NCBI GenBank assembly: GCA_946893605.1
Contig: OX335598.1
Span: 620,001-684,000, forward strand
Source: Candidatus Saccharimonadota bacterium
GTDB lineage: Bacteria > Patescibacteriota > Saccharimonadia > Saccharimonadales > Saccharimonadaceae
Reading direction: 5' to 3'
Length of the DNA stretch: 64,000 nt
The position numbers and the translations under genes were made by a program. The notes below the pieces were generated by a model. That model had not been told where the DNA came from, searched no databases, and saw only the letters and a program-made list of their open reading frames with translations. Positions 1 through 64,000 of this stretch are shown piece by piece; the stretch's first letter is position 1; the number at the start of each line of letters is the position of its first letter.

Positions 1-441
1 AATCTTATCCAGCCAGTAAGTCTTCGTAATTTCCGCTGAAACATAGTTATTCAAACCCTGAAGACTGTAGCCCATATTAGAGTTTTCATTAACTTTCCAG
101 TCCAAATTTTCCAGATATTTATCAATCAAATCAACGTGTGCATTAGAGGTAATTTCGCGCAATTTTTTATGCTGATCACGGTAAATAATATACGCCTTTG
201 CAGTCTTCTTAAACTTAGAGTCAATCAACGCATCCTCAACAATATCCTGAATGTCTTCAACGCTTGGTAGACGCTTTTGGTTACGAGTTTCTAAAACTCC
301 CAAAACCTTGTCGGTCAATTCAACTGCTTGAGCGGCGTCAAATTCACCAGTTTCCAACCCCGCCTTTTCAATTGCTTTTTCAATTTTTTTCCGATCAAAT
401 TTAGCAGTTCGACCATCGCGTTTTTTAATTGATTTATACAT
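1..441 (-). CDS. nrdD: Anaerobic-type ribonucleoside-triphosphate reductase, N-terminal part (window edge)
   Basis: The first 147 residues are present; the gene runs off the left edge. The start is MYKSIKKRDGRTAKFDRKKI, an ATP-cone allosteric domain (about residues 3-95), followed by the segment NMGYSLQGLNNYVSAEITKT that resembles the entry to the catalytic barrel of class III or related reductases. The enzyme would make dNTPs from NTPs. The ATG at 441 has a strong GGAGGGGG ribosome-binding site. Two NrdR-type boxes upstream support the assignment. The exact class (NrdD rather than NrdJ) is inferred, because the catalytic residues lie outside the window. Confidence 0.82.
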   Translation of the reverse strand, partial: MYKSIKKRDGRTAKFDRKKIEKAIEKAGLETGEFDAAQAVELTDKVLGVLETRNQKRLPSVEDIQDIVEDALIDSKFKKTAKAYIIYRDQHKKLREITSNAHVDLIDKYLENLDWKVNENSNMGYSLQGLNNYVSAEITKTYWLDKI

Positions 442-526
442 TCCCCCTCCTTGTTTATAAAAATAGCAAACTAGCCCAACCTCTCCAGTGGGTGCATGTT
501 GCAAAAAACGTTATTTATTTTCTAAA

Positions 527-574
527 ACACCATATGTAGTGCTTAATATTGAATATACACGCGATATATAGCGT
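527..574 (-). promoter_or_regulatory. Tandem NrdR-type operator boxes
   Basis: Two 16-bp imperfect palindromes, ACACCATATGTAGTGC at 527-542 and ACGCGATATATAGCGT at 559-574, lie upstream of the reductase gene. Their starts are 32 bp apart, about three helical turns, the usual arrangement of NrdR boxes. NrdR is a zinc-finger/ATP-cone repressor of ribonucleotide reductase genes; its own gene is not in this window. Confidence 0.7.
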
Positions 575-600
575 CTGTCAATGAAAGTACATTGTATTAT

Positions 601-1140
601 TTACATGCGAAGTGCGGAAGCATTTGCTCCCTCTGATAATGCCAAAACGTCGCGGTGAATCAGATCGACAATTTCTGCCTGAGACAGCTGTTCACCGATT
701 CGCTGCTCGCCCGGTACATTCAAAACATCTTGATCTTTCCACCACTGGCGCATTTCTGATTCGCCAAATTCATGAGTGTTTGGCTTAGTAGCGTGGCGGC
801 GCACCGTTTCTTCAAACGATACGTCAAAATAATAAATCAGTTTTTCACCCTGAAAATCATCCAGCAGCCGGCGCAGCATCGCGCCGTATTTTTTATTGCT
901 CAAAATACCCTCCAAAATCACCGTATAGCCAACATTATTGCCATACATGCATAGATCGTAAATCAGCTGAATCGCCGGATTGCCTTCGCTATCTTTCACG
1001 TGCAGTATTTCCCGGCGCACCACATCCTGTGACACTAACATTGTGCCGCAACCTAGTTGACACTGGAGTAAGCGCGCCGTGCTGGTTTTGCCACAACCAG
1101 AATTACCGCGGAGAATGATTAGCGGATGAGAGGCCGTCAC
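601..1140 (-). CDS. P-loop kinase / AAA-type nucleotide-binding protein
   Basis: A 179-aa protein with a Walker A motif near the N terminus (RGNSGCGKTSTARLLQ, residues 11-26), hydrophobic strands typical of small-molecule kinases (VILEGIL, LIYYFDV) and an Arg/His-rich lid (RRHATKP). It resembles the zeta-toxin/chloramphenicol-phosphotransferase/uridine-kinase-like group; the substrate cannot be read from sequence. It starts with GTG inside a GTGA overlap with the stop of the upstream phosphotransferase gene, so the two are translationally coupled and probably work together. No antitoxin-like partner is visible. Confidence 0.75.
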   Translation of the reverse strand: MTASHPLIILRGNSGCGKTSTARLLQCQLGCGTMLVSQDVVRREILHVKDSEGNPAIQLIYDLCMYGNNVGYTVILEGILSNKKYGAMLRRLLDDFQGEKLIYYFDVSFEETVRRHATKPNTHEFGESEMRQWWKDQDVLNVPGEQRIGEQLSQAEIVDLIHRDVLALSEGANASALRM

Positions 1141-2147
1141 ATACGCTCCAGTAAATCGTAAGCAACAGCCGCTGATAGCGCCTGCATTTGACGAAGATTA
1201 TCACCCGGCTTGAGTGGTGGCTTGAGGCTACGTATAAGGAAAAATCCGACAAATGACGCCAGCATTTCCACGTTCAACTCACCCAGCCACGGCGTTACGT
1301 CATGACCATGGCGCGCCATATCAACCAGAAATTCTGTCGCACCAGATCCCCGGGGTGCATAAGAAGCCCAGTTCCAGTCAACCAACTTCAACTCGCCAGT
1401 TTGCGGATTAAATGCCAAATTGTCACTACGAACATCCGAATGATTAAAGCAATCTTCCGTCTGCTTGGCAAATTCTTTAGCGCGCACCGAAATATCAATC
1501 AACTCATCGCGCTTTTCTAACAGCTCAATTATATTCCGACAACGCCGCTGATTAATCTCCAACTGATTTGGCAATAGTTTTTGATAATTATCAATCAACC
1601 GACGACGAATATCAGCGTCAGCAATAATCTGATCAATTCCATCATCTAAGCCAAGCTTTTCCGCCGCAAACGGTTGTAGTTGCAATTCTTCAATCAGCTC
1701 CTGTGGCAATTTTATTTTTTCCAACTCTCGAACCGCGGTTATCACTGTCAAAATATAACGTTCCGCGACAGAGTTATCTGTCGGAGGTTGCCACAACCAC
1801 CCATCTGACGAAGCATAACTGCTCGTCATCAACACGTAACCATCATCAGCCAATTCAGTCCAATCAGCAACATATTGCGGATAAGTTTTCTGTAACAAAC
1901 GCGTTACTGCATAATCTTTTTTTAGCCAGCCTAGTTCCCGCTCGCCCTCATCCGACAATAAATCAACATCAACTTCTTTAACGAAAATCGTTCGATCACC
2001 AGACGACACTAACGCTCGACGATTAAGCGAAAAGCCGCCACTTACTGATGTAATCCGTAATTCAGACGAATCAACATTCAACTCCGTTGCCGCACATTGC
2101 AAGGCTCTGTTGGTTAACAATTTATCATGACTCGGCAATGTTTCCAT
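1137..2147 (-). CDS. APH-fold phosphotransferase (aminoglycoside/choline kinase-like)
   Basis: A 336-aa protein. The catalytic loop is HSDVRSDN (about residues 236-243), equivalent to HGDxxxxN of aminoglycoside and choline kinases, followed by the metal-binding DWNWA (about 258-262). It should transfer phosphate from ATP to a small hydroxyl compound in the cytoplasm; the substrate is unknown. It heads a two-gene unit with the P-loop kinase. The promoter -10 box sits six bases before the ATG and there is no Shine-Dalgarno sequence, so the mRNA is probably leaderless. The similarity does not show antibiotic resistance. Confidence 0.8.
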   Translation of the reverse strand: METLPSHDKLLTNRALQCAATELNVDSSELRITSVSGGFSLNRRALVSSGDRTIFVKEVDVDLLSDEGERELGWLKKDYAVTRLLQKTYPQYVADWTELADDGYVLMTSSYASSDGWLWQPPTDNSVAERYILTVITAVRELEKIKLPQELIEELQLQPFAAEKLGLDDGIDQIIADADIRRRLIDNYQKLLPNQLEINQRRCRNIIELLEKRDELIDISVRAKEFAKQTEDCFNHSDVRSDNLAFNPQTGELKLVDWNWASYAPRGSGATEFLVDMARHGHDVTPWLGELNVEMLASFVGFFLIRSLKPPLKPGDNLRQMQALSAAVAYDLLERM

Positions 2148-2159
2148 GTATAAATTATA
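2148..2159 (-). promoter_or_regulatory. Leaderless -10 promoter of the phosphotransferase gene
   Basis: Read on the minus strand, TATAAT is followed by six bases (TTATAC) and then the ATG at 2147. With normal -10 to +1 spacing, transcription would begin at the A of the start codon. Confidence 0.6.
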
Positions 2160-2296
2160 ACATCATAATCATCAGGAAGCAGTTCGATAACCTTCACTGC
2201 CATCATTCGCCATAGGTTTGTTGTTAAATTGACCAATCTACTTTTATTTTTATTGCGCTTGTTGTTATAATTGGTGTCTAACATAAATTTAAGGGA

Positions 2297-3544
2297 GTGT
2301 ATGTTAATAAGAAAACGCTTTTAAATACAAAAGTTAAAATATTAACTGGAGTGATAGCCGCTGGACTATTCATTGGTGGATCATTACTTACCTTGCCGAC
2401 TGGACAAGCTAAGGGTGTCGTCAGCGATGATTATCCATTAAATGATAGTACCCACTGGAACACAGAACCTGTTTGGCGTGATGAGTTTAATGGCACATCG
2501 TTAGATAAAGATTCTTGGAATATATACGGCAGCGGATGGAGCGCTAATAACGTCCAGAGTTGCTACAGTAGAAGTGAAGAAAATGTGAATGTTAAAAACG
2601 GCAGTCTAAACTTGGTCGGACTATACAGAAGCTGTGCGCTGCACAGGAAATGAAAAAAGCGGCAACTTCACCTCTGGATTCGTAGAACTAAGGTAAAAAA
2701 TTTTGGACTTACGGCTACATCGAGGCGCGTATAAAAATGCCAAATAATAAGAGTACCTGGCCTGGTTTTTGGATGAGTCCTGCAACGAAGGAGTATGGAG
2801 ACTGGCCTCGCAGTGGTGAAATTGACATCGTAGAAACTAAAGGTTCTAACTTAGATTACGCGGCAGCAGACGCTCACTGGGGACTTTTCAAAATACAATA
2901 AGAAACATGCCCAAGGCAAGGATTTGCCAGCTGGATTCAAAGATGCCACTCAGTGGCACACTTACGGCGTAAAATGGACTGAAGGAAAATTGGAATATTA
3001 CATTGATGGCGTAAAGTTTCACACCGTCAACGGATTCGGTCAGCCAAACGCAGCAAACACACCTTATGGTCCGTTTGATCAACCATTCTTCCTACGACTT
3101 AACTTAGCAATTGGCGGTGACTACATTGATGGTAAAGGCGGTAAATGGTCAAACGCTTACAACGCCTTAGCTAAATATCCAAAGTCATTCCCGGCAACTA
3201 TGTCAATCGATTACGTCCGCGTATACGAAAGACGAACAGCTAAGGAAATAAACGTGCCAGATAACAATTTGCGCACTCAACTTAATAAAAAATTGTCAAC
3301 AGTACTTAGTACTAATCGTAAAGACGATCAAAAAATTGCTGACGTAGAGTTAGAAAAATTGACAGACCTTAACTTGGATACAGCCGACAACGCGTCAGAA
3401 GCAGATAAGATTCACGATCTAACAGGATTAGAGGCAGCTAAAAACCTTAAGACCTTATCTCTTAAGAACAGCTCTGTCTTCGACCTAAGAGCGGTTTCTA
3501 ACATCAAATCCCTAAAGTCGATAAACCTAACGATTAATCGCTAA
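2297..3544 (+). pseudogene. GH16 beta-glucanase-like secreted protein, copy 1 (frame interrupted, no anchor)
   Basis: Tandem paralogue of the gene at 3731. The N terminus has a hydrophobic signal segment (ILTGVIAAGLFIGGSLLTL). A GH16 domain follows with the catalytic signature GEIDIVE, then the start of an internalin-like leucine-rich region (DLTGLEAAKNLKTLSLKNSS). Compared with copy 2 the frame is broken several times, near 2320 (ATG at 2301 versus GTG at 2297), 2640, 2690 and 2900. Most breaks look like one- or two-base losses and may be sequence errors. Copy 2's Pro/Gln linker and sortase-like tail are absent: translation ends at 3544 and a terminator follows 20 bases later, so this copy is really shorter. 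A TATAAT box near 2270 and AAGGGAG before the start serve expression. Confidence 0.72.
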
Positions 3545-3563
3545 TTAGCTTAGGCGTTTACAG

Positions 3564-3598
3564 AAAAATTGTCATCTCATTATGGGGTGGCAATTTTT
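3564..3598 (+). terminator. Rho-independent terminator after GH16 copy 1
   Basis: AAAAATTGTCA pairs with TGGCAATTTTT around a 13-base loop (one G-U pair), and the 3' arm ends in a T run. It would stop transcripts of GH16 copy 1 and separates the two paralogues. Confidence 0.7.
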
Positions 3599-3730
3599 TA
3601 TTTCAGCTTAAAACCTCAGTATTCAGCGTTTCCACAGCTCTGTTGTTAAAATAACTACATAATATTCTTTACTTTTATTCCGCTTATTGTTACACTAGCG
3701 ATGGATAAAGATATTTGAGAGAAAACAAAA

Positions 3731-5481
3731 ATGTTAATAAAAAGACGTTTTTTTAATACAAAAGTTAAAATAGTAACTGCGGTGATGGCTGTGAGTGTCG
3801 TTGTTGGTGGGGCGTTATTTACCCTGCCAATGGACAACGCCAAAGGTGTAGGAAGCCCTTACCCGCCAGCAGATACCAGTAACTATGTGTCAACCCAAGG
3901 TTCAGTGATGAATTTAACGGCACATCATTAAATACAAACCTCTGGAATTACTACACTGGCGGCTGGAAGGATGAAAACCAGCAAGTCCAAAACTGCTACA
4001 CGTCTGAAGAAGAAAACGTAAATGTCAGCGGCGGTAGTCTGAATTTGGTTGGTTTATACAAACCAGGAAAAACCTGTACAGGTAACACCAAAACTGGAGA
4101 CTTTACTTCTGGCTTCGTACAAACAAAAGGTAAAGCAAGCTTTAAATATGGCTATATTGAAGCTCGTATAAAAATGCCAAAGAATAAGAGTACTTGGCCC
4201 GGCTTCTGGATGAGTCCTTCTGATAAGCAGTATGGAGAATGGCCTAACAGCGGTGAGATCGACATCGTAGAAGCAAAAGGCTCTAACTACAAATTTGCTG
4301 CTTCTGACGCACACTGGCGAGATAAAAATACACCAACCGGTCAAACTGGAGGTCACAGAAGTCGCCAAGGCGTTATTCCATCGACCAAGTTCGACACTCA
4401 TGACACTACAGAGTGGCACACATACGGCGTAAAATGGACTGAAGGCAAACTTGAATACTTCATTGACGGAGAGCTACATCATACAATTACCGAATTTAAG
4501 AATTCAAACTCCACAGGAAATCCAAATGGACCATTTGATCAAGACTTCTTCTTGCGTCTTAACTTAGCGATTGGCGGTAACTACATTGATGCTCCGTGGA
4601 ACGATGCGCACAATTCAGTAGGCGCTGCGAACGATTTTCCAGCAACTATGTCAGTCGACTACGTCCGCGTATACGAAAGGCGAACAGCTAAGGAAGTCAA
4701 CATGCCAGATAACAATTTGCGCAAGTTGCTTAATGAAAAACTGTCAATAGCGCTTAGCACTAATCGTAAAGACGATCAAAAAATTACTGACATGGAGTTG
4801 GAAAAATTTACAGATCTTAACCTAAGTTACTCAAACATTTACGACCTAACCGGAATAGAAGCTGCTAAGAATCTTCAGAACTTGTTGTTAAACAACAACT
4901 ATATCTCAGACCTAAGCCCACTATCTGGTCTAACTTCTCTAAAAATTCTATCCTTAAGAAATAACTGCTTCGCCGATATAAGTCCGCTAGCTGGATTAAC
5001 ATCCCTGACTTCCCTACGTCTTGAAAATCAGCGAGTTAGTGTTAAGCCTAACGACAAATCATTCGCTTCACCGCTGAAGGATTTGGCAGGAAACACGGTT
5101 TCTGTAACCAACTCAGCGGAAGTCGTCAACGACACAGCAACTCCTGGAAATATTCAGCTACTATCACTACCAGCCAGCGGAGCATCCCCTATCCTGAATG
5201 CCCCTTGGACCAGAAGTGTAACGCTCGGAACAGTTTCAGCTACATTTAGCGGTACTCTGGCTATCGACACATCAGCAATCCCTAGGGCAGGTCAACCGCA
5301 GCCTCAGCCACAACCACAGCCGCAGCCACAGCCTGGAAATCCGTCAGCTGCCGCTCATAATCCAGCTAATAAGCCTCAGGATGCTGTAAGCGGACTACTT
5401 GCAAACACAGGATTTAATGCCTTCTTAGGTGTTATCGCCACCCTAGCATTAGTTGCCGCAGGACTATTCATTCTACGCTAA
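3731..5481 (+). CDS. GH16 endo-beta-glucanase with leucine-rich repeats and sortase-type anchor, copy 2
   Basis: About 583 aa once one missing base near 3900 is allowed for (VWSDEFNGTSL continues in the next frame). Order: signal/TM segment (residues about 12-32); GH16 laminarinase-like domain (about 55-300) with catalytic ExDxxE in GEIDIVEAKG, the two Glu being nucleophile and acid/base; leucine-rich repeats of internalin type (DLSPLSGLTSLKILSL, DISPLAGLTSLTSLRL); a Pro/Gln linker; then LANTG, a hydrophobic helix and a final Arg, the layout of an LPXTG-type sortase substrate. It should be a cell-surface enzyme cleaving beta-1,3/1,4-glucans while the repeats bind a protein or glycan. Ala at LPXTG position 2 is unusual. 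No sortase gene is in the window. Confidence 0.82.
5293..5334 (+). repeat. Pro-Gln codon repeat in GH16 copy 2
   Basis: A short run of alternating CAG/CAA and CCA/CCG/CCT codons encodes a (Gln-Pro)n linker. It is a low-complexity spacer between the leucine-rich region and the anchor, of a kind that varies in length between strains. Confidence 0.75.
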
Positions 5482-5494
5482 CCAGAGGCTACAT

Positions 5495-5527
5495 AAAATT
5501 ACCACCCCGCGATGAGGTGGTAATTTT
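5495..5527 (+). terminator. Rho-independent terminator after GH16 copy 2
   Basis: A 12-bp perfect stem, AAAATTACCACC with GGTGGTAATTTT, and a T run. The symmetrical A and T runs let it work in both directions; the gene at 5554 on the opposite strand ends just beyond it. Confidence 0.85.
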
Positions 5528-5553
5528 TTATTGAGAAGTTGGTTTTTATTGTT

Positions 5554-5937
5554 TTACATACCATCAAAAACCAATAAAGCTACATCGCCATCTGCATCAT
5601 TAGCACCCAGCTCTATAAACCTCATCAAATCATCTATCCGCTTAACGGCGCCAGCCTCTCGCCTCTCTTCCGCTAACTTTCGTATCTCTGGCAATTCATT
5701 TTCTACCAGCCGAACATATGAGTAGCCGTCTACAGCAGTATGTCCATAAAGATCAATATGCGCAATCACCGGAAATCGCCGCTCAAAATCTTCAGCGCTC
5801 TCCGCCGAACTGCTAGCAAAGTTAAAAATGTCCTTTAAGTCATTACTCTTTGGGCTGCTCTTAAAATCATCCCGTAAACATTGACTAGAAAGAAATCTAG
5901 CCCACATACCATCGCAATAAGTGTTATTCATAGTCAT
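5554..5937 (-). CDS. Hypothetical protein, 127 aa
   Basis: An acidic soluble protein with no signal or membrane segment and no family I recognise. The middle is charged and helical (VENELPEIRKLAEERREAGA), and it ends in ALLVFDGM. It converges on the GH16 terminator. The start has TGAGATAATAATG, a modest ribosome-binding site, and a second in-frame ATG lies two codons on. The tRNA-Asn gene and LexA-like gene lie upstream on the same strand, so it may be cotranscribed with neither or both. Confidence 0.55.
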   Translation of the reverse strand: MTMNNTYCDGMWARFLSSQCLRDDFKSSPKSNDLKDIFNFASSSAESAEDFERRFPVIAHIDLYGHTAVDGYSYVRLVENELPEIRKLAEERREAGAVKRIDDLMRFIELGANDADGDVALLVFDGM

Positions 5938-6033
5938 TATTATCTCACTTATCCCGCGTTATTAGAAATATATAACTACAAAAACAAATAAAAAAGGCCT
6001 CAACTATACTCGTTGAAGTCTTAAAATTCGATT

Positions 6034-6108
6034 TGGCTCCGGCAGCTGGGCTCGAACCAGCGACCTATTGGTTAACAGCCAACCGCTCTACCACTGAGCT
6101 ATGCCGGA
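6034..6108 (-). tRNA. tRNA-Asn (GTT)
   Basis: The minus strand folds as a full cloverleaf: acceptor TCCGGCA/TGCCGGA, anticodon loop CTGTTAA with anticodon GTT, T-loop TTCGAGC and an encoded 3' CCA. Confidence 0.95.
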
Positions 6109-6149
6109 ATATGTCTTGTATTATAGCGAGTTTTTGAATAGTTGTAAAG

Positions 6150-6482
6150 TTACTGACGGACAATTTCCAATGCTTTTTTTAAAATCTCCACTTCCGAGCG
6201 TGATTTTTCGTCGTCCTCGGCTTCTCTCTTCTTAATTTCTTTCGCTAAATTCTGCCACCAAACTTCTTTTTTCTCACTACTCAGCGTCAAAGATCTAACT
6301 TCGCCGTCCTGCTTCTCTAAAAATCCCGCAGCCACCAAATTATCAACGTGTTTTGCCACTGTCGATACCGATTTATAGCCCAAGGCGCGCATAATTTCCC
6401 GAAGCGTCGGACTATAGCCATTGCCCTTTATAAATCCATCGATAAAATCCAACATTATTTTTTGCTTTTTAGTCAGTTTCAT
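6150..6482 (-). CDS. LexA-like winged-helix repressor lacking the peptidase domain
   Basis: About 110 aa. Residues 1-65 match the LexA DNA-binding domain (LTKKQKIMLDFIDGF, YSPTLREIMRALGYKS, STVAKHVDNLVAAGFL). The rest is a short charged tail with no Ser/Lys self-cleavage domain, half the usual LexA length. It probably binds DNA and represses, but cannot be released by RecA-driven cleavage. I place the start at the ATG at 6482 rather than the in-frame ATG at 6500, because a TATACT box lies exactly six bases before 6482 and overlaps the upstream codons. It is divergent from the glycan cluster and may regulate it and itself. Confidence 0.8.
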   Translation of the reverse strand: MKLTKKQKIMLDFIDGFIKGNGYSPTLREIMRALGYKSVSTVAKHVDNLVAAGFLEKQDGEVRSLTLSSEKKEVWWQNLAKEIKKREAEDDEKSRSEVEILKKALEIVRQ

Positions 6483-6488
6483 ATCTAA

Positions 6489-6516
6489 AGTATACACCAT
6501 ACGCTATACTTAAAGT
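6489..6516. promoter_or_regulatory. Divergent leaderless promoters with inverted repeat
   Basis: Minus strand: TATACT at 6494-6489, six bases, then the ATG at 6482. Plus strand: TATACT at 6505-6510, six bases, then the ATG at 6517. The plus-strand element is a perfect inverted repeat (ATACTT-A-AAGTAT, 6506-6518) and a related half-site, AAAGTATAC, lies over the minus-strand box. This is a good candidate operator for the LexA-like repressor. Confidence 0.6.
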
Positions 6517-7913
6517 ATGGCAAAAAAATACATTAACGACGTTCGATTCTGGCTATTGGCTATTGTTGTTTTTGGCGGCGGCTTTGCTTTACATCCCAGT
6601 GTCGGATTATCAATTCTGGATTTTTCATCTTTGCGCATAGGACTATATCAAATCGCGGCAGTCGGATTGATGATATCTTCCTTGCCTCTAATATTCGAAA
6701 AACGGCGATCATTATTTAGAAACCGATGGCTAATCGGCGGATTTTTGGCAATTTTTATCGCCATCACCGTCGGTGTATTTTTCGCAGAAGCACGCCTGCG
6801 CACCGCGTTATATTCATTATCGCTATTATTCTTACTCACCGTCGGATTATCCGCTGGCTTAATTTACAGCGAATTGTCAAAATCAGAAAAACGCAAACTC
6901 ATCAATGTCGGATTATGGAGCGGGCTGGTTTTTGGGATTTTAGCAATTATTCAGCTCATCGTCGCCACTTTTGAACCAACAGGATTTGGTACGCTTTGCG
7001 CTGGCTGTAAAGCCGACGTTTTTGGGTTTCCACGAATCAATTTATTCGCCGCCGAACCGCAATTCTTCGCCAATTCTCTACTCCCAGCATTTTCCTTGCG
7101 CTCTTTCAATCAAAATCTCGCTTAGCCAAATTTAGCCTATTTTTCACAACTCTCGCCATATCTTTAACATTTTCCCGTGGCGGATTTTTGGCAATTTTTA
7201 TCGCCATCACAGCCTTATTGATAATCGCTTTCATAAAACGAATTGACGTATCTTTTATCTGTAAAAAACTTCCAATCATCTTCGCTGGATTATTACTCGG
7301 ATTCGCCTTATTATTCTCATCAGCCAACATTAAATACGCCAACACGCCTTTCATTGCGCACAATACCTTCGTCAGTATGGTTGATCAATTATCTCTCGGG
7401 AAAATTAAGATTCCGCAAAAATCCGTCGCCAAAAATCCATCACCAAAACCCGCCGAAAACGTTCCATCAAGCAACAATTCTTTCCAGCCCGCTGGTTTCG
7501 TTGAAGCTTCCGCCAACGACAGACTCAGTGCCAGTGATTTAGCCATAAAATCTTGGCTGTCATCGCCACGAACATTCTTCTTCGGCGTCGGACTTGGCAA
7601 CCTCGGTAATTTCATCCAAAAACACCTTCACGTAAACGTCCCAGCGGACCAAACAGTCTACGTTTTTTACATATTATTACTCAGCGGACTGGGGGTTATC
7701 GGACTATTTACTCTTCTAATTGCCCCATTGATAATCATATTTTTCGCCATAAAAAATATCCGTAAAATTAAAGCTCAATTTATCTTGTCGCTAACCATCG
7801 CGATGTTTGTACATTTCTGGTTTTTTGGCAGCTTCATAAATACGATTCATTGTTTTGCTATAATCGGCATATTTTTGTATAATTACCCCAGAGATTATGC
7901 GGAAAAAGTCTGA
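6517..7913 (+). CDS. O-antigen ligase/polymerase-like membrane protein (one frameshift)
   Basis: About 465 aa of regularly spaced hydrophobic helices, with a large outside loop (SFQPAGFVEASANDRLSASD) and the downstream helix pattern of the Wzy/WaaL O-antigen ligase family. The frame breaks near 7116, where one base is missing from an A pair before the codons for SKSRLAKFSLFF; after that the frame is open to the TGA at 7913. It would join or polymerise lipid-linked glycans at the outer face of the membrane. It is first in the glycan cluster and overlaps the next gene by 17 bases. The assignment rests on topology and context rather than a strict motif. Confidence 0.72.
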
Positions 7914-9317
7914 TTTTTACTTCAAAATTGTTCTGGTCGTTCTTGATATCTTAGCTTTATTAAGTGCATTTACTATTGCCTATATTTTGCGAATTTCCTA
8001 GACCCTAGACCATTCCATATCAGCATCAATGCCATGGATTTTATCACCTCCATTTTTATGACGTTGCCGTTGTGGATTGTGATGTTCTATTTCTTTGGTT
8101 TATACGACAGAGAGATTTACACGCACCCATTACGAAACTTCGGACGAATACTTTTAGCGTCAATAACTGGAATTATGATTATGATTTCCGTGGCGTTCTT
8201 TACCAATACTCCATTATTCCCAGCCAAACTTGTCGCGGTTTACGCCACTGGAATTGGCTTCATCTTACTAATGATTTTCCGCAGCGCCGCCAATATTGTT
8301 CGCCTAAAACTATTAAAGCGCGGTTTGGGTGCGCGCCGTGTTATATTAATTGGCAATTGTGACTTAACTCACGTTCTGACTGATTTTATAGAAACTAATC
8401 CGTTAACTGGCTTTAAGATTAGCGGAATTGTTGCGCAAACCCAGTTCATTCCTATTGAATTAAAAAAGCTTCGACGCTCGTCCTTAGAATCGGCGCTCAC
8501 CATGGATAAAATTGATGTTATTATCCAAACCGACTCAAAAACGTTAGCGAACATTATCAAATTGCCCAGAAACATTATCTGGATTTTTATCAAGCGCCGG
8601 AATTCGACGGAATTATGACCACCAAACACACTATTGATATCATCGACTCCGTGCCGCTAATTCACACCTCATCCGACGCCGCTAATGGGCTATGGGCGAA
8701 TTGTGAAGCGAATTATGGATATTATCGGTGGAACAGCTGGGATTATCATCGCCTCACCAATTATGCTTTTGGTGGCAATTGCCGTAAAAATCAGCGACCC
8801 AGCAGGACCGATTTTAATGCACGGCAAACAACAGAAACGTCTCACTCGCTACAATCGACCGTTTAAAGTCTACAAATTTCGCTCACATTATGCAAAGTTT
8901 GATGGCAAAACCGACGAAGAAGTGTTTCGAATGGTTGGTAAGCCTGAGCTAATTGAAGAATACCGTAAAAACGGCGACAAACTTGATCATGATTTTCGCG
9001 TGACGCCAGTTGGTCGATTTATTCGTCGCTTCAGTCTTGATGAATTGCCACAATTATTCAACGTCGTAAAGGGCGACATCAGCCTAGTCGGACCGCGAGC
9101 GCTGGTGCCACACGAGTTAAGCGCCTACGACAAAAAACATGTTTTATTAGCGGTCAAATCAGGACTCACTGGACTTGCAGTAGTGTCTGGTCGGCGCAGT
9201 ATTAGCTTTGAAGAGCGTCGACGAATCGACTTATATTATGTTCAAAACTGGAGTATCTGGATGGACATCACGATTTTATTAAAAACCTGCTTGGTCATTT
9301 TCCAGAAAGATAATTAA
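7897..9317 (+). CDS. Undecaprenyl-phosphate sugar-1-phosphate transferase (polyprenyl glycosylphosphotransferase; frameshifts)
   Basis: The intended protein is about 475 aa. It starts at MRKKSDFYFKIVLVVLDILA (7897), has N-terminal membrane helices, a nucleotide-binding-like domain (GARRVILIGNCDLT), one further helix (IIGGTAGIIIASPIMLLVAI) and the bacterial sugar transferase domain (PFKVYKFRSH; RFIRRFSLDELPQLFNVVKG; SLVGPRALVPHE). It would load the first sugar phosphate onto undecaprenyl phosphate to begin the polymer. The frame is broken near 7998 (a T missing in TCCTTAGAC), near 8560 and near 8675; each break restores homology with a single base. It sits between the ligase-like gene and a GT4 gene, overlapping both. 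Confidence 0.85.
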
Positions 9318-10456
9318 TGAGTAAGCCAAAAATTGCCATAGTTCACGATTGGATTTACGGCGGCGGAGCCGAAAAAAGTCGTTTTGGAAATTCACAAATT
9401 GTACCCAGATGCGCCAATTTATACTTCTTTTTGTAGCGATGAATGGCGAGAAAGGTTAAATAATAAAGTTGTTACTGGCTATTTACAGCGATGGCCGTTT
9501 TCAAAAATTCGACGATTACTGCCACTTAGGCAATGGTGGTTTGCTAAGCTTGATCTTAGCGAATTTGACATTATCATCTCCAGTTCGGGAAATGGCGAGG
9601 CAAAATTGTCCGCAAGTCCAGACCAGATCAACTTCATATTTGTTACTGTCACACGCCAACGCATTTTTATTGGCGACATTATGACGAATACATCAAACGA
9701 CCAAGTTTCCGTCCGCAATGGCTGGCGCGCCTGGGACTTAAAAACCTAGTCCGACCACTGAAAAAACGAGATTTTAACGCCGCTCAGCAAGTTGATGTTT
9801 TTATCGCCAACTCTACGGGAATTCAGGCTGATATTGAAGAGTTTTACCAGCGAAAAAGTACGGTTATTTTTCCGCCAATTGACGTATCGAGCTTTTCGCC
9901 ACTTGCTAAAAATCGCAAGCAAACATCCATCCCAAAAAAACCTCGCTGCCTGATTTGGGGGCGAATTGTGCCAATGAAACGGCTTGACATTGCTATTAAA
10001 GCCTGTCATAAGCTTGGCTGGCAATTAGATATTATTGGAAAAGGTCCAGACGTTGACAACCTGAAGAATATCGCCGATAAACACACTACTTTCTTAGGAT
10101 TTGTTGATAATGCCACACGGGAAAAATACATTAAAAAAGCAGATTTGTTTATTTTTTGTTCACACGAAGATTTCGGAATTGCGCCAGTCGAAGCGTTGGC
10201 GTCTGGCATTCCGGTGGTTGCGTACGAAGCTGGCGGCGCACTTGATTATATAAAACCTGAAAAAAACGGCTGGTTCTTTTCTGAGCAAACAGATTCTTCA
10301 TTGATAGAAATCTTAGAGAAACTTCCAGGAAAAAAAGTTTCACCAACAAAAATCTCAGCCACAGCAAACGAATTTTCAGCCGCAATTTTCCATAAAGCGA
10401 TAAAAAATATAGTTGATAAATCATGGAAGGAACATTATCGTGAAAATCGTAATTGA
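9317..10456 (+). CDS. GT4-family glycosyltransferase (two frameshifts)
   Basis: About 380 aa. The N terminus MSKPKIAIVHDWIYGGGAEK is followed after one extra A near 9378 by VVLEIHKLYPDAPIYTS. After one missing T near 9640 comes YCHTPTHFYWRHYDEYI, characteristic of mannosyl/rhamnosyltransferases of this group, then the GT-B donor site (GRIVPMKRLDIAIKA, GKGPDVDNL, SHEDFGIAPVEALASGIPVV with the E-x7-E motif). It probably adds a hexose to the lipid-linked chain in the cytoplasm. It starts in a TAATG overlap with the transferase gene and overlaps the next glycosyltransferase by 17 bases, indicating one operon. Confidence 0.85.
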
Positions 10457-11535
10457 CGCCCGAACATTAAGGACTAGCACTGGTCGCTACATCGAACGGC
10501 TGATTCATTATTTGCAGAAAATTGATAATAAAAACGATTATGTTATTCTGCTCAAGCCAAAGGATTTTGATAGTTGGCAACCGAGCAATCCGCGCTTTAA
10601 AAAAGTCATTTGTCCCTACAAAGAATACACTTTCGCCGAGCAAATCGGCTTTAAAACAACTTGGAAAGTCTCCATCCAGACTTAGTTCATTTTGCGATGG
10701 TTCAGCAGCCTGTTTGGTATAATTCCAGCCCAGTTGTTACTACGATGCAAGATTTAACCACTGTTCGCTTCAAAATCCTGATAAAAATCCTGTCGTTTTC
10801 TGGATTAAGCAGCAAATTTACAAATGGGTCAATAAAAAAGTTGCGAAAAAATCTTCGCATATTATTACAATTTCCAACTTCGTAAAAAATGATTTGATTA
10901 AATTCACCGGCGTAAACCCAGAGAAAATTACTGTAACTTTGGAGTCTGCGGATGAATTACCAAAAGGCAACGAACCTGTTGATGAGTTGATTGGTAAAAA
11001 ATTCATTATGTATATCGGTAGACCAACGCCACATAAAAACCTTCGACGACTAATTGACGCGTTTGCTTTGTTACAGAAAAAATATCCAGATTTAACGCTG
11101 GCTTTGGCAGGTAAAAAAGATAGCAATTACACTCGCCACGAGACATATGTAAATGAGCATGGAATTAAAAACGTCGTGTTTACCGGCTTTATATCAGACG
11201 AGCAATTACGCTGGATGTACGAAAATACGGCAGTTTATTGCTTCCCTTCGCTCAGTGAAGGATTTGGTTTGCCAGGACTAGAGGCAATGCTACACGGCGC
11301 GCCAGTCGCATCGAGCACAGCCACTTGCTTACCAGAAACCCACGGTGATGCTGCTCACTATTTTGATCCTTTCAGTGTCGAGGATATAGCAAAATCAATT
11401 GACGACATCTTATCTGACGACAAATTACGCAATGAACTCGTTAAAAAAGGCGGGAAACACGTTAAGACATTTTCATGGCAGCGCATGGCCGAGCAAACTT
11501 TGGCTGTATATGAAAAATATGGTCGGAAAAGCTGA
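10440..11535 (+). CDS. GT4-family glycosyltransferase (two frameshifts)
   Basis: About 365 aa starting at GTG 10440 (VKIVIDARTLRTSTGRYIER) with GGAAGGAAC before it. The frame is lost by one missing A near 10655 and one base near 10770, with matching sequence in the adjoining frames (SLHPDLVHFAMVQQP; NFVKNDL). The donor domain is intact: YIGRPTPHKNLRRLIDAFAL, PSLSEGFGLPGLEAMLHGAP (E-x7-E). It resembles mannosyltransferases acting on polysaccharide or lipid acceptors. It is last in the plus-strand unit starting at 6517 and converges on the nucleotidyltransferase gene. Confidence 0.85.
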
Positions 11536-11537
11536 GA

Positions 11538-11975
11538 TTAGCTTTCCTGTCCGGTAGCTTGATTAATTCGAGTAGACGAGTCTGCTTTATTTGAACCACC
11601 AACCCCATAGACCATTTCAATGTTATACTTTTCGCAAACATCACGCTCTGGAACAACTTCCGGTGCCGACCTATCGCCACCATTTGCAAACACCAATTGG
11701 CATCCCGGATATTGCCGAGCAATCATCTCTAAGGTTTCCGTAACCGGAGGATTCTCATCAATAGAAAGCATCACCTGATCCACGCCCTTTAATGCTCGCA
11801 TTAAGCGGAGTCGATTTTCCTCATTAAGGATAATTTTTCCTTTTTTTAGCAATTGCTGTTTGTCGTTATTTACCACTACAATCAAATAATCACCCATTTT
11901 TGCGGCTGCCTCAATCATATCTAAATGCCCGCCGTGTAATGGATTAAAATAGCCACTAACAATTACAACTTTCAT
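11538..11975 (-). CDS. Cytidylyltransferase-like nucleotidyltransferase (RfaE/TagD-type)
   Basis: A 145-aa single-domain protein with the HxGH signature (GYFNPLHGGHLDMIEAA, residues 8-24) and the C-terminal SSTRIN motif, as in glycerol-3-phosphate cytidylyltransferase and heptose-1-phosphate adenylyltransferase. It would activate a sugar or polyol phosphate with CTP or ATP for a surface polymer; the substrate is not determined. AGGAGGATATT precedes the ATG at 11975. It is the only minus-strand gene in this part of the glycan region and is divergent from rfbB. Confidence 0.82.
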   Translation of the reverse strand: MKVVIVSGYFNPLHGGHLDMIEAAAKMGDYLIVVVNNDKQQLLKKGKIILNEENRLRLMRALKGVDQVMLSIDENPPVTETLEMIARQYPGCQLVFANGGDRSAPEVVPERDVCEKYNIEMVYGVGGSNKADSSTRINQATGQES

Positions 11976-12010
11976 AATATCCTCCTCTGTAACTTCTCTA
12001 TTATACCTGA

Positions 12011-13036
<1,026 letters not shown>

Positions 13037-13038
13037 TT

Positions 13039-13605
13039 ATGTTTGACCCAACTGACTACAATGAGCTTACAGTCACTGAATCATCAATTCCAGGGTTATT
13101 TGTTATTAAATTACCCGTACATGGCGACAATCGCGGCTGGTTCAAAGAGAATTATCAAAAAGAAAAAATGGAAGCCTTAGGCTTGCCATCGTTCAATATC
13201 GTACAAAACAATATCAGCTTCAATGACAAAACTGGCGCCACTCGTGGACTTCATGCTGAGCCTTGGAACAAATTTATATCAACTGCTAACGGTCGTGTTT
13301 TCGGCGCTTGGTGTGACCTCCGTAAAGGTGAGAGTTTCGGCCGAGTTTTCACGCACGAGATTAATCCGGGTACGTCAATTTTCGTTCCTAAGGGCGTAGC
13401 TAACGGCTATCAAACACTTGATGATAATGTAGCCTACACGTATCTAGTTGATGCTCATTGGTTCCCAGATGCTAAATATACTTTTGTTAATTTATTTGAT
13501 CCAGAACTAAAGATCAACTGGCCAATTGATAAGGATCAAGCAATTATTTCCGAAAAAGACGCTGCACATCCACTATTAAGTAATGTAATTCCTATGGAGG
13601 TATAA
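13039..13605 (+). CDS. rfbC: dTDP-4-dehydrorhamnose 3,5-epimerase
   Basis: A 188-aa cupin-fold protein. Key pieces are GDNRGWFKENYQ, the catalytic His in TRGLHAEPWNKFI, GAWCDLRKGESFG, and the Tyr-containing substrate loop NGYQTLDDNVAYTYLVD. It epimerises C3 and C5 of dTDP-4-keto-6-deoxyglucose. RGLHAEP instead of RGLHYQ is the variant I associate with some actinobacterial-type RmlC proteins. It lies two bases after rfbB and four bases before rfbD. Confidence 0.92.
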   Translation: MFDPTDYNELTVTESSIPGLFVIKLPVHGDNRGWFKENYQKEKMEALGLPSFNIVQNNISFNDKTGATRGLHAEPWNKFISTANGRVFGAWCDLRKGESFGRVFTHEINPGTSIFVPKGVANGYQTLDDNVAYTYLVDAHWFPDAKYTFVNLFDPELKINWPIDKDQAIISEKDAAHPLLSNVIPMEV

Positions 13606-13609
13606 AATT

Positions 13610-14461
13610 ATGGACGATAATAAAATTTTCATTATTGGTGCTAACGGACAACTAGGATTAGCCCTACAAAGACAATACCCTAATGCCAAATCTGCTGACA
13701 TTGACACTCTTGATATCACAGACTTAGAATCAGTTGAGTCTTTCGACTGGTCCAACATTGATATTGTACTTAACGCTGCTGCCTTTACTAATGTCGATGG
13801 AGCAGAAACCGAAGAAGGTCGCGTAGCGTCTTGGAAGGTTAATGCATCTGCAGTGTCTAACCTTACTCGGGTATGCCGAAAATATGATATGACAATGGTT
13901 CACATTTCCAGCGATTACGTATTCGACGGAACCCAAAAACCCCACACAGAGGACGAGCCACTTAGTCCGCTTAGTGTCTATGGTCAGAGTAAGGCTGCGG
14001 GAGATCTATTAGTTGAACAATTAGACCGCTTCTATCTACTTCGATCCACATGGGTAATTGGTGAAGGCAAAAATTTTGTTCGCACCATGCTAGGATTGGC
14101 GGAAAAAAACATCTCGCCAACCGTTGTTAATGACCAAATAGGTCGCTTAACGTTCACTAGTGAGCTAGTGCGTATTATAGATCATTTATTGTCAACTAAG
14201 GCTCCATTCGGAACTTACAATGCAACGAATGACGGACCACTCGCTTCTTGGGCAGACATTACTAGAAAAATATTTGAATTATCTAATCATAAAGACTTAA
14301 TCGTTTCTAATACAACTACCGCAGAATATTTTGCCAACAAACCTGGAGTTGCGCCACGACCGCTCAATAGTGATATGAGTCTAGACAAACTACACTCTAC
14401 AGGATTTCAAAGCCGTAACTGGGAGGAAGACCTAAGGCAATATATCTCGAACAACGCCTAA
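13610..14461 (+). CDS. rfbD: dTDP-4-dehydrorhamnose reductase
   Basis: A 283-aa SDR protein with IIGANGQLGLAL (NADPH site), LNAAAFTNVDGAE, HISSDYVFDG, and the catalytic YGQSKAAGD. It performs the last reduction that gives dTDP-L-rhamnose. The frame is intact. GGAGGTATAAAATTATG at its start contains the rfbC stop, so rfbC and rfbD are coupled. Confidence 0.93.
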   Translation: MDDNKIFIIGANGQLGLALQRQYPNAKSADIDTLDITDLESVESFDWSNIDIVLNAAAFTNVDGAETEEGRVASWKVNASAVSNLTRVCRKYDMTMVHISSDYVFDGTQKPHTEDEPLSPLSVYGQSKAAGDLLVEQLDRFYLLRSTWVIGEGKNFVRTMLGLAEKNISPTVVNDQIGRLTFTSELVRIIDHLLSTKAPFGTYNATNDGPLASWADITRKIFELSNHKDLIVSNTTTAEYFANKPGVAPRPLNSDMSLDKLHSTGFQSRNWEEDLRQYISNNA

Positions 14462-14547
14462 AAAATACAACCTCCATTGATCTCAAAACCGTTTAACCTT
14501 GATACTGTCGAATCATAGATATATAATCATACAACACAAAGGAGAAT

Positions 14548-15396
14548 ATGATGAAGGGAATAATTTTAGCGGGTGGATCGGGTACGCGTCTATGGCCAAT
14601 TACAAAAGCCATAAGTAAACAGTTGATGCCCATTTATGACAAACCGATGATTTACTATCCGCTAACCACGTTAATGCAAGCAGGAATTCGTGATATTTTA
14701 ATAATCACTACTCCAGACGATCAAAACGGCTTCAAAAAACTTCTTGGCGATGGATCACAGTGGGGCATAAATTTAGAATACGCTGTTCAACCTACACCAG
14801 ACGGTCTAGCACAAGCTTTTATTATCGGCGAAAACTTTATCGGCAATGATAAAGTGGCATTAATACTTGGCGACAACATATTCTACGGAGCCGCCCTTGA
14901 TAATTCATTACAAGAATGCACAGACCCCGACGGTGGTATTGTATTTGCATATAAAGTGCTTGATCCCGAACGCTATGGAGTGGTTGAATTTAACGAGAAT
15001 AATCAAGCTGTTTCCATCGAGGAAAAACCAGTGCATCCAAAATCCCACTTCGCAGTTGTCGGCTTATATTTTTATGACAATGACGTAGTAGATATTGCTA
15101 AAAATGTAAAGCCATCCGACAGAGGAGAACTGGAAATAACATCCGTAAACGCTGAATATCTACATCGCAAAAAACTCAAAGTGCAGACTTTAGACAACGG
15201 TGATGTATGGCTTGATACTGGCACAATAAATAGCTTAACCGATGCCGAAGATTTTGTACGTGTAATCCAAACAAGGACTGGACAAATAGTCGGATCACCC
15301 GAAGCAACTGCCTTTCAAAACGGTTGGATTTCCAAGGAACAGTTAGAAATCCTTGCCGAACCATTAAAAAAATCTGGATACGGCAAATATCTATAA
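14548..15396 (+). CDS. rfbA: Glucose-1-phosphate thymidylyltransferase
   Basis: A 282-aa nucleotidyltransferase with the signature [20 protein letters not shown], the dimer/active-site segments [19 protein letters not shown] and ILGDNIFYG, and EKPVHPKS. It makes dTDP-glucose from dTTP and glucose-1-phosphate, the first step of the rhamnose pathway. It follows rfbD after 86 bases; a TATAAT-like sequence near 14520 and AAAGGAG before the ATG suggest its own promoter as well. Its 3' end overlaps a small minus-strand reading frame. Confidence 0.95.
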
Positions 15397-15540
15397 ACTC
15401 CTACAAGCACTGACGACATCGTTCGTAGACAATCCGTCCACATTCATAACCACAACTCTGTCATAGCCGAGGGCGTTATATACAGTATTCTTAATTAAAT
15501 CATCCCACGGATTTAAAATAAGCCATTTTTTATTCCACAT
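15391..15540 (-). CDS. Possible small protein overlapping the gtrA stop
   Basis: A 49-aa frame beginning [18 protein letters not shown]. Its ATG lies inside the last codons of the GtrA gene, so it could be translated by coupling. It ends six bases inside rfbA on the opposite strand. I recognise no family. It may be real, or the remnant of a longer C terminus. Confidence 0.3.
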
Positions 15541-15979
15541 TTTTATTATTATCCTTTGAAAAAATAAATAAATTAAAAACCAGAAAGTTCCAAATTGCAA
15601 ATACTGCAGTCACTATAACTTTCGCCCATTGGATATCCAGTATGTTAGAGTTTACTAATGTAGCAATAATTACTGAAGTTGCCACCATATTGAAAATACT
15701 AAGTAGCGTATAGAGAATAATTTGCGATCTTAAAGAAAATCTATCATATTGACTATGATTAAAAACTTTCTTACGATTCGCAGGAAAGTTAAAAACAAAT
15801 CCCGACAAAAAGCCAATACTACTAGCCAAAAAAGCTGGCAAATGTATATTGTGATATAAAATATACGATATTGATGCGTCTATTAGCAGTGTAATACCGC
15901 CTACAACAAGAAATAAAAAGATTTTTAAAAATATACCATTTTTCATATTATCTTTATTAAGAATATCATATTCGTTCAT
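15530..15979 (-). CDS. GtrA-family membrane protein
   Basis: A 149-aa protein with four hydrophobic helices of GtrA type (VVGGITLLIDASISYIL; FLASSIGFLSGFVFNF; a middle helix; VIVTAVFAIWNFLVFNLFIF) and the family's NFPANRKKVF motif. GtrA proteins are thought to help flip or present polyprenyl-phosphate sugars for glycan modification. It is divergent from a polyprenyl-phosphate GT2 gene 32 bases away, the usual partner. Confidence 0.88.
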   Translation of the reverse strand: MNEYDILNKDNMKNGIFLKIFLFLVVGGITLLIDASISYILYHNIHLPAFLASSIGFLSGFVFNFPANRKKVFNHSQYDRFSLRSQIILYTLLSIFNMVATSVIIATLVNSNILDIQWAKVIVTAVFAIWNFLVFNLFIFSKDNNKNVE

Positions 15980-15998
15980 AATGCATATACGATTGTAG

Positions 15999-16011
15999 TA
16001 TAATTGATTAT
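15999..16011 (+). promoter_or_regulatory. Leaderless -10 promoter of the GT2 gene at 16012
   Basis: TATAAT at 15999-16004 is followed by seven bases (TGATTAT) and the ATG at 16012. The intergenic gap to the divergent gtrA gene is only 32 bases. Confidence 0.55.
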
Positions 16012-16968
16012 ATGTACAGAAAACTAGAGACCGCAGTCGTTATACCTTGTTATAACGAAGAGAAAATGATTACTCAAACAATAAAGAAAATACCAGAATA
16101 TATAGATCATATTATAGCCGTCAATGATGCTAGCACTGATAACACTATTGGAGTCTTGAAAAAACTAAAAAAACAATATAGCAAGCTTATCATTGTTGAC
16201 AATAAGGTAAATCAAGGCGTCGGAGGAGCTCTTATCGCTGGATATGATTATGCGATAAAAAATACTAAAGCAACAGCTATCGGTATAGTCGCAGGAGATG
16301 ATCAGTTTGATTCATCATATCTAAAGGCAATGCTGGATGACTTCATAGATCAATCAGCAGACTACGTAAAAGCAAGTAGATTTTTCCATCGAGAAGCCTT
16401 CAAAACTATGCCAAAATATCGCCAATTTGGAAACATATTCATATCTCTACTCACCAAATTTTCTACTGGGTATTATTCTATTACAGACATCACTAACGGG
16501 TGCGGTTGGTTACGTCGTGAAATAATTGAAAAAGTCGATTTTTCTATAGTAGAAAAACGTTATGATTACGAAACTAGTATGCTGACTGCTCTGTCGATAG
16601 CTAACGCTAAAGTCATTGACCATGCTGTACCAGCACATTACGGCGACGAAAAATCAACCATCAAGCTAATCCCGACAGCCTGGAGAAATCTAAAGGCTGT
16701 ATGGAAAGGATTCTGGCGCAGGATTTATTACAAATATGTATTATATGGTTTTCATCCCGTAGCACTATTCCTATTCACGGGTATGTTTTTCTTAATAATA
16801 TCACTATTATTGGCTATATTTCTGTTATACGTTAAGTTATTTGCCCACCAGTCACCGACCGCAGGCAGCGTAATGTTAGCTGTACTACCGTTTATACTAG
16901 GAATACAGTTAACGTTGACAGCCCTTACAATCGACGTATCCAACGAAAATAATAACTTTAAGAAATAG
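16012..16968 (+). CDS. GT2 polyprenyl-phosphate glycosyltransferase (DPM1/GtrB-like)
   Basis: A 318-aa protein. The GT-A domain has VVIPCYNEEKMITQTIKKIP, AVNDASTDNT, the donor/metal site VAGDDQFD and GCGWLRREII. Two C-terminal helices (LFLFTGMFFLIISLLLAIFL and VMLAVLPFILGIQLTLTAL) anchor it in the membrane. It should transfer a sugar from an NDP-sugar to undecaprenyl phosphate. The pairing with GtrA next door supports this. The frame is intact. Confidence 0.88.
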   Translation: MYRKLETAVVIPCYNEEKMITQTIKKIPEYIDHIIAVNDASTDNTIGVLKKLKKQYSKLIIVDNKVNQGVGGALIAGYDYAIKNTKATAIGIVAGDDQFDSSYLKAMLDDFIDQSADYVKASRFFHREAFKTMPKYRQFGNIFISLLTKFSTGYYSITDITNGCGWLRREIIEKVDFSIVEKRYDYETSMLTALSIANAKVIDHAVPAHYGDEKSTIKLIPTAWRNLKAVWKGFWRRIYYKYVLYGFHPVALFLFTGMFFLIISLLLAIFLLYVKLFAHQSPTAGSVMLAVLPFILGIQLTLTALTIDVSNENNNFKK

Positions 16969-16977
16969 GCTACCAGA

Positions 16978-17633
16978 TTAAAGATTAATGTTAGCCACGT
17001 CACCAATACCGTCAACTAAATAGTCTGACTCCATTGATTTCAAGAACTCCTTACTACGAATTCCACTCAAAAGAGCAATACTGGTCGCATTGAGCTGCTG
17101 AGCCGCAGCAACATCAGCTTCAGTATCTCCAACAATAATAGAGTCTTCAGGATTATCTATTGTTTGCTTAATTATATCTGCCTTTTTTAATAATGTACCT
17201 TCTTTTGTGTCACTATGCCCTGATAAAATTTTTTCAAAAAAGCACCCAATCCCCAACTTTTCAATCTGCTTATCTAGAGCGTCTGAGTTTCGTCTTAAAC
17301 TAAGTAAGTATAGCTTATTACCATTCGAGGATAGCTTTTTTAGCGTAGACAAGCTATCCACAAAAGCTCATCTCTACACAACTCCTCCAATGATTCTATG
17401 CGATCAATAAATAATTTGAGATAATCATCTCTATTATTTACCTCAAGCCCACTCATCGGCAATAATTCATTCCAGGAAATATTATCACGTTTCAATTCCC
17501 AATATTTCTTCTGATCAAGAGGTGTGCCGCCCATTTTTTCGACACACTTCTTATATACTCTATAATGGCGAGGAGCAATATCAACCAAAGTGCCGTCAAA
17601 ATCTATAAATATATTTCTATTTGCAATTTTCAT
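16978..17633 (-). CDS. HAD-family phosphatase (one frameshift)
   Basis: About 218 aa. HAD motif I is IFIDFDGTLVD near the N terminus, motif II LYLLSLRRN, motif III Lys in the middle, and motif IV IIVGDTEADVAAA. The frame shifts near 17355, where ELLW/ACLR passes to MDSLSTLKKL. It probably dephosphorylates a sugar phosphate or similar. The ATG at 17633 overlaps the end of the epimerase gene by 17 bases, so it is last in a minus-strand operon that starts at 21688. Confidence 0.8.
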
Positions 17634-18511
17634 AGAGATCACCCATCTCCTTAATTTTATCCGGAAAGAACACTTTAGGATGATAATCAAGTAGACTCTC
17701 TGCCTTTGATATATCAATAACTATATCGCAACCACCGTTATCAGACATAATATTTATACTGCTACTCGATCGCATACTTTTAATAATTGACTCCGCTGTT
17801 TCTTTAATAGAGACTCCCCTACCCGTCCCAATATTGATTACCCCAGCGCCCGCCGAATTAACTGCACATATAATACTACTAGCTACATCGTCAATATGCA
17901 CATAGTCGCGAAGAACTAGTGGACCATTGATAGTCAGATTATCTCCAGACTTAGCCGCTCTAATGAAATTAGGGATAGCTCTAGCAATTGGGTCATATCC
18001 GCCATACATTATTGAAAATCGCAGAATGGTAAGCTCTTTGTTATTTTTTTGCGCAAATGATTGAGCAATTACTTCGCTAGCTATCTTAGTGGAACTATAA
18101 TATGAACTACCAGACACGACATTATCTTCCGTAATCGGACCATTAATTTTTGTTTTATCATAAGCTTCTACAGTACTGCCGATAATAATCTTTTTTGCCT
18201 TTTTTACTAAAATACGTTAGAAGATTAATAGTCCCATCTATATTACCTTCCTTGCACTTCTCTAAACTGTCTTCGATAGATTTTTTTGGTACAAAAGCTG
18301 CCAAATGAACTATAACGTCAAACTCTTTATCAGCCAATACATCAGCAGCTATCTTTGAGTTCTCCTTACTAGACAAGTCGCATTCAACCCACTTAACATC
18401 ATCATAATCAATATTAGATCTGCCTAAACAAACTATCTCCCAGCTGGCAGGCGCCATTTCCAAAAAACGCCTGCCAACAAAACCAGATGCACCAGTAACG
18501 AGAATTTTCAC
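17617..18511 (-). CDS. NAD-dependent epimerase/dehydratase, extended SDR (one frameshift)
   Basis: About 298 aa from GTG 18511: VKILVTGASGFVGRRFLEMA (NAD site), VIVHLAAFVP, then an extra A in a homopolymer near 18200 breaks the frame. Homology resumes with IIIGSTVEAYDKTKI and the catalytic YYSSTKIASEV, and DYVHIDDVA. It should epimerise or dehydrate an NDP-sugar. It begins directly after the TAG of the ATP-grasp gene and overlaps the HAD gene. Confidence 0.82.
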
Positions 18512-19597
18512 CTATGATATTTCCTTAAGGATACGATCACGCTGAGCAACGCTCTCTTCTATAACTCCCATGTCCGACAAAACTGGTCGGAAATCCATTC
18601 CTCGAATCCATACTAGACCATCTGGTAGAGGATTGGTGTTATTATCAATCGCAGGAATCTCTTCGCCATAGCCAAGCTTAACAAACATTTCAGGCATATT
18701 AAGACCCGCTTGCGTAAAGAACTCGTGAGTCGTAAAGAATCGGCCAATATTAATTTCTGTTGGATTTGGTATACCATTTTTGTCGTAAGCCATATCCACA
18801 CCAAATAGACCATCTGGCCTACTATCAACAGCCAACACAGCCCTACGAGCAATATCATCAAGTTCGTCATCCGAATAAGTTAATCCCGTTCCAGTAGCGC
18901 CGGTGACACCTGATGGAGAAATTTTTGACAACTCCCAATATAAGCGCTTGCGTCCTTGAGCAACAACTAACTCGCCATCTTTCCATAACGACATCCAAGT
19001 AACTGTCTCCGGCTCAAGCAATTCTGATACTGTAAAATTACCAGACCACGAGCCATTTTTCTCTTGGAAATCTAACCAGTTTTTAGCAGTCTTAACATCG
19101 TGAACTGGAAGAGATCCACGACCGCCGGCTCCTGATATTGCGCGAATCCACATAGACCCACCCATCTCCTCTAATAGAGCATCTAAATCAGTATCTTTAC
19201 CTTCAATTAGTTTAGTCTTAGGAACTTTAATACCGGCCTTTTCCCATAGTTTAAACGACTCAAACTTATCTTGAAGGATCTTAACGGTTTCTTTGGCTGG
19301 AAAGAATGTTTTGGCTTTAATTTTCTCTCGATTCTCGCTCAAAAAACCAACCTCAACATCGTTTTGAGCGTGTACAAACTCAATATTTTCCTTCTCTATA
19401 ATGTAATTCAAAAAATCAATGTACTTTGGGTCGTTTGCTAACGGTGCTAGATATTTAACATCAACTTCAGCACGCTGTAAATAATATTTATCAGCATCCG
19501 TGCCAACAATGTAATATTCTTCATCCGCAGCTCTAAGGGATCGAATAAAGTTTGCAGAAGGCGATCCACCAGCACCTGTTACTAAAATTCTTTTCAT
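18512..19597 (-). CDS. ATP-grasp protein, carbamoyl-phosphate-synthase-like (PylC/surface-sugar type)
   Basis: A 361-aa protein: an N-terminal Rossmann-like preATP domain (ILVTGAGGSPSANFIRSL), then an ATP-grasp fold with KDKFESFKLWEKAGIKVP-like substrate entry, WIRAISGAGGRGSLPV (phosphate loop) and PTEINIGRFFTTHEF (metal-binding Glu/Asn). Such proteins ligate a carboxylate to an amine or nitrogen. In a glycan operon it may attach an amino acid to an aminosugar, but this is inference. Its start has AGGAGGATAAT. It lies between a sugar dehydrogenase and an epimerase. Confidence 0.78.
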   Translation of the reverse strand: MKRILVTGAGGSPSANFIRSLRAADEEYYIVGTDADKYYLQRAEVDVKYLAPLANDPKYIDFLNYIIEKENIEFVHAQNDVEVGFLSENREKIKAKTFFPAKETVKILQDKFESFKLWEKAGIKVPKTKLIEGKDTDLDALLEEMGGSMWIRAISGAGGRGSLPVHDVKTAKNWLDFQEKNGSWSGNFTVSELLEPETVTWMSLWKDGELVVAQGRKRLYWELSKISPSGVTGATGTGLTYSDDELDDIARRAVLAVDSRPDGLFGVDMAYDKNGIPNPTEINIGRFFTTHEFFTQAGLNMPEMFVKLGYGEEIPAIDNNTNPLPDGLVWIRGMDFRPVLSDMGVIEESVAQRDRILKEIS

Positions 19598-19607
19598 ATT
19601 ATCCTCC

Positions 19608-20601
19608 TATTTAACGTCAAAAGGCGCAACAGCCTCTAATGATATTTTTAACGCTTCGCGCGCATCTACCGGATCAACAATTGATGCCGTCCTGCCCATA
19701 GATTTAGCCATAAAGCTTTCAATTCAGCAGCTAAAGGCTCTTCAAAATCAACTTTTATCACACGCTTTTCTGGATCACCAACCTGCAAAACAAATTCAGT
19801 AAATCCATCTTTCTGGATCTCTTTCATATTATGTTTATAATATGTAAGTTCCTGTGTTATATAATTAGCCTCTAGATAACCTAACGATCCAGTCAGTGCA
19901 ATGGTACGAATTTTTACTGGAGTCAGCCAATTAGCCTGAATAAATCCTGATGCTCTACCATAATCCATTAATATTTCTGCTGAATCAATTTTTTTACTAT
20001 GACGAGTACGCGATCCGTGGCTATGAATAGCTTTAGGTTTTTGTCCTAATAGATAATTAACTATATCAACGTCATGAACTGCAAGGTCAATAATTACATC
20101 CGTTTTTGGCTCAACAGCAGGAAAACCACCAACACGCTTACATACTACCGAGGTTATATCACCTATAGCATTGTCATCGATCATCTGTTTCAGCTTCTTA
20201 ATTACTGGATTAAACCTCTCTATATGACCAACTGTAAACGTAACTCCATTTTCCTCAGCACAAGCAATTAGCTTATCAGCCTCTTCCACCGAAGATGCAA
20301 TTGGTTTTTCAAGCATACAATTAATACCTCGAGACATCACCTCAGTTGCAACTTCAAGATGAAATGGAGTAGGCACAACCACAGACACGGCATCTGGATG
20401 AACTTTCTCAAGCATTTCCTTGTAATCAGTAAAGAATTTTGTTTTGTATTCGTCAGCTAGCGATTTTGCGGCTGGATTAACGTCTGCTATTGCCACTAGC
20501 TCAGATTCTGGAAGCATGAAATAATTACGCACATGATTGCGCCCCATATTTCCAGTGCCAATGACAGCAACCCTTATTTTACCTTCTTTATTATTAGTCA
20601 T
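19608..20601 (-). CDS. Gfo/Idh/MocA-family sugar dehydrogenase (one frameshift)
   Basis: About 330 aa. N-terminal NAD(P) site VAVIGTGNMGRNHVRNYF, then EKPIASSVEEAD with the conserved Lys, and DLAVHDVDIVNYLLG with the catalytic His/Asp. One T is missing near 19712; reading on gives FMAKSMGRTASIVDPVDAR and a stop at 19608, the expected C terminus. With the adjacent DegT aminotransferase this is the standard pair for oxidising a sugar nucleotide to a keto form and then aminating it. It overlaps the aminotransferase stop by eight bases. Confidence 0.88.
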
Positions 20602-21688
20602 TTACGGCTTCCTTAATTGCGCTAGCAATTACTTCAATATCAGCATCTGTAACTTTTGGATGAACAGGCAAAGACACAACTCTTGCAGCCAAATCTTCGG
20701 CAACAGGAAAATCTCCCACTTTATACCCAAGTTTTGAAATATGTGGATATACGTGCAACGGTTTTGGATAATAAACTCCAGTACCAACTCCTTTTTCTCT
20801 TAATTTAGCTATAAAATCATCTCTTCGTATACTCTTATCTAGTAAAATAGTATATTGGTGATATACGTGATTTCTGTTGCTTGCAATCTTCGGTAAGACT
20901 ATCTTTTCAATTCCAGCCAACGCCTCATTTAACATATTAGCGTTATGTTGTCGCCTATTCGTAAAGTCTTCTACTTTCTTTAATTGCTCAACGGCGATAG
21001 CACCGTGCAAGTCTGACATACGATAGTTATATCCTAAATCAGCGTACTCGTAAGATGAAGTCATTCCGTGCTGCCTGAATGAGCGAATAGCAGCCGCAGC
21101 ATCATCACTATTAGTAGTAACAACGCCACCTTCACCACACATAATATTCTTTGTGGCATACAGTGAAAAACACCCAAAATCACCCAAGGCGCCAGTTTTC
21201 ACGCCGTCATATTCTGCGCCAATCGCCTGACATGCATCTTCAATAATTTTTAGTTCGTGCTTATCTGCAATTTCTCGCAATTCCTTCCAATCGCAAGGTT
21301 GACCATACAAATCAACTGGAATTATAGCCTTAGTCTTATCTGTAATAGCTGCTTCTATTTTTGAAACATCGATATTAAATGTCTCCTCATCTATATCTAC
21401 AAGAACTGGTCGAGCACCCAACATTAGTATAGGATTGATCGTAGCGATAAAGCTGTATGGCGTAGTGATAACTTCATCACCTTCATCAACTCCTGCAGCA
21501 TATAAAGCACAGTGAATAGCAGCTGTACCACTATTTACAGCTAAAGCATGTTTCACTCCACAATATTTAGCCCAACTCTCTTCAAGCTCAGCGACTTTCG
21601 GGCCCTGAGCCAGCATACCTGACTCTATAACTTCATTTACCGCCCGACGCTCCTCTTCCTCTATAACGGGTGATGCAATATTTATCAT
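20594..21688 (-). CDS. DegT/DnrJ/EryC1/StrS PLP-dependent sugar aminotransferase
   Basis: A 364-aa protein with NSGTAAIHCALYAAGVDEGD, DEVITTPYSFIATINP, PVDLYGQPCDW, IEDACQAIGAEYDG and the PLP lysine in FSLYATKNI. It would transfer an amino group (usually from glutamate) to a keto sugar nucleotide. GGAGGCTACGTAATG provides the ribosome-binding site. It is first of a five-gene minus-strand operon (aminotransferase, dehydrogenase, ATP-grasp, epimerase, HAD) with overlaps or gaps of 10 bases. Confidence 0.92.
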   Translation of the reverse strand: MINIASPVIEEEERRAVNEVIESGMLAQGPKVAELEESWAKYCGVKHALAVNSGTAAIHCALYAAGVDEGDEVITTPYSFIATINPILMLGARPVLVDIDEETFNIDVSKIEAAITDKTKAIIPVDLYGQPCDWKELREIADKHELKIIEDACQAIGAEYDGVKTGALGDFGCFSLYATKNIMCGEGGVVTTNSDDAAAAIRSFRQHGMTSSYEYADLGYNYRMSDLHGAIAVEQLKKVEDFTNRRQHNANMLNEALAGIEKIVLPKIASNRNHVYHQYTILLDKSIRRDDFIAKLREKGVGTGVYYPKPLHVYPHISKLGYKVGDFPVAEDLAARVVSLPVHPKVTDADIEVIASAIKEAVND

Positions 21689-21825
21689 TACGTAGCCTCC
21701 TTACATTCTTACTATCTTTAACAATTATAGCACATTACTCATTTTTTATTTTTCGTTTTTTAGACTTGTTCTCAAAAAAACACAATCTTTATACTTGCTA
21801 TTTTTACTGTATACTAATAAATGTT

Positions 21826-23825
21826 ATGCAAGTTCTACGTTCTATTTTTACAAAATTAAAAGACGATTCGTATAAAAAATGGATTTTCCCGTCTACTATT
21901 ATCTTTTGTCTAATTTTTGCGACAGGATTTAAGATATCTGGATCTTCATTTGGCTTATATTATGACTCTTTCCTTAATGGCAAATCATCTAATCTCATAT
22001 CAGGCGAAGCTCGACCTATTCGCAGCGACGAGTGGCTAGTCGTTACACAATTCACAATTGCACAAAAAGAAGCTGGATATCCACTGACAAACAAGAACTT
22101 TGGCAATTCCGGCAAGAATATGAGCCTTGTGTCTGATGCACCATACAAAGAATGGTCAACAGTATTCCGACCTCAAAATCTTGCCTTTTTAATAGTTCCT
22201 TTCGAGTTTGCTGCCTTTAAGTGGTGGCTATTATTGGCATCATTATTATTAAGTATATACTTTCTATCGTTAAAATTTCTTCCCAATAAATACGCGCTGT
22301 CAGGATCTATCGCTATCATAGGCTCTTTCACTCCTTTTATATTCTGGTGGTATCAAACCATTACTATAATGAGTATCGTCTGGGGAATTGTCATACTGCT
22401 ATTAATAATGAAATTAATAGAAAATAAATCTTTGCCTTTTTTAAAGAGATATAAACATGGTGATATAATATCGAAACTCATATTATCACTTTTATTAACC
22501 TATTCAATGGTAAGCTTCGCCCTACTATTGTATCCAGCCTTTCAGATACCTGTTGTCATCACTGTATTTCTAGTGGCGATTGGCTATTATATAAATACTT
22601 GGAAAAAAGCACCCAAAAAAGTACGAAAAATACTATATGTAAATACGGCATTCATAGTAGGATCTGCTCTAGCAGCGATCAGCATAGTTGGTATATTTTT
22701 AATCACCAGAATAGATGCCGTACAAGCCATTTCTGGTACAGATTATCCCAGGGCACGATTCGTGCATTCGGGGGCTCCATCACAGGCTGATCTAATCGGT
22801 CTCACTGGCTATAGTCAATACCGACTTATGGATGACGCATCCATTTCATCGATAGATCCAAGTAAAGGATCCATTAATCAAAGTGAAATGTCTGCATTTA
22901 TCATTATGCCTTTTGCATTTATTATTCCTATACTGTTTATTTTATATAGCAAATGGCGTAAAAATAAAACTATAGATTGGGTTGGAGTTGCTATTTTTGT
23001 TTCCTGCTTAATATTCATATCTCATTTATTTATTCCAGGATTCTCTTCAATAGCAAAACCTTTCATGATGCATCTCGTACCGATAACAAGATTGCAGCTT
23101 GGACTAGGTTTATAGGAATCTTTTCATTAATATACACGCTTGCCAATACTATAAAATTTTCATCACAATATCGCTATTTACCATATCTATATTCAACAAT
23201 GGTGATTATTATTTACGTCTGCACCATCGTATATGTCGTAAAGTTCAATCGTAACTTTGCTGGGGATCTTCGCGTATTATTATTAGCCGCAATAAGCCTT
23301 TCTGGTGGACTAGCCCTTATATTTATAAAAAAGGAAAAACTCGGGCTGTTAGTGCTTTCTTCTTTATGTATTATATCGACAATAACTATACAGCCGTTAT
23401 ATAGAGGTCTAGGAAGCGGATATAACGATAATATTATAATCAAAAAGATTATCTCCACCTCGTCTAGTGACGACACATGGGGACTGTCTGGCACAAGCGT
23501 GCTAGAAAATTTCCCTCAAATGGCAAATAGAAAATCAATTACGGGAGTCAATACTTACCCTGATAAAGATTTCTGGTCAAAAGTATCAAAAGATAAGACA
23601 ATTTATAACAGGTATGCGCATATACTTCTGTCTGATACCATAGACAAAGATCTCGTACTTAGTCAGCCGGACGTATTTATTGCAAAATTGAGTTGTAGCA
23701 ATCATATGGGAAAATATGTTACTCGTGTGTTATCTACGACGCCACTACAGCTACCTTGCTATGAACTAATCGATAAAGTCACTGTACATAATGGAGATAT
23801 TTTATTCTATAAAAGAACTTTTTAA
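21826..23825 (+). CDS. Large polytopic membrane protein, possible GT-C-type glycosyltransferase (one frameshift)
   Basis: About 666 aa with some 11-12 hydrophobic helices. The first extracellular loop is charged and conserved-looking (GEARPIRSDEWLVVTQFTIA), and a large soluble C-terminal loop holds SGTSVLENFPQMANRKS. One T is missing near 23111 (GLGFIGIFSLIYT spans the break). I do not recognise a named family with certainty; the layout, a first loop with acidic residues followed by many helices, resembles lipid-linked-sugar glycosyltransferases or YfhO-like proteins. I start at the ATG at 21826 because hydrophobic sequence upstream lacks a start signal and a TATACT box lies at 21810. Confidence 0.65.
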
Positions 23826-23878
23826 AGCTTTACCGTTTTATCTATATCTGCTATAGTAGTGTTGATTAGGTAACAATT

Positions 23879-24469
23879 ATGAAAATACAGAAAAAACAAA
23901 ATAAAAAAAATAAAGTATTGATTCTGATAGCTGTTATACTATTATCTATAACAGGCTATAGCTTAATTTCCTATAAATTTAAGTTCTGGCCCTTCATCCA
24001 TAATCAATTTAACGCGGTCACCGAGGAACAAAAAACAGCTGGTCAAGACATAAAAAAAAGATCATTAAATGATGCATCCAATAAGTCAGAAAAAGAGTCA
24101 TCAGGTCAAAAATCTAAAACACTACAAGGAAGCGATCCTTCACCAGAACCGACTCCATCATCCAACGGAAAAAAACCAACAGTTGGAGTAAGTATAACAA
24201 CTACAACAGTCGATAAAGAGTCAAGCACTCTTTATATCCGTAGTTTGATCCAAACTATATCATCAAGCGGAAGATGTACGTTATCAATGCACAATACTAG
24301 CGGACAAACGTACTCCAATAGCGTAGAACTGCAAGCTGGTCCAAGTACGTCTAGCTGTAAAGGATTTAACGTTCCGTTATCTCAATTGTCACCTGGAAAA
24401 TGGACAATAAACATTCACTACGAAGACAACAACGTTACTGGAGATACTGAAGGAGAAATAACTATATGA
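23879..24469 (+). CDS. Membrane-anchored extracellular protein of unknown function
   Basis: A 196-aa protein with a Lys/Asn-rich cytoplasmic N terminus, one helix (VLILIAVILLSITGYSLI, about residues 13-30), then a Ser/Pro/Lys-rich spacer (PSPEPTPSSNGKKPTVG) and a compact C-terminal domain with two cysteines (CTLSMHN and SSCKGF) that could form a disulfide and looks like a beta-sandwich. It overlaps the next gene in ATGA and is probably its partner at the cell surface. Confidence 0.65.
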   Translation: MKIQKKQNKKNKVLILIAVILLSITGYSLISYKFKFWPFIHNQFNAVTEEQKTAGQDIKKRSLNDASNKSEKESSGQKSKTLQGSDPSPEPTPSSNGKKPTVGVSITTTTVDKESSTLYIRSLIQTISSSGRCTLSMHNTSGQTYSNSVELQAGPSTSSCKGFNVPLSQLSPGKWTINIHYEDNNVTGDTEGEITI

Positions 24470-26163
24470 AGAAATTAATATTAAAATTAGGCATACTTAC
24501 GTCAATGTGCTTAGGAATGATATTATCTTCTACGCCAGCATCTGCAGTATTAAATGATTTTGACCCAGGAAATATTATGGATGATGCCGTAGCAACAAAT
24601 TACGGATCCATGAGTGCAAACCAAATTCAGTCATTTTTAAATAGTAAAGTTCCCCAATGTGACACAAATGGCGCCAAACCAGCCAGTGAGTTTGGAAGAC
24701 CCGATATAACTCACGCTCAGTATGCCGCATCGAAAGGATGGCATAGTCCTCCATACACATGTCTCCGTGATTATAAAACAAAAGATGGAAGAAGCGCTGC
24801 TCAATTAATCTTTGATGTCTCTCAAAAATATCATGTAAACCCACAGCTTTTAATAGTTTTGCTCCAAAAAGAGCAAGCCCTAGTTACTGACACGTGGCCA
24901 ACTCGTGGGCAGTTCAAAAGCGCAACTGGCTATGGATGTCCAGACACCGCCGCGTGTGATAGTAAATATTTTGGTCTAGAAAACCAGTTAGAGTGGGCAG
25001 CGAAACACTTTCACTACATAATAACACGTAATCCTAATTGGTTTTCACCATATACAACAGGCATAAATTTCGTTCAATGGAGCCCAAATGCTGCTTGCGG
25101 AGGATCTAATGTAAATATTCAGAATTGGACAACCGCCGCTCTTTATAGTTATACACCATATCAACCAAATGCCGCTGCTATGTCATCTGGGTATGGCGTA
25201 GGTGATGGGTGTAGCGCCTATGGTAATCGTAACTTTTACAATTACTTTACAGACTGGTTTGGGGATACCAGATCAAGCAGTTCATTCTCTTGTAAAAACG
25301 GACAGAATATACCTAACGTAGAAACTGGCGCTAGAATTATACCAACTAGGATAAATGGAAATAATGATACCTTAACTATATCTATCCCTAATAATACTGG
25401 CAGTAAATGTGCCGAAATGCACACATGGGCCAATAGTAACTTACAGGCATGGTCTCAGCATACAGCGACAAACTCATACACCTTTAATCAGCAATACAGC
25501 AAGGTTATATCAAGGAAAGTCAATAGCAAAAATACTGTATTAACAAAGGTTGACTATAATGGAACTGCAAGTGGTAGAGTAGAGTTTCATACGTGGACTC
25601 AAGATGGATTGCGTTGGCTGGCTCACACTGCAACATCTGCCGGACCTATTGATCCGCTATTTTCTGAAGTTATAACGGCAGATACTGATGGTGATGGGAA
25701 TGACGAATATTATCTGATTAATTATGAGCAGACTAATTCTGGCATGATTGAAGTACATGGTTGGAATAATAATGGAACTAGTTGGTTTAGACACACAGCA
25801 ACAAGCCACCCTTCAGCTAGCATGAACACAGGAAGAGTTATTGCGGCAGATCTTGATGGAGATAAAAAAGATGAATTCATATATGTTAAATACGATAACA
25901 CTACGAGTGGTCTTATCGAATTTCACGTATGGGATTCTTCGTTAAAAAACTGGGTACGTCACACAGCAAGTAATTACCCAGAATCTGGCTATGTGATAGG
26001 ATCGAATGACATAGTGGCAGCCGACTTGCAAGGAAGAGGAAAAGATACCATCTATTATGTCAAATACAGAGGCACAACCAATAACACCGTCGAAGTACAC
26101 GGATGGGGCGACGGTCAACAATCATGGGCTAGCCACATATCTACATCATCAGGAGTATACTAA
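24466..26163 (+). CDS. Secreted lysozyme-like protein with FG-GAP/VCBS-like repeats
   Basis: A 565-aa protein. A signal peptide (MKKLILKLGILTSMCLGMIL, cleavage after TPASA) is followed by a domain (about 90-265) with the lysozyme-fold helix NPQLLIVLLQKEQALVTDTW, where the Glu in QKEQ sits where lytic transglycosylases keep their catalytic Glu, and four Cys residues. From about 300 there are four imperfect repeats of about 60 residues with HTWTQDGLRWLAHTATS-type strands and DTDGDGNDE calcium-binding loops, as in FG-GAP propellers. It may cut peptidoglycan or bind a glycan outside the cell. It is translationally coupled to the gene at 23879. Confidence 0.7.
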   Translation: MKKLILKLGILTSMCLGMILSSTPASAVLNDFDPGNIMDDAVATNYGSMSANQIQSFLNSKVPQCDTNGAKPASEFGRPDITHAQYAASKGWHSPPYTCLRDYKTKDGRSAAQLIFDVSQKYHVNPQLLIVLLQKEQALVTDTWPTRGQFKSATGYGCPDTAACDSKYFGLENQLEWAAKHFHYIITRNPNWFSPYTTGINFVQWSPNAACGGSNVNIQNWTTAALYSYTPYQPNAAAMSSGYGVGDGCSAYGNRNFYNYFTDWFGDTRSSSSFSCKNGQNIPNVETGARIIPTRINGNNDTLTISIPNNTGSKCAEMHTWANSNLQAWSQHTATNSYTFNQQYSKVISRKVNSKNTVLTKVDYNGTASGRVEFHTWTQDGLRWLAHTATSAGPIDPLFSEVITADTDGDGNDEYYLINYEQTNSGMIEVHGWNNNGTSWFRHTATSHPSASMNTGRVIAADLDGDKKDEFIYVKYDNTTSGLIEFHVWDSSLKNWVRHTASNYPESGYVIGSNDIVAADLQGRGKDTIYYVKYRGTTNNTVEVHGWGDGQQSWASHISTSSGVY

Positions 26164-26205
26164 GCATAATAACTCGTATATCTTTACATCGTAAATAATA
26201 TAAAT

Positions 26206-26236
26206 AACCGCGATAGTAAGTTGTACTGTCGCGGTT
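26206..26236. terminator. Hairpin terminator between convergent genes
   Basis: AACCGCGATAGTA pairs with TACTGTCGCGGTT (one G-U pair) around a 5-base loop, with AT-rich flanks on both sides. It ends both the plus-strand gene at 24466 and the minus-strand gene at 26258. Confidence 0.75.
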
Positions 26237-26257
26237 GTTTATAATTAATAGTTAACG

Positions 26258-28067
26258 TTATTCGGGTAATCTATAGCCCGGACCAAATTGCTCAAAATTA
26301 TCATTATAGAATGGATCCCTCTTCAAGTATTCGCCCCATCTCTTACGCATCTCTTTTTGAGCACTCTCTAGTTCACTAGTGTCTCTCTCACTCGTGTTTA
26401 TGCGACCAACACTCTTAGACTCATAATGGAATAACTCCGCGTATGGAGTGTAGACATTATAATAGCCTTCTTTGCGTAATTTAAGGTTAAGATCTACATC
26501 GTTATACGTTATACGAAGTTTATTATCAAATCCACCCACCTTATTGAACTTATCACGACTAACCATACAACAAGCACCAGTTACTGCCGATACGTTACGA
26601 ATATTGGCGGTATAAATATACGTAAATATATCTGTACGCTCATCCTGACCATAAAACGGATGGAATGCGATATCTCTTTCAGATAAGACTATTCCAGCAT
26701 GCTGTATTGTCTTATCCTCAAATATAAGCTTAGGTCCAACCATCCCTACTTCTGGACGCTGAGCATGCTCAAGCAACGACTGAATCCAGTCGTGAGTAAT
26801 AACCTCTGTGTCATTATTAAGGAATAGCAGATATTCTCCACTAGAATTATTTACACCATAGTTACATGCATCTGAAAAATTGAATTTCTTCTTGTATTTA
26901 ATAACATGCACATTGCTATTATTATCTATCAATTTTTCATAAAAATCATTTACTCGAGAATCTATAGATCCCGTATCTACAATTATTATTTCAAAATATG
27001 GATACGAAGTATTTTCAATAATTGAATCTATGCACTTTTTTATATATCTAAAATTATCCTTGGTTGGTATGATAATTGACACCAACGGGTTTGTCGGAAT
27101 TACATATTTTTTACGCCAAAATCCTAACGCAACATGAGAATCTATATAGGCATTTTCTCCTCTTTGCCTTACACTACTACGAAGGACATTCTTTTGATTT
27201 ATATAAGCATATGGTTTACTATCAGCATTCATAGCAGTAGATGTCTCAGATTTACGCCAATGATATAAAATTTTCGGAATATGATAAATGTTATTAGTTT
27301 TAGCAGAAATCTTCAAAAATAAATCCCAATCTTGCGCGCCATGTGTTCCGACGGTAAATCCATTAACACTTCTAATTACACCCGCTTTTATGGTAGCAAA
27401 ATGCGTTACCATGTTACATGAATTCATAAAATCAGGACTCCAGTCAGGTTTTTAAAAATGGTTCTATATGAATACCGTCACTATCAATCTTGTCTTCATC
27501 CGTATAAATAAGATCTACGTCAGGATTTTTATTTATAACATCAACCACTTCAAACAAGGCGTTGGGAGGTAAAATGTCATCATGATCGAGTAATGATATA
27601 TAATCACCCTTAGCCATCGAAAGAGCTGTATTAGATGACTTTGATATATGACCATTTTCTTTACGAAATGTAGCCTTAATATTATTATACTTTTCTACAT
27701 ATTCATTTATAACACTCTTTGTTTGATCGCTAGTAGAATTATCATCAGAAATACACAACTCCCAGTTGTCATAACTCTGAGATAAGACAGAGTCAATACA
27801 GCTACGCAGATATACTGGATTTGTATTATATGTCGGCAACAAAATACTAATCAATGGACGTTGCTTAAATTCCTTGGAATATTTTCTTTGTAACTTAAGT
27901 TGCTCATCGGTTACTTTATGCTTATCAAACCATTTAATATAATCTTCATATCGTTTCTTATTAATAAATCTACGATCGCGAAACAACCTTACTTGTTCAC
28001 TACCGTATGACGGATGCAATGTTGATCTAACAACAAATTTAGCACTCTTTATAATCTTATTTTTCAT
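26258..28067 (-). CDS. Two-domain GT2 glycosyltransferase (one frameshift)
   Basis: About 600 aa. The first GT-A domain has PLISILLPTYNTNPVYLRSC, SDDNSTSDQT, and the DxD-type site LLDHDDILPP with DLIYTDEDKID. The second has PLVSIIIPTKDNFRYIKKCI, EYLLFLNNDTEV and NDVDLNLKLRKEGY. The frame breaks near 27440 by one extra A in a run of five; on restoring it EPFLKPDWSPDFMNS reads through. Such double-domain enzymes build repeating units by alternating sugar additions. It follows wzt by six bases, the usual setting for an ABC-exported polymer. Confidence 0.85.
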
Positions 28068-28073
28068 CTGATT

Positions 28074-29234
28074 TTATCCCCTCTTCTTTACACTCCACTT
28101 TCCCATTATTCTCATTGGACCATCACGAAAATCATCCTTACCTGTAATAATAAACGAAAATGCTCGTGGCAAATGTTTAATTACACCATCATCAGCCCTG
28201 CGGTGTAATGATATATGAATATCATATTTGCCAGGATTAAAGCCATCCAAACTCTGATTGAAATTAACCCTCCTATTGTTTTGTATAAAGTCACTAGGAG
28301 TGTCTCTACAATTGCGATCAGCAAATACAAACCCTCCGTACACAAAGGATATATTCACAAAAACATCTTCAGCAATACCGTCTACAGTCACGCCAATATC
28401 AATCGAGTCTTCTTGTGTAAAATTTTTTTTACTAGGTATATCAACAGACATACTAACTGAATCGTCATGAGATTCTTCTTCTGCACTAGTAACTGCATCC
28501 ATATTAACCTCCGTATATATATCGGCAATTTCTTGAGGAGATCCAATATGTTTTATCGTTCCATTTTCTATATACATAGCTCTCGAGCAAAATCTGCGCA
28601 CGGCGTTCATATCATGCGTCACAAAAACCACAGTCTGATTACTACGTTTAACTTTTTCAAAATAATCAAAACACTTCTGCTGAAAAGCCGCGTCCCCGAC
28701 AGCCAGCACTTCATCAAGCATTAAAATATCGCCACGAGCTTTAATAGCTACAGAGAAAGCTAGCCTAACCTGCATCCCTGATGAGTAATTCTTAAGCTTC
28801 TCTTCCATAAAATCTGCCAACTCAGAGAATTCAACAATATCATCATACATCAGCTCCATCTCTTTATGGCTAAATCCCAGTAAAGCTCCATTTAAAAATA
28901 CATTTTCTCTACCTGTTAATTCTGGATTAAAACCAACACCCAGCTCGATGAACGGGACAAGAGATCCATTTACTCGTACTGAACCCTCCGTCGGAGAATA
29001 GATTTGAGCTATAGACTTCAATAAAGTACTCTTACCTGAACCATTTTTACCCACTATTCCAAAAAATTCACCCTTTTTAATATCAAAAGATATATTTTTT
29101 AATGGCGTAAATTCCCTGTAGCCTTTTTTGCCTTTAATATAATTAATAGTCTTCTGTTTAATCCCGTTACTAGACTCTGTTGGTATCTTAAAAGTCTTAG
29201 TAAGAGAGTTAACTTCTATAACTACGTCCTTCAT
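28074..29234 (-). CDS. wzt: Polysaccharide ABC exporter ATP-binding protein with C-terminal substrate domain
   Basis: A 386-aa protein. Walker A is GIVGKNGSGKSTLLKSIAQI, signature LKNYSSGMQVRLAFSVAI, Walker B DILMLDEVLAVGD, and a switch His in FVTHDMNA. Residues about 250-386 form a beta-sandwich like Wzt C-terminal domains, which in studied systems recognise the end of the finished polymer. It would drive export of a lipid-linked polysaccharide with the permease encoded just upstream (5-base gap). The naming follows family and context. Confidence 0.9.
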   Translation of the reverse strand: MKDVVIEVNSLTKTFKIPTESSNGIKQKTINYIKGKKGYREFTPLKNISFDIKKGEFFGIVGKNGSGKSTLLKSIAQIYSPTEGSVRVNGSLVPFIELGVGFNPELTGRENVFLNGALLGFSHKEMELMYDDIVEFSELADFMEEKLKNYSSGMQVRLAFSVAIKARGDILMLDEVLAVGDAAFQQKCFDYFEKVKRSNQTVVFVTHDMNAVRRFCSRAMYIENGTIKHIGSPQEIADIYTEVNMDAVTSAEEESHDDSVSMSVDIPSKKNFTQEDSIDIGVTVDGIAEDVFVNISFVYGGFVFADRNCRDTPSDFIQNNRRVNFNQSLDGFNPGKYDIHISLHRRADDGVIKHLPRAFSFIITGKDDFRDGPMRIMGKWSVKKRG

Positions 29235-29239
29235 ATATC

Positions 29240-30058
29240 CTAAATCTCCTCAGCAAATGTCTTTGACTGCTTCTTAAAATACCAAACCGCAAATAGAACC
29301 ACTATAGCTATAGCTAAAAACGGCACAGACATCATTAGCGGGCTTAATCTATTCCACATAATCATCGTATCTTTAGTTATAAGCACATATCTACTATCTT
29401 GAATAATTTGTGCAACAGGATTAAGAAACAACAGATCAACAGCAAAACTACTCTTCTGTGAAACCATCTGCATTGGATAAATAACAGGGGTGGCATAAAA
29501 TGCAGCCTGAGTAAATACCTCCCATAGATATCCAGTATCTCGCGACTTAACATTAAGAGCGGACAAGAAAAAAGCCACTCCTAAAGCAAATATATACAGT
29601 TCAATTATTAGTGGTACGATTAATAGCGACATCCATGATAATTGAACTCCATTTACTAACACAAATAGGAGCACCACTATCATATTAAATAGTAAATTTA
29701 TCAATGATGATACAGTTCCAGAAATTACAACAATATATTTAGGAAAATTAATTTTTCTAAGTAGGTCACCTCGACCTACTATAGAATTTAGTCCTTGATT
29801 AGTTGCTTCTACGAAGAAGTTCCATAAAATTATCCCCAGCAATAAATACACTGGAAAATGTTCTATATTCCTTCCTACTCCTAAAAATTTATCAAAAACT
29901 ACATACAATATCGAAAATAGAAAAAGCGGCTTAAGAACACTCCATACATATCCGAGAGCAGAACCCTGATATCTCAATTTAAAATCCGTAATAACTAATT
30001 CCCTTAAGAGAATCCTGTTTTTTCTATTAAAAACCTCTAGCCACTTCATAATATACAT
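29240..30058 (-). CDS. wzm: Polysaccharide ABC-2 transporter permease
   Basis: A 272-aa protein with an N-terminal amphipathic stretch and six hydrophobic helices in ABC-2 order. The conserved DFKLRYQGSALGYVWSVLKP near residue 25 is typical of Wzm/TagG permeases. It forms the membrane channel for the Wzt ATPase. I keep the start at 30058: a TATAAT box on the minus strand (30069-30064) lies five bases from it, which suggests a near-leaderless mRNA. It is divergent from a GT2 gene 29 bases away. Confidence 0.9.
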   Translation of the reverse strand: MYIMKWLEVFNRKNRILLRELVITDFKLRYQGSALGYVWSVLKPLFLFSILYVVFDKFLGVGRNIEHFPVYLLLGIILWNFFVEATNQGLNSIVGRGDLLRKINFPKYIVVISGTVSSLINLLFNMIVVLLFVLVNGVQLSWMSLLIVPLIIELYIFALGVAFFLSALNVKSRDTGYLWEVFTQAAFYATPVIYPMQMVSQKSSFAVDLLFLNPVAQIIQDSRYVLITKDTMIMWNRLSPLMMSVPFLAIAIVVLFAVWYFKKQSKTFAEEI

Positions 30059-30087
30059 TACCTATTATACAATACAAAAAGAACATT

Positions 30088-31099
30088 ATGAATAGACTTG
30101 CAATTATAGTTCTTAATTGGAACGGATCCGACGACGCCATAGAGTGTGTTGATTCATTAATAAAACAAACCCTAAAACCTACTATTGTTATAGTAGATAA
30201 TAATAGTAGCGACAATTCTGTTGCCGTATTTGAAGAATATATATCGTCGCATAAAAAAGAAAAGATTATTTTGCTCAAAAACTCAGACAATCTAGGATTC
30301 GCGGGAGGAATTAATACAGGATTAATCTATGCTCTAAAAAACAACTTTGAATATATTGGAGTACTTAATCCGGATGCAATAGCTGATAGAAACTGGTGTG
30401 AAGCTCTCATTTATCAATTATCAAAATACCCAGAATGCGGAATTGCGACTGGAATCTTACAAAGACGCAATAGCAAGACTCTCGACACAACTGGAGATTT
30501 TTACACAACGTGGGGACTTCCTGGACCAAGAAACCGTGATGAGCCCATAAAAAACGCACCAACTAAGCCTGGAGAAATATTTGGTGCAACTGGCGGCGGA
30601 GCTATTTATCGTGCAAAAATCTTTGATGATATAGATATGTTTGATGAAGATTTCTTCATGTATTATGAAGATGTCGACTTAAGCTTCCGAGCGCAATTAG
30701 CCGGCTGGAAAATTCGCTTCACGCCCAAGGCTATCGCTTATCATAAAGTTGGCGCTAGTAGTAAAAAGTTCCCGGATTAACATCTGCAATACTTTTAAGC
30801 TTTTGCCGTTAGTCTTCATTAAAAATGTTCCGGGTAAACTATTTTGGTATATTGGTATACATTTTTACTGACATATTAGTTGATTTTTGCCAGTGCAATT
30901 CGTCACGGCAACGGCTGGCCCCGCATTCAAGGGTACTTTAGCATCAATTATTCACAAACCAGCAGCTTATAAAAAACGTCTTCATATCCAAAAAAATCGT
31001 AAGGTTTCCGTCGACTATATTCGTAATATTATTCACGATGGACCGCTACTAAATCAAACTGGTTTATTAAAATTTAAGCATTTTTTCAGAATAAAATAA
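30088..31099 (+). CDS. GT2 rhamnosyltransferase-like glycosyltransferase (frameshifts in C-terminal part)
   Basis: About 335 aa. The GT-A domain is intact: LAIIVLNWNGSDDAIECVDS, VIVDNNSSDNS, SDNLGFAGGINTGL, YIGVLNPDAI, and FDEDFFMYYEDVDLSFRAQL. This pattern is typical of rhamnosyl- and related transferases, fitting the dTDP-rhamnose genes nearby. Past SSKKFPG (30775) the frame is lost, but KNVPGKLFWYIGIHF, GPAFKGTLASIIHKP and HDGPLLNQTGLLKF in shifting frames continue the usual C-terminal region to a stop at 31099. At least three small indels occur between 30775 and 30920. Confidence 0.82.
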
Positions 31100-31111
31100 T
31101 ATATTTATACT
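31100..31111 (+). promoter_or_regulatory. Leaderless -10 promoter of the GT2 gene at 31112
   Basis: TATATT at 31100-31105, six bases (TATACT), then ATG. A second TATACT abuts the start codon itself. No ribosome-binding site is visible. Confidence 0.5.
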
Positions 31112-32060
31112 ATGAAAATCATTACCCTTCTCATTCCTGTCTACAACGAAGAATCCGTTTTGTCGCAATTATTTAGGCGCTTGGACGAATTTACAAAAAA
31201 CACACCCAATTATCAATTCGAATTTTTCTTCATAAATGACGGCAGCATCGATAAATCTTTTTCAATCATAACCGAGCAATCAAAAAAAGATTCTCGAATT
31301 AGCTATATAAATCTATCGCGAAACTTCGGTAAGGAAATTGCCATGATAGCTGGAATTGACCACGTAAAAAGTGACGCTCTGGTGATTATCGATGCGGATT
31401 TACAAGACCCGCCAGAGCTCATCCAGGAAATGATTTCGTATTGGGAAGATGGTTACGATGACGTCTATGCTCGCCGCAACAATCGACAAGGCGAAACCTG
31501 GCTGAAGAAAAAACCAGCCAATGGTATTACAGAATATTGCAAAAATCGACCAACATCCCCATTCAGGTCGACACTGGAGATTTTCGCTTACTGGATCGCC
31601 GATGTATTGAAGCTTTGCAAAAATTCCGCGAATCTCAGCGCAACACAAAGGCGATTTTCAGTTGGATTGGCTATAAGAAAAAAGAGATATTTTATAATCG
31701 CGACCCCAGATTAGCTGGTCAAACCAAATGGAATTACCGGAAACTACTCAACTTAGCAATCGACGGGATCACCAGCTTTACTACCGCACCGCTACGCATG
31801 GCAACTATTTTTGGATTCATCATTTCGTTCATTGCTTTCGTCTGGATTATTTATCTTTTAGTTCGCCCTTTGTTCGGAGTTTCCACCGGAGCTGGCTATT
31901 CTTCCTTAATGGCAGTTATCTTATTCCTCGGCGGAGTTCAGTTATTATCCCTGGTATAATTGGCGAATACGTAGGACGGATATTTATCGAGACAAAAAAC
32001 AGACCATTGTATTTAGTAGAGGAGTATCATGCAGGAAATATTAAAAAAACACGCCGATAA
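31112..32060 (+). CDS. GtrB/ArnC-like polyprenyl-phosphate glycosyltransferase (two frameshifts)
   Basis: About 317 aa. N-terminal TLLIPVYNEESVLSQLFRRL, FINDGSIDKS, VIIDADLQDPPELI and the family motif GETWLKKK, then after one missing A near 31510 TGDFRLLDRRCIEALQKFRE and NRDPRLAGQTKWNYRKL. Two C-terminal helices follow (MATIFGFIISFIAFVWIIYL and YSSLMAVILFLGGVQLLSL). One G is missing near 31954, after which GIIGEYVGRIFIETKNRPLY reads to the stop at 32060. It transfers a sugar to undecaprenyl phosphate; it overlaps the downstream gtrA-type gene by 32 bases, its expected partner. Confidence 0.87.
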
Positions 32061-32463
32061 ATTCAGGTTTCTTATCGTTGGCAGTACTAATACAGTACTA
32101 GATTTTGGCATACTTTTTAGCCTAACAATCTTCTTAAATATCCCAAAAGAGTTTGCTAATTTTATATCAACATTCGTTGCCTTTTTGTTCTCATTTTTTG
32201 CAAATAAAAAATACACTTTCAAGTCAACATCCCAAAACTTGAAAAAACAATTTCTTTTATTCGTCGCAGTTACACTATTTGGTTTATGGGTAATTCAGAC
32301 AATTATTATCGCTATTATTACACCGATATTTATAAACTTCGGATTAAATAAATCACTTGCTCTATTAATTAGCAAACTAGCCGCTACGGTAGTCAGCCTC
32401 GTTTGGAATTACGTTCTATACTCCAGAATAGTCTTTAAGGATACTAAGAACTCTTCTGACTAA
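32029..32463 (+). CDS. GtrA-family membrane protein
   Basis: A 144-aa protein with four hydrophobic helices (FLIVGSTNTVLDFGILFSL; FISTFVAFLFSFFANKKYTF with the NKKYTF family motif; a middle helix; KLAATVVSLVWNYVLYSRIV). It is likely to flip or hold the polyprenyl-phosphate sugar made by the preceding GT2 enzyme, with which it overlaps. AGAGGAG lies before the ATG. It converges with jag, the two ends overlapping by 20 bases. Confidence 0.88.
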   Translation: MQEILKKHADKFRFLIVGSTNTVLDFGILFSLTIFLNIPKEFANFISTFVAFLFSFFANKKYTFKSTSQNLKKQFLLFVAVTLFGLWVIQTIIIAIITPIFINFGLNKSLALLISKLAATVVSLVWNYVLYSRIVFKDTKNSSD

Positions 32464-32905
32464 TAATCAGACGTCGTTCGCGACCTTCACCTTCAGAATG
32501 CGTATCAATATCGCTATATTCACCAGCCAAGTGATGCACTGTCCAGCGATCAGCAGCATTCAAATTCACTACCTTTGACTCGCCAGTTCGTCGAACTTCC
32601 TCAATCCAGCCGCGCGCCTTTTCGGCAATTTTTTCAGCATGCTGCTTTTTATAGTCCGCAATATCCAAATTTACCCGAACAGTTGACGCTTCTTTATGAT
32701 GAAGCGCTGTCGACAAAAGATTCTGAATACTACGCAATGTTTCCGCATTTCTACCAATTAAAATACTACTTCGCTCGCTATGCGGAATTGAAGCTACAAC
32801 AATTCCATCTTCGATTTTTACTGAAACTTCCAGATTCAAGTCAAAGAACGTTAGCAAATCCTCTAAATATTTTTTTACAAATTCAACCGTTTCAATTTGG
32901 TCCAT
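32444..32905 (-). CDS. jag: KH-R3H RNA-binding protein Jag/KhpB-like
   Basis: A 153-aa protein. Residues about 1-75 form a KH domain (IPHSERSSILIGRNAETLRS with the GxxG-like IGRN loop) and the R3H domain ends RWTVHHLAGEYSDIDTHSEG followed by GRERRLII. The longer Jag N-terminal domain of Firmicutes is missing. It probably binds small or messenger RNAs. It follows yidC, the conserved order rpmH-rnpA-yidC-jag near the origin. GGAGGAATT precedes the start. Confidence 0.93.
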   Translation of the reverse strand: MDQIETVEFVKKYLEDLLTFFDLNLEVSVKIEDGIVVASIPHSERSSILIGRNAETLRSIQNLLSTALHHKEASTVRVNLDIADYKKQHAEKIAEKARGWIEEVRRTGESKVVNLNAADRWTVHHLAGEYSDIDTHSEGEGRERRLIISQKSS

Positions 32906-32914
32906 AATTCCTCC

Positions 32915-33835
32915 TTAATCCTTAGCCTTGATCCGAGTTACCCTGGCCTCTGTAGCCTTTTTAACACGTTTATCGATTTTTGTCGATGCTTTAGATTTTT
33001 GGGATGATTTTTTATCTGCAATTTCTTGCATTTCTTTAGAGTCTTGCTTGAAGATAATATAGTTCTGGAGATATCCCACGGCACTAGCTGTCGTTAAATA
33101 AAGCGCCAAAGCTGCCGGCAAATATACAATCACGAAGAACATCATTACTGGCATAAATTTCATCATTTTTCGTGTCATAATGGCATTTACTTCTGCCTGA
33201 TCTGCTTCTTTTCCATCGCCAGCCTCAGCTAAAATGTCACGCAATTTACGATTACTGTCGGATTGGGGCGACAATTGTTTTGAAGTTAAATATTGCAAAT
33301 ACGCCGCGACTGCTGCCAAAATAACCAAGCCAACAACAATTCCATTCTTTGATATCGCGTGTTGCGTCAAATCTATAATTCCCAGGAAATTCTGATTAAA
33401 CTGATCTGGATTATTCACTAAATTATTAGCAACCGGCAGATTTTTCATAAAATCATAAACATATTTTCCTAAGTCGGCGCGGCTAGAAACAAAAATCTGC
33501 ACCACTCGATACATCGCAATCAAAATTGGTAACTGAATAATCATAACGCCAATTGAGCCAAAGGCACTGACGTTGTGTTTTTTATAAAGCTCCACCATCG
33601 CCAAGTTACGCATTTGTGGATTTTTTGCGTACTGTTTTTTGATCTTCACTAGCTCTGGCTGCATTTTACGCATTGCCTTTGCTTGATGAAGCTGCTTCTT
33701 AATTAGCGGCCAAAGTAAAAGTCTTACAATAATCGTAAAGATAATGACGCTAACACCAAAATCCGGAATCAGACTATAAATAGCCATTAGCAAATTTAAA
33801 ATCGGTCGAACAATAAACTCATCAAAAAAACTCAT
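32915..33835 (-). CDS. yidC: Membrane protein insertase YidC
   Basis: A 306-aa protein of the Gram-positive type, without the large periplasmic domain. It has the family core (FGVSVIIFTIIVRLLLWPLI with the functional Arg in the groove; QLPILIAMYRVV; LPAALALYLTTASAVGYLQN) and a basic C-terminal tail (KIDKRVKKATEARVTRIKAK) that can contact ribosomes. It inserts proteins, including likely the membrane components encoded here, into the membrane. The start is set by a leaderless promoter just upstream. Confidence 0.95.
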   Translation of the reverse strand: MSFFDEFIVRPILNLLMAIYSLIPDFGVSVIIFTIIVRLLLWPLIKKQLHQAKAMRKMQPELVKIKKQYAKNPQMRNLAMVELYKKHNVSAFGSIGVMIIQLPILIAMYRVVQIFVSSRADLGKYVYDFMKNLPVANNLVNNPDQFNQNFLGIIDLTQHAISKNGIVVGLVILAAVAAYLQYLTSKQLSPQSDSNRKLRDILAEAGDGKEADQAEVNAIMTRKMMKFMPVMMFFVIVYLPAALALYLTTASAVGYLQNYIIFKQDSKEMQEIADKKSSQKSKASTKIDKRVKKATEARVTRIKAKD

Positions 33836-33847
33836 GTCTTGATTATA
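33836..33847 (-). promoter_or_regulatory. Leaderless -10 promoter of yidC
   Basis: On the minus strand TATAAT (33847-33842) is followed by CAAGAC and the ATG at 33835, exactly six bases of spacing. No ribosome-binding site. Confidence 0.6.
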
Positions 33848-33859
33848 GCAAAAAAGCGC

Positions 33860-34207
33860 CTATTTATACAGTTGAGCTTGAGAGAAAAGATTCTTTATTG
33901 TCTGTTTTAGATCTTTATGTGGCATAGATAAAACTTCCGCTGAAAATATAATAACAGCCACGTCTTGATCATTTTTCATATTAGGTAGCTCCAAGCGAAT
34001 AATTTCATAAATACGTCGACGTATACGATTCCGACGCACCGCTGATTTTAGGACTTTTTTACTAACAACAACCGCAAATCTGCTGTGATTTCGATATGGG
34101 TTTTTCACGTATTTTATCGTGGCTATAGACGAACGAACCGCTTGCCCATTTTTATAGACAAACTTAAGACTGCCATGACCATGAAACCGATTACATTGTT
34201 GTAACAT
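33860..34207 (-). CDS. rnpA: Ribonuclease P protein component
   Basis: A 115-aa basic protein with the RNase P signature in SAVRRNRIRRRIYEIIRL (about residues 55-72) and the early FVYKNGQAVRS segment. It binds RNase P RNA for tRNA 5' processing. It lies between rpmH and yidC as in most bacteria. TATAAT occurs eight bases before the ATG at 34207 on the minus strand, so it may also have a near-leaderless transcript besides read-through from rpmH. Confidence 0.95.
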   Translation of the reverse strand: MLQQCNRFHGHGSLKFVYKNGQAVRSSIATIKYVKNPYRNHSRFAVVVSKKVLKSAVRRNRIRRRIYEIIRLELPNMKNDQDVAVIIFSAEVLSMPHKDLKQTIKNLFSQAQLYK

Positions 34208-34266
34208 ATTTTACAATTATATCAAAAAATCCCGCCTTCATCGACGGGATAATTTTTAGCTATCAA

Positions 34267-34404
34267 TTAAATAGCAATTTTAGCGCGACCCTTTAGGCGG
34301 CGGCGCTTCAAAACCAGCCTACCAGCCTTGGTAGAAACTCGTGCCCTAAAACCATGCGTCTTTGCACGGTGTCGGGTGTGTGGTTGAAATGTTCGCTTTG
34401 GCAT
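34267..34404 (-). CDS. rpmH: 50S ribosomal protein L34
   Basis: A 45-aa basic protein, [20 protein letters not shown] and so on, ending in [13 protein letters not shown]. It matches L34 over its whole length, including the RAKTHGF core. It is first in the minus-strand rpmH-rnpA-yidC-jag group and faces dnaA across the origin region. Confidence 0.96.
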
Positions 34405-34627
34405 ATCAACAAATAGTATATATTCTTTCAGTACTTTTTGCAAGTCGACAATGACTTTTCCACTATCGACGTATATTTTTCCACAGTTTTAACAGATGAG
34501 AATTTTAATTGTGGAAAACTCCACCCCTGTTTTGAATAGTAATATTTCTACTACGTTTATACTTGTGGAAAACTTCCCTTATTTGCTATAGTAAAGACAG
34601 TTAACAGAATTTGAGGGAGTAATTTTC
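34405..34627 (+). other. Origin-proximal region upstream of dnaA with DnaA-box-like sites
   Basis: A 223-base gap between rpmH and dnaA. DnaA-box-like nonamers: TTTTCCACT at 34456, TTTTCCACA at 34477, and TGTGGAAAA (reverse orientation) at 34510 and 34564. A TATAGT box near 34588 and GAGGGAG before the GTG serve dnaA. The repeated boxes suggest autoregulation of dnaA and part of the origin. Confidence 0.75.
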
Positions 34628-35983
34628 GTGGATAGTCATGCGGTTTGGCAGGGTGTTTTAGGTGAGATTGAAGTAACTGTATCGTCTTCGTCGTTTACTG
34701 CGTGGTTCAAAAATACCAAATTGGAAATAATCTCCGACAAAGAAGTTCTTATAATTGCGCCGAATATTTTTGCTAGAACTCAACTTGAAAAGCGATTTCA
34801 CCCGCAAATATTAGAAGCCTTGGCTCACAACGGCATCAATGCTCCGTCTATTTCTTATAACGTCGAATCTAGTAATAAAAAACCGCGCGTTAATCGTGAA
34901 GTTGATAAAAGCGGACAACAAGAAACAGCGAAGCCGCTGATTTTACCATCGAGGAAATCTCATTCTAGTAATCTTAATCCCAGGTACACCTTTGACAACT
35001 TCATCGTTGGCTCAAGTAACGATTTGGCCTACGCTGCCTGCCAAGCAGTCGCCGCACATCCAGGAGAAAAATATAATCCGCTCTATCTTTACGGAGGCTC
35101 TGGACTTGGTAAAACTCACTTAATGCAAGCTGTTGGTAATGAGATAGTTAAAAAACAATCTTCGGCACGAGTGCTTTACATTACTACAGAAACGTTTGTT
35201 AATGAGTTTCTGGATTCTATTCGTTTCAAGAAAAAAGGTTTTTCTGATAAATATCGCAATGTCGATGTCTTGATTGTCGACGATATGCAATTTATCGCTG
35301 GGAAAGAAAAAACTCAGGACGAATTTTTCCATACATTTAACGATCTTCATCAGAACAATAAGCAAATTATCATTAGCTCAGACAAACCGCCAAAAAGTAT
35401 TCCTACTCTAACCGATCGTTTGCGCAGTCGATTTGAATGGGGTATGGCAATTGATATTCAGATGCCCGATTATGAAACTCGTTGCGCTATTGTTAAAGCG
35501 AAAGCCGAACTCAGCAACACTGAACTAGATTCTGATGTTGTAGAATATCTGGCGACCAACTTTAAGACGAACATTCGCGAACTGGAAGGCGCTTTGAATC
35601 GACTGCTTGCTTATGCGGAAATGCAGAATTTCACGCCTGATTTGGCGGCGGCTGAAGGAATTTTGGGAGATATTAAACGCAATAGACCGCAACACATAAC
35701 CGCCAAACAGATACTTGATAAGACGGCGCGATATTATAATATTGACGTGAAAGATATGTGCTCATCCAGACGAGATAAATTTATCGCGATGCCAAGACAA
35801 ATTGCTATGTTTCTTCTACGCAGTGAACTGAAAATGAGTTTTCCGAAAATTGCCCAAGAGCTTGGACGAAAAGACCACACGACCGCTATGCATTCAATTG
35901 AAAAAATTACTAAAGAAAGCCTTACAAATGTCAGTATTCGCGAACAAATTAACGACATTAAGGATAAATTATATGTTCATTAA
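34628..35983 (+). CDS. dnaA: Chromosomal replication initiator DnaA
   Basis: A 451-aa protein with an intact frame. Domain I covers residues 1-80, a short linker, then the AAA+ domain from about 115 with Walker A YGGSGLGKTHLM and Walker B VLIVDDMQFI, the arginine-finger region LTDRLRSRFEWGMAI, and the C-terminal DNA-binding domain with GRKDHTTAMHSIEKI, which reads the DnaA box. It starts at GTG with a strong ribosome-binding site. Together with dnaN it marks the chromosome origin. Confidence 0.97.
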   Translation: MDSHAVWQGVLGEIEVTVSSSSFTAWFKNTKLEIISDKEVLIIAPNIFARTQLEKRFHPQILEALAHNGINAPSISYNVESSNKKPRVNREVDKSGQQETAKPLILPSRKSHSSNLNPRYTFDNFIVGSSNDLAYAACQAVAAHPGEKYNPLYLYGGSGLGKTHLMQAVGNEIVKKQSSARVLYITTETFVNEFLDSIRFKKKGFSDKYRNVDVLIVDDMQFIAGKEKTQDEFFHTFNDLHQNNKQIIISSDKPPKSIPTLTDRLRSRFEWGMAIDIQMPDYETRCAIVKAKAELSNTELDSDVVEYLATNFKTNIRELEGALNRLLAYAEMQNFTPDLAAAEGILGDIKRNRPQHITAKQILDKTARYYNIDVKDMCSSRRDKFIAMPRQIAMFLLRSELKMSFPKIAQELGRKDHTTAMHSIEKITKESLTNVSIREQINDIKDKLYVH

Positions 35984-35984
35984 T

Positions 35985-36184
35985 TGTGGAAAAGCTGTGC
36001 AGATGTTGTGTTTTTGCGGCGACTTACCAACACACAGATCTGTGGAAAGAAAACGACAAGTCAGCAGACAGTGGAATAATACACAAATATCCACTATAAA
36101 GTCCACAAATAGCACACAGGGTTTTCCACCTATTTTATCGCCACTTTACCCCTGTTTGAACACATTTTTTACCCAGTTTCCACA
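35985..36184 (+). other. Probable oriC: DnaA-box cluster between dnaA and dnaN
   Basis: The 245-base dnaA-dnaN gap holds several boxes in both orientations: TGTGGAAAA at 35985, TGTGGAAAG at 36041, TTTTCCACC at 36122 and GTTTCCACA at 36176, plus weaker GTGGAATAA and TCCACAAAT sites between them. AT-rich tracts follow at 36165-36220. The same nonamer family lies upstream of dnaA, making a bipartite origin likely. Confidence 0.75.
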
Positions 36185-36228
36185 GCACCTATTACTATTA
36201 AGACTAATTAAAAATTAAGGAAAGTATA

Positions 36229-37320
36229 ATGAAAGTATCAGTCACCCAAGAAAAACTTGCAAAAGCACTTAATCTAATCAAAGATATCGCATCAAGCCGT
36301 AATGAACTGCCGATATTGAATAATATTTTACTTCGTACTGACGGAGGAAGATTATTGATTGCTGGAACGAATTTGGAAATTGCTTCTACTCAATACATTG
36401 GTGCGAAAATTGAAGATCATGGATCTATTACAATCCCTGCCCGATTGGTGTCAGAATTCATTACAAACCTACCAAGCGGCCCGGTGGAACTTGAAACTAA
36501 AAACGAGCATTTGCATATAACTTCAGGAAAATTCTCATCAGTTATCAATGGCGTAGTGGCTGATGAATATCCTGAGTTACCTACAATTGATGAAAAGGCT
36601 GCCGTACAATATGAAATTGACGTTGAGGATCTTAAGAAAGCCATAGTTCAAACAAACTGGCTGCGTCTGCTGTCACGCGAGCAGTTCGCGGGAGTTTATT
36701 GGCACAATTACGAAGGGTCGCTATACTTTCAGCCGCTACTGATGGCTAAGGCTGGCGGAAAAGCGCCTGATAAAGTCAGACAATGAAGTATCAGCTATTA
36801 TTCCCGCCTCTACTCTGGCGGAAGTCAGTAAAAGCGTCGGTGACGAGAAGAAAATTACGGTTCTTTTTGACGATTCTCAAGTTTGTTTTAAGACGGGAGA
36901 TATGGAAATTGTTAGTCGATTGATTGACAGGAAATTCCTGATTATCGCCAATTGATTCCATCAACTGCTGAAACTGAGATTGTTATTAAGAAGTCTGATT
37001 TTAGTCGAGTTACGAAAATTGCGGCTTTATTCGCGCGTGAATCTGGCGGTGGAATTACAATTACCGCATCAGAGGAAAATTCCCTGCTTTCTATTCATTC
37101 GATTGCGTCTGAACTTGGCGAGAACACCTCAGAGGCAACAGCCAAAATATCCGCAGATGGTCAAGTAACGCTTAATTCACGCTACCTAACGGAGGTTTTG
37201 AATATTATTGACGCGGATGAAATCGTATTTTCGTTCAATGGTAAATTGTCGCCGTGTGTAATTCGCGAGCAAGTAAAAAATCCTGATTATACGCACATTA
37301 TTATGCCGCTTAAGAGCTAA
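36229..37320 (+). CDS. dnaN: DNA polymerase III beta clamp (frame broken, probably by sequence errors)
   Basis: The intended protein is about 365 aa, the normal beta-clamp length. MKVSVTQEKLAKALNLIKDI opens domain I; the C terminus is TEVLNIIDADEIVFSF followed by a last segment ending IIMPLKS, close to the usual IMPMR ending. Between 36655 and 36955 the frame is lost repeatedly, yet conserved blocks appear in turn in different frames: AAS, AGVYWHNYEGSLYF, AATDGY, LAEKRLIKSDNEVSAIIPAS, and DYRQLIPSTAETE. Each shift is explained by one missing base (for example TTTCA, TATAGG, TTCCCTGAT). This is an essential, normally single-copy gene, so true inactivation is unlikely. Its stop overlaps the convergent gene by a few bases. 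Confidence 0.93.
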
Positions 37321-38042
37321 ATATCTCTGTAGGTGTAGCACCAGTCAGGATTCGAGCCTCTACATTGAACTACAGCTCCTGTAGATTTCTCTTTCTCTGT
37401 TGGCCAGATGTGATTATTGACTTTGATGTCGTAGTCTTCTTGGTTTATTCTCTTTTCTTTTAGTTTGGCAAACGCCTCGTCAATTTGAGAGCGGTTAAAA
37501 TAGTCCGTTACTGTTATACATATTCCTATAGTCTTATCTCCTCCAGATCGATATCTGTTACATGGAAATATATAGAAATCTCTGCCGTGGATAGGTAAAG
37601 ATTTGATAGCAGGATTTTTATTTTCCAATTGACGAGTAGCTTCTTTACCTTTTTTACCAGCTATACCCTCCTTGATATCAGTGTACTTGTCTTTTGTATA
37701 TTCTTTTTTAGCTTCATCTGTAATAGGTTCTAAGGCGAATATGATGTTTTTCTTCTCGTTTTTGTTAATATTTATTTCTGTAGTATAACTTTCAAATCCA
37801 TTGGCCGAGAAAGTAAATTTATGGTTGCCGTGCTTTATTTTAATGTCTTTCCTGGATGAAATTCGCTGGTTTTTTACGTCGCCATAAGACATCGTCAAAC
37901 TGTCAGGTATGGAATATACATATATCGTGGCATCGAATTGCAGTAGATAAACCGCGTAGATTATAAGTGAGATGGATAACCCTACGAATGAGACGATAGC
38001 TATTTTGACTTTGCGATCTAATTGCATAAAAATATTGAACAT
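37317..38042 (-). CDS. Membrane-anchored protein with PEGA-like domain, in secretion locus
   Basis: A 241-aa protein: a short cytoplasmic N terminus, one helix (IAIVSFVGLSISLIIYAVYL), then an extracytoplasmic PEGA-like beta domain (about 50-110; KHGNHKFTFSANGFESYTTE), a charged linker and a C-terminal domain with four Cys residues (FPCNRYRSGG, ICITV, QCRGSNPDWCYTY). The function is unknown. It is the last gene of the long minus-strand secretion unit, starting three bases after the hydrolase gene's stop. Confidence 0.65.
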   Translation of the reverse strand: MFNIFMQLDRKVKIAIVSFVGLSISLIIYAVYLLQFDATIYVYSIPDSLTMSYGDVKNQRISSRKDIKIKHGNHKFTFSANGFESYTTEININKNEKKNIIFALEPITDEAKKEYTKDKYTDIKEGIAGKKGKEATRQLENKNPAIKSLPIHGRDFYIFPCNRYRSGGDKTIGICITVTDYFNRSQIDEAFAKLKEKRINQEDYDIKVNNHIWPTEKEKSTGAVVQCRGSNPDWCYTYRDI

Positions 38043-38044
38043 AA

Positions 38045-39256
38045 TTATTTATTTAACCTCGCTACTACATTAGTTGAATATCCTAGCTGTGTTTGAACGC
38101 GACCAATATTAGCATACCTAGGCGGATGATCTCCAAGTGATGCTTCTACTGCAACATTTCCATCACCTTGATCTCCGATATATATCATTGTATGCCCGTA
38201 AGATCCCGAACCGCTGTAGACTAATATATCGCCAGGCTGAAGATCGCTAGGAGATTTAGTATTTATGATGGTATATTTTGATGAATTCATTACATAATCT
38301 CTTTGGATGCTGGTGCCTGCTGGTGGGTAGTCTGGGTCGGCTCCACTGGCGCGCATAACGGTAGCGACATATTTTCCACAGTCTGTCATATCGCCACCCG
38401 CTTCTGGGTTATATTTGGCACGAGCGTCTTCATATGCCTGTGAGGGTGTGCCTGGATTGTCTTTATTTATAAGCCCTTTTGCCGTTTCTACTATGCTTCC
38501 GGCATGTACGCCGCCACTATTTGCGCAATTTGACACATTAGCTGAGCTATTTTCGCTACCACCTTCTCCTGAAGGTACCGGATCTTTGTAGTTTGGGTGA
38601 CCTGATTTTGTAAAGTCGCTGTTAAATAGTTCGTAGATATTTTTAAGATAGTTTTGAGTTTCTGTTGGAGCATCAGTTAAAGGACTGGAGTCAGACGTGT
38701 GGTTTTGAATATTACCTCCGCCCCAGTTGTAAGCACCCGCTGCATATAGAATTGTCATAGGTTCCCGCTTCCATGGACTACCAATGTCGCCTAATGGAGT
38801 ATTTTTATCAGTATTCAGAGACTTAACTAGGTGTGCGGCAGAAAAAACAGCATCATAAGGGTTCATAATGTCAGCCTTACCATCCCCGTCTCCGTCTTCG
38901 GCGTGACCACTCCACGTTCCCGGCATAAACTGCATAGGACCACTAGCGCCAACCGGTGAAGATGCTCATTGAGAGTTTAATGCTTCCCAGGTATTTCCCT
39001 GTTCTGTTAAGTATAATGCTGCCAGGAAGTTAGGATTAACGCCGTGCTTTTCTGCTGCTGCGGAAAAAATTTTCCCCCAGTCTGGTGGGATGTTTAGATA
39101 ATTCGGCTGACACAGATCCTGCAGCTTCGGTACAGGCAGAACTTTTTGAACTGTATAATCGTATATTTTGAGCAGGATAATCAGCCTCCGTTAGGGCTGA
39201 GGTGTTTTGCGATAGCAATAATATTGCGATCATAGAAATATAATAGACTTTTTCAT
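38045..39256 (-). CDS. Bifunctional peptidoglycan hydrolase: lytic transglycosylase plus NlpC/P60 or CHAP (disrupted frame)
   Basis: About 403 aa. The signal region (MKKSIIF, then MIAILLLSQNTSA after an indel) is followed by a transglycosylase domain with the catalytic Glu in FLAALYLTEQGNTW, then ASSPVGASGPMQFMPGTW and LYAAGAYNWGGGN. After a Ser-rich linker, a Cys-His peptidase domain has DCGKYVATVMRASG (Cys) and YGHTMIYIGDQ (His). An in-frame TGA at 38966-38968 falls where Trp is expected (TGG to TGA); frame shifts lie near 39240 and 39130. It is VirB1-like and would open the wall for the secretion channel. Confidence 0.85.
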
Positions 39257-39285
39257 TTTATCTAAACCTTCCCCCTTGCATAAAT

Positions 39286-42273
39286 TCAGTGCCACGGCTC
39301 AGGCTTGCTGCCGCCAGGCTTTGCCCAAGGCGGATTAACGTAGCCGTATTTATGCGCGTTTGCCTCGAGCCATTTGTATAGGAGAATCAAAACCTCCAAC
39401 ATTAATGTCCGCAGCAAGACCCCAACCGTGGTTTGATATACATGGGGGGCTGGAGCCGCTCTTGATCCTAGTTCTTTACTATATCTAATCTGTGTTGCGC
39501 AATCTCGATATGCCTCATTAATGGTTAAGTTAGATCCGTTATCAGCCTTATATGCTTTATTCATCTCTTCCATAGCCGACGCGGCCTGTTTATTCATTTT
39601 ACTTTCAGGAGAAAATGATAGGGTTTGTAAATCTGATTCTGAAATTTCGCCATTACTATGACCACCCCATCCCGTTTGCTGTGCCTCTTCTAATTCGGGC
39701 TCTCCGACAGCTTCACCGGTTGAAGATGAAGACTTTGAACTATTACTGCTGCCACTAGGATCTTTAATATAATATTTACTATCAGTATCGCCCGCACGCT
39801 CCGCTAATATACCAGCTACTACCTCCTCTAAAGCGCAAGGATCGGAGGTTTTGTAAACAGGAACGACATACCCCGTACTTCTATCTCTTTCCAGGCTTTT
39901 CTTTCGAGTTTCATCATACGTCTTACAGGTTTCTGCAGTATATTTGTTTGGGTCGGCATTTAGCACTTCAGGATCCGTATATCCATACCAAGGTATTCCC
40001 ATAGATTTCATGACGGCTAATCTATTAGTGGCCGCTGAAGCTCGATTGTTCGGCATCAATGGCGACAATAATAAGGCTGGTGTTTTTGCCAAGAAATTAA
40101 TGGCAGATTTTTTACCGATTGGCATTATAGCAAGCATTTGATTTGCTACTGAATTTCTTAAGTTTGGATCAAATATTTTTGCTAGCATCGACTGCTGCTC
40201 AAACTCTTCTTTATCTTCTTGCTCTGTTTTTGTTGCTATCATCGCCAATTCATTATCGCTCAATAATTTACCACCGATACCAGACCCAGACTCTGTTTTG
40301 CCGTTTTCTAGACTATCCGCCGTTGAGACCATCTGTGCGCCAACCAAACCTTCGTAATTATTATTACCTGGAGCGTCAATGCCGACGTTTGGAATATTAA
40401 ATATGTAGCTAATTGCCCATTGCACTAAGGTGCCCATTATGTCCTGCGAAAAGTCTAATACCTGCTTAATTCCAGGTAATTGAGTTACAAAGTTTACGAT
40501 AGGTTCTGTTATTTGGGATGCTATATCCTGAGCTACGTCAATTACAGCTCCTATAGAATTATTCCAAAAGTTAGCTACTGCGGCTAATACTTGCCATGCT
40601 GGATTTTTGGTAAATGCTGTATAATCCTGGACAACTTTCTTTTCAGGACAAACAAGTTCGCCTGGATCTAATGTAACAACCTTCTCTTTGCCGTCAACAG
40701 TACATTTAGTTCGTATTCCGCCAGATGCAGATACACTGTTGCCAGATAGGATTGGGAGTATAGATGATGTGATTCCACCAGCCTGAATTTCACTGTACAG
40801 TGGTGATGATTCTGCCCCGTCAAATAAACTTGTCGCAAGCTCTAAATATCGAATATCTTGTAAGTCTCCAGTTTTCATCATATCATTTACTACAACTGGA
40901 CTAATGCCTTCATCGTAAGCAAAAGAGGCGTAGGTTTGGGCGACTTGAGCTCGTCCTATAACTTCAAGAGTACCCGAGTCTAGGGCACCTATGAAGCCAG
41001 CAGCCATATCAATCGTGCCTACGATAGCCGAAGCAGTTGTGAATTTTTTCATTAGCTCTTTGTTTATTATTTTTGTAATAAGACCGTCGCCATTAGCTAG
41101 ATTATCGGTAAATTTACTAAAAGTATTTTTGTTGGATTTAGCGGCTTCGTAATCCAATTTTGCTTTAGGATCGTTGGGTTTTTCCTTAAGGGCATTCTCT
41201 TTTTTTCTACATCTCCATCTAGTTTGGTTTTAAGCTTATCGAGTGTTTCTGCACAACCTAAGGCATCTCTACCATTAATACACGATAAGACGGCGGCAAG
41301 TTTTGGTGATATTTTTGCGATGGCACGAGAAGCGAATTCAGACTTAATCTTCGCCTTAAAATCTTTCCATGCTCTAACGTGTTTTTCGGGTATAATATTA
41401 AACGATTTTACGCCATATTTATTATATAGAATACGTTTGGATATAAAGCGCATTAAATAATTACGACCGTGCACTCGTTTTATATCATTCTTAATTATTT
41501 CTCTTATTTCCTTATGACCAACCTCTTTTTCTATGCCTTTCATTACACTGTCAAGGTCTTTGTTAACGCTTTTGATAGTGAAATGAGAAGCCTTTTCCTC
41601 CTAATCCTGAGCGTCCATGGGAATTTATGACTACTTTTACATTGACGCCTTCTTTTTCAAATTTAGCATCAAGCATTTTTTCAAACCAAGCAGAATATTT
41701 TGTTGAAGTGAGCGAGCATATTATACCTCCGCCATTACAGAAAACCAGGTGTTCATCTCCTGGGTAGGCTTCTTTCATAACTCTCATAGCCAACCAGCGC
41801 GTGGTTATGTACTGTAAGCGCTCTTCAACTGAATAATGAGCAACGCTTCCGATTTGCTGATCTATATTGTCCAATAGAGAGTTCAATTTTAGTGGTAGAA
41901 GAGCTGAAAAAGCAGCCGCTACGGAAAGTAAAATACCGACTATAGCTATTATGCCTCTACTTTTTTTCGCAAGCTTTAGAGTAGATTTTAAATTGTTTCG
42001 TTTTTTGTCATTGGACGGCTGATAAAAACCGTTGCTTGGAACAGAAGATTCTTGATCATTAACAGCAGCGCTGGCGGAATCGTTTTGATTAGGATTTAAG
42101 TCCGAATCTTTATTATCAAACTGAGATTCAAGGTCATTTATGGCATCTTTTTCGCGATCACTTAATTCTGACCCGCTGTCAGAACCAGCCGAGATTTGAT
42201 CAAACTTAGCCTGCTCAGCAGGATTTAATCTGCTGTCAGTTTCGGAATCTGTCGTATAATCAACTCGTGCCAT
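39286..42273 (-). CDS. Large membrane protein with C-terminal D-Ala-D-Ala carboxypeptidase (M15/VanY) domain (frameshifts)
   Basis: About 990 aa. The N terminus is long, acidic and low complexity (residues 1-95), followed by one helix (GIIAIVGILLSVAAAFSALL), a large mixed domain with a Cys pair (VFCNGGGIIC) and a hydrophobic middle (AAGFIGALDSG and NSIGAVIDVAQDI). The last 110 residues match peptidase M15B: NEAYRDCATQIRYSKELGSR, then in a shifted frame SNHGWGLAADINVGG, the zinc-binding HxxxxxxD, and the final His in KPEPWH. Frame breaks near 41580, 41160 and 39440 each leave the next block in another frame. It is probably a structural or stalk subunit that also trims peptide stems of murein. 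Confidence 0.78.
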
Positions 42274-42290
42274 ATTTTCTCGCTATTTTT

Positions 42291-44150
42291 CTACACCGCT
42301 CCGTAGCCGCCGATCGGTGAATCTGACGGTTTTATTTGTTGTGATACGGGATTTGTATTGATCAAATTATATTCGGTATCGCTAGCCTGAATCTGAATGT
42401 GAACATGATTTTGTCCAGCAAAGAATAAGCCTTGCCCAACTGGGAAATTGGCTAGTCGTTTCTGCTCTTCATCTGTCAATTTGAACACTTGCGCCAAAAC
42501 GTCAACGGCGCTAGCGGACTGTTTCAAAAGTAGCTGCATTGAGGAGTTGGAAACGATTGCTCGCCCCATCTTACTTCCGACGAAGTCTTCCACGTCCTGC
42601 GTGATTGTCGTTAGTCCTAATTGATATTTGCGGGCGCGCTTGGCTAATGAGAATAAGAAATTGGCAGAATCGTCATATTTCATCAATTGCCAAGCCTCGT
42701 CAACAATCAGCATACGTTTCCTCTGATCGGTACGCGTAATATTCCAGATGTGGTTCAGGACAATATACATCGCCGTTGGTCGCAGCTCATCTTCCAAGTC
42801 GCGAATATTAAAGACGACCATATTATTATTAATATCAATATTACTCTGTTGTGAAAATATTCCCGCAAACGTTCCAGAGGTAAATTTACGGAGTCGCTGA
42901 GCCAGACTTGGGCCAGTTCCGCCCATGTGAAGCAAGGTGTCGTATAGATCGGAAATCGTCGGCGGCGTAGAATTGTGTGTTAGTGGATCCGAAGTAATAC
43001 CAACGCGCGCGTAAGTGTCGATTAATGCTTGATCAATATCAGCTTCTTCCGCCGGTGATAGTCCCGCTACGACTTGCCCACCGACTCCTACTCCTGCGCC
43101 GCCCAGCATTTGCCTGAGCAGTCCGTGTAGCGTAACTAAGTTGGCTCGCAGTGCGTCATCTGCTTCATCAGTATCAATAACACGCGGCAAATCAAACGGA
43201 TTGATCCTCGTGTCGCTACTTAAACTCAATCGAATATAACTGCCACCAACCGCGTCGCATAGTTTTTGGTACTCATTTTCTGGGTCAATAATCACAATAT
43301 CAGCCCCGACCATCATACTTCTTAAAGCTTCCAACTTAACGGTAAATGATTTACCAGCACCAGACTTAGCGAACACGACCATATTGGCGTTTTCCAGAGA
43401 GAATCTGTCAAAAATTACCAAGCCATTATTATGCATATTAATTCCGTAAAGTACGCCCTTATTGTCTGTTAAATCGGCTGAAGTGAATGGAAAGCTGGTT
43501 GAAATTGCGCCAGTATTCATGTTGCGGCGAATCTGTAGTTCATCAGTCAATTGTGGAATAGAGCTATTCAATCCCTGTTCCTGCTGGCTGGAGGCCACTT
43601 TTGAGAACACCAATTGCTGACCAAAAATAGTTTCAATTTTATGCTGGATAAAATTCAATTCATCCAAACTGTCGGCGTAAAGCGTAATATATAAGCCATA
43701 GCGGAAGAACTTTTCGGCGCCAATTTGCAGCTGGTCGCGCAATTCTTCGGCGTCTTGCAATGCTGCCTCCAAGCCTGGATCGCGCACCTTTCCTTTTTCC
43801 ATGTTGATATTCATGGTTGCTTCCAGCTGAGTAACTTTTTTGCGCAGGTTATTCAGGACAATTTGCGTATCGACTGGATAAATAAACATACTGATATCCA
43901 GCACTTCGTCGATGTTAATGATTGAGCTAAGCCAACCGGTGTAGATCTGACGAGGATAGCCATAAACATACATCGTGCGACCGTATTTTGAGCCAAGTCT
44001 AAAATGGTCGGAATGAAGCTCAATACTACTTGGCGCAATAAAATCACGCAGAGTTCGAACACCAGTTAAGAAGGCCTGTTCGACTTCGGCTTGTTCTCGT
44101 GCTCGTTGTTGAGCAGCAATATCAACGGCATCTAATTTCTTCTTTGCCAT
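42291..44150 (-). CDS. virB4: VirB4/TraC-type conjugation ATPase
   Basis: A 619-aa protein with an intact frame. An N-terminal VirB4 domain (about 20-245) precedes the ATPase core with Walker A VVFAKSGAGKSFTVKLEALR, DPENEYQKLCDAVGG, RINPFDLP, and Walker B KRMLIVDEAWQLM, then ITQDVEDFV. It powers pilus assembly or substrate transfer at the inner face of the membrane. Its ATG overlaps the stop of the upstream gene (TAATG). It is the only secretion ATPase in the window: no VirB11 and no VirD4 coupling protein are seen. Confidence 0.92.
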   Translation of the reverse strand: MAKKKLDAVDIAAQQRAREQAEVEQAFLTGVRTLRDFIAPSSIELHSDHFRLGSKYGRTMYVYGYPRQIYTGWLSSIINIDEVLDISMFIYPVDTQIVLNNLRKKVTQLEATMNINMEKGKVRDPGLEAALQDAEELRDQLQIGAEKFFRYGLYITLYADSLDELNFIQHKIETIFGQQLVFSKVASSQQEQGLNSSIPQLTDELQIRRNMNTGAISTSFPFTSADLTDNKGVLYGINMHNNGLVIFDRFSLENANMVVFAKSGAGKSFTVKLEALRSMMVGADIVIIDPENEYQKLCDAVGGSYIRLSLSSDTRINPFDLPRVIDTDEADDALRANLVTLHGLLRQMLGGAGVGVGGQVVAGLSPAEEADIDQALIDTYARVGITSDPLTHNSTPPTISDLYDTLLHMGGTGPSLAQRLRKFTSGTFAGIFSQQSNIDINNNMVVFNIRDLEDELRPTAMYIVLNHIWNITRTDQRKRMLIVDEAWQLMKYDDSANFLFSLAKRARKYQLGLTTITQDVEDFVGSKMGRAIVSNSSMQLLLKQSASAVDVLAQVFKLTDEEQKRLANFPVGQGLFFAGQNHVHIQIQASDTEYNLINTNPVSQQIKPSDSPIGGYGAV

Positions 44151-45034
44151 TATGACCTTCCTCCTCTCGGTGACGGACCAGTTCCCTTAGTTACATAAGT
44201 GGTCGTAAGCTCGCTTGGGTCAATTTCTTCTAGCGATTCACGTGACGACGTGTCGGGGTTATATGAGGTGTAGAATAGCTCACCCAGTTGCCTGGTGTTT
44301 AATTGCCAGCTTTTTACGCCCATTTGGAATAGTCCGTTCATAACCGAATCAATGCGGTTTTTAATTTCATCTTTGGCTTTAGTGTAAGTAACTTGGTCGA
44401 TTTTTGTTACGGTTGCCTCTTTTTTTCCGCTAAAGAAGCTATTGAATAGTCCCTTAGTTTGCTGCTTGAAGGCATTTTCCTCGCCAGCTGGATAATATGG
44501 AACAACAACGTAAAAGCTCTTATCCATAATATTTGCCTCTTGCGCCAGAATATCAATGAAATCCATATAATCGTCCATTAAGACGTTGAGGAGCATATTG
44601 TCTTGATTGCGGCGAATTTCCGCCAATCTATCCAGATACGGACCGATGTCCACGCGGCGTGAACGGATAAGAACTTGAATTGGAAAATATAGAGAGTTAA
44701 TGAAGTTTTGATAGCTAAACTCAATTCCCTCTCTTTCGCGTGAACTCATCAGATCAAAGTTGATCGATTCACATTCCACTACCGCTCGAAAACTGCCGTC
44801 GCTCATAATGATCATATTTTCGCGCATTTCAGAGAAAAGCAGTGTATTCTGGGTGCTAATTGGTCCTTTTTGCTTCTTGTCGTCAGGGGTCTTATCTGGA
44901 GATGGTGTGGCTGGATTTGGTCCTGAACCAATTGCCCCTGGTGATTGCTGAGGGACACCAGGAAGAGCCGCATTGGTTTGCGGAACCTGCTGATAAGATT
45001 GTTGATTTTGTAACTCTGGTTGCATAAACCCCAC
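44150..45034 (-). CDS. VirB4/TraC N-terminal-domain-like protein
   Basis: A 294-aa protein with a Gln/Pro-rich start (QNQQSYQQVPQTNAALPGVP) and then a domain resembling the N-terminal part of TraC/VirB4 (QNTLLFSEMRENMIIMSDGS; FYVVVPYYPAGEENAF), but with no Walker motifs. It may pair with the full VirB4 next to it as a scaffold. It starts with GTG directly after the PrgI-gene stop; an ATG three codons later, with GGTGGGG in front, is an alternative start at 45025. Confidence 0.78.
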   Translation of the reverse strand: MGFMQPELQNQQSYQQVPQTNAALPGVPQQSPGAIGSGPNPATPSPDKTPDDKKQKGPISTQNTLLFSEMRENMIIMSDGSFRAVVECESINFDLMSSREREGIEFSYQNFINSLYFPIQVLIRSRRVDIGPYLDRLAEIRRNQDNMLLNVLMDDYMDFIDILAQEANIMDKSFYVVVPYYPAGEENAFKQQTKGLFNSFFSGKKEATVTKIDQVTYTKAKDEIKNRIDSVMNGLFQMGVKSWQLNTRQLGELFYTSYNPDTSSRESLEEIDPSELTTTYVTKGTGPSPRGGRS

Positions 45035-45944
45035 CTAACGTAGTGAAATCACCACTTCCTCATCTGATAATTTATTTTCTTGCTGAATTCGATTTGCCTC
45101 ACGCGCAATCGTTTCAATCGAGAGGTCGCGGTTATTTGCCAGTTCTATTATAGCAGGTGACACCGTTTACGCTAGTTTGCGGCGTAGTTGTCGGTCGAGT
45201 TTGAGCTGGAGCGCTCGCGGCAGGCCGTTCGGACGCTGGATTTAATACAGATTGACGCATTGTTGGGTACGGATTCATTTGTAGCGGTGTGGCTGGAGCA
45301 GGATTATCTGGTTGAGATGATTGAGGTGGTTGTGCGGGAGGCGGCGTAGCAGATTGCCCTGTTTGCATCTTTTGGATGACTTCTTGCCGCCTACGAACAT
45401 CAGACTGATTTATCAAGTGATTGATATTTTGCGCCGTAGCACTATTTTCATCCAATATGTCGTTAGCTGCCTGTCCTTCGTTGAATAAATCGGCACGCAT
45501 CGAGCTATTCGGATTATTGACGCCACGAATTGACCAACCTTGACTATCTACCAAATTCGCCAAATATGACAATCTTCGCTGGACTTCGGCTTGATCGTAA
45601 TTATTACCGTAAGTCTTCTCCTCGACTTTTGGCGCGATAACTTCGACTAATCTTTCAATTCCATCAGGCTGCCATAGTCGCTTTTTTGGTTTTAGCATAA
45701 AAGAAATAACTGCCGCCAAATAAACTTCCATTGGCTGGTCTTTTTTAAGAGGTAAAGCCAGCGCTCCAAAGAATAAAATTATCGGCACAGGAATTATTGC
45801 CAAAGGTAGAAAAATTGTACTCAAACCGTATGCAATAGCGATTCCGATAACAGCTATAATTAAGAACACAAACTGTCGGAAACTAAACGGCCCGAGCAGT
45901 TTGTCCTCCGCCTCGACATCTTGAGGAACTTTATACACCGACAT
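45035..45944 (-). CDS. PrgI-family membrane protein with long C-terminal tail (one frameshift)
   Basis: About 303 aa. The N-terminal 90 residues match PrgI: VPQDVEAEDKLLGPFSFRQF and two helices (FVFLIIAVIGIAIAYGLSTI; LAIIPVPIILFFGALALPL). A Pro/Gln-rich tail follows. One C is missing near 45155; allowing for it, the end reads GVTPAIIELANNRDLSIETI and stops at 45035, right before the next gene. PrgI proteins precede VirB4 in many Gram-positive and CPR type IV systems and probably contact the ATPase. Confidence 0.85.
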
Positions 45945-45973
45945 ACTGCTTATATTATATCAAAATATGGAGA

Positions 45974-48495
45974 TTATAGCATATTGCGGAAAATCTTAAA
46001 TTGTTCTTTAGCTGCGTCAGTTGCATTAGCTGACAACCTCTTATCGGTAAGAATAGTGTCGATGACATCTCTAATATCTTGACGTTTCTTATTAGTAAGA
46101 ACAGATGTAGTATTTACAGCTTCCATCAATAACTTAACAGCGTCAGCATCCGTAGTCGCTAAAGTTTCTGGTTTATATTTACCACCCTCTAGCCAATTGG
46201 CAAAGTAATTCATGAGGTCACTTCTGTTATTAATATCACCTTTCAGCATATCATCGACAAGTTTACCGCCCAAGAATGACGCTTTATTCTTTACACCGGA
46301 TTCCGCTAGCGCTGAGGCTGCGGAAGCGCGGAATTCTGGCGGTAATTCACTAAGAAGTTCGGCAACTTCCGCTGCGGTACCGTATTTAATTTGCTCTTCA
46401 ATTGTAGCTTCACGTACGAATATGCTATCCTTAGTCAATCTTACTCCGCCAGGAAGATTTATAGATCTTCTGCCTAAGGCTAATCCCTGTCTCTCTTCTG
46501 AACTTAGCTTATAGTGTTTTATAATTTGGCGAGCTTCGTCGACCGACTTAGCGTATTCGCTACGGCTGGTTGCTATGGCTGAAGCTAGAGCGGCATTGCT
46601 CCAATTAGGTTGCCATTCTCGTCTGTAAATACATGCCCGCCAGCCTTCTCTCGAAGTTCCTTGCTGTTTATCAATTGCTCTGCAAATTCACTGTGCTGTT
46701 GACGTTGAGCATTATTTTTAATCAGACCTGCAGTTGCAATTTCAGTTTCTAAGTCTTTAATGTCTGACATAAATTGAGCTTGTTGCTGGTAGGATTTAGC
46801 GTCTCGCCAAGTTGAGTATTTAGCTGACACGGCTCGTAGAGCGCGATCGTAATGTGGTCTTTTATCATATATGTCATCTGCCATATAACCTTGAGTCGCT
46901 TCAAGATAACGATTAGAATCTTGCTCAGATAACAGATCTGCACGCCTGGTGGCTTGTCTAGCTGACATATCCAGTCGTTTGTATCTGGCTGTATCTCTAA
47001 ATGAATTCTCGGCATTTTTCTGTGAAGTTTCCAGCTCTTTTTTGAGTGCTCTACCATTATGATCTGTCCAACGACGTAAACGATTTGGGTTGAATCGCGC
47101 CATATTAGGATTAGCCAACTTCTTGTTTCTAATGATCTCACGACGACCTTTAGACCAGTTCTTAGTTCTGTCGTACCAGCCTTTGTTCTTATCGTTAACA
47201 AATCCGGCGAACTTACCTAATACTCCACCGCTGAACTTCATAATTAGAGGAGTTATAGCCAAAGGTATTATTTGAACCAGCATGCCTAATACGTGCATTA
47301 TTGCGCCATTTGGTCCAGAGGCATTTTGTATAATTAATATTCCAGCTAATTGAGCTCCACCTTCAAACACTACAGAAAATGCTGGGAAAATACTAGCATT
47401 GTTAAGAATGAATCTCGCCATTTTTAAACCACTTTTCTGTTCCAGGAAGTAAATAGCAAACGAAGGCTAAAGGTGAAATTATGATTAAGATAATAATGAG
47501 CGCTTGACGAGCGGCCATGATTAGGAGTATGAGGAGTAAAGTTAAGCCAGCTAATGTCGCGGCAGGTACTAACATTGGTAATAATTCCGTAGTAAACGTT
47601 ATTGCTCCTATCGCCAGCGCCCCATTTGACAGTGCTGTACTGATAACTTCCGACCACGTCCATGTACTTGTATTTTCTCCTACGGTGGATATTGTATTTT
47701 TAATTCCCATGAAGGCGTCCTGAAAAGCGTAGCCGGCTATGTTTGATAAATCAAGCAAAATAGCACAAATCGTAAATGATAAGTTGACTAGCACTGCTGC
47801 AATTACTAACCTAGGAATCATCTTTTTAACGCCGTAATTGCTAATTCCTACGGATGTCAATTGCGAGTAGATAATCACCAAAAACGCCACGATAAACGCC
47901 ACGTTGCTAATGTTTCGCATAATGACCCACGCCAGATAAATTCCGCTATTTTGGTTGGTTGTTTCTAATGGCTTAGTTTTTAAGAATTGCTGAAGCGCGC
48001 TGTACATAAAATCTATGCCGTCAGCCAGCCAGTTGGAAACTGGACAAATAAACCATCCTATTCCCTGTACGTCACAGGAAGTGCTGGTTGAATTTTCAGA
48101 GGAGGATCAATTGAAATAGTTGAGTTGCTGGTTTGTTCGTAGGTGTTCGGTGGCGTAAATGAATAAACCGCGTAGGTTGCCGAGCTTAGCGAAGATATTT
48201 CGCTTGATGGGAAATAAATAACCTTGGTTTCTTTTTTATTCTTATCTTCATTAACATAAACAAGCGAATTATCAGGTAGGTTAAATTGTTTGATCTTTTT
48301 ATCATCACTTACCTTTGTATATTTTTCTTTATTATAGGTTAAATTATGGCCGCTCCATTCTGCGTCTACAGCGTAAACAGAGGTTGAGTGTGTTAAGGCA
48401 TTAAGAAAAATGCCCACCAGCATTCCCGCTATCAGCAATACAAACCATCGCAACGTCACAATAAGAGGTTGCTTACGTGAAATTAACCACTCCAT
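45974..48495 (-). CDS. VirB6/TrbL-like polytopic secretion protein, copy 1 (frameshifts)
   Basis: About 840 aa. Order: signal/TM (LIVTLRWFVLLIAGMLVGIF), an extracellular domain, the motif DVQGIGWFICPVSNWLADGI, five or more helices (NISNVAFIVAFLVIIYSQLT; VKKMIPRLVIAAVLVNLSF; AARQALIIILIIISPLAFVC) and a long charged, helical cytoplasmic tail. Breaks near 48065, 47415 and 46600 each correspond to one missing base (for example an A in TTTAAAAA, with the copy 2 reading FKKW as guide). VirB6/TrbL proteins form the inner-membrane channel. It lies behind copy 2 and in front of the PrgI gene. Confidence 0.82.
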
Positions 48496-48553
48496 CTGGG
48501 TTTATATTAGCATTTTTGATGGAAAAAGTCAAGAGAGCGTATGAAGCATGTGC

Positions 48554-51511
48554 CTAGTTGCCTCGTCGTCTAGAATCCTCCAATGCCTTTCTTACATCTT
48601 CTTGAGATGTAGCGATAATTATTTTCTCTCCCCAGAACTACTATTATTCTGTTGGTTATTTTGTGGTGATTGTTGAGAACCGCTACCTTGGCTGTTCTGT
48701 TGAGAATTATAGGAGGATGTATTCTGTGGCGTATTATGGGCAACCCTCCGTGAGCATTTAACGCTTCGGATATTGCTTGGTTATATTTTTCGCAGTATTT
48801 GGATTTGATACTACTGTAACTTCTCCTTCTTTATAAATGCATCCTTAGCTTGCTGACTTTACTATTAGTAATAGCATCGGATAACCATTTGGTTGCTGCG
48901 CCATTCTGCACCAAGTGCTCTGCCTGTAGATTTCCAGACGCGGCATTGTTACTGCCATATTAGATTGATCTTGCATACTACCAACCTCATCATTAAGGAT
49001 AGCATCTCCGAATCCATTTCCTATGATATTATTATCCTTCTTTGCGTATGCAGCTTTAATTGCCCGTTGTTTTATGGAGTTGTCTGTGCCTTTTAGACTA
49101 CTCAGCACATCCATACGTTCTTTAAAACTACCATTAGCCATAGTATGGTCAATAGCCGCCGCGCGCATAGCCCTTGAGGCTACGGTTGTGCCGTTGGCTA
49201 TATCGGCTATCTTGTCTGATGTCACACCTTGTAACATTGTGGATGCGTTTTCAACGTCACTTTCAAACGCTTTAGCCACAGTTGCGCGCGCGCGTGCCCC
49301 ACCTTTATCCCAGCCCATGAATCGACCGAGTGGACTATTATCCCTCCACGTCGCAATTTTACCCGTTCGCATGCTTGCGCGTTTCCTATCCATGAAGTCT
49401 GAATATTTTCTTTTCGTATCGCCGACAGCAGAGTTATCGATGCGCCTTTTCGCTGCACCCTTTGCGTTTCCAGCGAATCGACTATGCGCATTAGCACCCA
49501 TTCTGCCTATCTTTGCCCCAATGTTGCCCAGCGAATTTAATGAGCTCTGCAACACGAAAGGTGTGGCGCCTAATGGCAAAATAGACGCCGCCAAGGCTGC
49601 AACCTGCATGGTTTCTTTTGGATTGTTTGGATCATCTGTGCCAACTGCAGCTAATACGGCTCCCGCTAACTTTCCAGCTCCGTACAGAAGAGATATTACA
49701 GGGAATACAATTAACAACCCTCTAAACATTGATACCCATTTTTTGAATAAATTTTCAGTGTTTGGTAGAAGCCATGCCGCAAATGCTAATGGAGATATTG
49801 CTATTAACAATATGACGGCAGCTTGTCGAACGATTAATATAACCAGCACGACGAGTAAAGCCAAAAGTAGAGCCATGATAGTAGGTATACTTACAGCAAG
49901 GAATATGAACAGACCTACTCCAGCTAGTGCTAGCCCGCCAATGATTAAGGTGCTGAAGGTACCAACTTCTGCTGATTGGGTACCGACTCCTGATGCTGCC
50001 CCCTCCAGAACTCCTTTAAGAGAGAAACCGAGGATATTAGATAGGTCTACAGCCAATTGACAGATATAGAAAGATAAGTTTACGAGTAAAGCTCCTATTA
50101 TTAAGCGAGGTAGAAGTTTCTTAATTCCATAATTACTGACGCCGACATTGCTTATCTGAGAGAATATTACCCACAGGAATATTACGGCGAATACGGCGTT
50201 TGCAATATCTCGGAAGAACTTCCAAGCTTGCTCTAATCCTCCATTTGGTTGGTCCTCAAAAATTTTTGTATCGATAGATAGAAAATACGATATTACGGAG
50301 TATAGGCAGCTCCAGACTGCCAACAAAACTCATCAAAGGACAGACGAACCACCTATACCGTCGACTCCACACGAATTTTTCTCTTCTTCTCCGCCGCCGT
50401 CACCTTCCGATGGGGTCTTTATTTCAGCAGACTGACCTTGCTTACAGGCGTTTATTTCGTCGGGGGTTCCTATGGGTTTCGCAGTATTTAGAATTACCCT
50501 TATGATTTACACCGTCTTCGCAGATGGCTTTTAGATTTTCGTCTGCCAGCCCTACGCACGCAGTGTCTGTGGCTGACTGTCTTAGGGCTTCTTGATACTT
50601 TGGCGCCGACTCCACTAGGCGCCGGTATATATTCATACACTGCCATTCAGAAATGTTTGCGTCATAATGATTCTGTGGCCATTCACGGTTATTTGATCCG
50701 CCCACATTATAACCCTGCCCGTCATGAGTAGGTAATATGAGTTAGTTAAGTTTCCATTACTATCTACATCTTGTATTTCCCAATCTTTTGAGTTGTGTCG
50801 TCGGAGTTGAGGATTGTCGTCTTTTATGCATCCTCTTATCATGGACCTTGAGACAAGATATTTTATACTAGGATCGGAGTTTATACCATTTTTATAACCT
50901 GATAAATTTGTTAGTACTTCAAATATCTTCCCTTTTGAATATATATTAACGCCATCTTGTCTATCGTCTTTTCCTCCTGTAGACTTCTTTTTTTTGCCAA
51001 ATGCACCACTTCCATTTATGCATTCGTCTTCGGATAGGTGTAGTTAATGCTTCCTCTGTAGTCCTATTTGCAAAGCAATACTTCTACAGCGGAGGATCTT
51101 CCTTTGTGGCTGTATGTTGAATTGACTAACAGCTGTACTCATAAGTTCAGCTGAGCGTAATCAAAATATCCTCCCGAGCTATTGTATCCTGTAAAGCCCG
51201 GAAAAAGTTCCTACGTAAGCTCCGTCGCCAACATTATTAACATTTTTTCCCTTTTTCAGCTCCTCTACGTTGCTGTTGGGCGCCTTACTTCCCGCACGGA
51301 CAAAACATGTATCTAATGCGCGCGCATAAACATAGAACTTGTATTTTTCTTGGCAATTGAGACCGTCAAAGTACCAGCGGCAAAATGCAGGTAAAGAGGT
51401 TAATAGCGTAGAAATTGGTAATATAAATACAAGGCGCTTACGCACAAATATAAAACTATACTTAAAGACGTTTCTACGACCAAACCCACTCATAAACATA
51501 AACACCTTCAT
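48554..51511 (-). CDS. VirB6/TrbL-like polytopic secretion protein, copy 2 (heavily frameshifted)
   Basis: About 985 aa. A TM start (FILPISTLLTSLPAFCRWYF) is followed by an extracellular region read only in pieces (SEWQCMNIYRRLVESAPKYQ; Cys-rich), the motif GVDGIG..VCPLMSFVGSL, then a long intact stretch with paralogous helices (NVGVSNYGIKKLLPRLIIGA; VLVILIVRQAAVILLIAISP; LPNTENLFKKWVSMFRGLLI), a basic tail and an end at SQEDVRKALEDSRRRGN. Frame breaks cluster at 48600-48960 and 50300-51200. It shares the helix region with copy 1 and is longer on both ends. A 345-codon reading frame lies opposite the helix region but looks like a coding shadow. Confidence 0.75.
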
Positions 51512-51560
51512 TTAATCATACACGAAGGTGTTTATGCAAGGGGGCAAATTAAAGATTATT

Positions 51561-52742
51561 TTATTTAAGAAGCTTAGCAACTTTTGGGAATAGCACCAGG
51601 TGATACTTTAACGCCATCTTTTTCCAAAAAGGCTGCGTCTGCATCATCTTTGGTTAATATGCTAAAGCCAGCTATCACGCTCGTTATGTGCAGATCGTCG
51701 TCATTTATGAAGCGTGAATCAACTTGTTTGTACCTAAACGTTTAAATCACTTGCATCCTCATCCTTGTTAATGAAGGCTCTAACAGCAAAAGTTAGAATA
51801 GAAAGTTCATCATTTTCATTATCTTTAAAGGATACCTTTATATACTGTAGATATTTCCGTGGTGGCGTATCCATAATGGTGATTTTTTTTGTCTGGAGTC
51901 TCTATCGGTCCTAAAATCTACATTAGGGTTTGTCTTTCTGCACATTGAAACATATTTTTCAACTCCGCATTGATCTTCTCCTGTTGCGAAACCATCAGGA
52001 ATGTAGCTAATCCATCCTGTAGGATTACCTTCATAGGTGTGCCCTGTGTTTTCAAAAACTTCCCCTACAGCAATGGTCTGTAATATCTTTTACATTGAAT
52101 ATATAAGGAAAATGCTCATCCTTATCATATACAGTTATATCAGCTAACAGATATTTAGCTTGACCTACTGTAATTACGTTAAACACCCCCTTGTCTATTT
52201 TTTTCATTTCTTCTACTGAGAAAGGGTAGCCGTATTCAACGGAATCTCGGCGTATAGATCCAAGGGCAAATATTCCTATAACATTATTCTTGATAACAGG
52301 GCGTATATCTTTGGCGAAGTTGGAGCGGTTGGACGATACCGTTTCGTATTCTTCTACAGGTATTTTATCGTCTTCTTTTACTGCTTTCGTTTACGAATTT
52401 AGCGAAAGTGGCTCTCCACCACTATAGCTAACTTCTTCACCGTTTTTTCTTTTTTCTAGAACATCTCTGAGGTCGATAGATTTATGTCTTTATATTTGTC
52501 GATTATTTCTTGAGGTACAGGCTCTGTTGTGTCTGTGCTGGTTTCCAGAAGATTGGATTCTCGCTTTCCTGCGACGTGGATGTTGTAGTATCTGGAGTTG
52601 GCTCTTTATATCTATAGCTTTCGCTATCACTACATCCTGCCGCCCCAAGTGCGAATGCTGTTGCGCCAATTAGTGCCATTATTTTTTTTGATAAGCTTTT
52701 TTCTGAATCACTTGGGTTAAATTGTTCACGATTTCGAACCAT
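51561..52742 (-). pseudogene. Lipoprotein of the secretion locus (frame broken many times)
   Basis: The N terminus ends a basic stretch in KKIMALIGATAFALGAAGCS, a lipoprotein signal with the lipobox Gly-Ala-Ala-Gly-Cys, then a Thr/Ser-rich linker (EPTPDTTTSTSQESENP). The rest, about 350 residues, is recognisable only in scattered frames (EVFENTGHTYEGNPTGWISY; KYVSMCRKTNPNVDF; VKVSPGAIPKVAKLLK at the end). Its position, upstream of the VirB6-like gene and on the same strand, suggests an envelope component of the machine, but I recognise no domain. The density of breaks is the highest in the window; it may be truly decayed or just badly sequenced. Confidence 0.5.
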
Positions 52743-52903
52743 AACGCTTGGGATCCTTCCTCTGACATTGTCAGATATTTTATTATAAAATTCCTTAGAC
52801 CTTCCAGTCCAATTGGCTGTATAATAACATAAATTGTACAGAAATGCAATAAAAATGGTATATTTTCCATAAAAAAACACCCTATCAAGGGGTGAATTAT
52901 CTG

Positions 52904-52981
52904 TGGCGCGCTCGACCGGATTCGAACCGGCGATCTCCTCCGTGACAGGGAGGCGTGATAGGCCAACTTCACTACGAGCGC
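52904..52981 (-). tRNA. tRNA-Asp (GTC)
   Basis: The minus strand gives acceptor GCGCTCG/CGAGCGC, anticodon stem CCTCC/GGAGG with loop CTGTCAC (anticodon GTC), T-arm GCCGG-TTCGAAT-CCGGT and encoded CCA. It sits between the secretion operon and the divergent pilin genes. Confidence 0.95.
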
Positions 52982-53084
52982 ATATCAATATCCCTTATAT
53001 TATCAGATTACTTCTGTCTTTTCAAGGAAAATGTTTGCTTTTTTCGCTTGACTATTTTACAATTTCTGTATAAGAGAAAATTTT

Positions 53085-53456
53085 ATGACAAAAAGAAATA
53101 TTGTAATTAGTATATTTATCGCAACAGTAATCGCAGGAAGTGTTTTTATACCCAGAATAGCTTTGGCTGCCAGCTGCGGCGGCGCGGAAACTTCTGTTAT
53201 TTCTTGTGAAGGCGAAGGTAGCACGGCAATTATCAACATAATCAAACAAGTTATTAAAATCTTAACCGCTGGAGTTTTGGTTGCGGCAGTTGGCGCTGTT
53301 ATATACGGGGCATTCTTATATACCACTTCTGAGGGTAGCCCAGATAAGATAAAAAAAGCGCGTGAAGTTTGGACTAATACTGTAATTGGGATAATAATGT
53401 TTGCGTTTATGGTGGCAATTACTAACTTTATTATTCCAGGAGGAGTTTTCGATTGA
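53085..53456 (+). CDS. VirB2/TrbC pilin-like protein 1
   Basis: A 123-aa protein with a signal peptide (IVISIFIATVIAGSVFIPRI, ending IALAA), a short Cys-containing loop (SCGGAETSVISCEG), then two helices separated by a small polar loop: IIKQVIKILTAGVLVAAVGA with SEGSPDKIKKAREVW, and NTVIGIIMFAFMVAITNFI. This is the VirB2/TrbC layout: the processed pilin packs as a two-helix hairpin. It is first of six tandem paralogues; its stop overlaps the next start (ATGA). Confidence 0.85.
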   Translation: MTKRNIVISIFIATVIAGSVFIPRIALAASCGGAETSVISCEGEGSTAIINIIKQVIKILTAGVLVAAVGAVIYGAFLYTTSEGSPDKIKKAREVWTNTVIGIIMFAFMVAITNFIIPGGVFD

Positions 53457-53887
53457 TGAAGAAAATTATAATAGCAATGTCTTTAATGATTATAGGGTCG
53501 CTTGGGGTGAGTATGACTTTCCCGAATACTTCTTTTGCAGAAAGTAATAAATGTGATAAAAAAGGCAGAATTTTAACATTGAAGCCGTGGTATGACGGAT
53601 TGACGAAAGACGACTGTTCTATTAAAGATCCTGGTTCAGACGCTGATTCACAGGCAAATTTTATCTGGAAAATCGTGCTTAATATCGTTGATGATTTACT
53701 GCAGCTTATTGGTTACACGACCGTTGGATATATTATGTACGGTGGATTCTTGATGATGACCAGTAACGGTGCTCCAGATAAGGCCGCTCATGGGCGAAAG
53801 ACTATTATGAGTGCCGCGATTGGTTTGGTTATCGCCCTAGCTTCTGTTGCGTTGGTTAACTTTATATCATCAAAGATAGGGGTATAA
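53453..53887 (+). CDS. VirB2/TrbC pilin-like protein 2
   Basis: A 144-aa protein. The signal peptide is IIIAMSLMIIGSLGVSMTF. The exposed part is longer than in its neighbours, with Cys residues (KCDKKG, DDCSIKD), followed by the two-helix core IVLNIVDDLLQLIGYTTVGY, GGFLMMTSNGAPDKAAHGRK and SAAIGLVIALASVALVNFI. It overlaps gene 1 by four bases and is one base from gene 3, so it is translationally coupled. It is probably a minor or variant pilin. Confidence 0.82.
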   Translation: MMKKIIIAMSLMIIGSLGVSMTFPNTSFAESNKCDKKGRILTLKPWYDGLTKDDCSIKDPGSDADSQANFIWKIVLNIVDDLLQLIGYTTVGYIMYGGFLMMTSNGAPDKAAHGRKTIMSAAIGLVIALASVALVNFISSKIGV

Positions 53888-53888
53888 A

Positions 53889-54173
53889 ATGAGATATATG
53901 GAATTTTTTGCTGGATTATTAGGAAAGGCAGATGATCTTGGCGTGCCACAGAATAACGATGTAGATATTATGAAGTTTGTTAATTTGGCGCTCTGGGTGG
54001 CTGGTGTCGTGGCTGTTATTGTGGTGATTATTGCTGGAATAAACTATTCCCTGTCTTCCGGCGATCCCGCTAAGACGGCCAGCGCAAAGAATGCTATTTT
54101 ATATTCAGTTATTGGTTTGGTTATTATTGCTAGTGCGATTGCTATAACAGGTTATATTATAGGAAAGGTTTAA
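53889..54173 (+). CDS. VirB2/TrbC pilin-like protein 3
   Basis: A 94-aa protein, the shortest of the set and without a clear signal peptide. It keeps the core: FVNLALWVAGVVAVIVVIIA, a polar loop SSGDPAKTASAKN, and AILYSVIGLVIIASAIAITG. It may need no processing or use an internal start. It lies between genes 2 and 4 with gaps of one base. Confidence 0.82.
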   Translation: MRYMEFFAGLLGKADDLGVPQNNDVDIMKFVNLALWVAGVVAVIVVIIAGINYSLSSGDPAKTASAKNAILYSVIGLVIIASAIAITGYIIGKV

Positions 54174-54174
54174 A

Positions 54175-54555
54175 ATGAAGATTTTTACAAAAATCCTGAC
54201 GGCTGGAATACTAATGATTGGGCTCCTTGGCGTGTTTACTCCGGCGGTGTCTGCAGCTAACGGTATTGATATTTGCTCAAATGGAAATGAAAACTCTGTC
54301 TATTGTAAAAATAAGGGCAGTGGCGAAACTCAGGTGAACGGTATTATAAAAACCATCGTTGAAGTTCTACTTACGGCTGTTGGTGCTATTTCGATTATTA
54401 TGATAGTTATTGGTGGTATTATGTTTGCACTTTCCAGCGGTGATGCTCAGAAAGCTGCAAAAGCCAGGAATACTGTTTTATATGCTGTCGTTGGCTTAAT
54501 AGTCTCTATATTCGCTTCAGCAATTGTTAATTTTGTATTTAATAGGTTTAATTAG
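54175..54555 (+). CDS. VirB2/TrbC pilin-like protein 4
   Basis: A 126-aa protein with a signal peptide (TAGILMIGLLGVFTPAVSAA), two Cys (DICSNGNENSVYC), then IIKTIVEVLLTAVGAISIIM, the loop SSGDAQKAAKARNTV and YAVVGLIVSIFASAIVNFVF. It is a typical family member and the best reference for the group. TAAAATG links it to gene 3. Confidence 0.87.
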   Translation: MKIFTKILTAGILMIGLLGVFTPAVSAANGIDICSNGNENSVYCKNKGSGETQVNGIIKTIVEVLLTAVGAISIIMIVIGGIMFALSSGDAQKAAKARNTVLYAVVGLIVSIFASAIVNFVFNRFN

Positions 54556-54563
54556 GAGAAAAT

Positions 54564-54941
54564 ATGAAAAAATCAATAATATCAATAGCAATTATGACAT
54601 GTGCGGTGTTTGGAGCATCGGTTTTGTCTACCGCTTCCCTGTCGGGCAGTGTTTCTGCTCAGGTATCTAAAGGAATTGATACGGCTACAACATCGGAAAT
54701 GAAAGGTAAAAGTATTGACGGTGATGGCGGTCTAATAAAAACAGTAGTTAATGTTTTGCTTTGGGCTGTGGGTATTTTGTCTGTTATTATGATTATTTTT
54801 AGCGGATTTCGCTATATTACCTCGGCTGACGACGCTTCAAAGACAAAATCTGCTCAGAGTACGCTCACCTATTCAGTGGTTGGACTAATTGTGGCTATTA
54901 TGGCATACGCGATCGTCAATATGGTTATAAATCGACTATAA
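54564..54941 (+). CDS. VirB2/TrbC pilin-like protein 5
   Basis: A 125-aa protein with a signal peptide (ISIAIMTCAVFGASVLSTAS, ending SGSVSAQ), an acidic loop (TSEMKGKSIDGDGG), and the core LIKTVVNVLLWAVGILSVIM, TSADDASKTKSAQSTL, YSVVGLIVAIMAYAIVNMVI. The TTAGGAGAAAATATG start gives it a ribosome-binding site. The next gene lies 76 bases on. Confidence 0.87.
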   Translation: MKKSIISIAIMTCAVFGASVLSTASLSGSVSAQVSKGIDTATTSEMKGKSIDGDGGLIKTVVNVLLWAVGILSVIMIIFSGFRYITSADDASKTKSAQSTLTYSVVGLIVAIMAYAIVNMVINRL

Positions 54942-55017
54942 TAAATCCATAATTAGTTTTACAAATAACAGATAAAAATGTATAATAGTAATATCATTAA
55001 ACAAGGAGAAAATAACA

Positions 55018-55395
55018 ATGAATAAATTAAAATTAATCTTGGCGGGACTACTGGTAGTACCAACTGTTGCTTTGGCTGTAGCTCCAGCTGCAAGCGCTGA
55101 AGGTGATTTTACCTTAACTAATGGCGTAAATAGTGCAAGAGGAGAAGGTGTGAGTGACAATACTGCAAGCCCTGAGTCTCTAGTTAAGCAATTTGTAAAT
55201 ATATTCTTGTTTGCCGTCGGTGCATTAAGCGTTATTATGCTTATTTGGGGTGGTATACGCTATACTACTTCAGCTGGTGACAGCAATAAGGTTACAGCTG
55301 CTAAGAATACAGTTTTGTATGCAATTGTCGGTTTGGTGGTTGCAATTTTGGCATACGCAATCGTCAATATGGTTATTGATAAGTTTAAGGGTTAA
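55018..55395 (+). CDS. VirB2/TrbC pilin-like protein 6
   Basis: A 125-aa protein with a signal peptide (LILAGLLVVPTVALAVAPAA, ending ASAE), an Asn/Gly-rich exposed part and the core FVNIFLFAVGALSVIMLIWG, TSAGDSNKVTAAKNTV and YAIVGLVVAILAYAIVNMVI. A strong AAGGAGAAAATAACAATG start and its own upstream promoter-like sequence (TATAATAGT near 54980) suggest it can be expressed separately and highly, so it is a candidate major pilin. A terminator follows. Confidence 0.88.
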   Translation: MNKLKLILAGLLVVPTVALAVAPAASAEGDFTLTNGVNSARGEGVSDNTASPESLVKQFVNIFLFAVGALSVIMLIWGGIRYTTSAGDSNKVTAAKNTVLYAIVGLVVAILAYAIVNMVIDKFKG

Positions 55396-55410
55396 TCTAC
55401 CCTACCGTTA

Positions 55411-55440
55411 AAAAAGAGCCTCGCTGATGAGGTTCTTTTT
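55411..55440 (+). terminator. Rho-independent terminator after the pilin genes
   Basis: AAAAAGAGCCTC pairs with GAGGTTCTTTTT around a six-base loop and continues into a T run. It ends the six-pilin transcript. Confidence 0.85.
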
Positions 55441-55451
55441 TTGTGGCTAAA

Positions 55452-55480
55452 AAAATACCGCCAACTTGTGACGGTATTTT
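55452..55480 (-). terminator. Hairpin terminator after hsp20
   Basis: On the minus strand AAAATACCG and CGGTATTTT form a stem with a short loop and a following T run (55457-55450). It lies just past the hsp20 stop at 55495 and back to back with the pilin terminator. Confidence 0.75.
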
Positions 55481-55494
55481 CTGTGAAATGATTT

Positions 55495-55989
55495 TTACAG
55501 AACTTGAATCTTCTTTGCTTTTTCTTGCTTTATCTTTTCAAAAGTAATTGTCAAAACGCCATCTTTTAATTCTGCCTTAACGCCTTCTTCATTCACAGCG
55601 GTTGGCAATGCTAATGTACGACTGAATTCGCCCCAGTAGCATTCTTGGATGTGCCATTGGCGAACATCTGCTTCGTCACCGCTAGACAGTGTGCCGCTAA
55701 TTGTTAAGATACCGTCAGAAATGCTTACGTCTAGGTCATTTCGATCTACGCCGGCAGTACGAGCTTTGATAACTAGGTTGTTTTCTGTCTCAAAAACATC
55801 AACAGCCAATTGACCCATTGCATCATCAGCCTCATCTTCCCAGTTGTCATCGGATCGTGTCGCTGGTGTACTGTTGCTTCTGCTATTGTCGTCGTTAAAA
55901 CCAGGTAGCAGATCGTCGTTATCATCGTCAATAAACGCCGCTGCCAATTCCTGCTCTGTTAGTAATGTATCATCTTGCTTTCGGGCCAT
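55495..55989 (-). CDS. Small heat-shock protein, Hsp20/alpha-crystallin family
   Basis: About 164 aa: a long acidic N-terminal arm (residues 1-60, DDDNDDLLPGFNDDNS), then an alpha-crystallin domain with VDVFETENNLVIKARTAGVD, ISDGILTISGTL and the closing GVLTITFEK with IQVL. ATP-independent holdase. I start at the ATG at 55989 because GGAGGAAATT lies just before it; an in-frame GTG at 56001 falls inside that ribosome-binding site. The acidic arm is longer than usual. Confidence 0.9.
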   Translation of the reverse strand: MARKQDDTLLTEQELAAAFIDDDNDDLLPGFNDDNSRSNSTPATRSDDNWEDEADDAMGQLAVDVFETENNLVIKARTAGVDRNDLDVSISDGILTISGTLSSGDEADVRQWHIQECYWGEFSRTLALPTAVNEEGVKAELKDGVLTITFEKIKQEKAKKIQVL

Positions 55990-56093
55990 AATTTCCTCCA
56001 CTTTTATAATAGGCTCATTGACAAAGTCTTTATTAGTATAACTGTAATGTGCGTTATAATCAACAGAGAAAGGCTTAAAACGTAAAAATTACA

Positions 56094-56768
56094 ATGTTTG
56101 ACACGCTATTATCAATCATCGCTCCTCACCACTGTTATAAGTGTGGTAAAACGGGTGGTATTTTATGCTTAGATTGTAAAAAATACATCATGAGTCGGAA
56201 GTATGATATGTGTGTTCTATGTGGTGATTTATTGGAGAGCGGCAACTTATGTAAAAAACATAAGCTCCCCTGTGATATGATCTGGTGTTTTTCACGACGT
56301 ACAGGTGTTGTTGCAAAGATTATTGATGATTATAAGTTTAACCGCGTTCAGGCTGCGGCTGATTTACTAAGCGAGTCCTTAGACGAAACTCTGCCTGAAT
56401 TGTCGCCAGATGCGGTAATTGTACCTATTCCTACAATTTCTAAGAATATTCGGCGTCGTGGATTTGATCATATCCGAAAAATTGCTATTAAACTATCTCG
56501 ACGTAGAAAAATAGAATATTGTTCCCTGCTTCGGCGTAGAAACAATGTCACTCAGCACTTTACGAAGTCTTCCGCCCAGAGAAAACGTCAAGCAAAGGAA
56601 TTTTTTGAAATTGCGGGTAAAGTTGATAAAAATAAGCGATATATCATTATTGATGATATATTTACGACTGGCTCAACTGTATTAGCGGCGGCGGAATGTT
56701 TGAGAAAAAATGGTGCTAAACACGTGGACATTGCGGTTATTGCCAGGCACGGGCGCCCGAAGCTATGA
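56094..56768 (+). CDS. comF: ComF-family phosphoribosyltransferase-like protein
   Basis: A 224-aa protein. The N-terminal zinc-ribbon-like part has paired Cys (CYKCGKTGGILCLDC; CVLCGDLLESGNLC). The C-terminal PRTase fold has PIPTISKNIRRRGFDHIRKI and the PRPP loop IIIDDIFTTGSTVLAAAECL. ComF proteins support uptake of transforming DNA in several bacteria; in this locus, close to pilin genes, that role is plausible but not shown. It converges on rlmH, the stops a few bases apart. Confidence 0.9.
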   Translation: MFDTLLSIIAPHHCYKCGKTGGILCLDCKKYIMSRKYDMCVLCGDLLESGNLCKKHKLPCDMIWCFSRRTGVVAKIIDDYKFNRVQAAADLLSESLDETLPELSPDAVIVPIPTISKNIRRRGFDHIRKIAIKLSRRRKIEYCSLLRRRNNVTQHFTKSSAQRKRQAKEFFEIAGKVDKNKRYIIIDDIFTTGSTVLAAAECLRKNGAKHVDIAVIARHGRPKL

Positions 56769-57214
56769 GTGATGATAATGACTGCCGCGATGAATTTCTT
56801 GGGCGCGATACAATTGCTCAGCTAAAATAAGACGAACTAATTGGTGTGGAAAAACTAAGTTAGATAATGACCAGACGATGTTGGCTTTTCGGCGCAAGTC
56901 GCTAGTAACTCCATAAGCACCACCGACGATGAAGACAATATGCTTGTCGATATGTTTGGTTATTAGGTCAGATAATTCCGGTGATGATAAGTTCTTGCCG
57001 CGCTCATCGAGCAAAATAACAAAGTCGTCGAATTGAGGCGTGAAAAAATACGCTCAGACTCTTCCTGGCGCGCTCTGTCGCCTTCAAAGCTTGAATGCGG
57101 TAGAATAATCATTTCCGCAACAAAAGGCGCCCGTAGACGCTCTAAAAAACGAGAAACGCCTGGTTGAACCCAGGCTTCATTCTTTTTTCCGATTGTTATA
57201 ATAGTGATTTTCAT
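56763..57214 (-). CDS. rlmH: 23S rRNA (pseudouridine1915-N3)-methyltransferase RlmH (one frameshift)
   Basis: About 150 aa. The start is MKITIITIGKKNEAWVQPGV, followed by ERLRAPFVAEMIILP. After one lost base near 57030 come VILLDERGKNLSSPELSDLI, FIVGGAYGVTSDLRRKANIV (the SAM-binding knot) and LSNLVFPHQLVRLILAEQLY with the final AQEIHRGSHYHH. It methylates pseudouridine 1915 of 23S rRNA at the subunit interface. Single-base loss rather than decay is likely because both halves match closely. Confidence 0.92.
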
Positions 57215-57222
57215 AATATCTA

Positions 57223-57310
57223 TGGCGGAGAGAGAGGGATTCGAACCCTCGATGAGTTGCCCCATACCGCTTTTCGAGAGCGGCCAGTTCAACCACTCCT
57301 GCACCTCTCC
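57223..57310 (-). tRNA. tRNA-Ser (CGA)
   Basis: Minus strand: acceptor GGAGAGG/TCTCTCC, anticodon stem CCGCT/AGCGG with loop CTCGAAA (anticodon CGA), a long class II variable arm, T-arm GAGGG-TTCGAAT-CCCTC, encoded CCA. Confidence 0.93.
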
Positions 57311-57322
57311 ATAAAGCTAATG

Positions 57323-57399
57323 TGGTACACCCGGCAAGATTCGAACTTACGACCTCTGGCTCCGCAAGCCAGCGCTCTATCCAGCTGAGCTACGGGTGC
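57323..57399 (-). tRNA. tRNA-Arg (GCG)
   Basis: Minus strand: acceptor GCACCCG/CGGGTGT, anticodon stem CTGGC/GCCAG with loop TTGCGGA (anticodon GCG, reads CGC/CGU), T-arm GTAAG-TTCGAAT-CTTGC, encoded CCA. It is in line with tRNA-Ser(CGA), 12 bases upstream of it, likely one transcript. Confidence 0.92.
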
Positions 57400-57500
57400 A
57401 TACAGCCTTTTGAAAAGGCTATAATAAAAATATAAGGTACCTTCATTGCTATAAAGCACTGAACTTTTGTATTCTACCACATAAAATATAGTCAATCAAG

Positions 57501-58019
57501 CTATAGCTTTATCAGCCGAATAAACTTCTCTAAGGCATCTGGCTTAATTTCTTGCATCGGTAGACGCGCTCCGAGCATATCGACGATTCTCTCACCTTCT
57601 GCTTCGGAAAAATAAATAGTCAAACCTGGTGAGAATCGCTTTACTGGCAATAATAAAATCGAATGTTGGTTGTTTTCGTGAATTAATCCAAATGCGCGAA
57701 ATTCGCTAAAATCGTGTAAAACGTCGGCGATGTAAATGCCTTTGGGGCTAATCGCGTAGTTTATTACTTGTGGGGTTTTGTTTGATAGTACAAACAAGGC
57801 TACAGCCATAATTGGCAGTAAAACTGCGAAAGTCCAGTTCTTAAATACTAAAATCGCTAAAGCCATTAATCCTATCAACACGATGACAAAAAACACGTAC
57901 CACAATTTACCGCGTTGAATCTGCACGCCTTCTGGCGCGTTCCAGGCTATTGGCTCAGTTAAATCAATCCTGTCAGATGATGGCGTTTCAAAGTCTTGGT
58001 TTTCTGGACTATCGTTCAT
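57501..58019 (-). CDS. Membrane protein with C-terminal PH-like domain, unknown function
   Basis: A 172-aa protein. A polar N terminus, two close helices (WYVFFVIVLIGLMALAILVF; FAVLLPIMAVALFVLSN), then a compact C-terminal domain (AISPKGIYIADVLHDFSEFR) that looks like a bacterial PH-like/YcxB fold. Such two-helix proteins are common in CPR genomes, but this one has no known role to me. A leaderless promoter defines the start at 58019. Confidence 0.6.
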   Translation of the reverse strand: MNDSPENQDFETPSSDRIDLTEPIAWNAPEGVQIQRGKLWYVFFVIVLIGLMALAILVFKNWTFAVLLPIMAVALFVLSNKTPQVINYAISPKGIYIADVLHDFSEFRAFGLIHENNQHSILLLPVKRFSPGLTIYFSEAEGERIVDMLGARLPMQEIKPDALEKFIRLIKL

Positions 58020-58031
58020 GACGTTAGTATA
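58020..58031 (-). promoter_or_regulatory. Leaderless -10 promoter of the gene at 57501-58019
   Basis: TATACT (minus strand, 58031-58026), six bases AACGTC, then ATG at 58019. No ribosome-binding site. Confidence 0.6.
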
Positions 58032-58054
58032 TCACGATGAGAATTAGTGAACAA

Positions 58055-58462
58055 TTAAACGTTAGTGGTTGATCCGCCGCTTAAAGCTGCACCAAGGATG
58101 AAGTTAATGATGGCGTAAGCAAAGACTGCGACTAATAGACCGATGATTGCGTATAAAATTGTGTTTTTGGCGTTTGTGACAGATTCTTTTTTACCGCCAG
58201 ATATTACGTAGCGAAAACCGCCGAAGATTAGCATAACGACGCTTAAAACGCCGACGCCGAATAGCATAATGTTGATGGCTCGCCTTACGATTGATGAATC
58301 ACCATTAGCTAAGTTGGCTGGCGTATTGTCGCCGCGCGCTGCGTTAATTCCTGCTGGCGCGCCGCCCTCACCTAATGCGGAAACTGGAGCCGTCACCAAA
58401 GCTACGCCGAATCCGATTGTAAGTAATCCTATTATAATTTTAGAAATATATCCTTTTACCAT
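58055..58462 (-). CDS. VirB2/TrbC pilin-like protein 7 (separate copy)
   Basis: A 135-aa protein with a signal peptide (IIIGLLTIGFGVALVTAPVS), a Gly/Asn-rich exposed part, and the core AINIMLFGVGVLSVVMLIFG, ISGGKKESVTNAKNTI, YAIIGLLVAVFAYAIINFIL with a short extra tail. It is closest to pilin-like proteins 5 and 6 by eye. It lies about 2.7 kb from the tandem set and on the other strand, with its own leaderless promoter, so it is regulated separately. Confidence 0.87.
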   Translation of the reverse strand: MVKGYISKIIIGLLTIGFGVALVTAPVSALGEGGAPAGINAARGDNTPANLANGDSSIVRRAINIMLFGVGVLSVVMLIFGGFRYVISGGKKESVTNAKNTILYAIIGLLVAVFAYAIINFILGAALSGGSTTNV

Positions 58463-58474
58463 AATTCTATTATA
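58463..58474 (-). promoter_or_regulatory. Leaderless -10 promoter of pilin-like gene 7
   Basis: TATAAT (minus strand, 58474-58469), six bases AGAATT, then ATG at 58462. No ribosome-binding site. Confidence 0.6.
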
Positions 58475-58534
58475 CTCTATTTACGATAAAGCTATCAATA
58501 ATTGCACTTATATGGTACACTAAATAGTGAATTT

Positions 58535-58627
58535 GGAGGAGTACCCAAGTGGCTGAAGGGGACGGTTTGCTAAATCGTTAGTACGGAGAGATCTGTAGCG
58601 GGGGTTCGAATCCCCCCTCCTCCGCCA
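58535..58627 (+). tRNA. tRNA-Ser (GCT)
   Basis: GGAGGAG/CTCCTCC acceptor, anticodon stem ACGGT/ATCGT with loop TTGCTAA (anticodon GCT, reads AGC/AGU), long variable arm, T-arm with TTCGAAT, encoded CCA. Confidence 0.93.
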
Positions 58628-58644
58628 AGATTCAGAGATAGTAC

Positions 58645-58734
58645 GGAAGGGTGACCGAGTGGTTGAAGGTACCGGTCTTGAAAACCGGCGTGCGGTAAAA
58701 CGTACCGAGGGTTCGAATCCCTCCCCTTCCGCCA
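58645..58734 (+). tRNA. tRNA-Ser (TGA)
   Basis: GGAAGGG/CCCTTCC acceptor, anticodon stem CCGGT/ACCGG with loop CTTGAAA (anticodon TGA), long variable arm, T-loop TTCGAAT, encoded CCA. It follows tRNA-Ser(GCT) by 17 bases and a terminator lies downstream. Confidence 0.93.
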
Positions 58735-58754
58735 AAATAGTGCTATTGAATTTG

Positions 58755-58789
58755 AAAAATAGGAGACTCATACGGGTCTCCTATTTTTT
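58755..58789 (+). terminator. Rho-independent terminator after the two tRNA-Ser genes
   Basis: AAAAATAGGAGAC pairs with GTCTCCTATTTTT around a short loop, ending in a T run. It is symmetrical and can also serve the minus-strand VanZ-RDD gene that ends at 58809. Confidence 0.85.
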
Positions 58790-58808
58790 ATTGGTTGTGA
58801 TGGAGGTT

Positions 58809-59891
58809 TTATTTCTCTTGTTTGACTTGAATCGTACTTTTGTAACTTGCGCCAGATAGACGATCAAACATAAAACGTCGGTTAAATAGGGCTACGACAA
58901 TTGTAATTAATACGAATAATATGAATACTAAGAACGCAATTGCGAATAGACAGAGAAACAATAGCGAATTCGCTTCCTTATTAAATTCACTCGCTAGGTA
59001 AAACAAGCCTGCGGGAATGATGCGAAAATATATCGTAAGTAAGATTCCTCTGAAAATTGTGCGAATCCATTTTTTATTTTCAAATGTTAGCCCAAACTTT
59101 AATAATGCGCTACCAAAAGTTTTACCATTCAGTAGAGGAATTAGGCTAAAATAGAGGGCTAAAAATAGCGAAAACGGAAGTTGGGTTTTTGATAAGGTGT
59201 AAGGAATACGGATGATAACAGCGTCGATTATTAGAGATAAACTAACGCGGACTGCAGAAACTCGTGAGCCAGCCTCAAGGGATTTTTCATCTATTTCTTC
59301 CCTGGACGGAAGTAGCCACGTCGCAAACCAGCCCAGAAAGTAACCGATGCATCCGCCTACCGTGTTCTGGATGATATCATCGACGTCGGCTAATCGGTAA
59401 GGTCCTGAATAGATGAAATAAAGTCCAGACAGTTGCGTTAACTCAAAGAATAAACTTGAAATAGCCGTCAATAACAACGTCTTTTTAAGGCTACATTTGA
59501 AATAGTAGCGCAGGTAAATTCCGAACGGAATGAGCATTAAAACGTTGAAAGCAGGAACGTAAAAAGTGGGATGTTTTATCGTCGTAATCCAAGTTGAGCT
59601 ATCTGTTAATACAAGTGGACTATTCTTTATAAAATCTGCGACGAATGAAAACGGGATTAAATTCAGATTTTCTGCGTAAGTTGTGTGAACGGATTCTGGA
59701 TTTGGTAACGGTAAAATAACTAAGAAATACACAGTTAATAAATACAGAATAAAGGAATAGAAAATCAAAGTCCGCAGCTTATTAACAGAGCCGTATTTTC
59801 GATAGTTCGCAATCATATACGGCAACGTGATAAGAAAAGCCAAGATTGGGAAAAGGATTAGTGCGACCTTAATAGAAATTAGATATCCCAT
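58809..59891 (-). CDS. VanZ-like plus RDD-domain fusion membrane protein
   Basis: About 360 aa. The first half is VanZ-like: helices with LNLIPFSFVADFI, NVLMLIPFGIYLRYYF, SSLFFELTQLSGLYFI and DVDDIIQNTVGGCIGYFLGW. The second half is an RDD-type domain (SLSLIIDAVIIRIPYTLS; GSALLKFGLTFENKKW; GILLTIYFRIIPAGLFYL). VanZ confers teicoplanin tolerance in enterococci by an unknown route, so envelope or lipid work is likely; resistance is not implied. I start at 59891 (MGYLISIKVALILF) because a TATAAT box ends seven bases before it; longer in-frame starts to 59966 would overlap the promoter. Confidence 0.8.
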   Translation of the reverse strand: MGYLISIKVALILFPILAFLITLPYMIANYRKYGSVNKLRTLIFYSFILYLLTVYFLVILPLPNPESVHTTYAENLNLIPFSFVADFIKNSPLVLTDSSTWITTIKHPTFYVPAFNVLMLIPFGIYLRYYFKCSLKKTLLLTAISSLFFELTQLSGLYFIYSGPYRLADVDDIIQNTVGGCIGYFLGWFATWLLPSREEIDEKSLEAGSRVSAVRVSLSLIIDAVIIRIPYTLSKTQLPFSLFLALYFSLIPLLNGKTFGSALLKFGLTFENKKWIRTIFRGILLTIYFRIIPAGLFYLASEFNKEANSLLFLCLFAIAFLVFILFVLITIVVALFNRRFMFDRLSGASYKSTIQVKQEK

Positions 59892-59904
59892 AAACTCCAT
59901 TATA
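59892..59904 (-). promoter_or_regulatory. Leaderless -10 promoter of VanZ-RDD gene
   Basis: TATAAT (minus strand, 59904-59899), seven bases GGAGTTT, then ATG at 59891. GGAG is only three bases from the ATG, too close to act as a normal ribosome-binding site. Confidence 0.5.
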
Positions 59905-60032
59905 CTAAACATTTTCTCTGTAAAATCCAGGATGACTATTTCTATGCTGGGAAATATACTTGACAAAAAACAAAGCTTATGCTAGCATTATAACCAGTAT
60001 TCTAAAAATAGATACAAAAAGAAAGAACAAAA

Positions 60033-60374
60033 ATGAATTTAGTACAACAGTTTTTCACCGTTACAACTATGTTTGTCAGTTTGAATGTAGCGTTTGGTGT
60101 GCTGCTGCACGATACCAACGTCGATAAAGCGTTTTTGTCATCTTGGAAAACATATAGCGTTCAAAGTGACGTTGAGGGTGAAATAAAAATGCCAGAAACA
60201 AAGCCTCATACTCATCCAGAACACGCTCAATTGTCAAATGTGTTGAAAGAAGGTTCAGCGCGACCGCGAACTACGCCTCGCAACAACGATAAGAAGCGAT
60301 TACGCCAAAAATATGCTGCCCGTGGTCAACATATTTTTGACGGATATCACCTTGATTTTGAAGGTGTGAGCTAG
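60033..60374 (+). CDS. Hypothetical exported or membrane-associated small protein
   Basis: A 113-aa protein: a moderately hydrophobic N terminus (FFTVTTMFVSLNVAFGVLL), then a polar, basic rest with a His-rich patch (ETKPHTHPEHAQLS) and Arg/Lys clusters (RPRTTPRNNDKKRLRQK). No family recognised. A TATAAC box near 59990 and AAAGAAAGAAC upstream are weak expression signals. It converges on valS, the stops two bases apart. Confidence 0.5.
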   Translation: MNLVQQFFTVTTMFVSLNVAFGVLLHDTNVDKAFLSSWKTYSVQSDVEGEIKMPETKPHTHPEHAQLSNVLKEGSARPRTTPRNNDKKRLRQKYAARGQHIFDGYHLDFEGVS

Positions 60375-60375
60375 G

Positions 60376-62931
60376 CTATTTTAAGCTAATCACTTCCAGT
60401 TCTGAAACAAGCCGAGTAATGATTTTTTCTTGCTCGGCTAATTGCTCGCGAGTTTCCTCGACAAGGTGAGCTGGCGCCTTCTCAACGTAAGTCGGATTTT
60501 CCAGGCGCTTCTTTAATCCCGCCAATTTCTGACGTGCTTCGGCTAGGCGCATTTCCAAATTTTCCTGATGCTGGTACAGAGTTTCACTATCGATATCTAG
60601 CCATGCTTCCCTGTTAGCCGCTGCTAATCTCAGTCCGCGCGGCTGATCCGTGTGCTCAATTGCCTCAAGCCGCATCAGATGCTTAATTGTGTCTTGATTA
60701 TCAGCGATAAGACTGTCATTGCCGTATAACAATCGATATTTCTTATTCCCTGGCAGTTCAGCAATCACCCAGCGACCTTCGGCGACCAAGAGTTTAAGTT
60801 GCTCGAATTGCTCGGCAGCAATCGGATCAAACTTCTCTGGAGTTGGCCAAGCCTCACGCATCAAAATGCCGTCGGTGTAATTAAGCGTTTGCCAAATTGT
60901 TTCCGTAACAAACGGCGCAAATGGATGAGCAATTTTCAAAGAAGTTGCCAAAACCCAAGATAGCAACGGACGATTGATCGCGGTTTTAGACGATTCAATG
61001 TACCAGTCAGCTACGTCGTCCCAAATGGTGTGATAGACAGTTTCAGACGCCTCTGAGAAGCGACATTGCTCTAATCGAACGGCGATATTGTTGGCGGCGT
61101 CGTTCAATTGGCGAATAATCCAGTGATCGGCCGGAGTTTGTGGCTCTAAGTCGATAATTTGGTGATTATCGCCAATTTGCGCCTCGACAAACCTGGCAAT
61201 ATTCCATAGCTTATTGCAGAAGTTGCGAGCAGCGATAACAGAGCCGCGGTTAAAGGCCTGACTTTGAGCTGGCGCTCGCCCAGAAATAAGTCCCATGCGT
61301 GTGGCGTCAGATCCAAATTCTGCGACCAACTCCATAGGATTTATAACATTACCCTTAGACTTGGACATTTTTTGGTTGTGCTCGTCATTAACCATTCCGT
61401 GAAGATAAACTTCTTTGAATGGCAACTTCCCTGTTCGGTACAGACTGAGCATGATCATTCGCGAAACCCATGCGCGCATAATATCCATACCAGTTTCCAT
61501 CATGTCGGTTGGGAAATAATTAGCTAAATCGCCGTCGGTCAGATAATCCGTTACAATATATGGCCATTGTCCAGATGAGAACCAGGTGTCAAAGGTATCC
61601 TCTTCTCTGATGTATGTTGTGCCATTTACAACAATACTTTGCTCGTTGATGCGAGTATCGAATATCCAATCCTTAGGGTCGTTTTCATTTACAAACGCAG
61701 GAATTGGTATTCCCCATGGAATCTGTCGTGAAATATTCCAGTCTTTCAATTGCTCAAAATATGCGATAAGTTCTTTGCGCTTGGATGCTGGGTAAAAAGT
61801 GATTTCTTCTTTTTTGAGTGCATCAATTGCTGGCTGTGCGAGTGATTGTGTTTTAATAAACCACTGCTCTTTAATCATTGGCTCAATTACGCTGCCACAC
61901 CTATAACAATGTCCAACGGCGTGTTCAATTTCAGTCTCACCGCGGCGTAGCTCCAGTGCTTCCAGTGCTTCCAAAACCCGAGCGCGAGCTTCTACTGGCG
62001 TTAATCCTAAGAACTGCGCTGGCACATTTATCATCTTCCCTTCTGGGCTGATGATTGATTCTAAAGGCAAATCATGGCGTTTTGCAATTTCAAAGTCGTT
62101 CGGGTCGTGCGCCGGTGTAATTTTAACTGCGCCAGTACCGTAGCTCATGTCGACGTATTCGTCTGCGATGATAGGAATTTCCTTATCGACAATCGGCAGT
62201 AAAATGCGAGTTCCAACCAATTTTTTGTATCGCTCATCATCTGGATGAACCGCCACAGCAACGTCGCCGAGCATAGTTTCTGGGCGCGTAGTAGCTACGA
62301 TAATCTCGCCAATTTTATCTAATGTCGGGTAAGCTATTTTCCACAACTTCCCTTTTTCGTTCTTATGTTCTACTTCGATGTCGGCAAAGCTGGTTTGGTG
62401 TTCGGTACAATAATTGACAATTCGCTCACCTCTGTAAACCAAATTGTCATCCCACATTTTCTTAAATGTGTCGTATACGGTGTTGATAACTTTGTCGTCC
62501 AGAGTGAATGTCAAATGCTTCCATGACGCACTAACACCTAACGCGCGCAATTGCAGCTCCATATTGCCGCGTTTTTCTTGTACAAAATTCCAAACTTGAC
62601 TATACAATTGGTCACGTGAAAAATCGAAGCGACTCTTCCCTTGCTTCGTCAATTCTCTTTCATACACAACCCAAGTTTCAAACCCAGCGTGGTCGGCGCC
62701 TGGAATAAATACGGCGTCGTCGCCCTTCATTCGGTGATAGCGAATCAGAATATCCTTCAAATTCATATCGAGCGCGTGTCCAATGTGAAGATTACCGTTA
62801 GCGTTAGGTGGCGGCATAATGATTGAATATGGCTTACCTACCCCTGTTGGCTCTAATGCACCACTGGTTTCCCATAGGGCGTAAATGTTTGGCTCGTAAT
62901 CGTTTGGTATGTATTGTTTAGCTAGCTGCAT
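60376..62931 (-). CDS. valS: Valyl-tRNA synthetase
   Basis: An 851-aa class I synthetase, intact. HIGH motif in PPPNANGNLHIGHALDMNLK (about residues 40-59), GADHAGFETWVVYE, the CP1 editing domain with ATTRPETMLGDVAVAVHPDD, KMSKS motif in HNQKMSKSKGNVINPMELV, an anticodon-binding helical domain and the C-terminal coiled coil typical of ValRS (about 785-845, QKLAGLKKRLENPTYVEKAP). It attaches valine to tRNA-Val. It has an unusually long upstream region containing a small reading frame. Confidence 0.97.
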   Translation of the reverse strand: MQLAKQYIPNDYEPNIYALWETSGALEPTGVGKPYSIIMPPPNANGNLHIGHALDMNLKDILIRYHRMKGDDAVFIPGADHAGFETWVVYERELTKQGKSRFDFSRDQLYSQVWNFVQEKRGNMELQLRALGVSASWKHLTFTLDDKVINTVYDTFKKMWDDNLVYRGERIVNYCTEHQTSFADIEVEHKNEKGKLWKIAYPTLDKIGEIIVATTRPETMLGDVAVAVHPDDERYKKLVGTRILLPIVDKEIPIIADEYVDMSYGTGAVKITPAHDPNDFEIAKRHDLPLESIISPEGKMINVPAQFLGLTPVEARARVLEALEALELRRGETEIEHAVGHCYRCGSVIEPMIKEQWFIKTQSLAQPAIDALKKEEITFYPASKRKELIAYFEQLKDWNISRQIPWGIPIPAFVNENDPKDWIFDTRINEQSIVVNGTTYIREEDTFDTWFSSGQWPYIVTDYLTDGDLANYFPTDMMETGMDIMRAWVSRMIMLSLYRTGKLPFKEVYLHGMVNDEHNQKMSKSKGNVINPMELVAEFGSDATRMGLISGRAPAQSQAFNRGSVIAARNFCNKLWNIARFVEAQIGDNHQIIDLEPQTPADHWIIRQLNDAANNIAVRLEQCRFSEASETVYHTIWDDVADWYIESSKTAINRPLLSWVLATSLKIAHPFAPFVTETIWQTLNYTDGILMREAWPTPEKFDPIAAEQFEQLKLLVAEGRWVIAELPGNKKYRLLYGNDSLIADNQDTIKHLMRLEAIEHTDQPRGLRLAAANREAWLDIDSETLYQHQENLEMRLAEARQKLAGLKKRLENPTYVEKAPAHLVEETREQLAEQEKIITRLVSELEVISLK

Positions 62932-63032
62932 AAGTTATTCCATGGTTTTTTCATGTGAAAAAAGACAAAAGAAAAACAAAGTAGCTTTTCACGTGCAAAG
63001 CCCTTATTTATGTAATCTTCTAATTTCTCCAC
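62922..63032 (-). CDS. Possible upstream leader peptide overlapping valS start
   Basis: A 36-codon frame from GTG 63032 (VEKLEDYINKGFAREKLLCF and so on) that ends ten bases inside valS. A TATAAT box on the minus strand (63057-63052) lies just upstream, so it would sit in the valS leader. The same stretch contains an inverted repeat (TTTTTTCA-TG-TGAAAAAA, near 62948-62965). It has only one non-initiator Val codon (GTC), so classic attenuation at Val codons is unlikely. Existence is uncertain. Confidence 0.25.
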   Translation of the reverse strand: MEKLEDYINKGFAREKLLCFSFVFFHMKKPWNNLCS

Positions 63033-63092
63033 ATATTTATATTACATCTTAATTATACCACAAATTTATGTGGTGCGATGGATGAAATAAGG

Positions 63093-64000
63093 TTATTTTC
63101 TGATCGTTTGATACGCTCGATATAGCCAATATTGAAGTGGCTTTAAGGGGAATTCCCAGGTTGACCCGGAATAGATATCCTCGCCGCCGAATGATCGCTT
63201 AAACTTCGTAAAGCCAGCCCATGGGTGATTTTTTGGTGCGTTTTCAGGAGCAATTCCATATAAATCGACTTTCTCCATTTGACGATGTTTTGCATCGATT
63301 ATCGCTTCGGCGAGCAGGGCAGTTCCAGCGTTAAGCTTGCGATATTCTGGTGTAGAATTTGCTGCAGCATGCGCGTAAATTCGAGCTGTTTTTGAGTCGA
63401 AAAATAGGGCAGTAGCAATTACTTTATTATCGTATGTTGCGTACCAAAAAGAAGCGTCATTTGATGGAAGCAGGGAACCAGCTTGCTTATGAAAATATGA
63501 ATCTGGGTGCGGCGACATGCCGGTTCTCTTGGCAACTTCATGGATTAGTTCAAGAAAATACTTGATATCTTCTGGGCTTTGAGATTGATGAACAGTTACG
63601 CTTTTTTTGTGATAATTCCTATAACAATTCCTTACAGGTTGCGCCATACTTGCTATAATCTCTTCCTCTGGTTGCTGGAGATTGATAACGTGCGTATGTT
63701 CTGGCTGCAAATGGACATAAGTGGCTTTCTTCCAATGTTCATCAGATAATACCTTAGAAAAGGTGGGTTTAATTGGTCCGACTCTGAGGAAAGTTACGCC
63801 AAGTTTTTTACCTAGGTCAGCAAGATCTTTTAATGCCAACTGCAAATTTTTCTCATTAGTGGCGGTTGGTCCAAAAGGACAGTATAGGCGAGAATTACCC
63901 GTACCGCGCTCTAATATTGCGAAATATTCCCATCCTTCACCTCTGTTGTGAAAGACTTTTCGACCGAGCGATTGTTGGAATTTTTCCCAGGCTTCTGATT
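63093..64000 (-). CDS. FemAB-family peptidoglycan bridge aminoacyltransferase-like protein (5' end beyond window)
   Basis: The open frame runs to the right edge, giving at least 302 residues (SEAWEKFQQSLGRKVFHNRG at the edge). FemX/GNAT-fold features: FLRVGPIKPTF, VINLQQPEEEIIASMAQPVR, ATYDNKVIATALFFDSKTAR, TPEYRKLNAGTALLAEAIID, and the end in FKRSFGGEDIYSGSTWEFPL, matching the FemAB KxxFG closing motif. Such enzymes add amino acids from tRNA to lipid II or to wall peptides. An apparent TTG start inside is not used here because the frame continues upstream without a stop. Confidence 0.88.
   Translation of the reverse strand, partial: SEAWEKFQQSLGRKVFHNRGEGWEYFAILERGTGNSRLYCPFGPTATNEKNLQLALKDLADLGKKLGVTFLRVGPIKPTFSKVLSDEHWKKATYVHLQPEHTHVINLQQPEEEIIASMAQPVRNCYRNYHKKSVTVHQSQSPEDIKYFLELIHEVAKRTGMSPHPDSYFHKQAGSLLPSNDASFWYATYDNKVIATALFFDSKTARIYAHAAANSTPEYRKLNAGTALLAEAIIDAKHRQMEKVDLYGIAPENAPKNHPWAGFTKFKRSFGGEDIYSGSTWEFPLKPLQYWLYRAYQTIRK

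What the first reader, a model, noticed from the sequence alone, without database searches (positions are those of the whole stretch)
38045..42273. Two peptidoglycan hydrolases with three complementary cutting activities in the secretion locus
The gene at 38045-39256 has a transglycosylase (Glu in YLTEQGN) and a Cys-His amidase/endopeptidase (DCGKYV, GHTMIYIG). The gene at 39286-42273 ends in a VanY-type M15 carboxypeptidase (SNHGWGLAADI, PEPWH). Glycan strands, cross-links and stem peptides could all be processed. A VirB1-like enzyme alone is usual; adding an M15 peptidase fused to a giant membrane subunit is unusual and could serve to pierce the host's wall as well as its own.
Basis: partly seen in the sequence, partly recalled or inferred. 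Interest (0 to 1): 0.65.

Follow-up and report, generated by a model that had tools for sequence, protein, structure and literature searches.

The report
Swappable wall-cutting tips on secretion system
A tiny mouth bacterium that lives on other bacteria builds a secretion machine whose wall-cutting enzyme domains are exchanged like drill bits between almost identical relatives, which makes them good candidates for the parts that decide which host it can grow on.

Summary
The window is the dnaA-linked type IV secretion (T4SS) locus of an oral Saccharibacterium (TM7), a close relative of HMT-352. The reported domains are real: an SLT+CHAP hydrolase, and a giant membrane protein with a C-terminal M15 (VanY-like) zinc peptidase. 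Both genes are frame-broken in this assembly, but intact relatives confirm the fusion. The fusion is not a curiosity of this genome. In 97 distinct Saccharimonadia giants, all encoded just after virB4, 80 end in a recognised enzyme: M23 36, VanY/M15 21, an M15-like HxH domain 15, CHAP/NlpC 5, endonuclease/phosphatase-type 2, GDSL 1. The rest have none. The new point is exchange. The window and HMT-352-SAG3 have identical VirB4 proteins. Their giants share the first ~110 residues (87%) and the VanY tip (76%), but the ~2.3 kb body between is at background (20%). The window body instead resembles giants that carry M23 tips. The hydrolase gene next door is also replaced, and the same holds class-wide. 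Best reading: a modular, fast-exchanging wall-cutting tip on a conserved T4SS, probably matched to host wall chemistry. The exchange is shown; catalysis and the host-wall target are inferred. Hydrolases downstream of virB4 were already known to be essential in one Saccharibacterium.

The parts
38045..39256 (-). VirB1-like secreted hydrolase gene: signal peptide, docking-like segment (LTEADYPAQNIRLYSSKSSAC), SLT transglycosylase-type domain, C-terminal CHAP (NlpC/P60-like); frame-broken in this assembly
   Evidence: relatives
38147..38389 (-). CHAP domain (DCGKYV ... GHTMIYIG)
   Evidence: PF05257 residues 193-273 of piece 38048-38965; 49% to L039 CHAP
38693..39190 (-). SLT-type domain (Glu of YLTEQGN on the piece upstream of the in-frame TGA at 38966-38968)
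   Evidence: PF13406/PF01464 on the downstream piece; 48-51% to L075
39286..39717 (-). C-terminal M15/VanY tip of the giant subunit; frame-broken here; 76% aa / 80.5% nt to HMT-352 tip
39718..42013 (-). Body of the giant subunit: not alignable to HMT-352 giant, 34-38% to M23-tipped giants of G007/G001; frame-broken
42014..42273 (-). N-terminal part of the giant (acidic, presumably cytoplasmic, before the first TM); 87% aa to HMT-352
42291..44150 (-). virB4 ATPase (TraG P-loop, AAA_10)
   Evidence: 273/295 class genomes
44150..45034 (-). conserved protein encoded upstream of virB4 (no Pfam match)
45132..45944 (-). PrgI/VirB3-like gene (3' end frame-broken)
   Evidence: PF12666 in the L087 counterpart
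45974..48495 (-). VirB6-like polytopic protein, in broken pieces here
   Evidence: intact 843 aa in L087/L014
37317..38042 (-). membrane-anchored PEGA-domain protein downstream of the hydrolase; also part of the replaced block
53085..54941 (+). T4SS pilin (VirB2-like) array
   Evidence: PF18895 in two of the genes tested; open reading frames

Best explanation
The two genes are one allele of a modular, rapidly exchanged peptidoglycan-cutting module of the Saccharibacterial T4SS. A Saccharimonadia-specific giant membrane subunit, encoded right after virB4, carries an exchangeable C-terminal hydrolase (here an M15 zinc peptidase) on the outside of the cell. The next gene supplies a secreted VirB1-like enzyme (here SLT+CHAP) whose start carries a segment shared by otherwise unrelated hydrolases, probably a dock to the machine. 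Together they open peptidoglycan at the contact site so that the T4SS can reach the host. Homologous recombination in the conserved outer parts (virB4 plus the giant's first ~110 residues, the tip, dnaN) swaps bodies, tips and hydrolases, so the cutting set can be changed without rebuilding the machine. Shown: domains, catalytic residues, fold of the VanY tip, class-wide architecture, exchange. Inferred: surface location, activity, recombination route, host wall as main target, specificity as the selective force.
For: Domains. Catalytic residues conserved. M15 fold. Fusion in other genomes: 21 of 97 giants end in VanY, 72 of 97 in a VanY, M23 or M15-like HxH (presumed zinc) tip. Exchange: window vs HMT-352 VirB4 100%, N-term 87%, body 20%, tip 76%; nucleotide breaks at 37319, 39274, 39717 and 42014 fall on gene or domain borders. 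G007 and G221, of different genera, share a 64% tip on 30% bodies. The window hydrolase is itself mosaic: SLT half closest to L075, CHAP half to L039. Control: in pairs with VirB4 >=92% identical, giants have median 28% and hydrolases 16% identity, against DnaA 84, DnaN 83, PrgI 70. Tip class changes at least 40 times on the VirB4 tree of 97 loci, shuffled mean 53. Shared segment after the signal peptide in 55 of 92 hydrolases by a strict pattern. Biology: T4SS genes, including a peptidase and a lysozyme homologue right after virB4, are essential for epibiotic growth in S. epibionticum (PMC10633639, PMC12102498); HMT-352 strains differ in host range without following their phylogeny (PMC9040727); some TM7x T4SS genes are higher at first host contact (PMC10768705).
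Against: No enzymatic activity or surface location was tested. PrgK shows that LytM and CHAP domains of a T4SS hydrolase can be inactive and regulatory (PMC11323569). 17 of 97 giants have no recognised tip, so a tip is not always needed there. Tip class is not random on the VirB4 tree (40 changes vs 46-60 in shuffles), so there is some inheritance. No host or host-range data exist for the window's strain. The VirB6-like proteins of the locus are also very divergent in some pairs, so fast change is not limited to hydrolases.
Confidence: 0.6

Rival explanations
1. Ordinary VirB1 role: the enzymes only open the bacterium's own wall to let the T4SS assemble. Their diversity reflects functional equivalence of wall hydrolases and frequent gene transfer, not host matching.
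For: VirB1 proteins normally do this; SLT+CHAP and LytM+SLT+CHAP forms are known in Gram-positive T4SSs (PMC12857230, PMC11323569). Many classes at one locus could be interchangeable.
Against: Own wall chemistry should hardly differ between cells with 98-100% identical VirB4 and DnaA, yet the cutting class and body turn over there; L140/L144: DnaA 100%, VirB4 98%, giant 30%, hydrolase 23%. GDSL and endonuclease/phosphatase-type tips are not obvious own-wall assembly tools.
Confidence: 0.27
2. Surface variation driven by defence or recognition: giant, hydrolase and VirB6-like proteins are exposed and change to escape host defences, phages of the epibiont or mammalian immunity. The enzyme class is a by-product.
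For: Bodies, not only tips, are exchanged, and VirB6-like proteins also diverge fast. Tandem variable pilins are known in this locus (PMC12102498).
Against: Catalytic motifs are kept in 19 of 21 VanY tips, so enzyme function is under selection; replacement is by enzymes of related function rather than by drift.
Confidence: 0.13
3. Polymorphic-toxin-like system: conserved N-terminal part plus interchangeable C-terminal toxic enzyme aimed at rivals, with immunity encoded by the small variable genes downstream.
For: Conserved start, variable enzymatic end, and small variable membrane-anchored genes downstream.
Against: The giant has typically 3 hydrophobic segments and sits in the machine's operon at one fixed place. 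The downstream PEGA-like family is present with different tip classes, including with no recognised tip. No tip-specific partner was found.
Confidence: 0.06
4. Artefact: the chimeric look is produced by misassembly of the window's genome or of the HMT-352 single-cell genome.
For: The window assembly is full of frame errors; L087 is a single-amplified genome.
Against: Both loci hold a family member at the right place, the conserved parts differ by 5-20% rather than being identical, L087's giant is one open frame, and the same pattern recurs in independent pairs of genomes.
Confidence: 0.03

Closest known systems
Gram-positive VirB1 proteins: TraG (pIP501), Orf14 (Tn916), CwlT (ICEBs1)
   Same: Two-domain secreted hydrolase (SLT or muramidase-like plus CHAP/NlpC) encoded near virB4 of a monoderm T4SS
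   Different: Exchanged as whole domains between near-identical genomes; mostly Phage_lysozyme2-type in Saccharimonadia (45 of 62); shared segment after the signal peptide
PrgK (pCF10)
   Same: Metallopeptidase, glycan-cutting and CHAP-type domains serving one T4SS
   Different: In PrgK all three are in one protein and LytM/CHAP are inactive; here the metallopeptidase sits on a separate giant subunit and keeps its catalytic residues
Southlakia epibionticum T4SS (SEML1_0006-0019) and TM7x T4SS
   Same: Same class, pilin array, peptidase and lysozyme homologues right after virB4; essential for epibiotic growth (PMC10633639, PMC12102498)
   Different: Exchangeability of tips, chimeric giants and class-wide turnover are not described in the papers read
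M15 peptidases VanYB, LdcB/DacB, Ply500 endolysin
   Same: Zinc ligands, catalytic Glu and fold
   Different: Fused to the end of a ~1000 aa membrane protein of a secretion system
Exchangeable phage tail-tip and endolysin lysins
   Same: Works like: modular cutting domains on a conserved injection device
   Different: No phage origin shown; no related virB4 locus found in IMG/VR contigs

Membership tests
Patescibacterial T4SS (MPF_FATA-related) | virB4 with PrgI/VirB3, VirB6-like and VirB2-like pilins, often near dnaA | tested here: met
   dnaA and dnaN adjacent
Patescibacterial T4SS (MPF_FATA-related) | absence of relaxase in the cluster | not tested
   no relaxase search was made
Peptidase family M15 (VanY type) | zinc ligands H, D, H (SxHxxGxAxD ... 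ExWH), catalytic Glu, substrate Arg | tested here: met
   in the window the residues are spread over two frames
Peptidase family M15 (VanY type) | M15 fold | tested here: met
   AF2 of the HMT-352 tip; best PDB matches 5hnm, 4ox3, 4mph, 2vo9, prob 1.00
Peptidase family M15 (VanY type) | D,D-carboxypeptidase, L,D-carboxypeptidase or endopeptidase activity | not testable with these tools
   matches span all three activities
VirB1-like hydrolase, Gram-positive two-domain type | exported protein with N-terminal SLT-type and C-terminal CHAP domain near virB4 | tested here: met
   frame-broken in the window
VirB1-like hydrolase, Gram-positive two-domain type | catalytic activity | not testable with these tools
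   Glu, Cys and His present by position only
Extended VirB6 (ConG/Orf15 type), considered for the giant | VirB6 homology or five or more hydrophobic helices | tested here: not met
   hhalign with the locus's VirB6-like family probability 0.4%; typically 2-4 hydrophobic segments; no PDB fold match. VirB6-like proteins are separate genes in the locus
PrgK-type DELTA-class VirB1 | LytM, SLT and CHAP in one protein | tested here: not met
   the metallopeptidase is on a separate gene

The most novel reading that the evidence does not exclude
The giant-tip/hydrolase cassette is the main fast-evolving host-range determinant of Saccharibacteria: epibionts change bacterial host by swapping wall-cutting tips on an otherwise constant T4SS, much as phages swap tail-tip lysins.
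Probability: 0.3. Interest if true: 0.88.

Novelty: new variant of a known kind. Interest (0 to 1): 0.66.

Why it matters
What decides which Actinobacteria a Saccharibacterium can grow on is an open question; strains of one species differ in host range without following their phylogeny (PMC9040727). A hypervariable block inside an essential machine, with nameable enzymes matched against wall chemistries, gives a concrete candidate that can be checked first by comparing existing strain genomes with existing host-range data. It also shows a secretion-system subunit built as a carrier for interchangeable hydrolases, including double and triple tips (endonuclease/phosphatase-type plus M23), which the VirB1 models from conjugation do not cover.

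Tried and rejected
Giant as an extended VirB6: no profile similarity and too few hydrophobic helices. Giant body by fold: no PDB match at E <= 0.001 (model pTM 0.69, pLDDT 70). Phage origin: virB4 search of IMG/VR found no relative. Silent second copy of the window's body elsewhere in the genus: none found in the genomes searched. A second lysozyme or M23 elsewhere in the window's genome: none. Body profile across the phylum: it matched only 10 of 241 genomes, all in the window's family, and missed even the window's own body, so it is too narrow to settle distribution. Alternative genetic code for the in-frame TGA: rejected, because normal genes here end in TGA and other genes carry frame errors. 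Free-standing VanY genes in G005-G008 are separate from the T4SS. No published account of tip exchange was found in the searches made; papers outside the open library are not covered.

Full report
WHAT THE WINDOW IS. The window lies in a 702 kb single-contig genome. Its dnaA/dnaN/virB4 block is 91-95% identical in DNA to an oral TM7 single-cell genome, HMT-352-SAG3 (L087 = G002). The locus is a T4SS: virB4, PrgI/VirB3, VirB6-like proteins and a VirB2-like pilin array, next to dnaA as described for Patescibacteria (PMC12102498). virB4 was found in 273 of 295 class genomes.

OBSERVATION. The domains reported are there, but neither gene is one open frame in this assembly. dnaN is broken too, and L087 has intact versions of dnaN, giant and hydrolase, so this is most simply assembly error. 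The VanY tip keeps every residue that is invariant among 14 relatives. An AF2 model of the HMT-352 tip matches VanYB, LdcB, Ply500 and VanXY at probability 1.00, although TM-scores are only 0.4-0.5, in part because about 40 residues of linker are unmodelled.

THE FUSION IS THE RULE. I fetched the region downstream of virB4 from 60 genomes by the genome search handles plus same-genus loci and 80 named loci. The order virB4, giant (about 670-1600 aa), optional small gene, hydrolase, ~210 aa membrane-anchored gene is nearly constant. In 62 intact giants Pfam finds in the last 330 residues M23 in 22, VanY in 13, Exo_endo_phos in 5, NlpC in 2, GDSL in 1. With iterated profiles over 97 distinct giants the classes are M23 36, VanY 21, a domain with H..GxAxD and CxHxH motifs but no significant Pfam family 15, CHAP/NlpC 5, endonuclease/phosphatase-type 2, GDSL 1, none 17. 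Some large giants stack one or two endonuclease/phosphatase-type domains before M23. The downstream enzymes are mostly Phage_lysozyme2 (45 of 62) with varied second domains: CHAP, C39, GDSL, Amidase_3, M23 and others. An M23 protein in the T4SS operon of oral TM7, and VirB6 varying by clade while VirB4 stays constant, were noted before (PMC7739484). Hydrolases after virB4 are essential in S. epibionticum (PMC12102498 citing PMC10633639).

THE PARTS ARE EXCHANGED. Between window and HMT-352-SAG3, alignment at DNA level holds to 37319 (end of dnaN), stops, returns for 39274-39717 (the VanY tip, 80.5%), stops, and resumes at 42014 (first ~260 bases of the giant, then virB4 and on). In protein terms VirB4 is 100% identical, the giant's first 100 residues 87%, tip 76%, body 20%, which is background. 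The window's body is instead 34-38% identical to giants of G007 and G001, which carry M23 tips. Conversely G007 and G221, of different genera, share a 64% tip on 30% bodies. The window's hydrolase is itself mosaic: SLT half nearest to L075 (48%), CHAP half nearest to L039 (49%). As a control, in pairs of loci with VirB4 at least 92% identical, median identity is 84% for DnaA, 83% for DnaN and 70% for PrgI, but 28% for the giant and 16% for the hydrolase. VirB6-like proteins are also low there (24-30%), though paralogue assignment is less certain. L140/L144 have DnaA 100% and VirB4 98%, but giant 30% and hydrolase 23%. Tip class needs at least 40 changes on the VirB4 tree of 97 loci, against 46-60 in shuffles, and 22 among the three main classes: weakly inherited, often switched.

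A COMMON HANDLE. Right after the signal peptide most hydrolases carry a segment like FYSxNDILFYxPxxxxC (55 of 92 by a strict pattern), also recognisable in the window, although the catalytic parts behind it differ. The simplest reading is a dock to the machine that is kept while the enzyme is changed; this is inference.

THE GIANT. It has typically three hydrophobic segments, the first near residue 101, conserved cysteines, and no match to VirB6 or to any solved fold. I treat it as a Saccharimonadia-specific membrane subunit with an external C-terminus; the external location is inferred from the kind of enzymes it carries and from the cysteines.

MECHANISM AND LIMITS. A host-matched wall-cutting tip explains best why enzyme class changes between cells whose core machinery and, presumably, own wall are the same. 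[quoted passage not shown] But domain presence is not activity: in PrgK only one of three domains is active (PMC11323569), and inactive VirB1-like proteins have been proposed as adhesins (PMC11067333, PMC12857230), so tips may partly bind rather than cut. Own-wall function and recognition-driven variation remain live rivals.

VERDICT. New variant of a known kind; interest 0.66.

Noticed in passing
window 36229-37320, 45132-48495: dnaN, the PrgI gene and the VirB6-like gene are also frame-broken while L087/L014 have them intact: the assembly carries many indel-type errors, in line with 83% estimated completeness for a single contig.
   Followed up: partly
L043, L046, L048, L049, L056, L058, L064, L066, L069, L072, L081, L104, L128, L139, L155 (C-termini of giants): A tip class with H..GxAxD and CxHxH motifs and no significant Pfam family; looks like an undescribed M15-like peptidase family.
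   Followed up: partly
L031, L032, L034, L068, L077, L095 (giants): Endonuclease/exonuclease/phosphatase-type domains, one or two, in front of an M23 tip on 1200-1600 aa giants; possible phosphodiesterases against teichoic acids or lipids.
   Followed up: partly
L057 vs L161: Giants of two loci with 98% identical VirB4 are 919 and 1094 aa; the longer has extra sequence near the C-terminal end that looks CHAP/NlpC-like, as if a domain was inserted.
   Followed up: no
G049 contig 1: 7287-9041, 16314-17984, 859312-860997: Three separate places with giant-body homology in one genome; extra copies could serve as donors for exchange.
   Followed up: no
L002-L005, L008-L010 (G005-G008): Free-standing VanY genes of about 280-330 aa, some in neighbouring pairs, away from the T4SS in same-genus genomes.
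   Followed up: no
L140 vs L144: VirB6-like proteins only ~26% identical although DnaA is 100% identical: fast change reaches other exposed T4SS parts; paralogue mix-up not excluded.
   Followed up: partly
window 37317-38042: Membrane-anchored PEGA-domain protein family follows the hydrolase in most loci whatever the tip class; possible VirB8-position protein or wall-side scaffold.
   Followed up: partly
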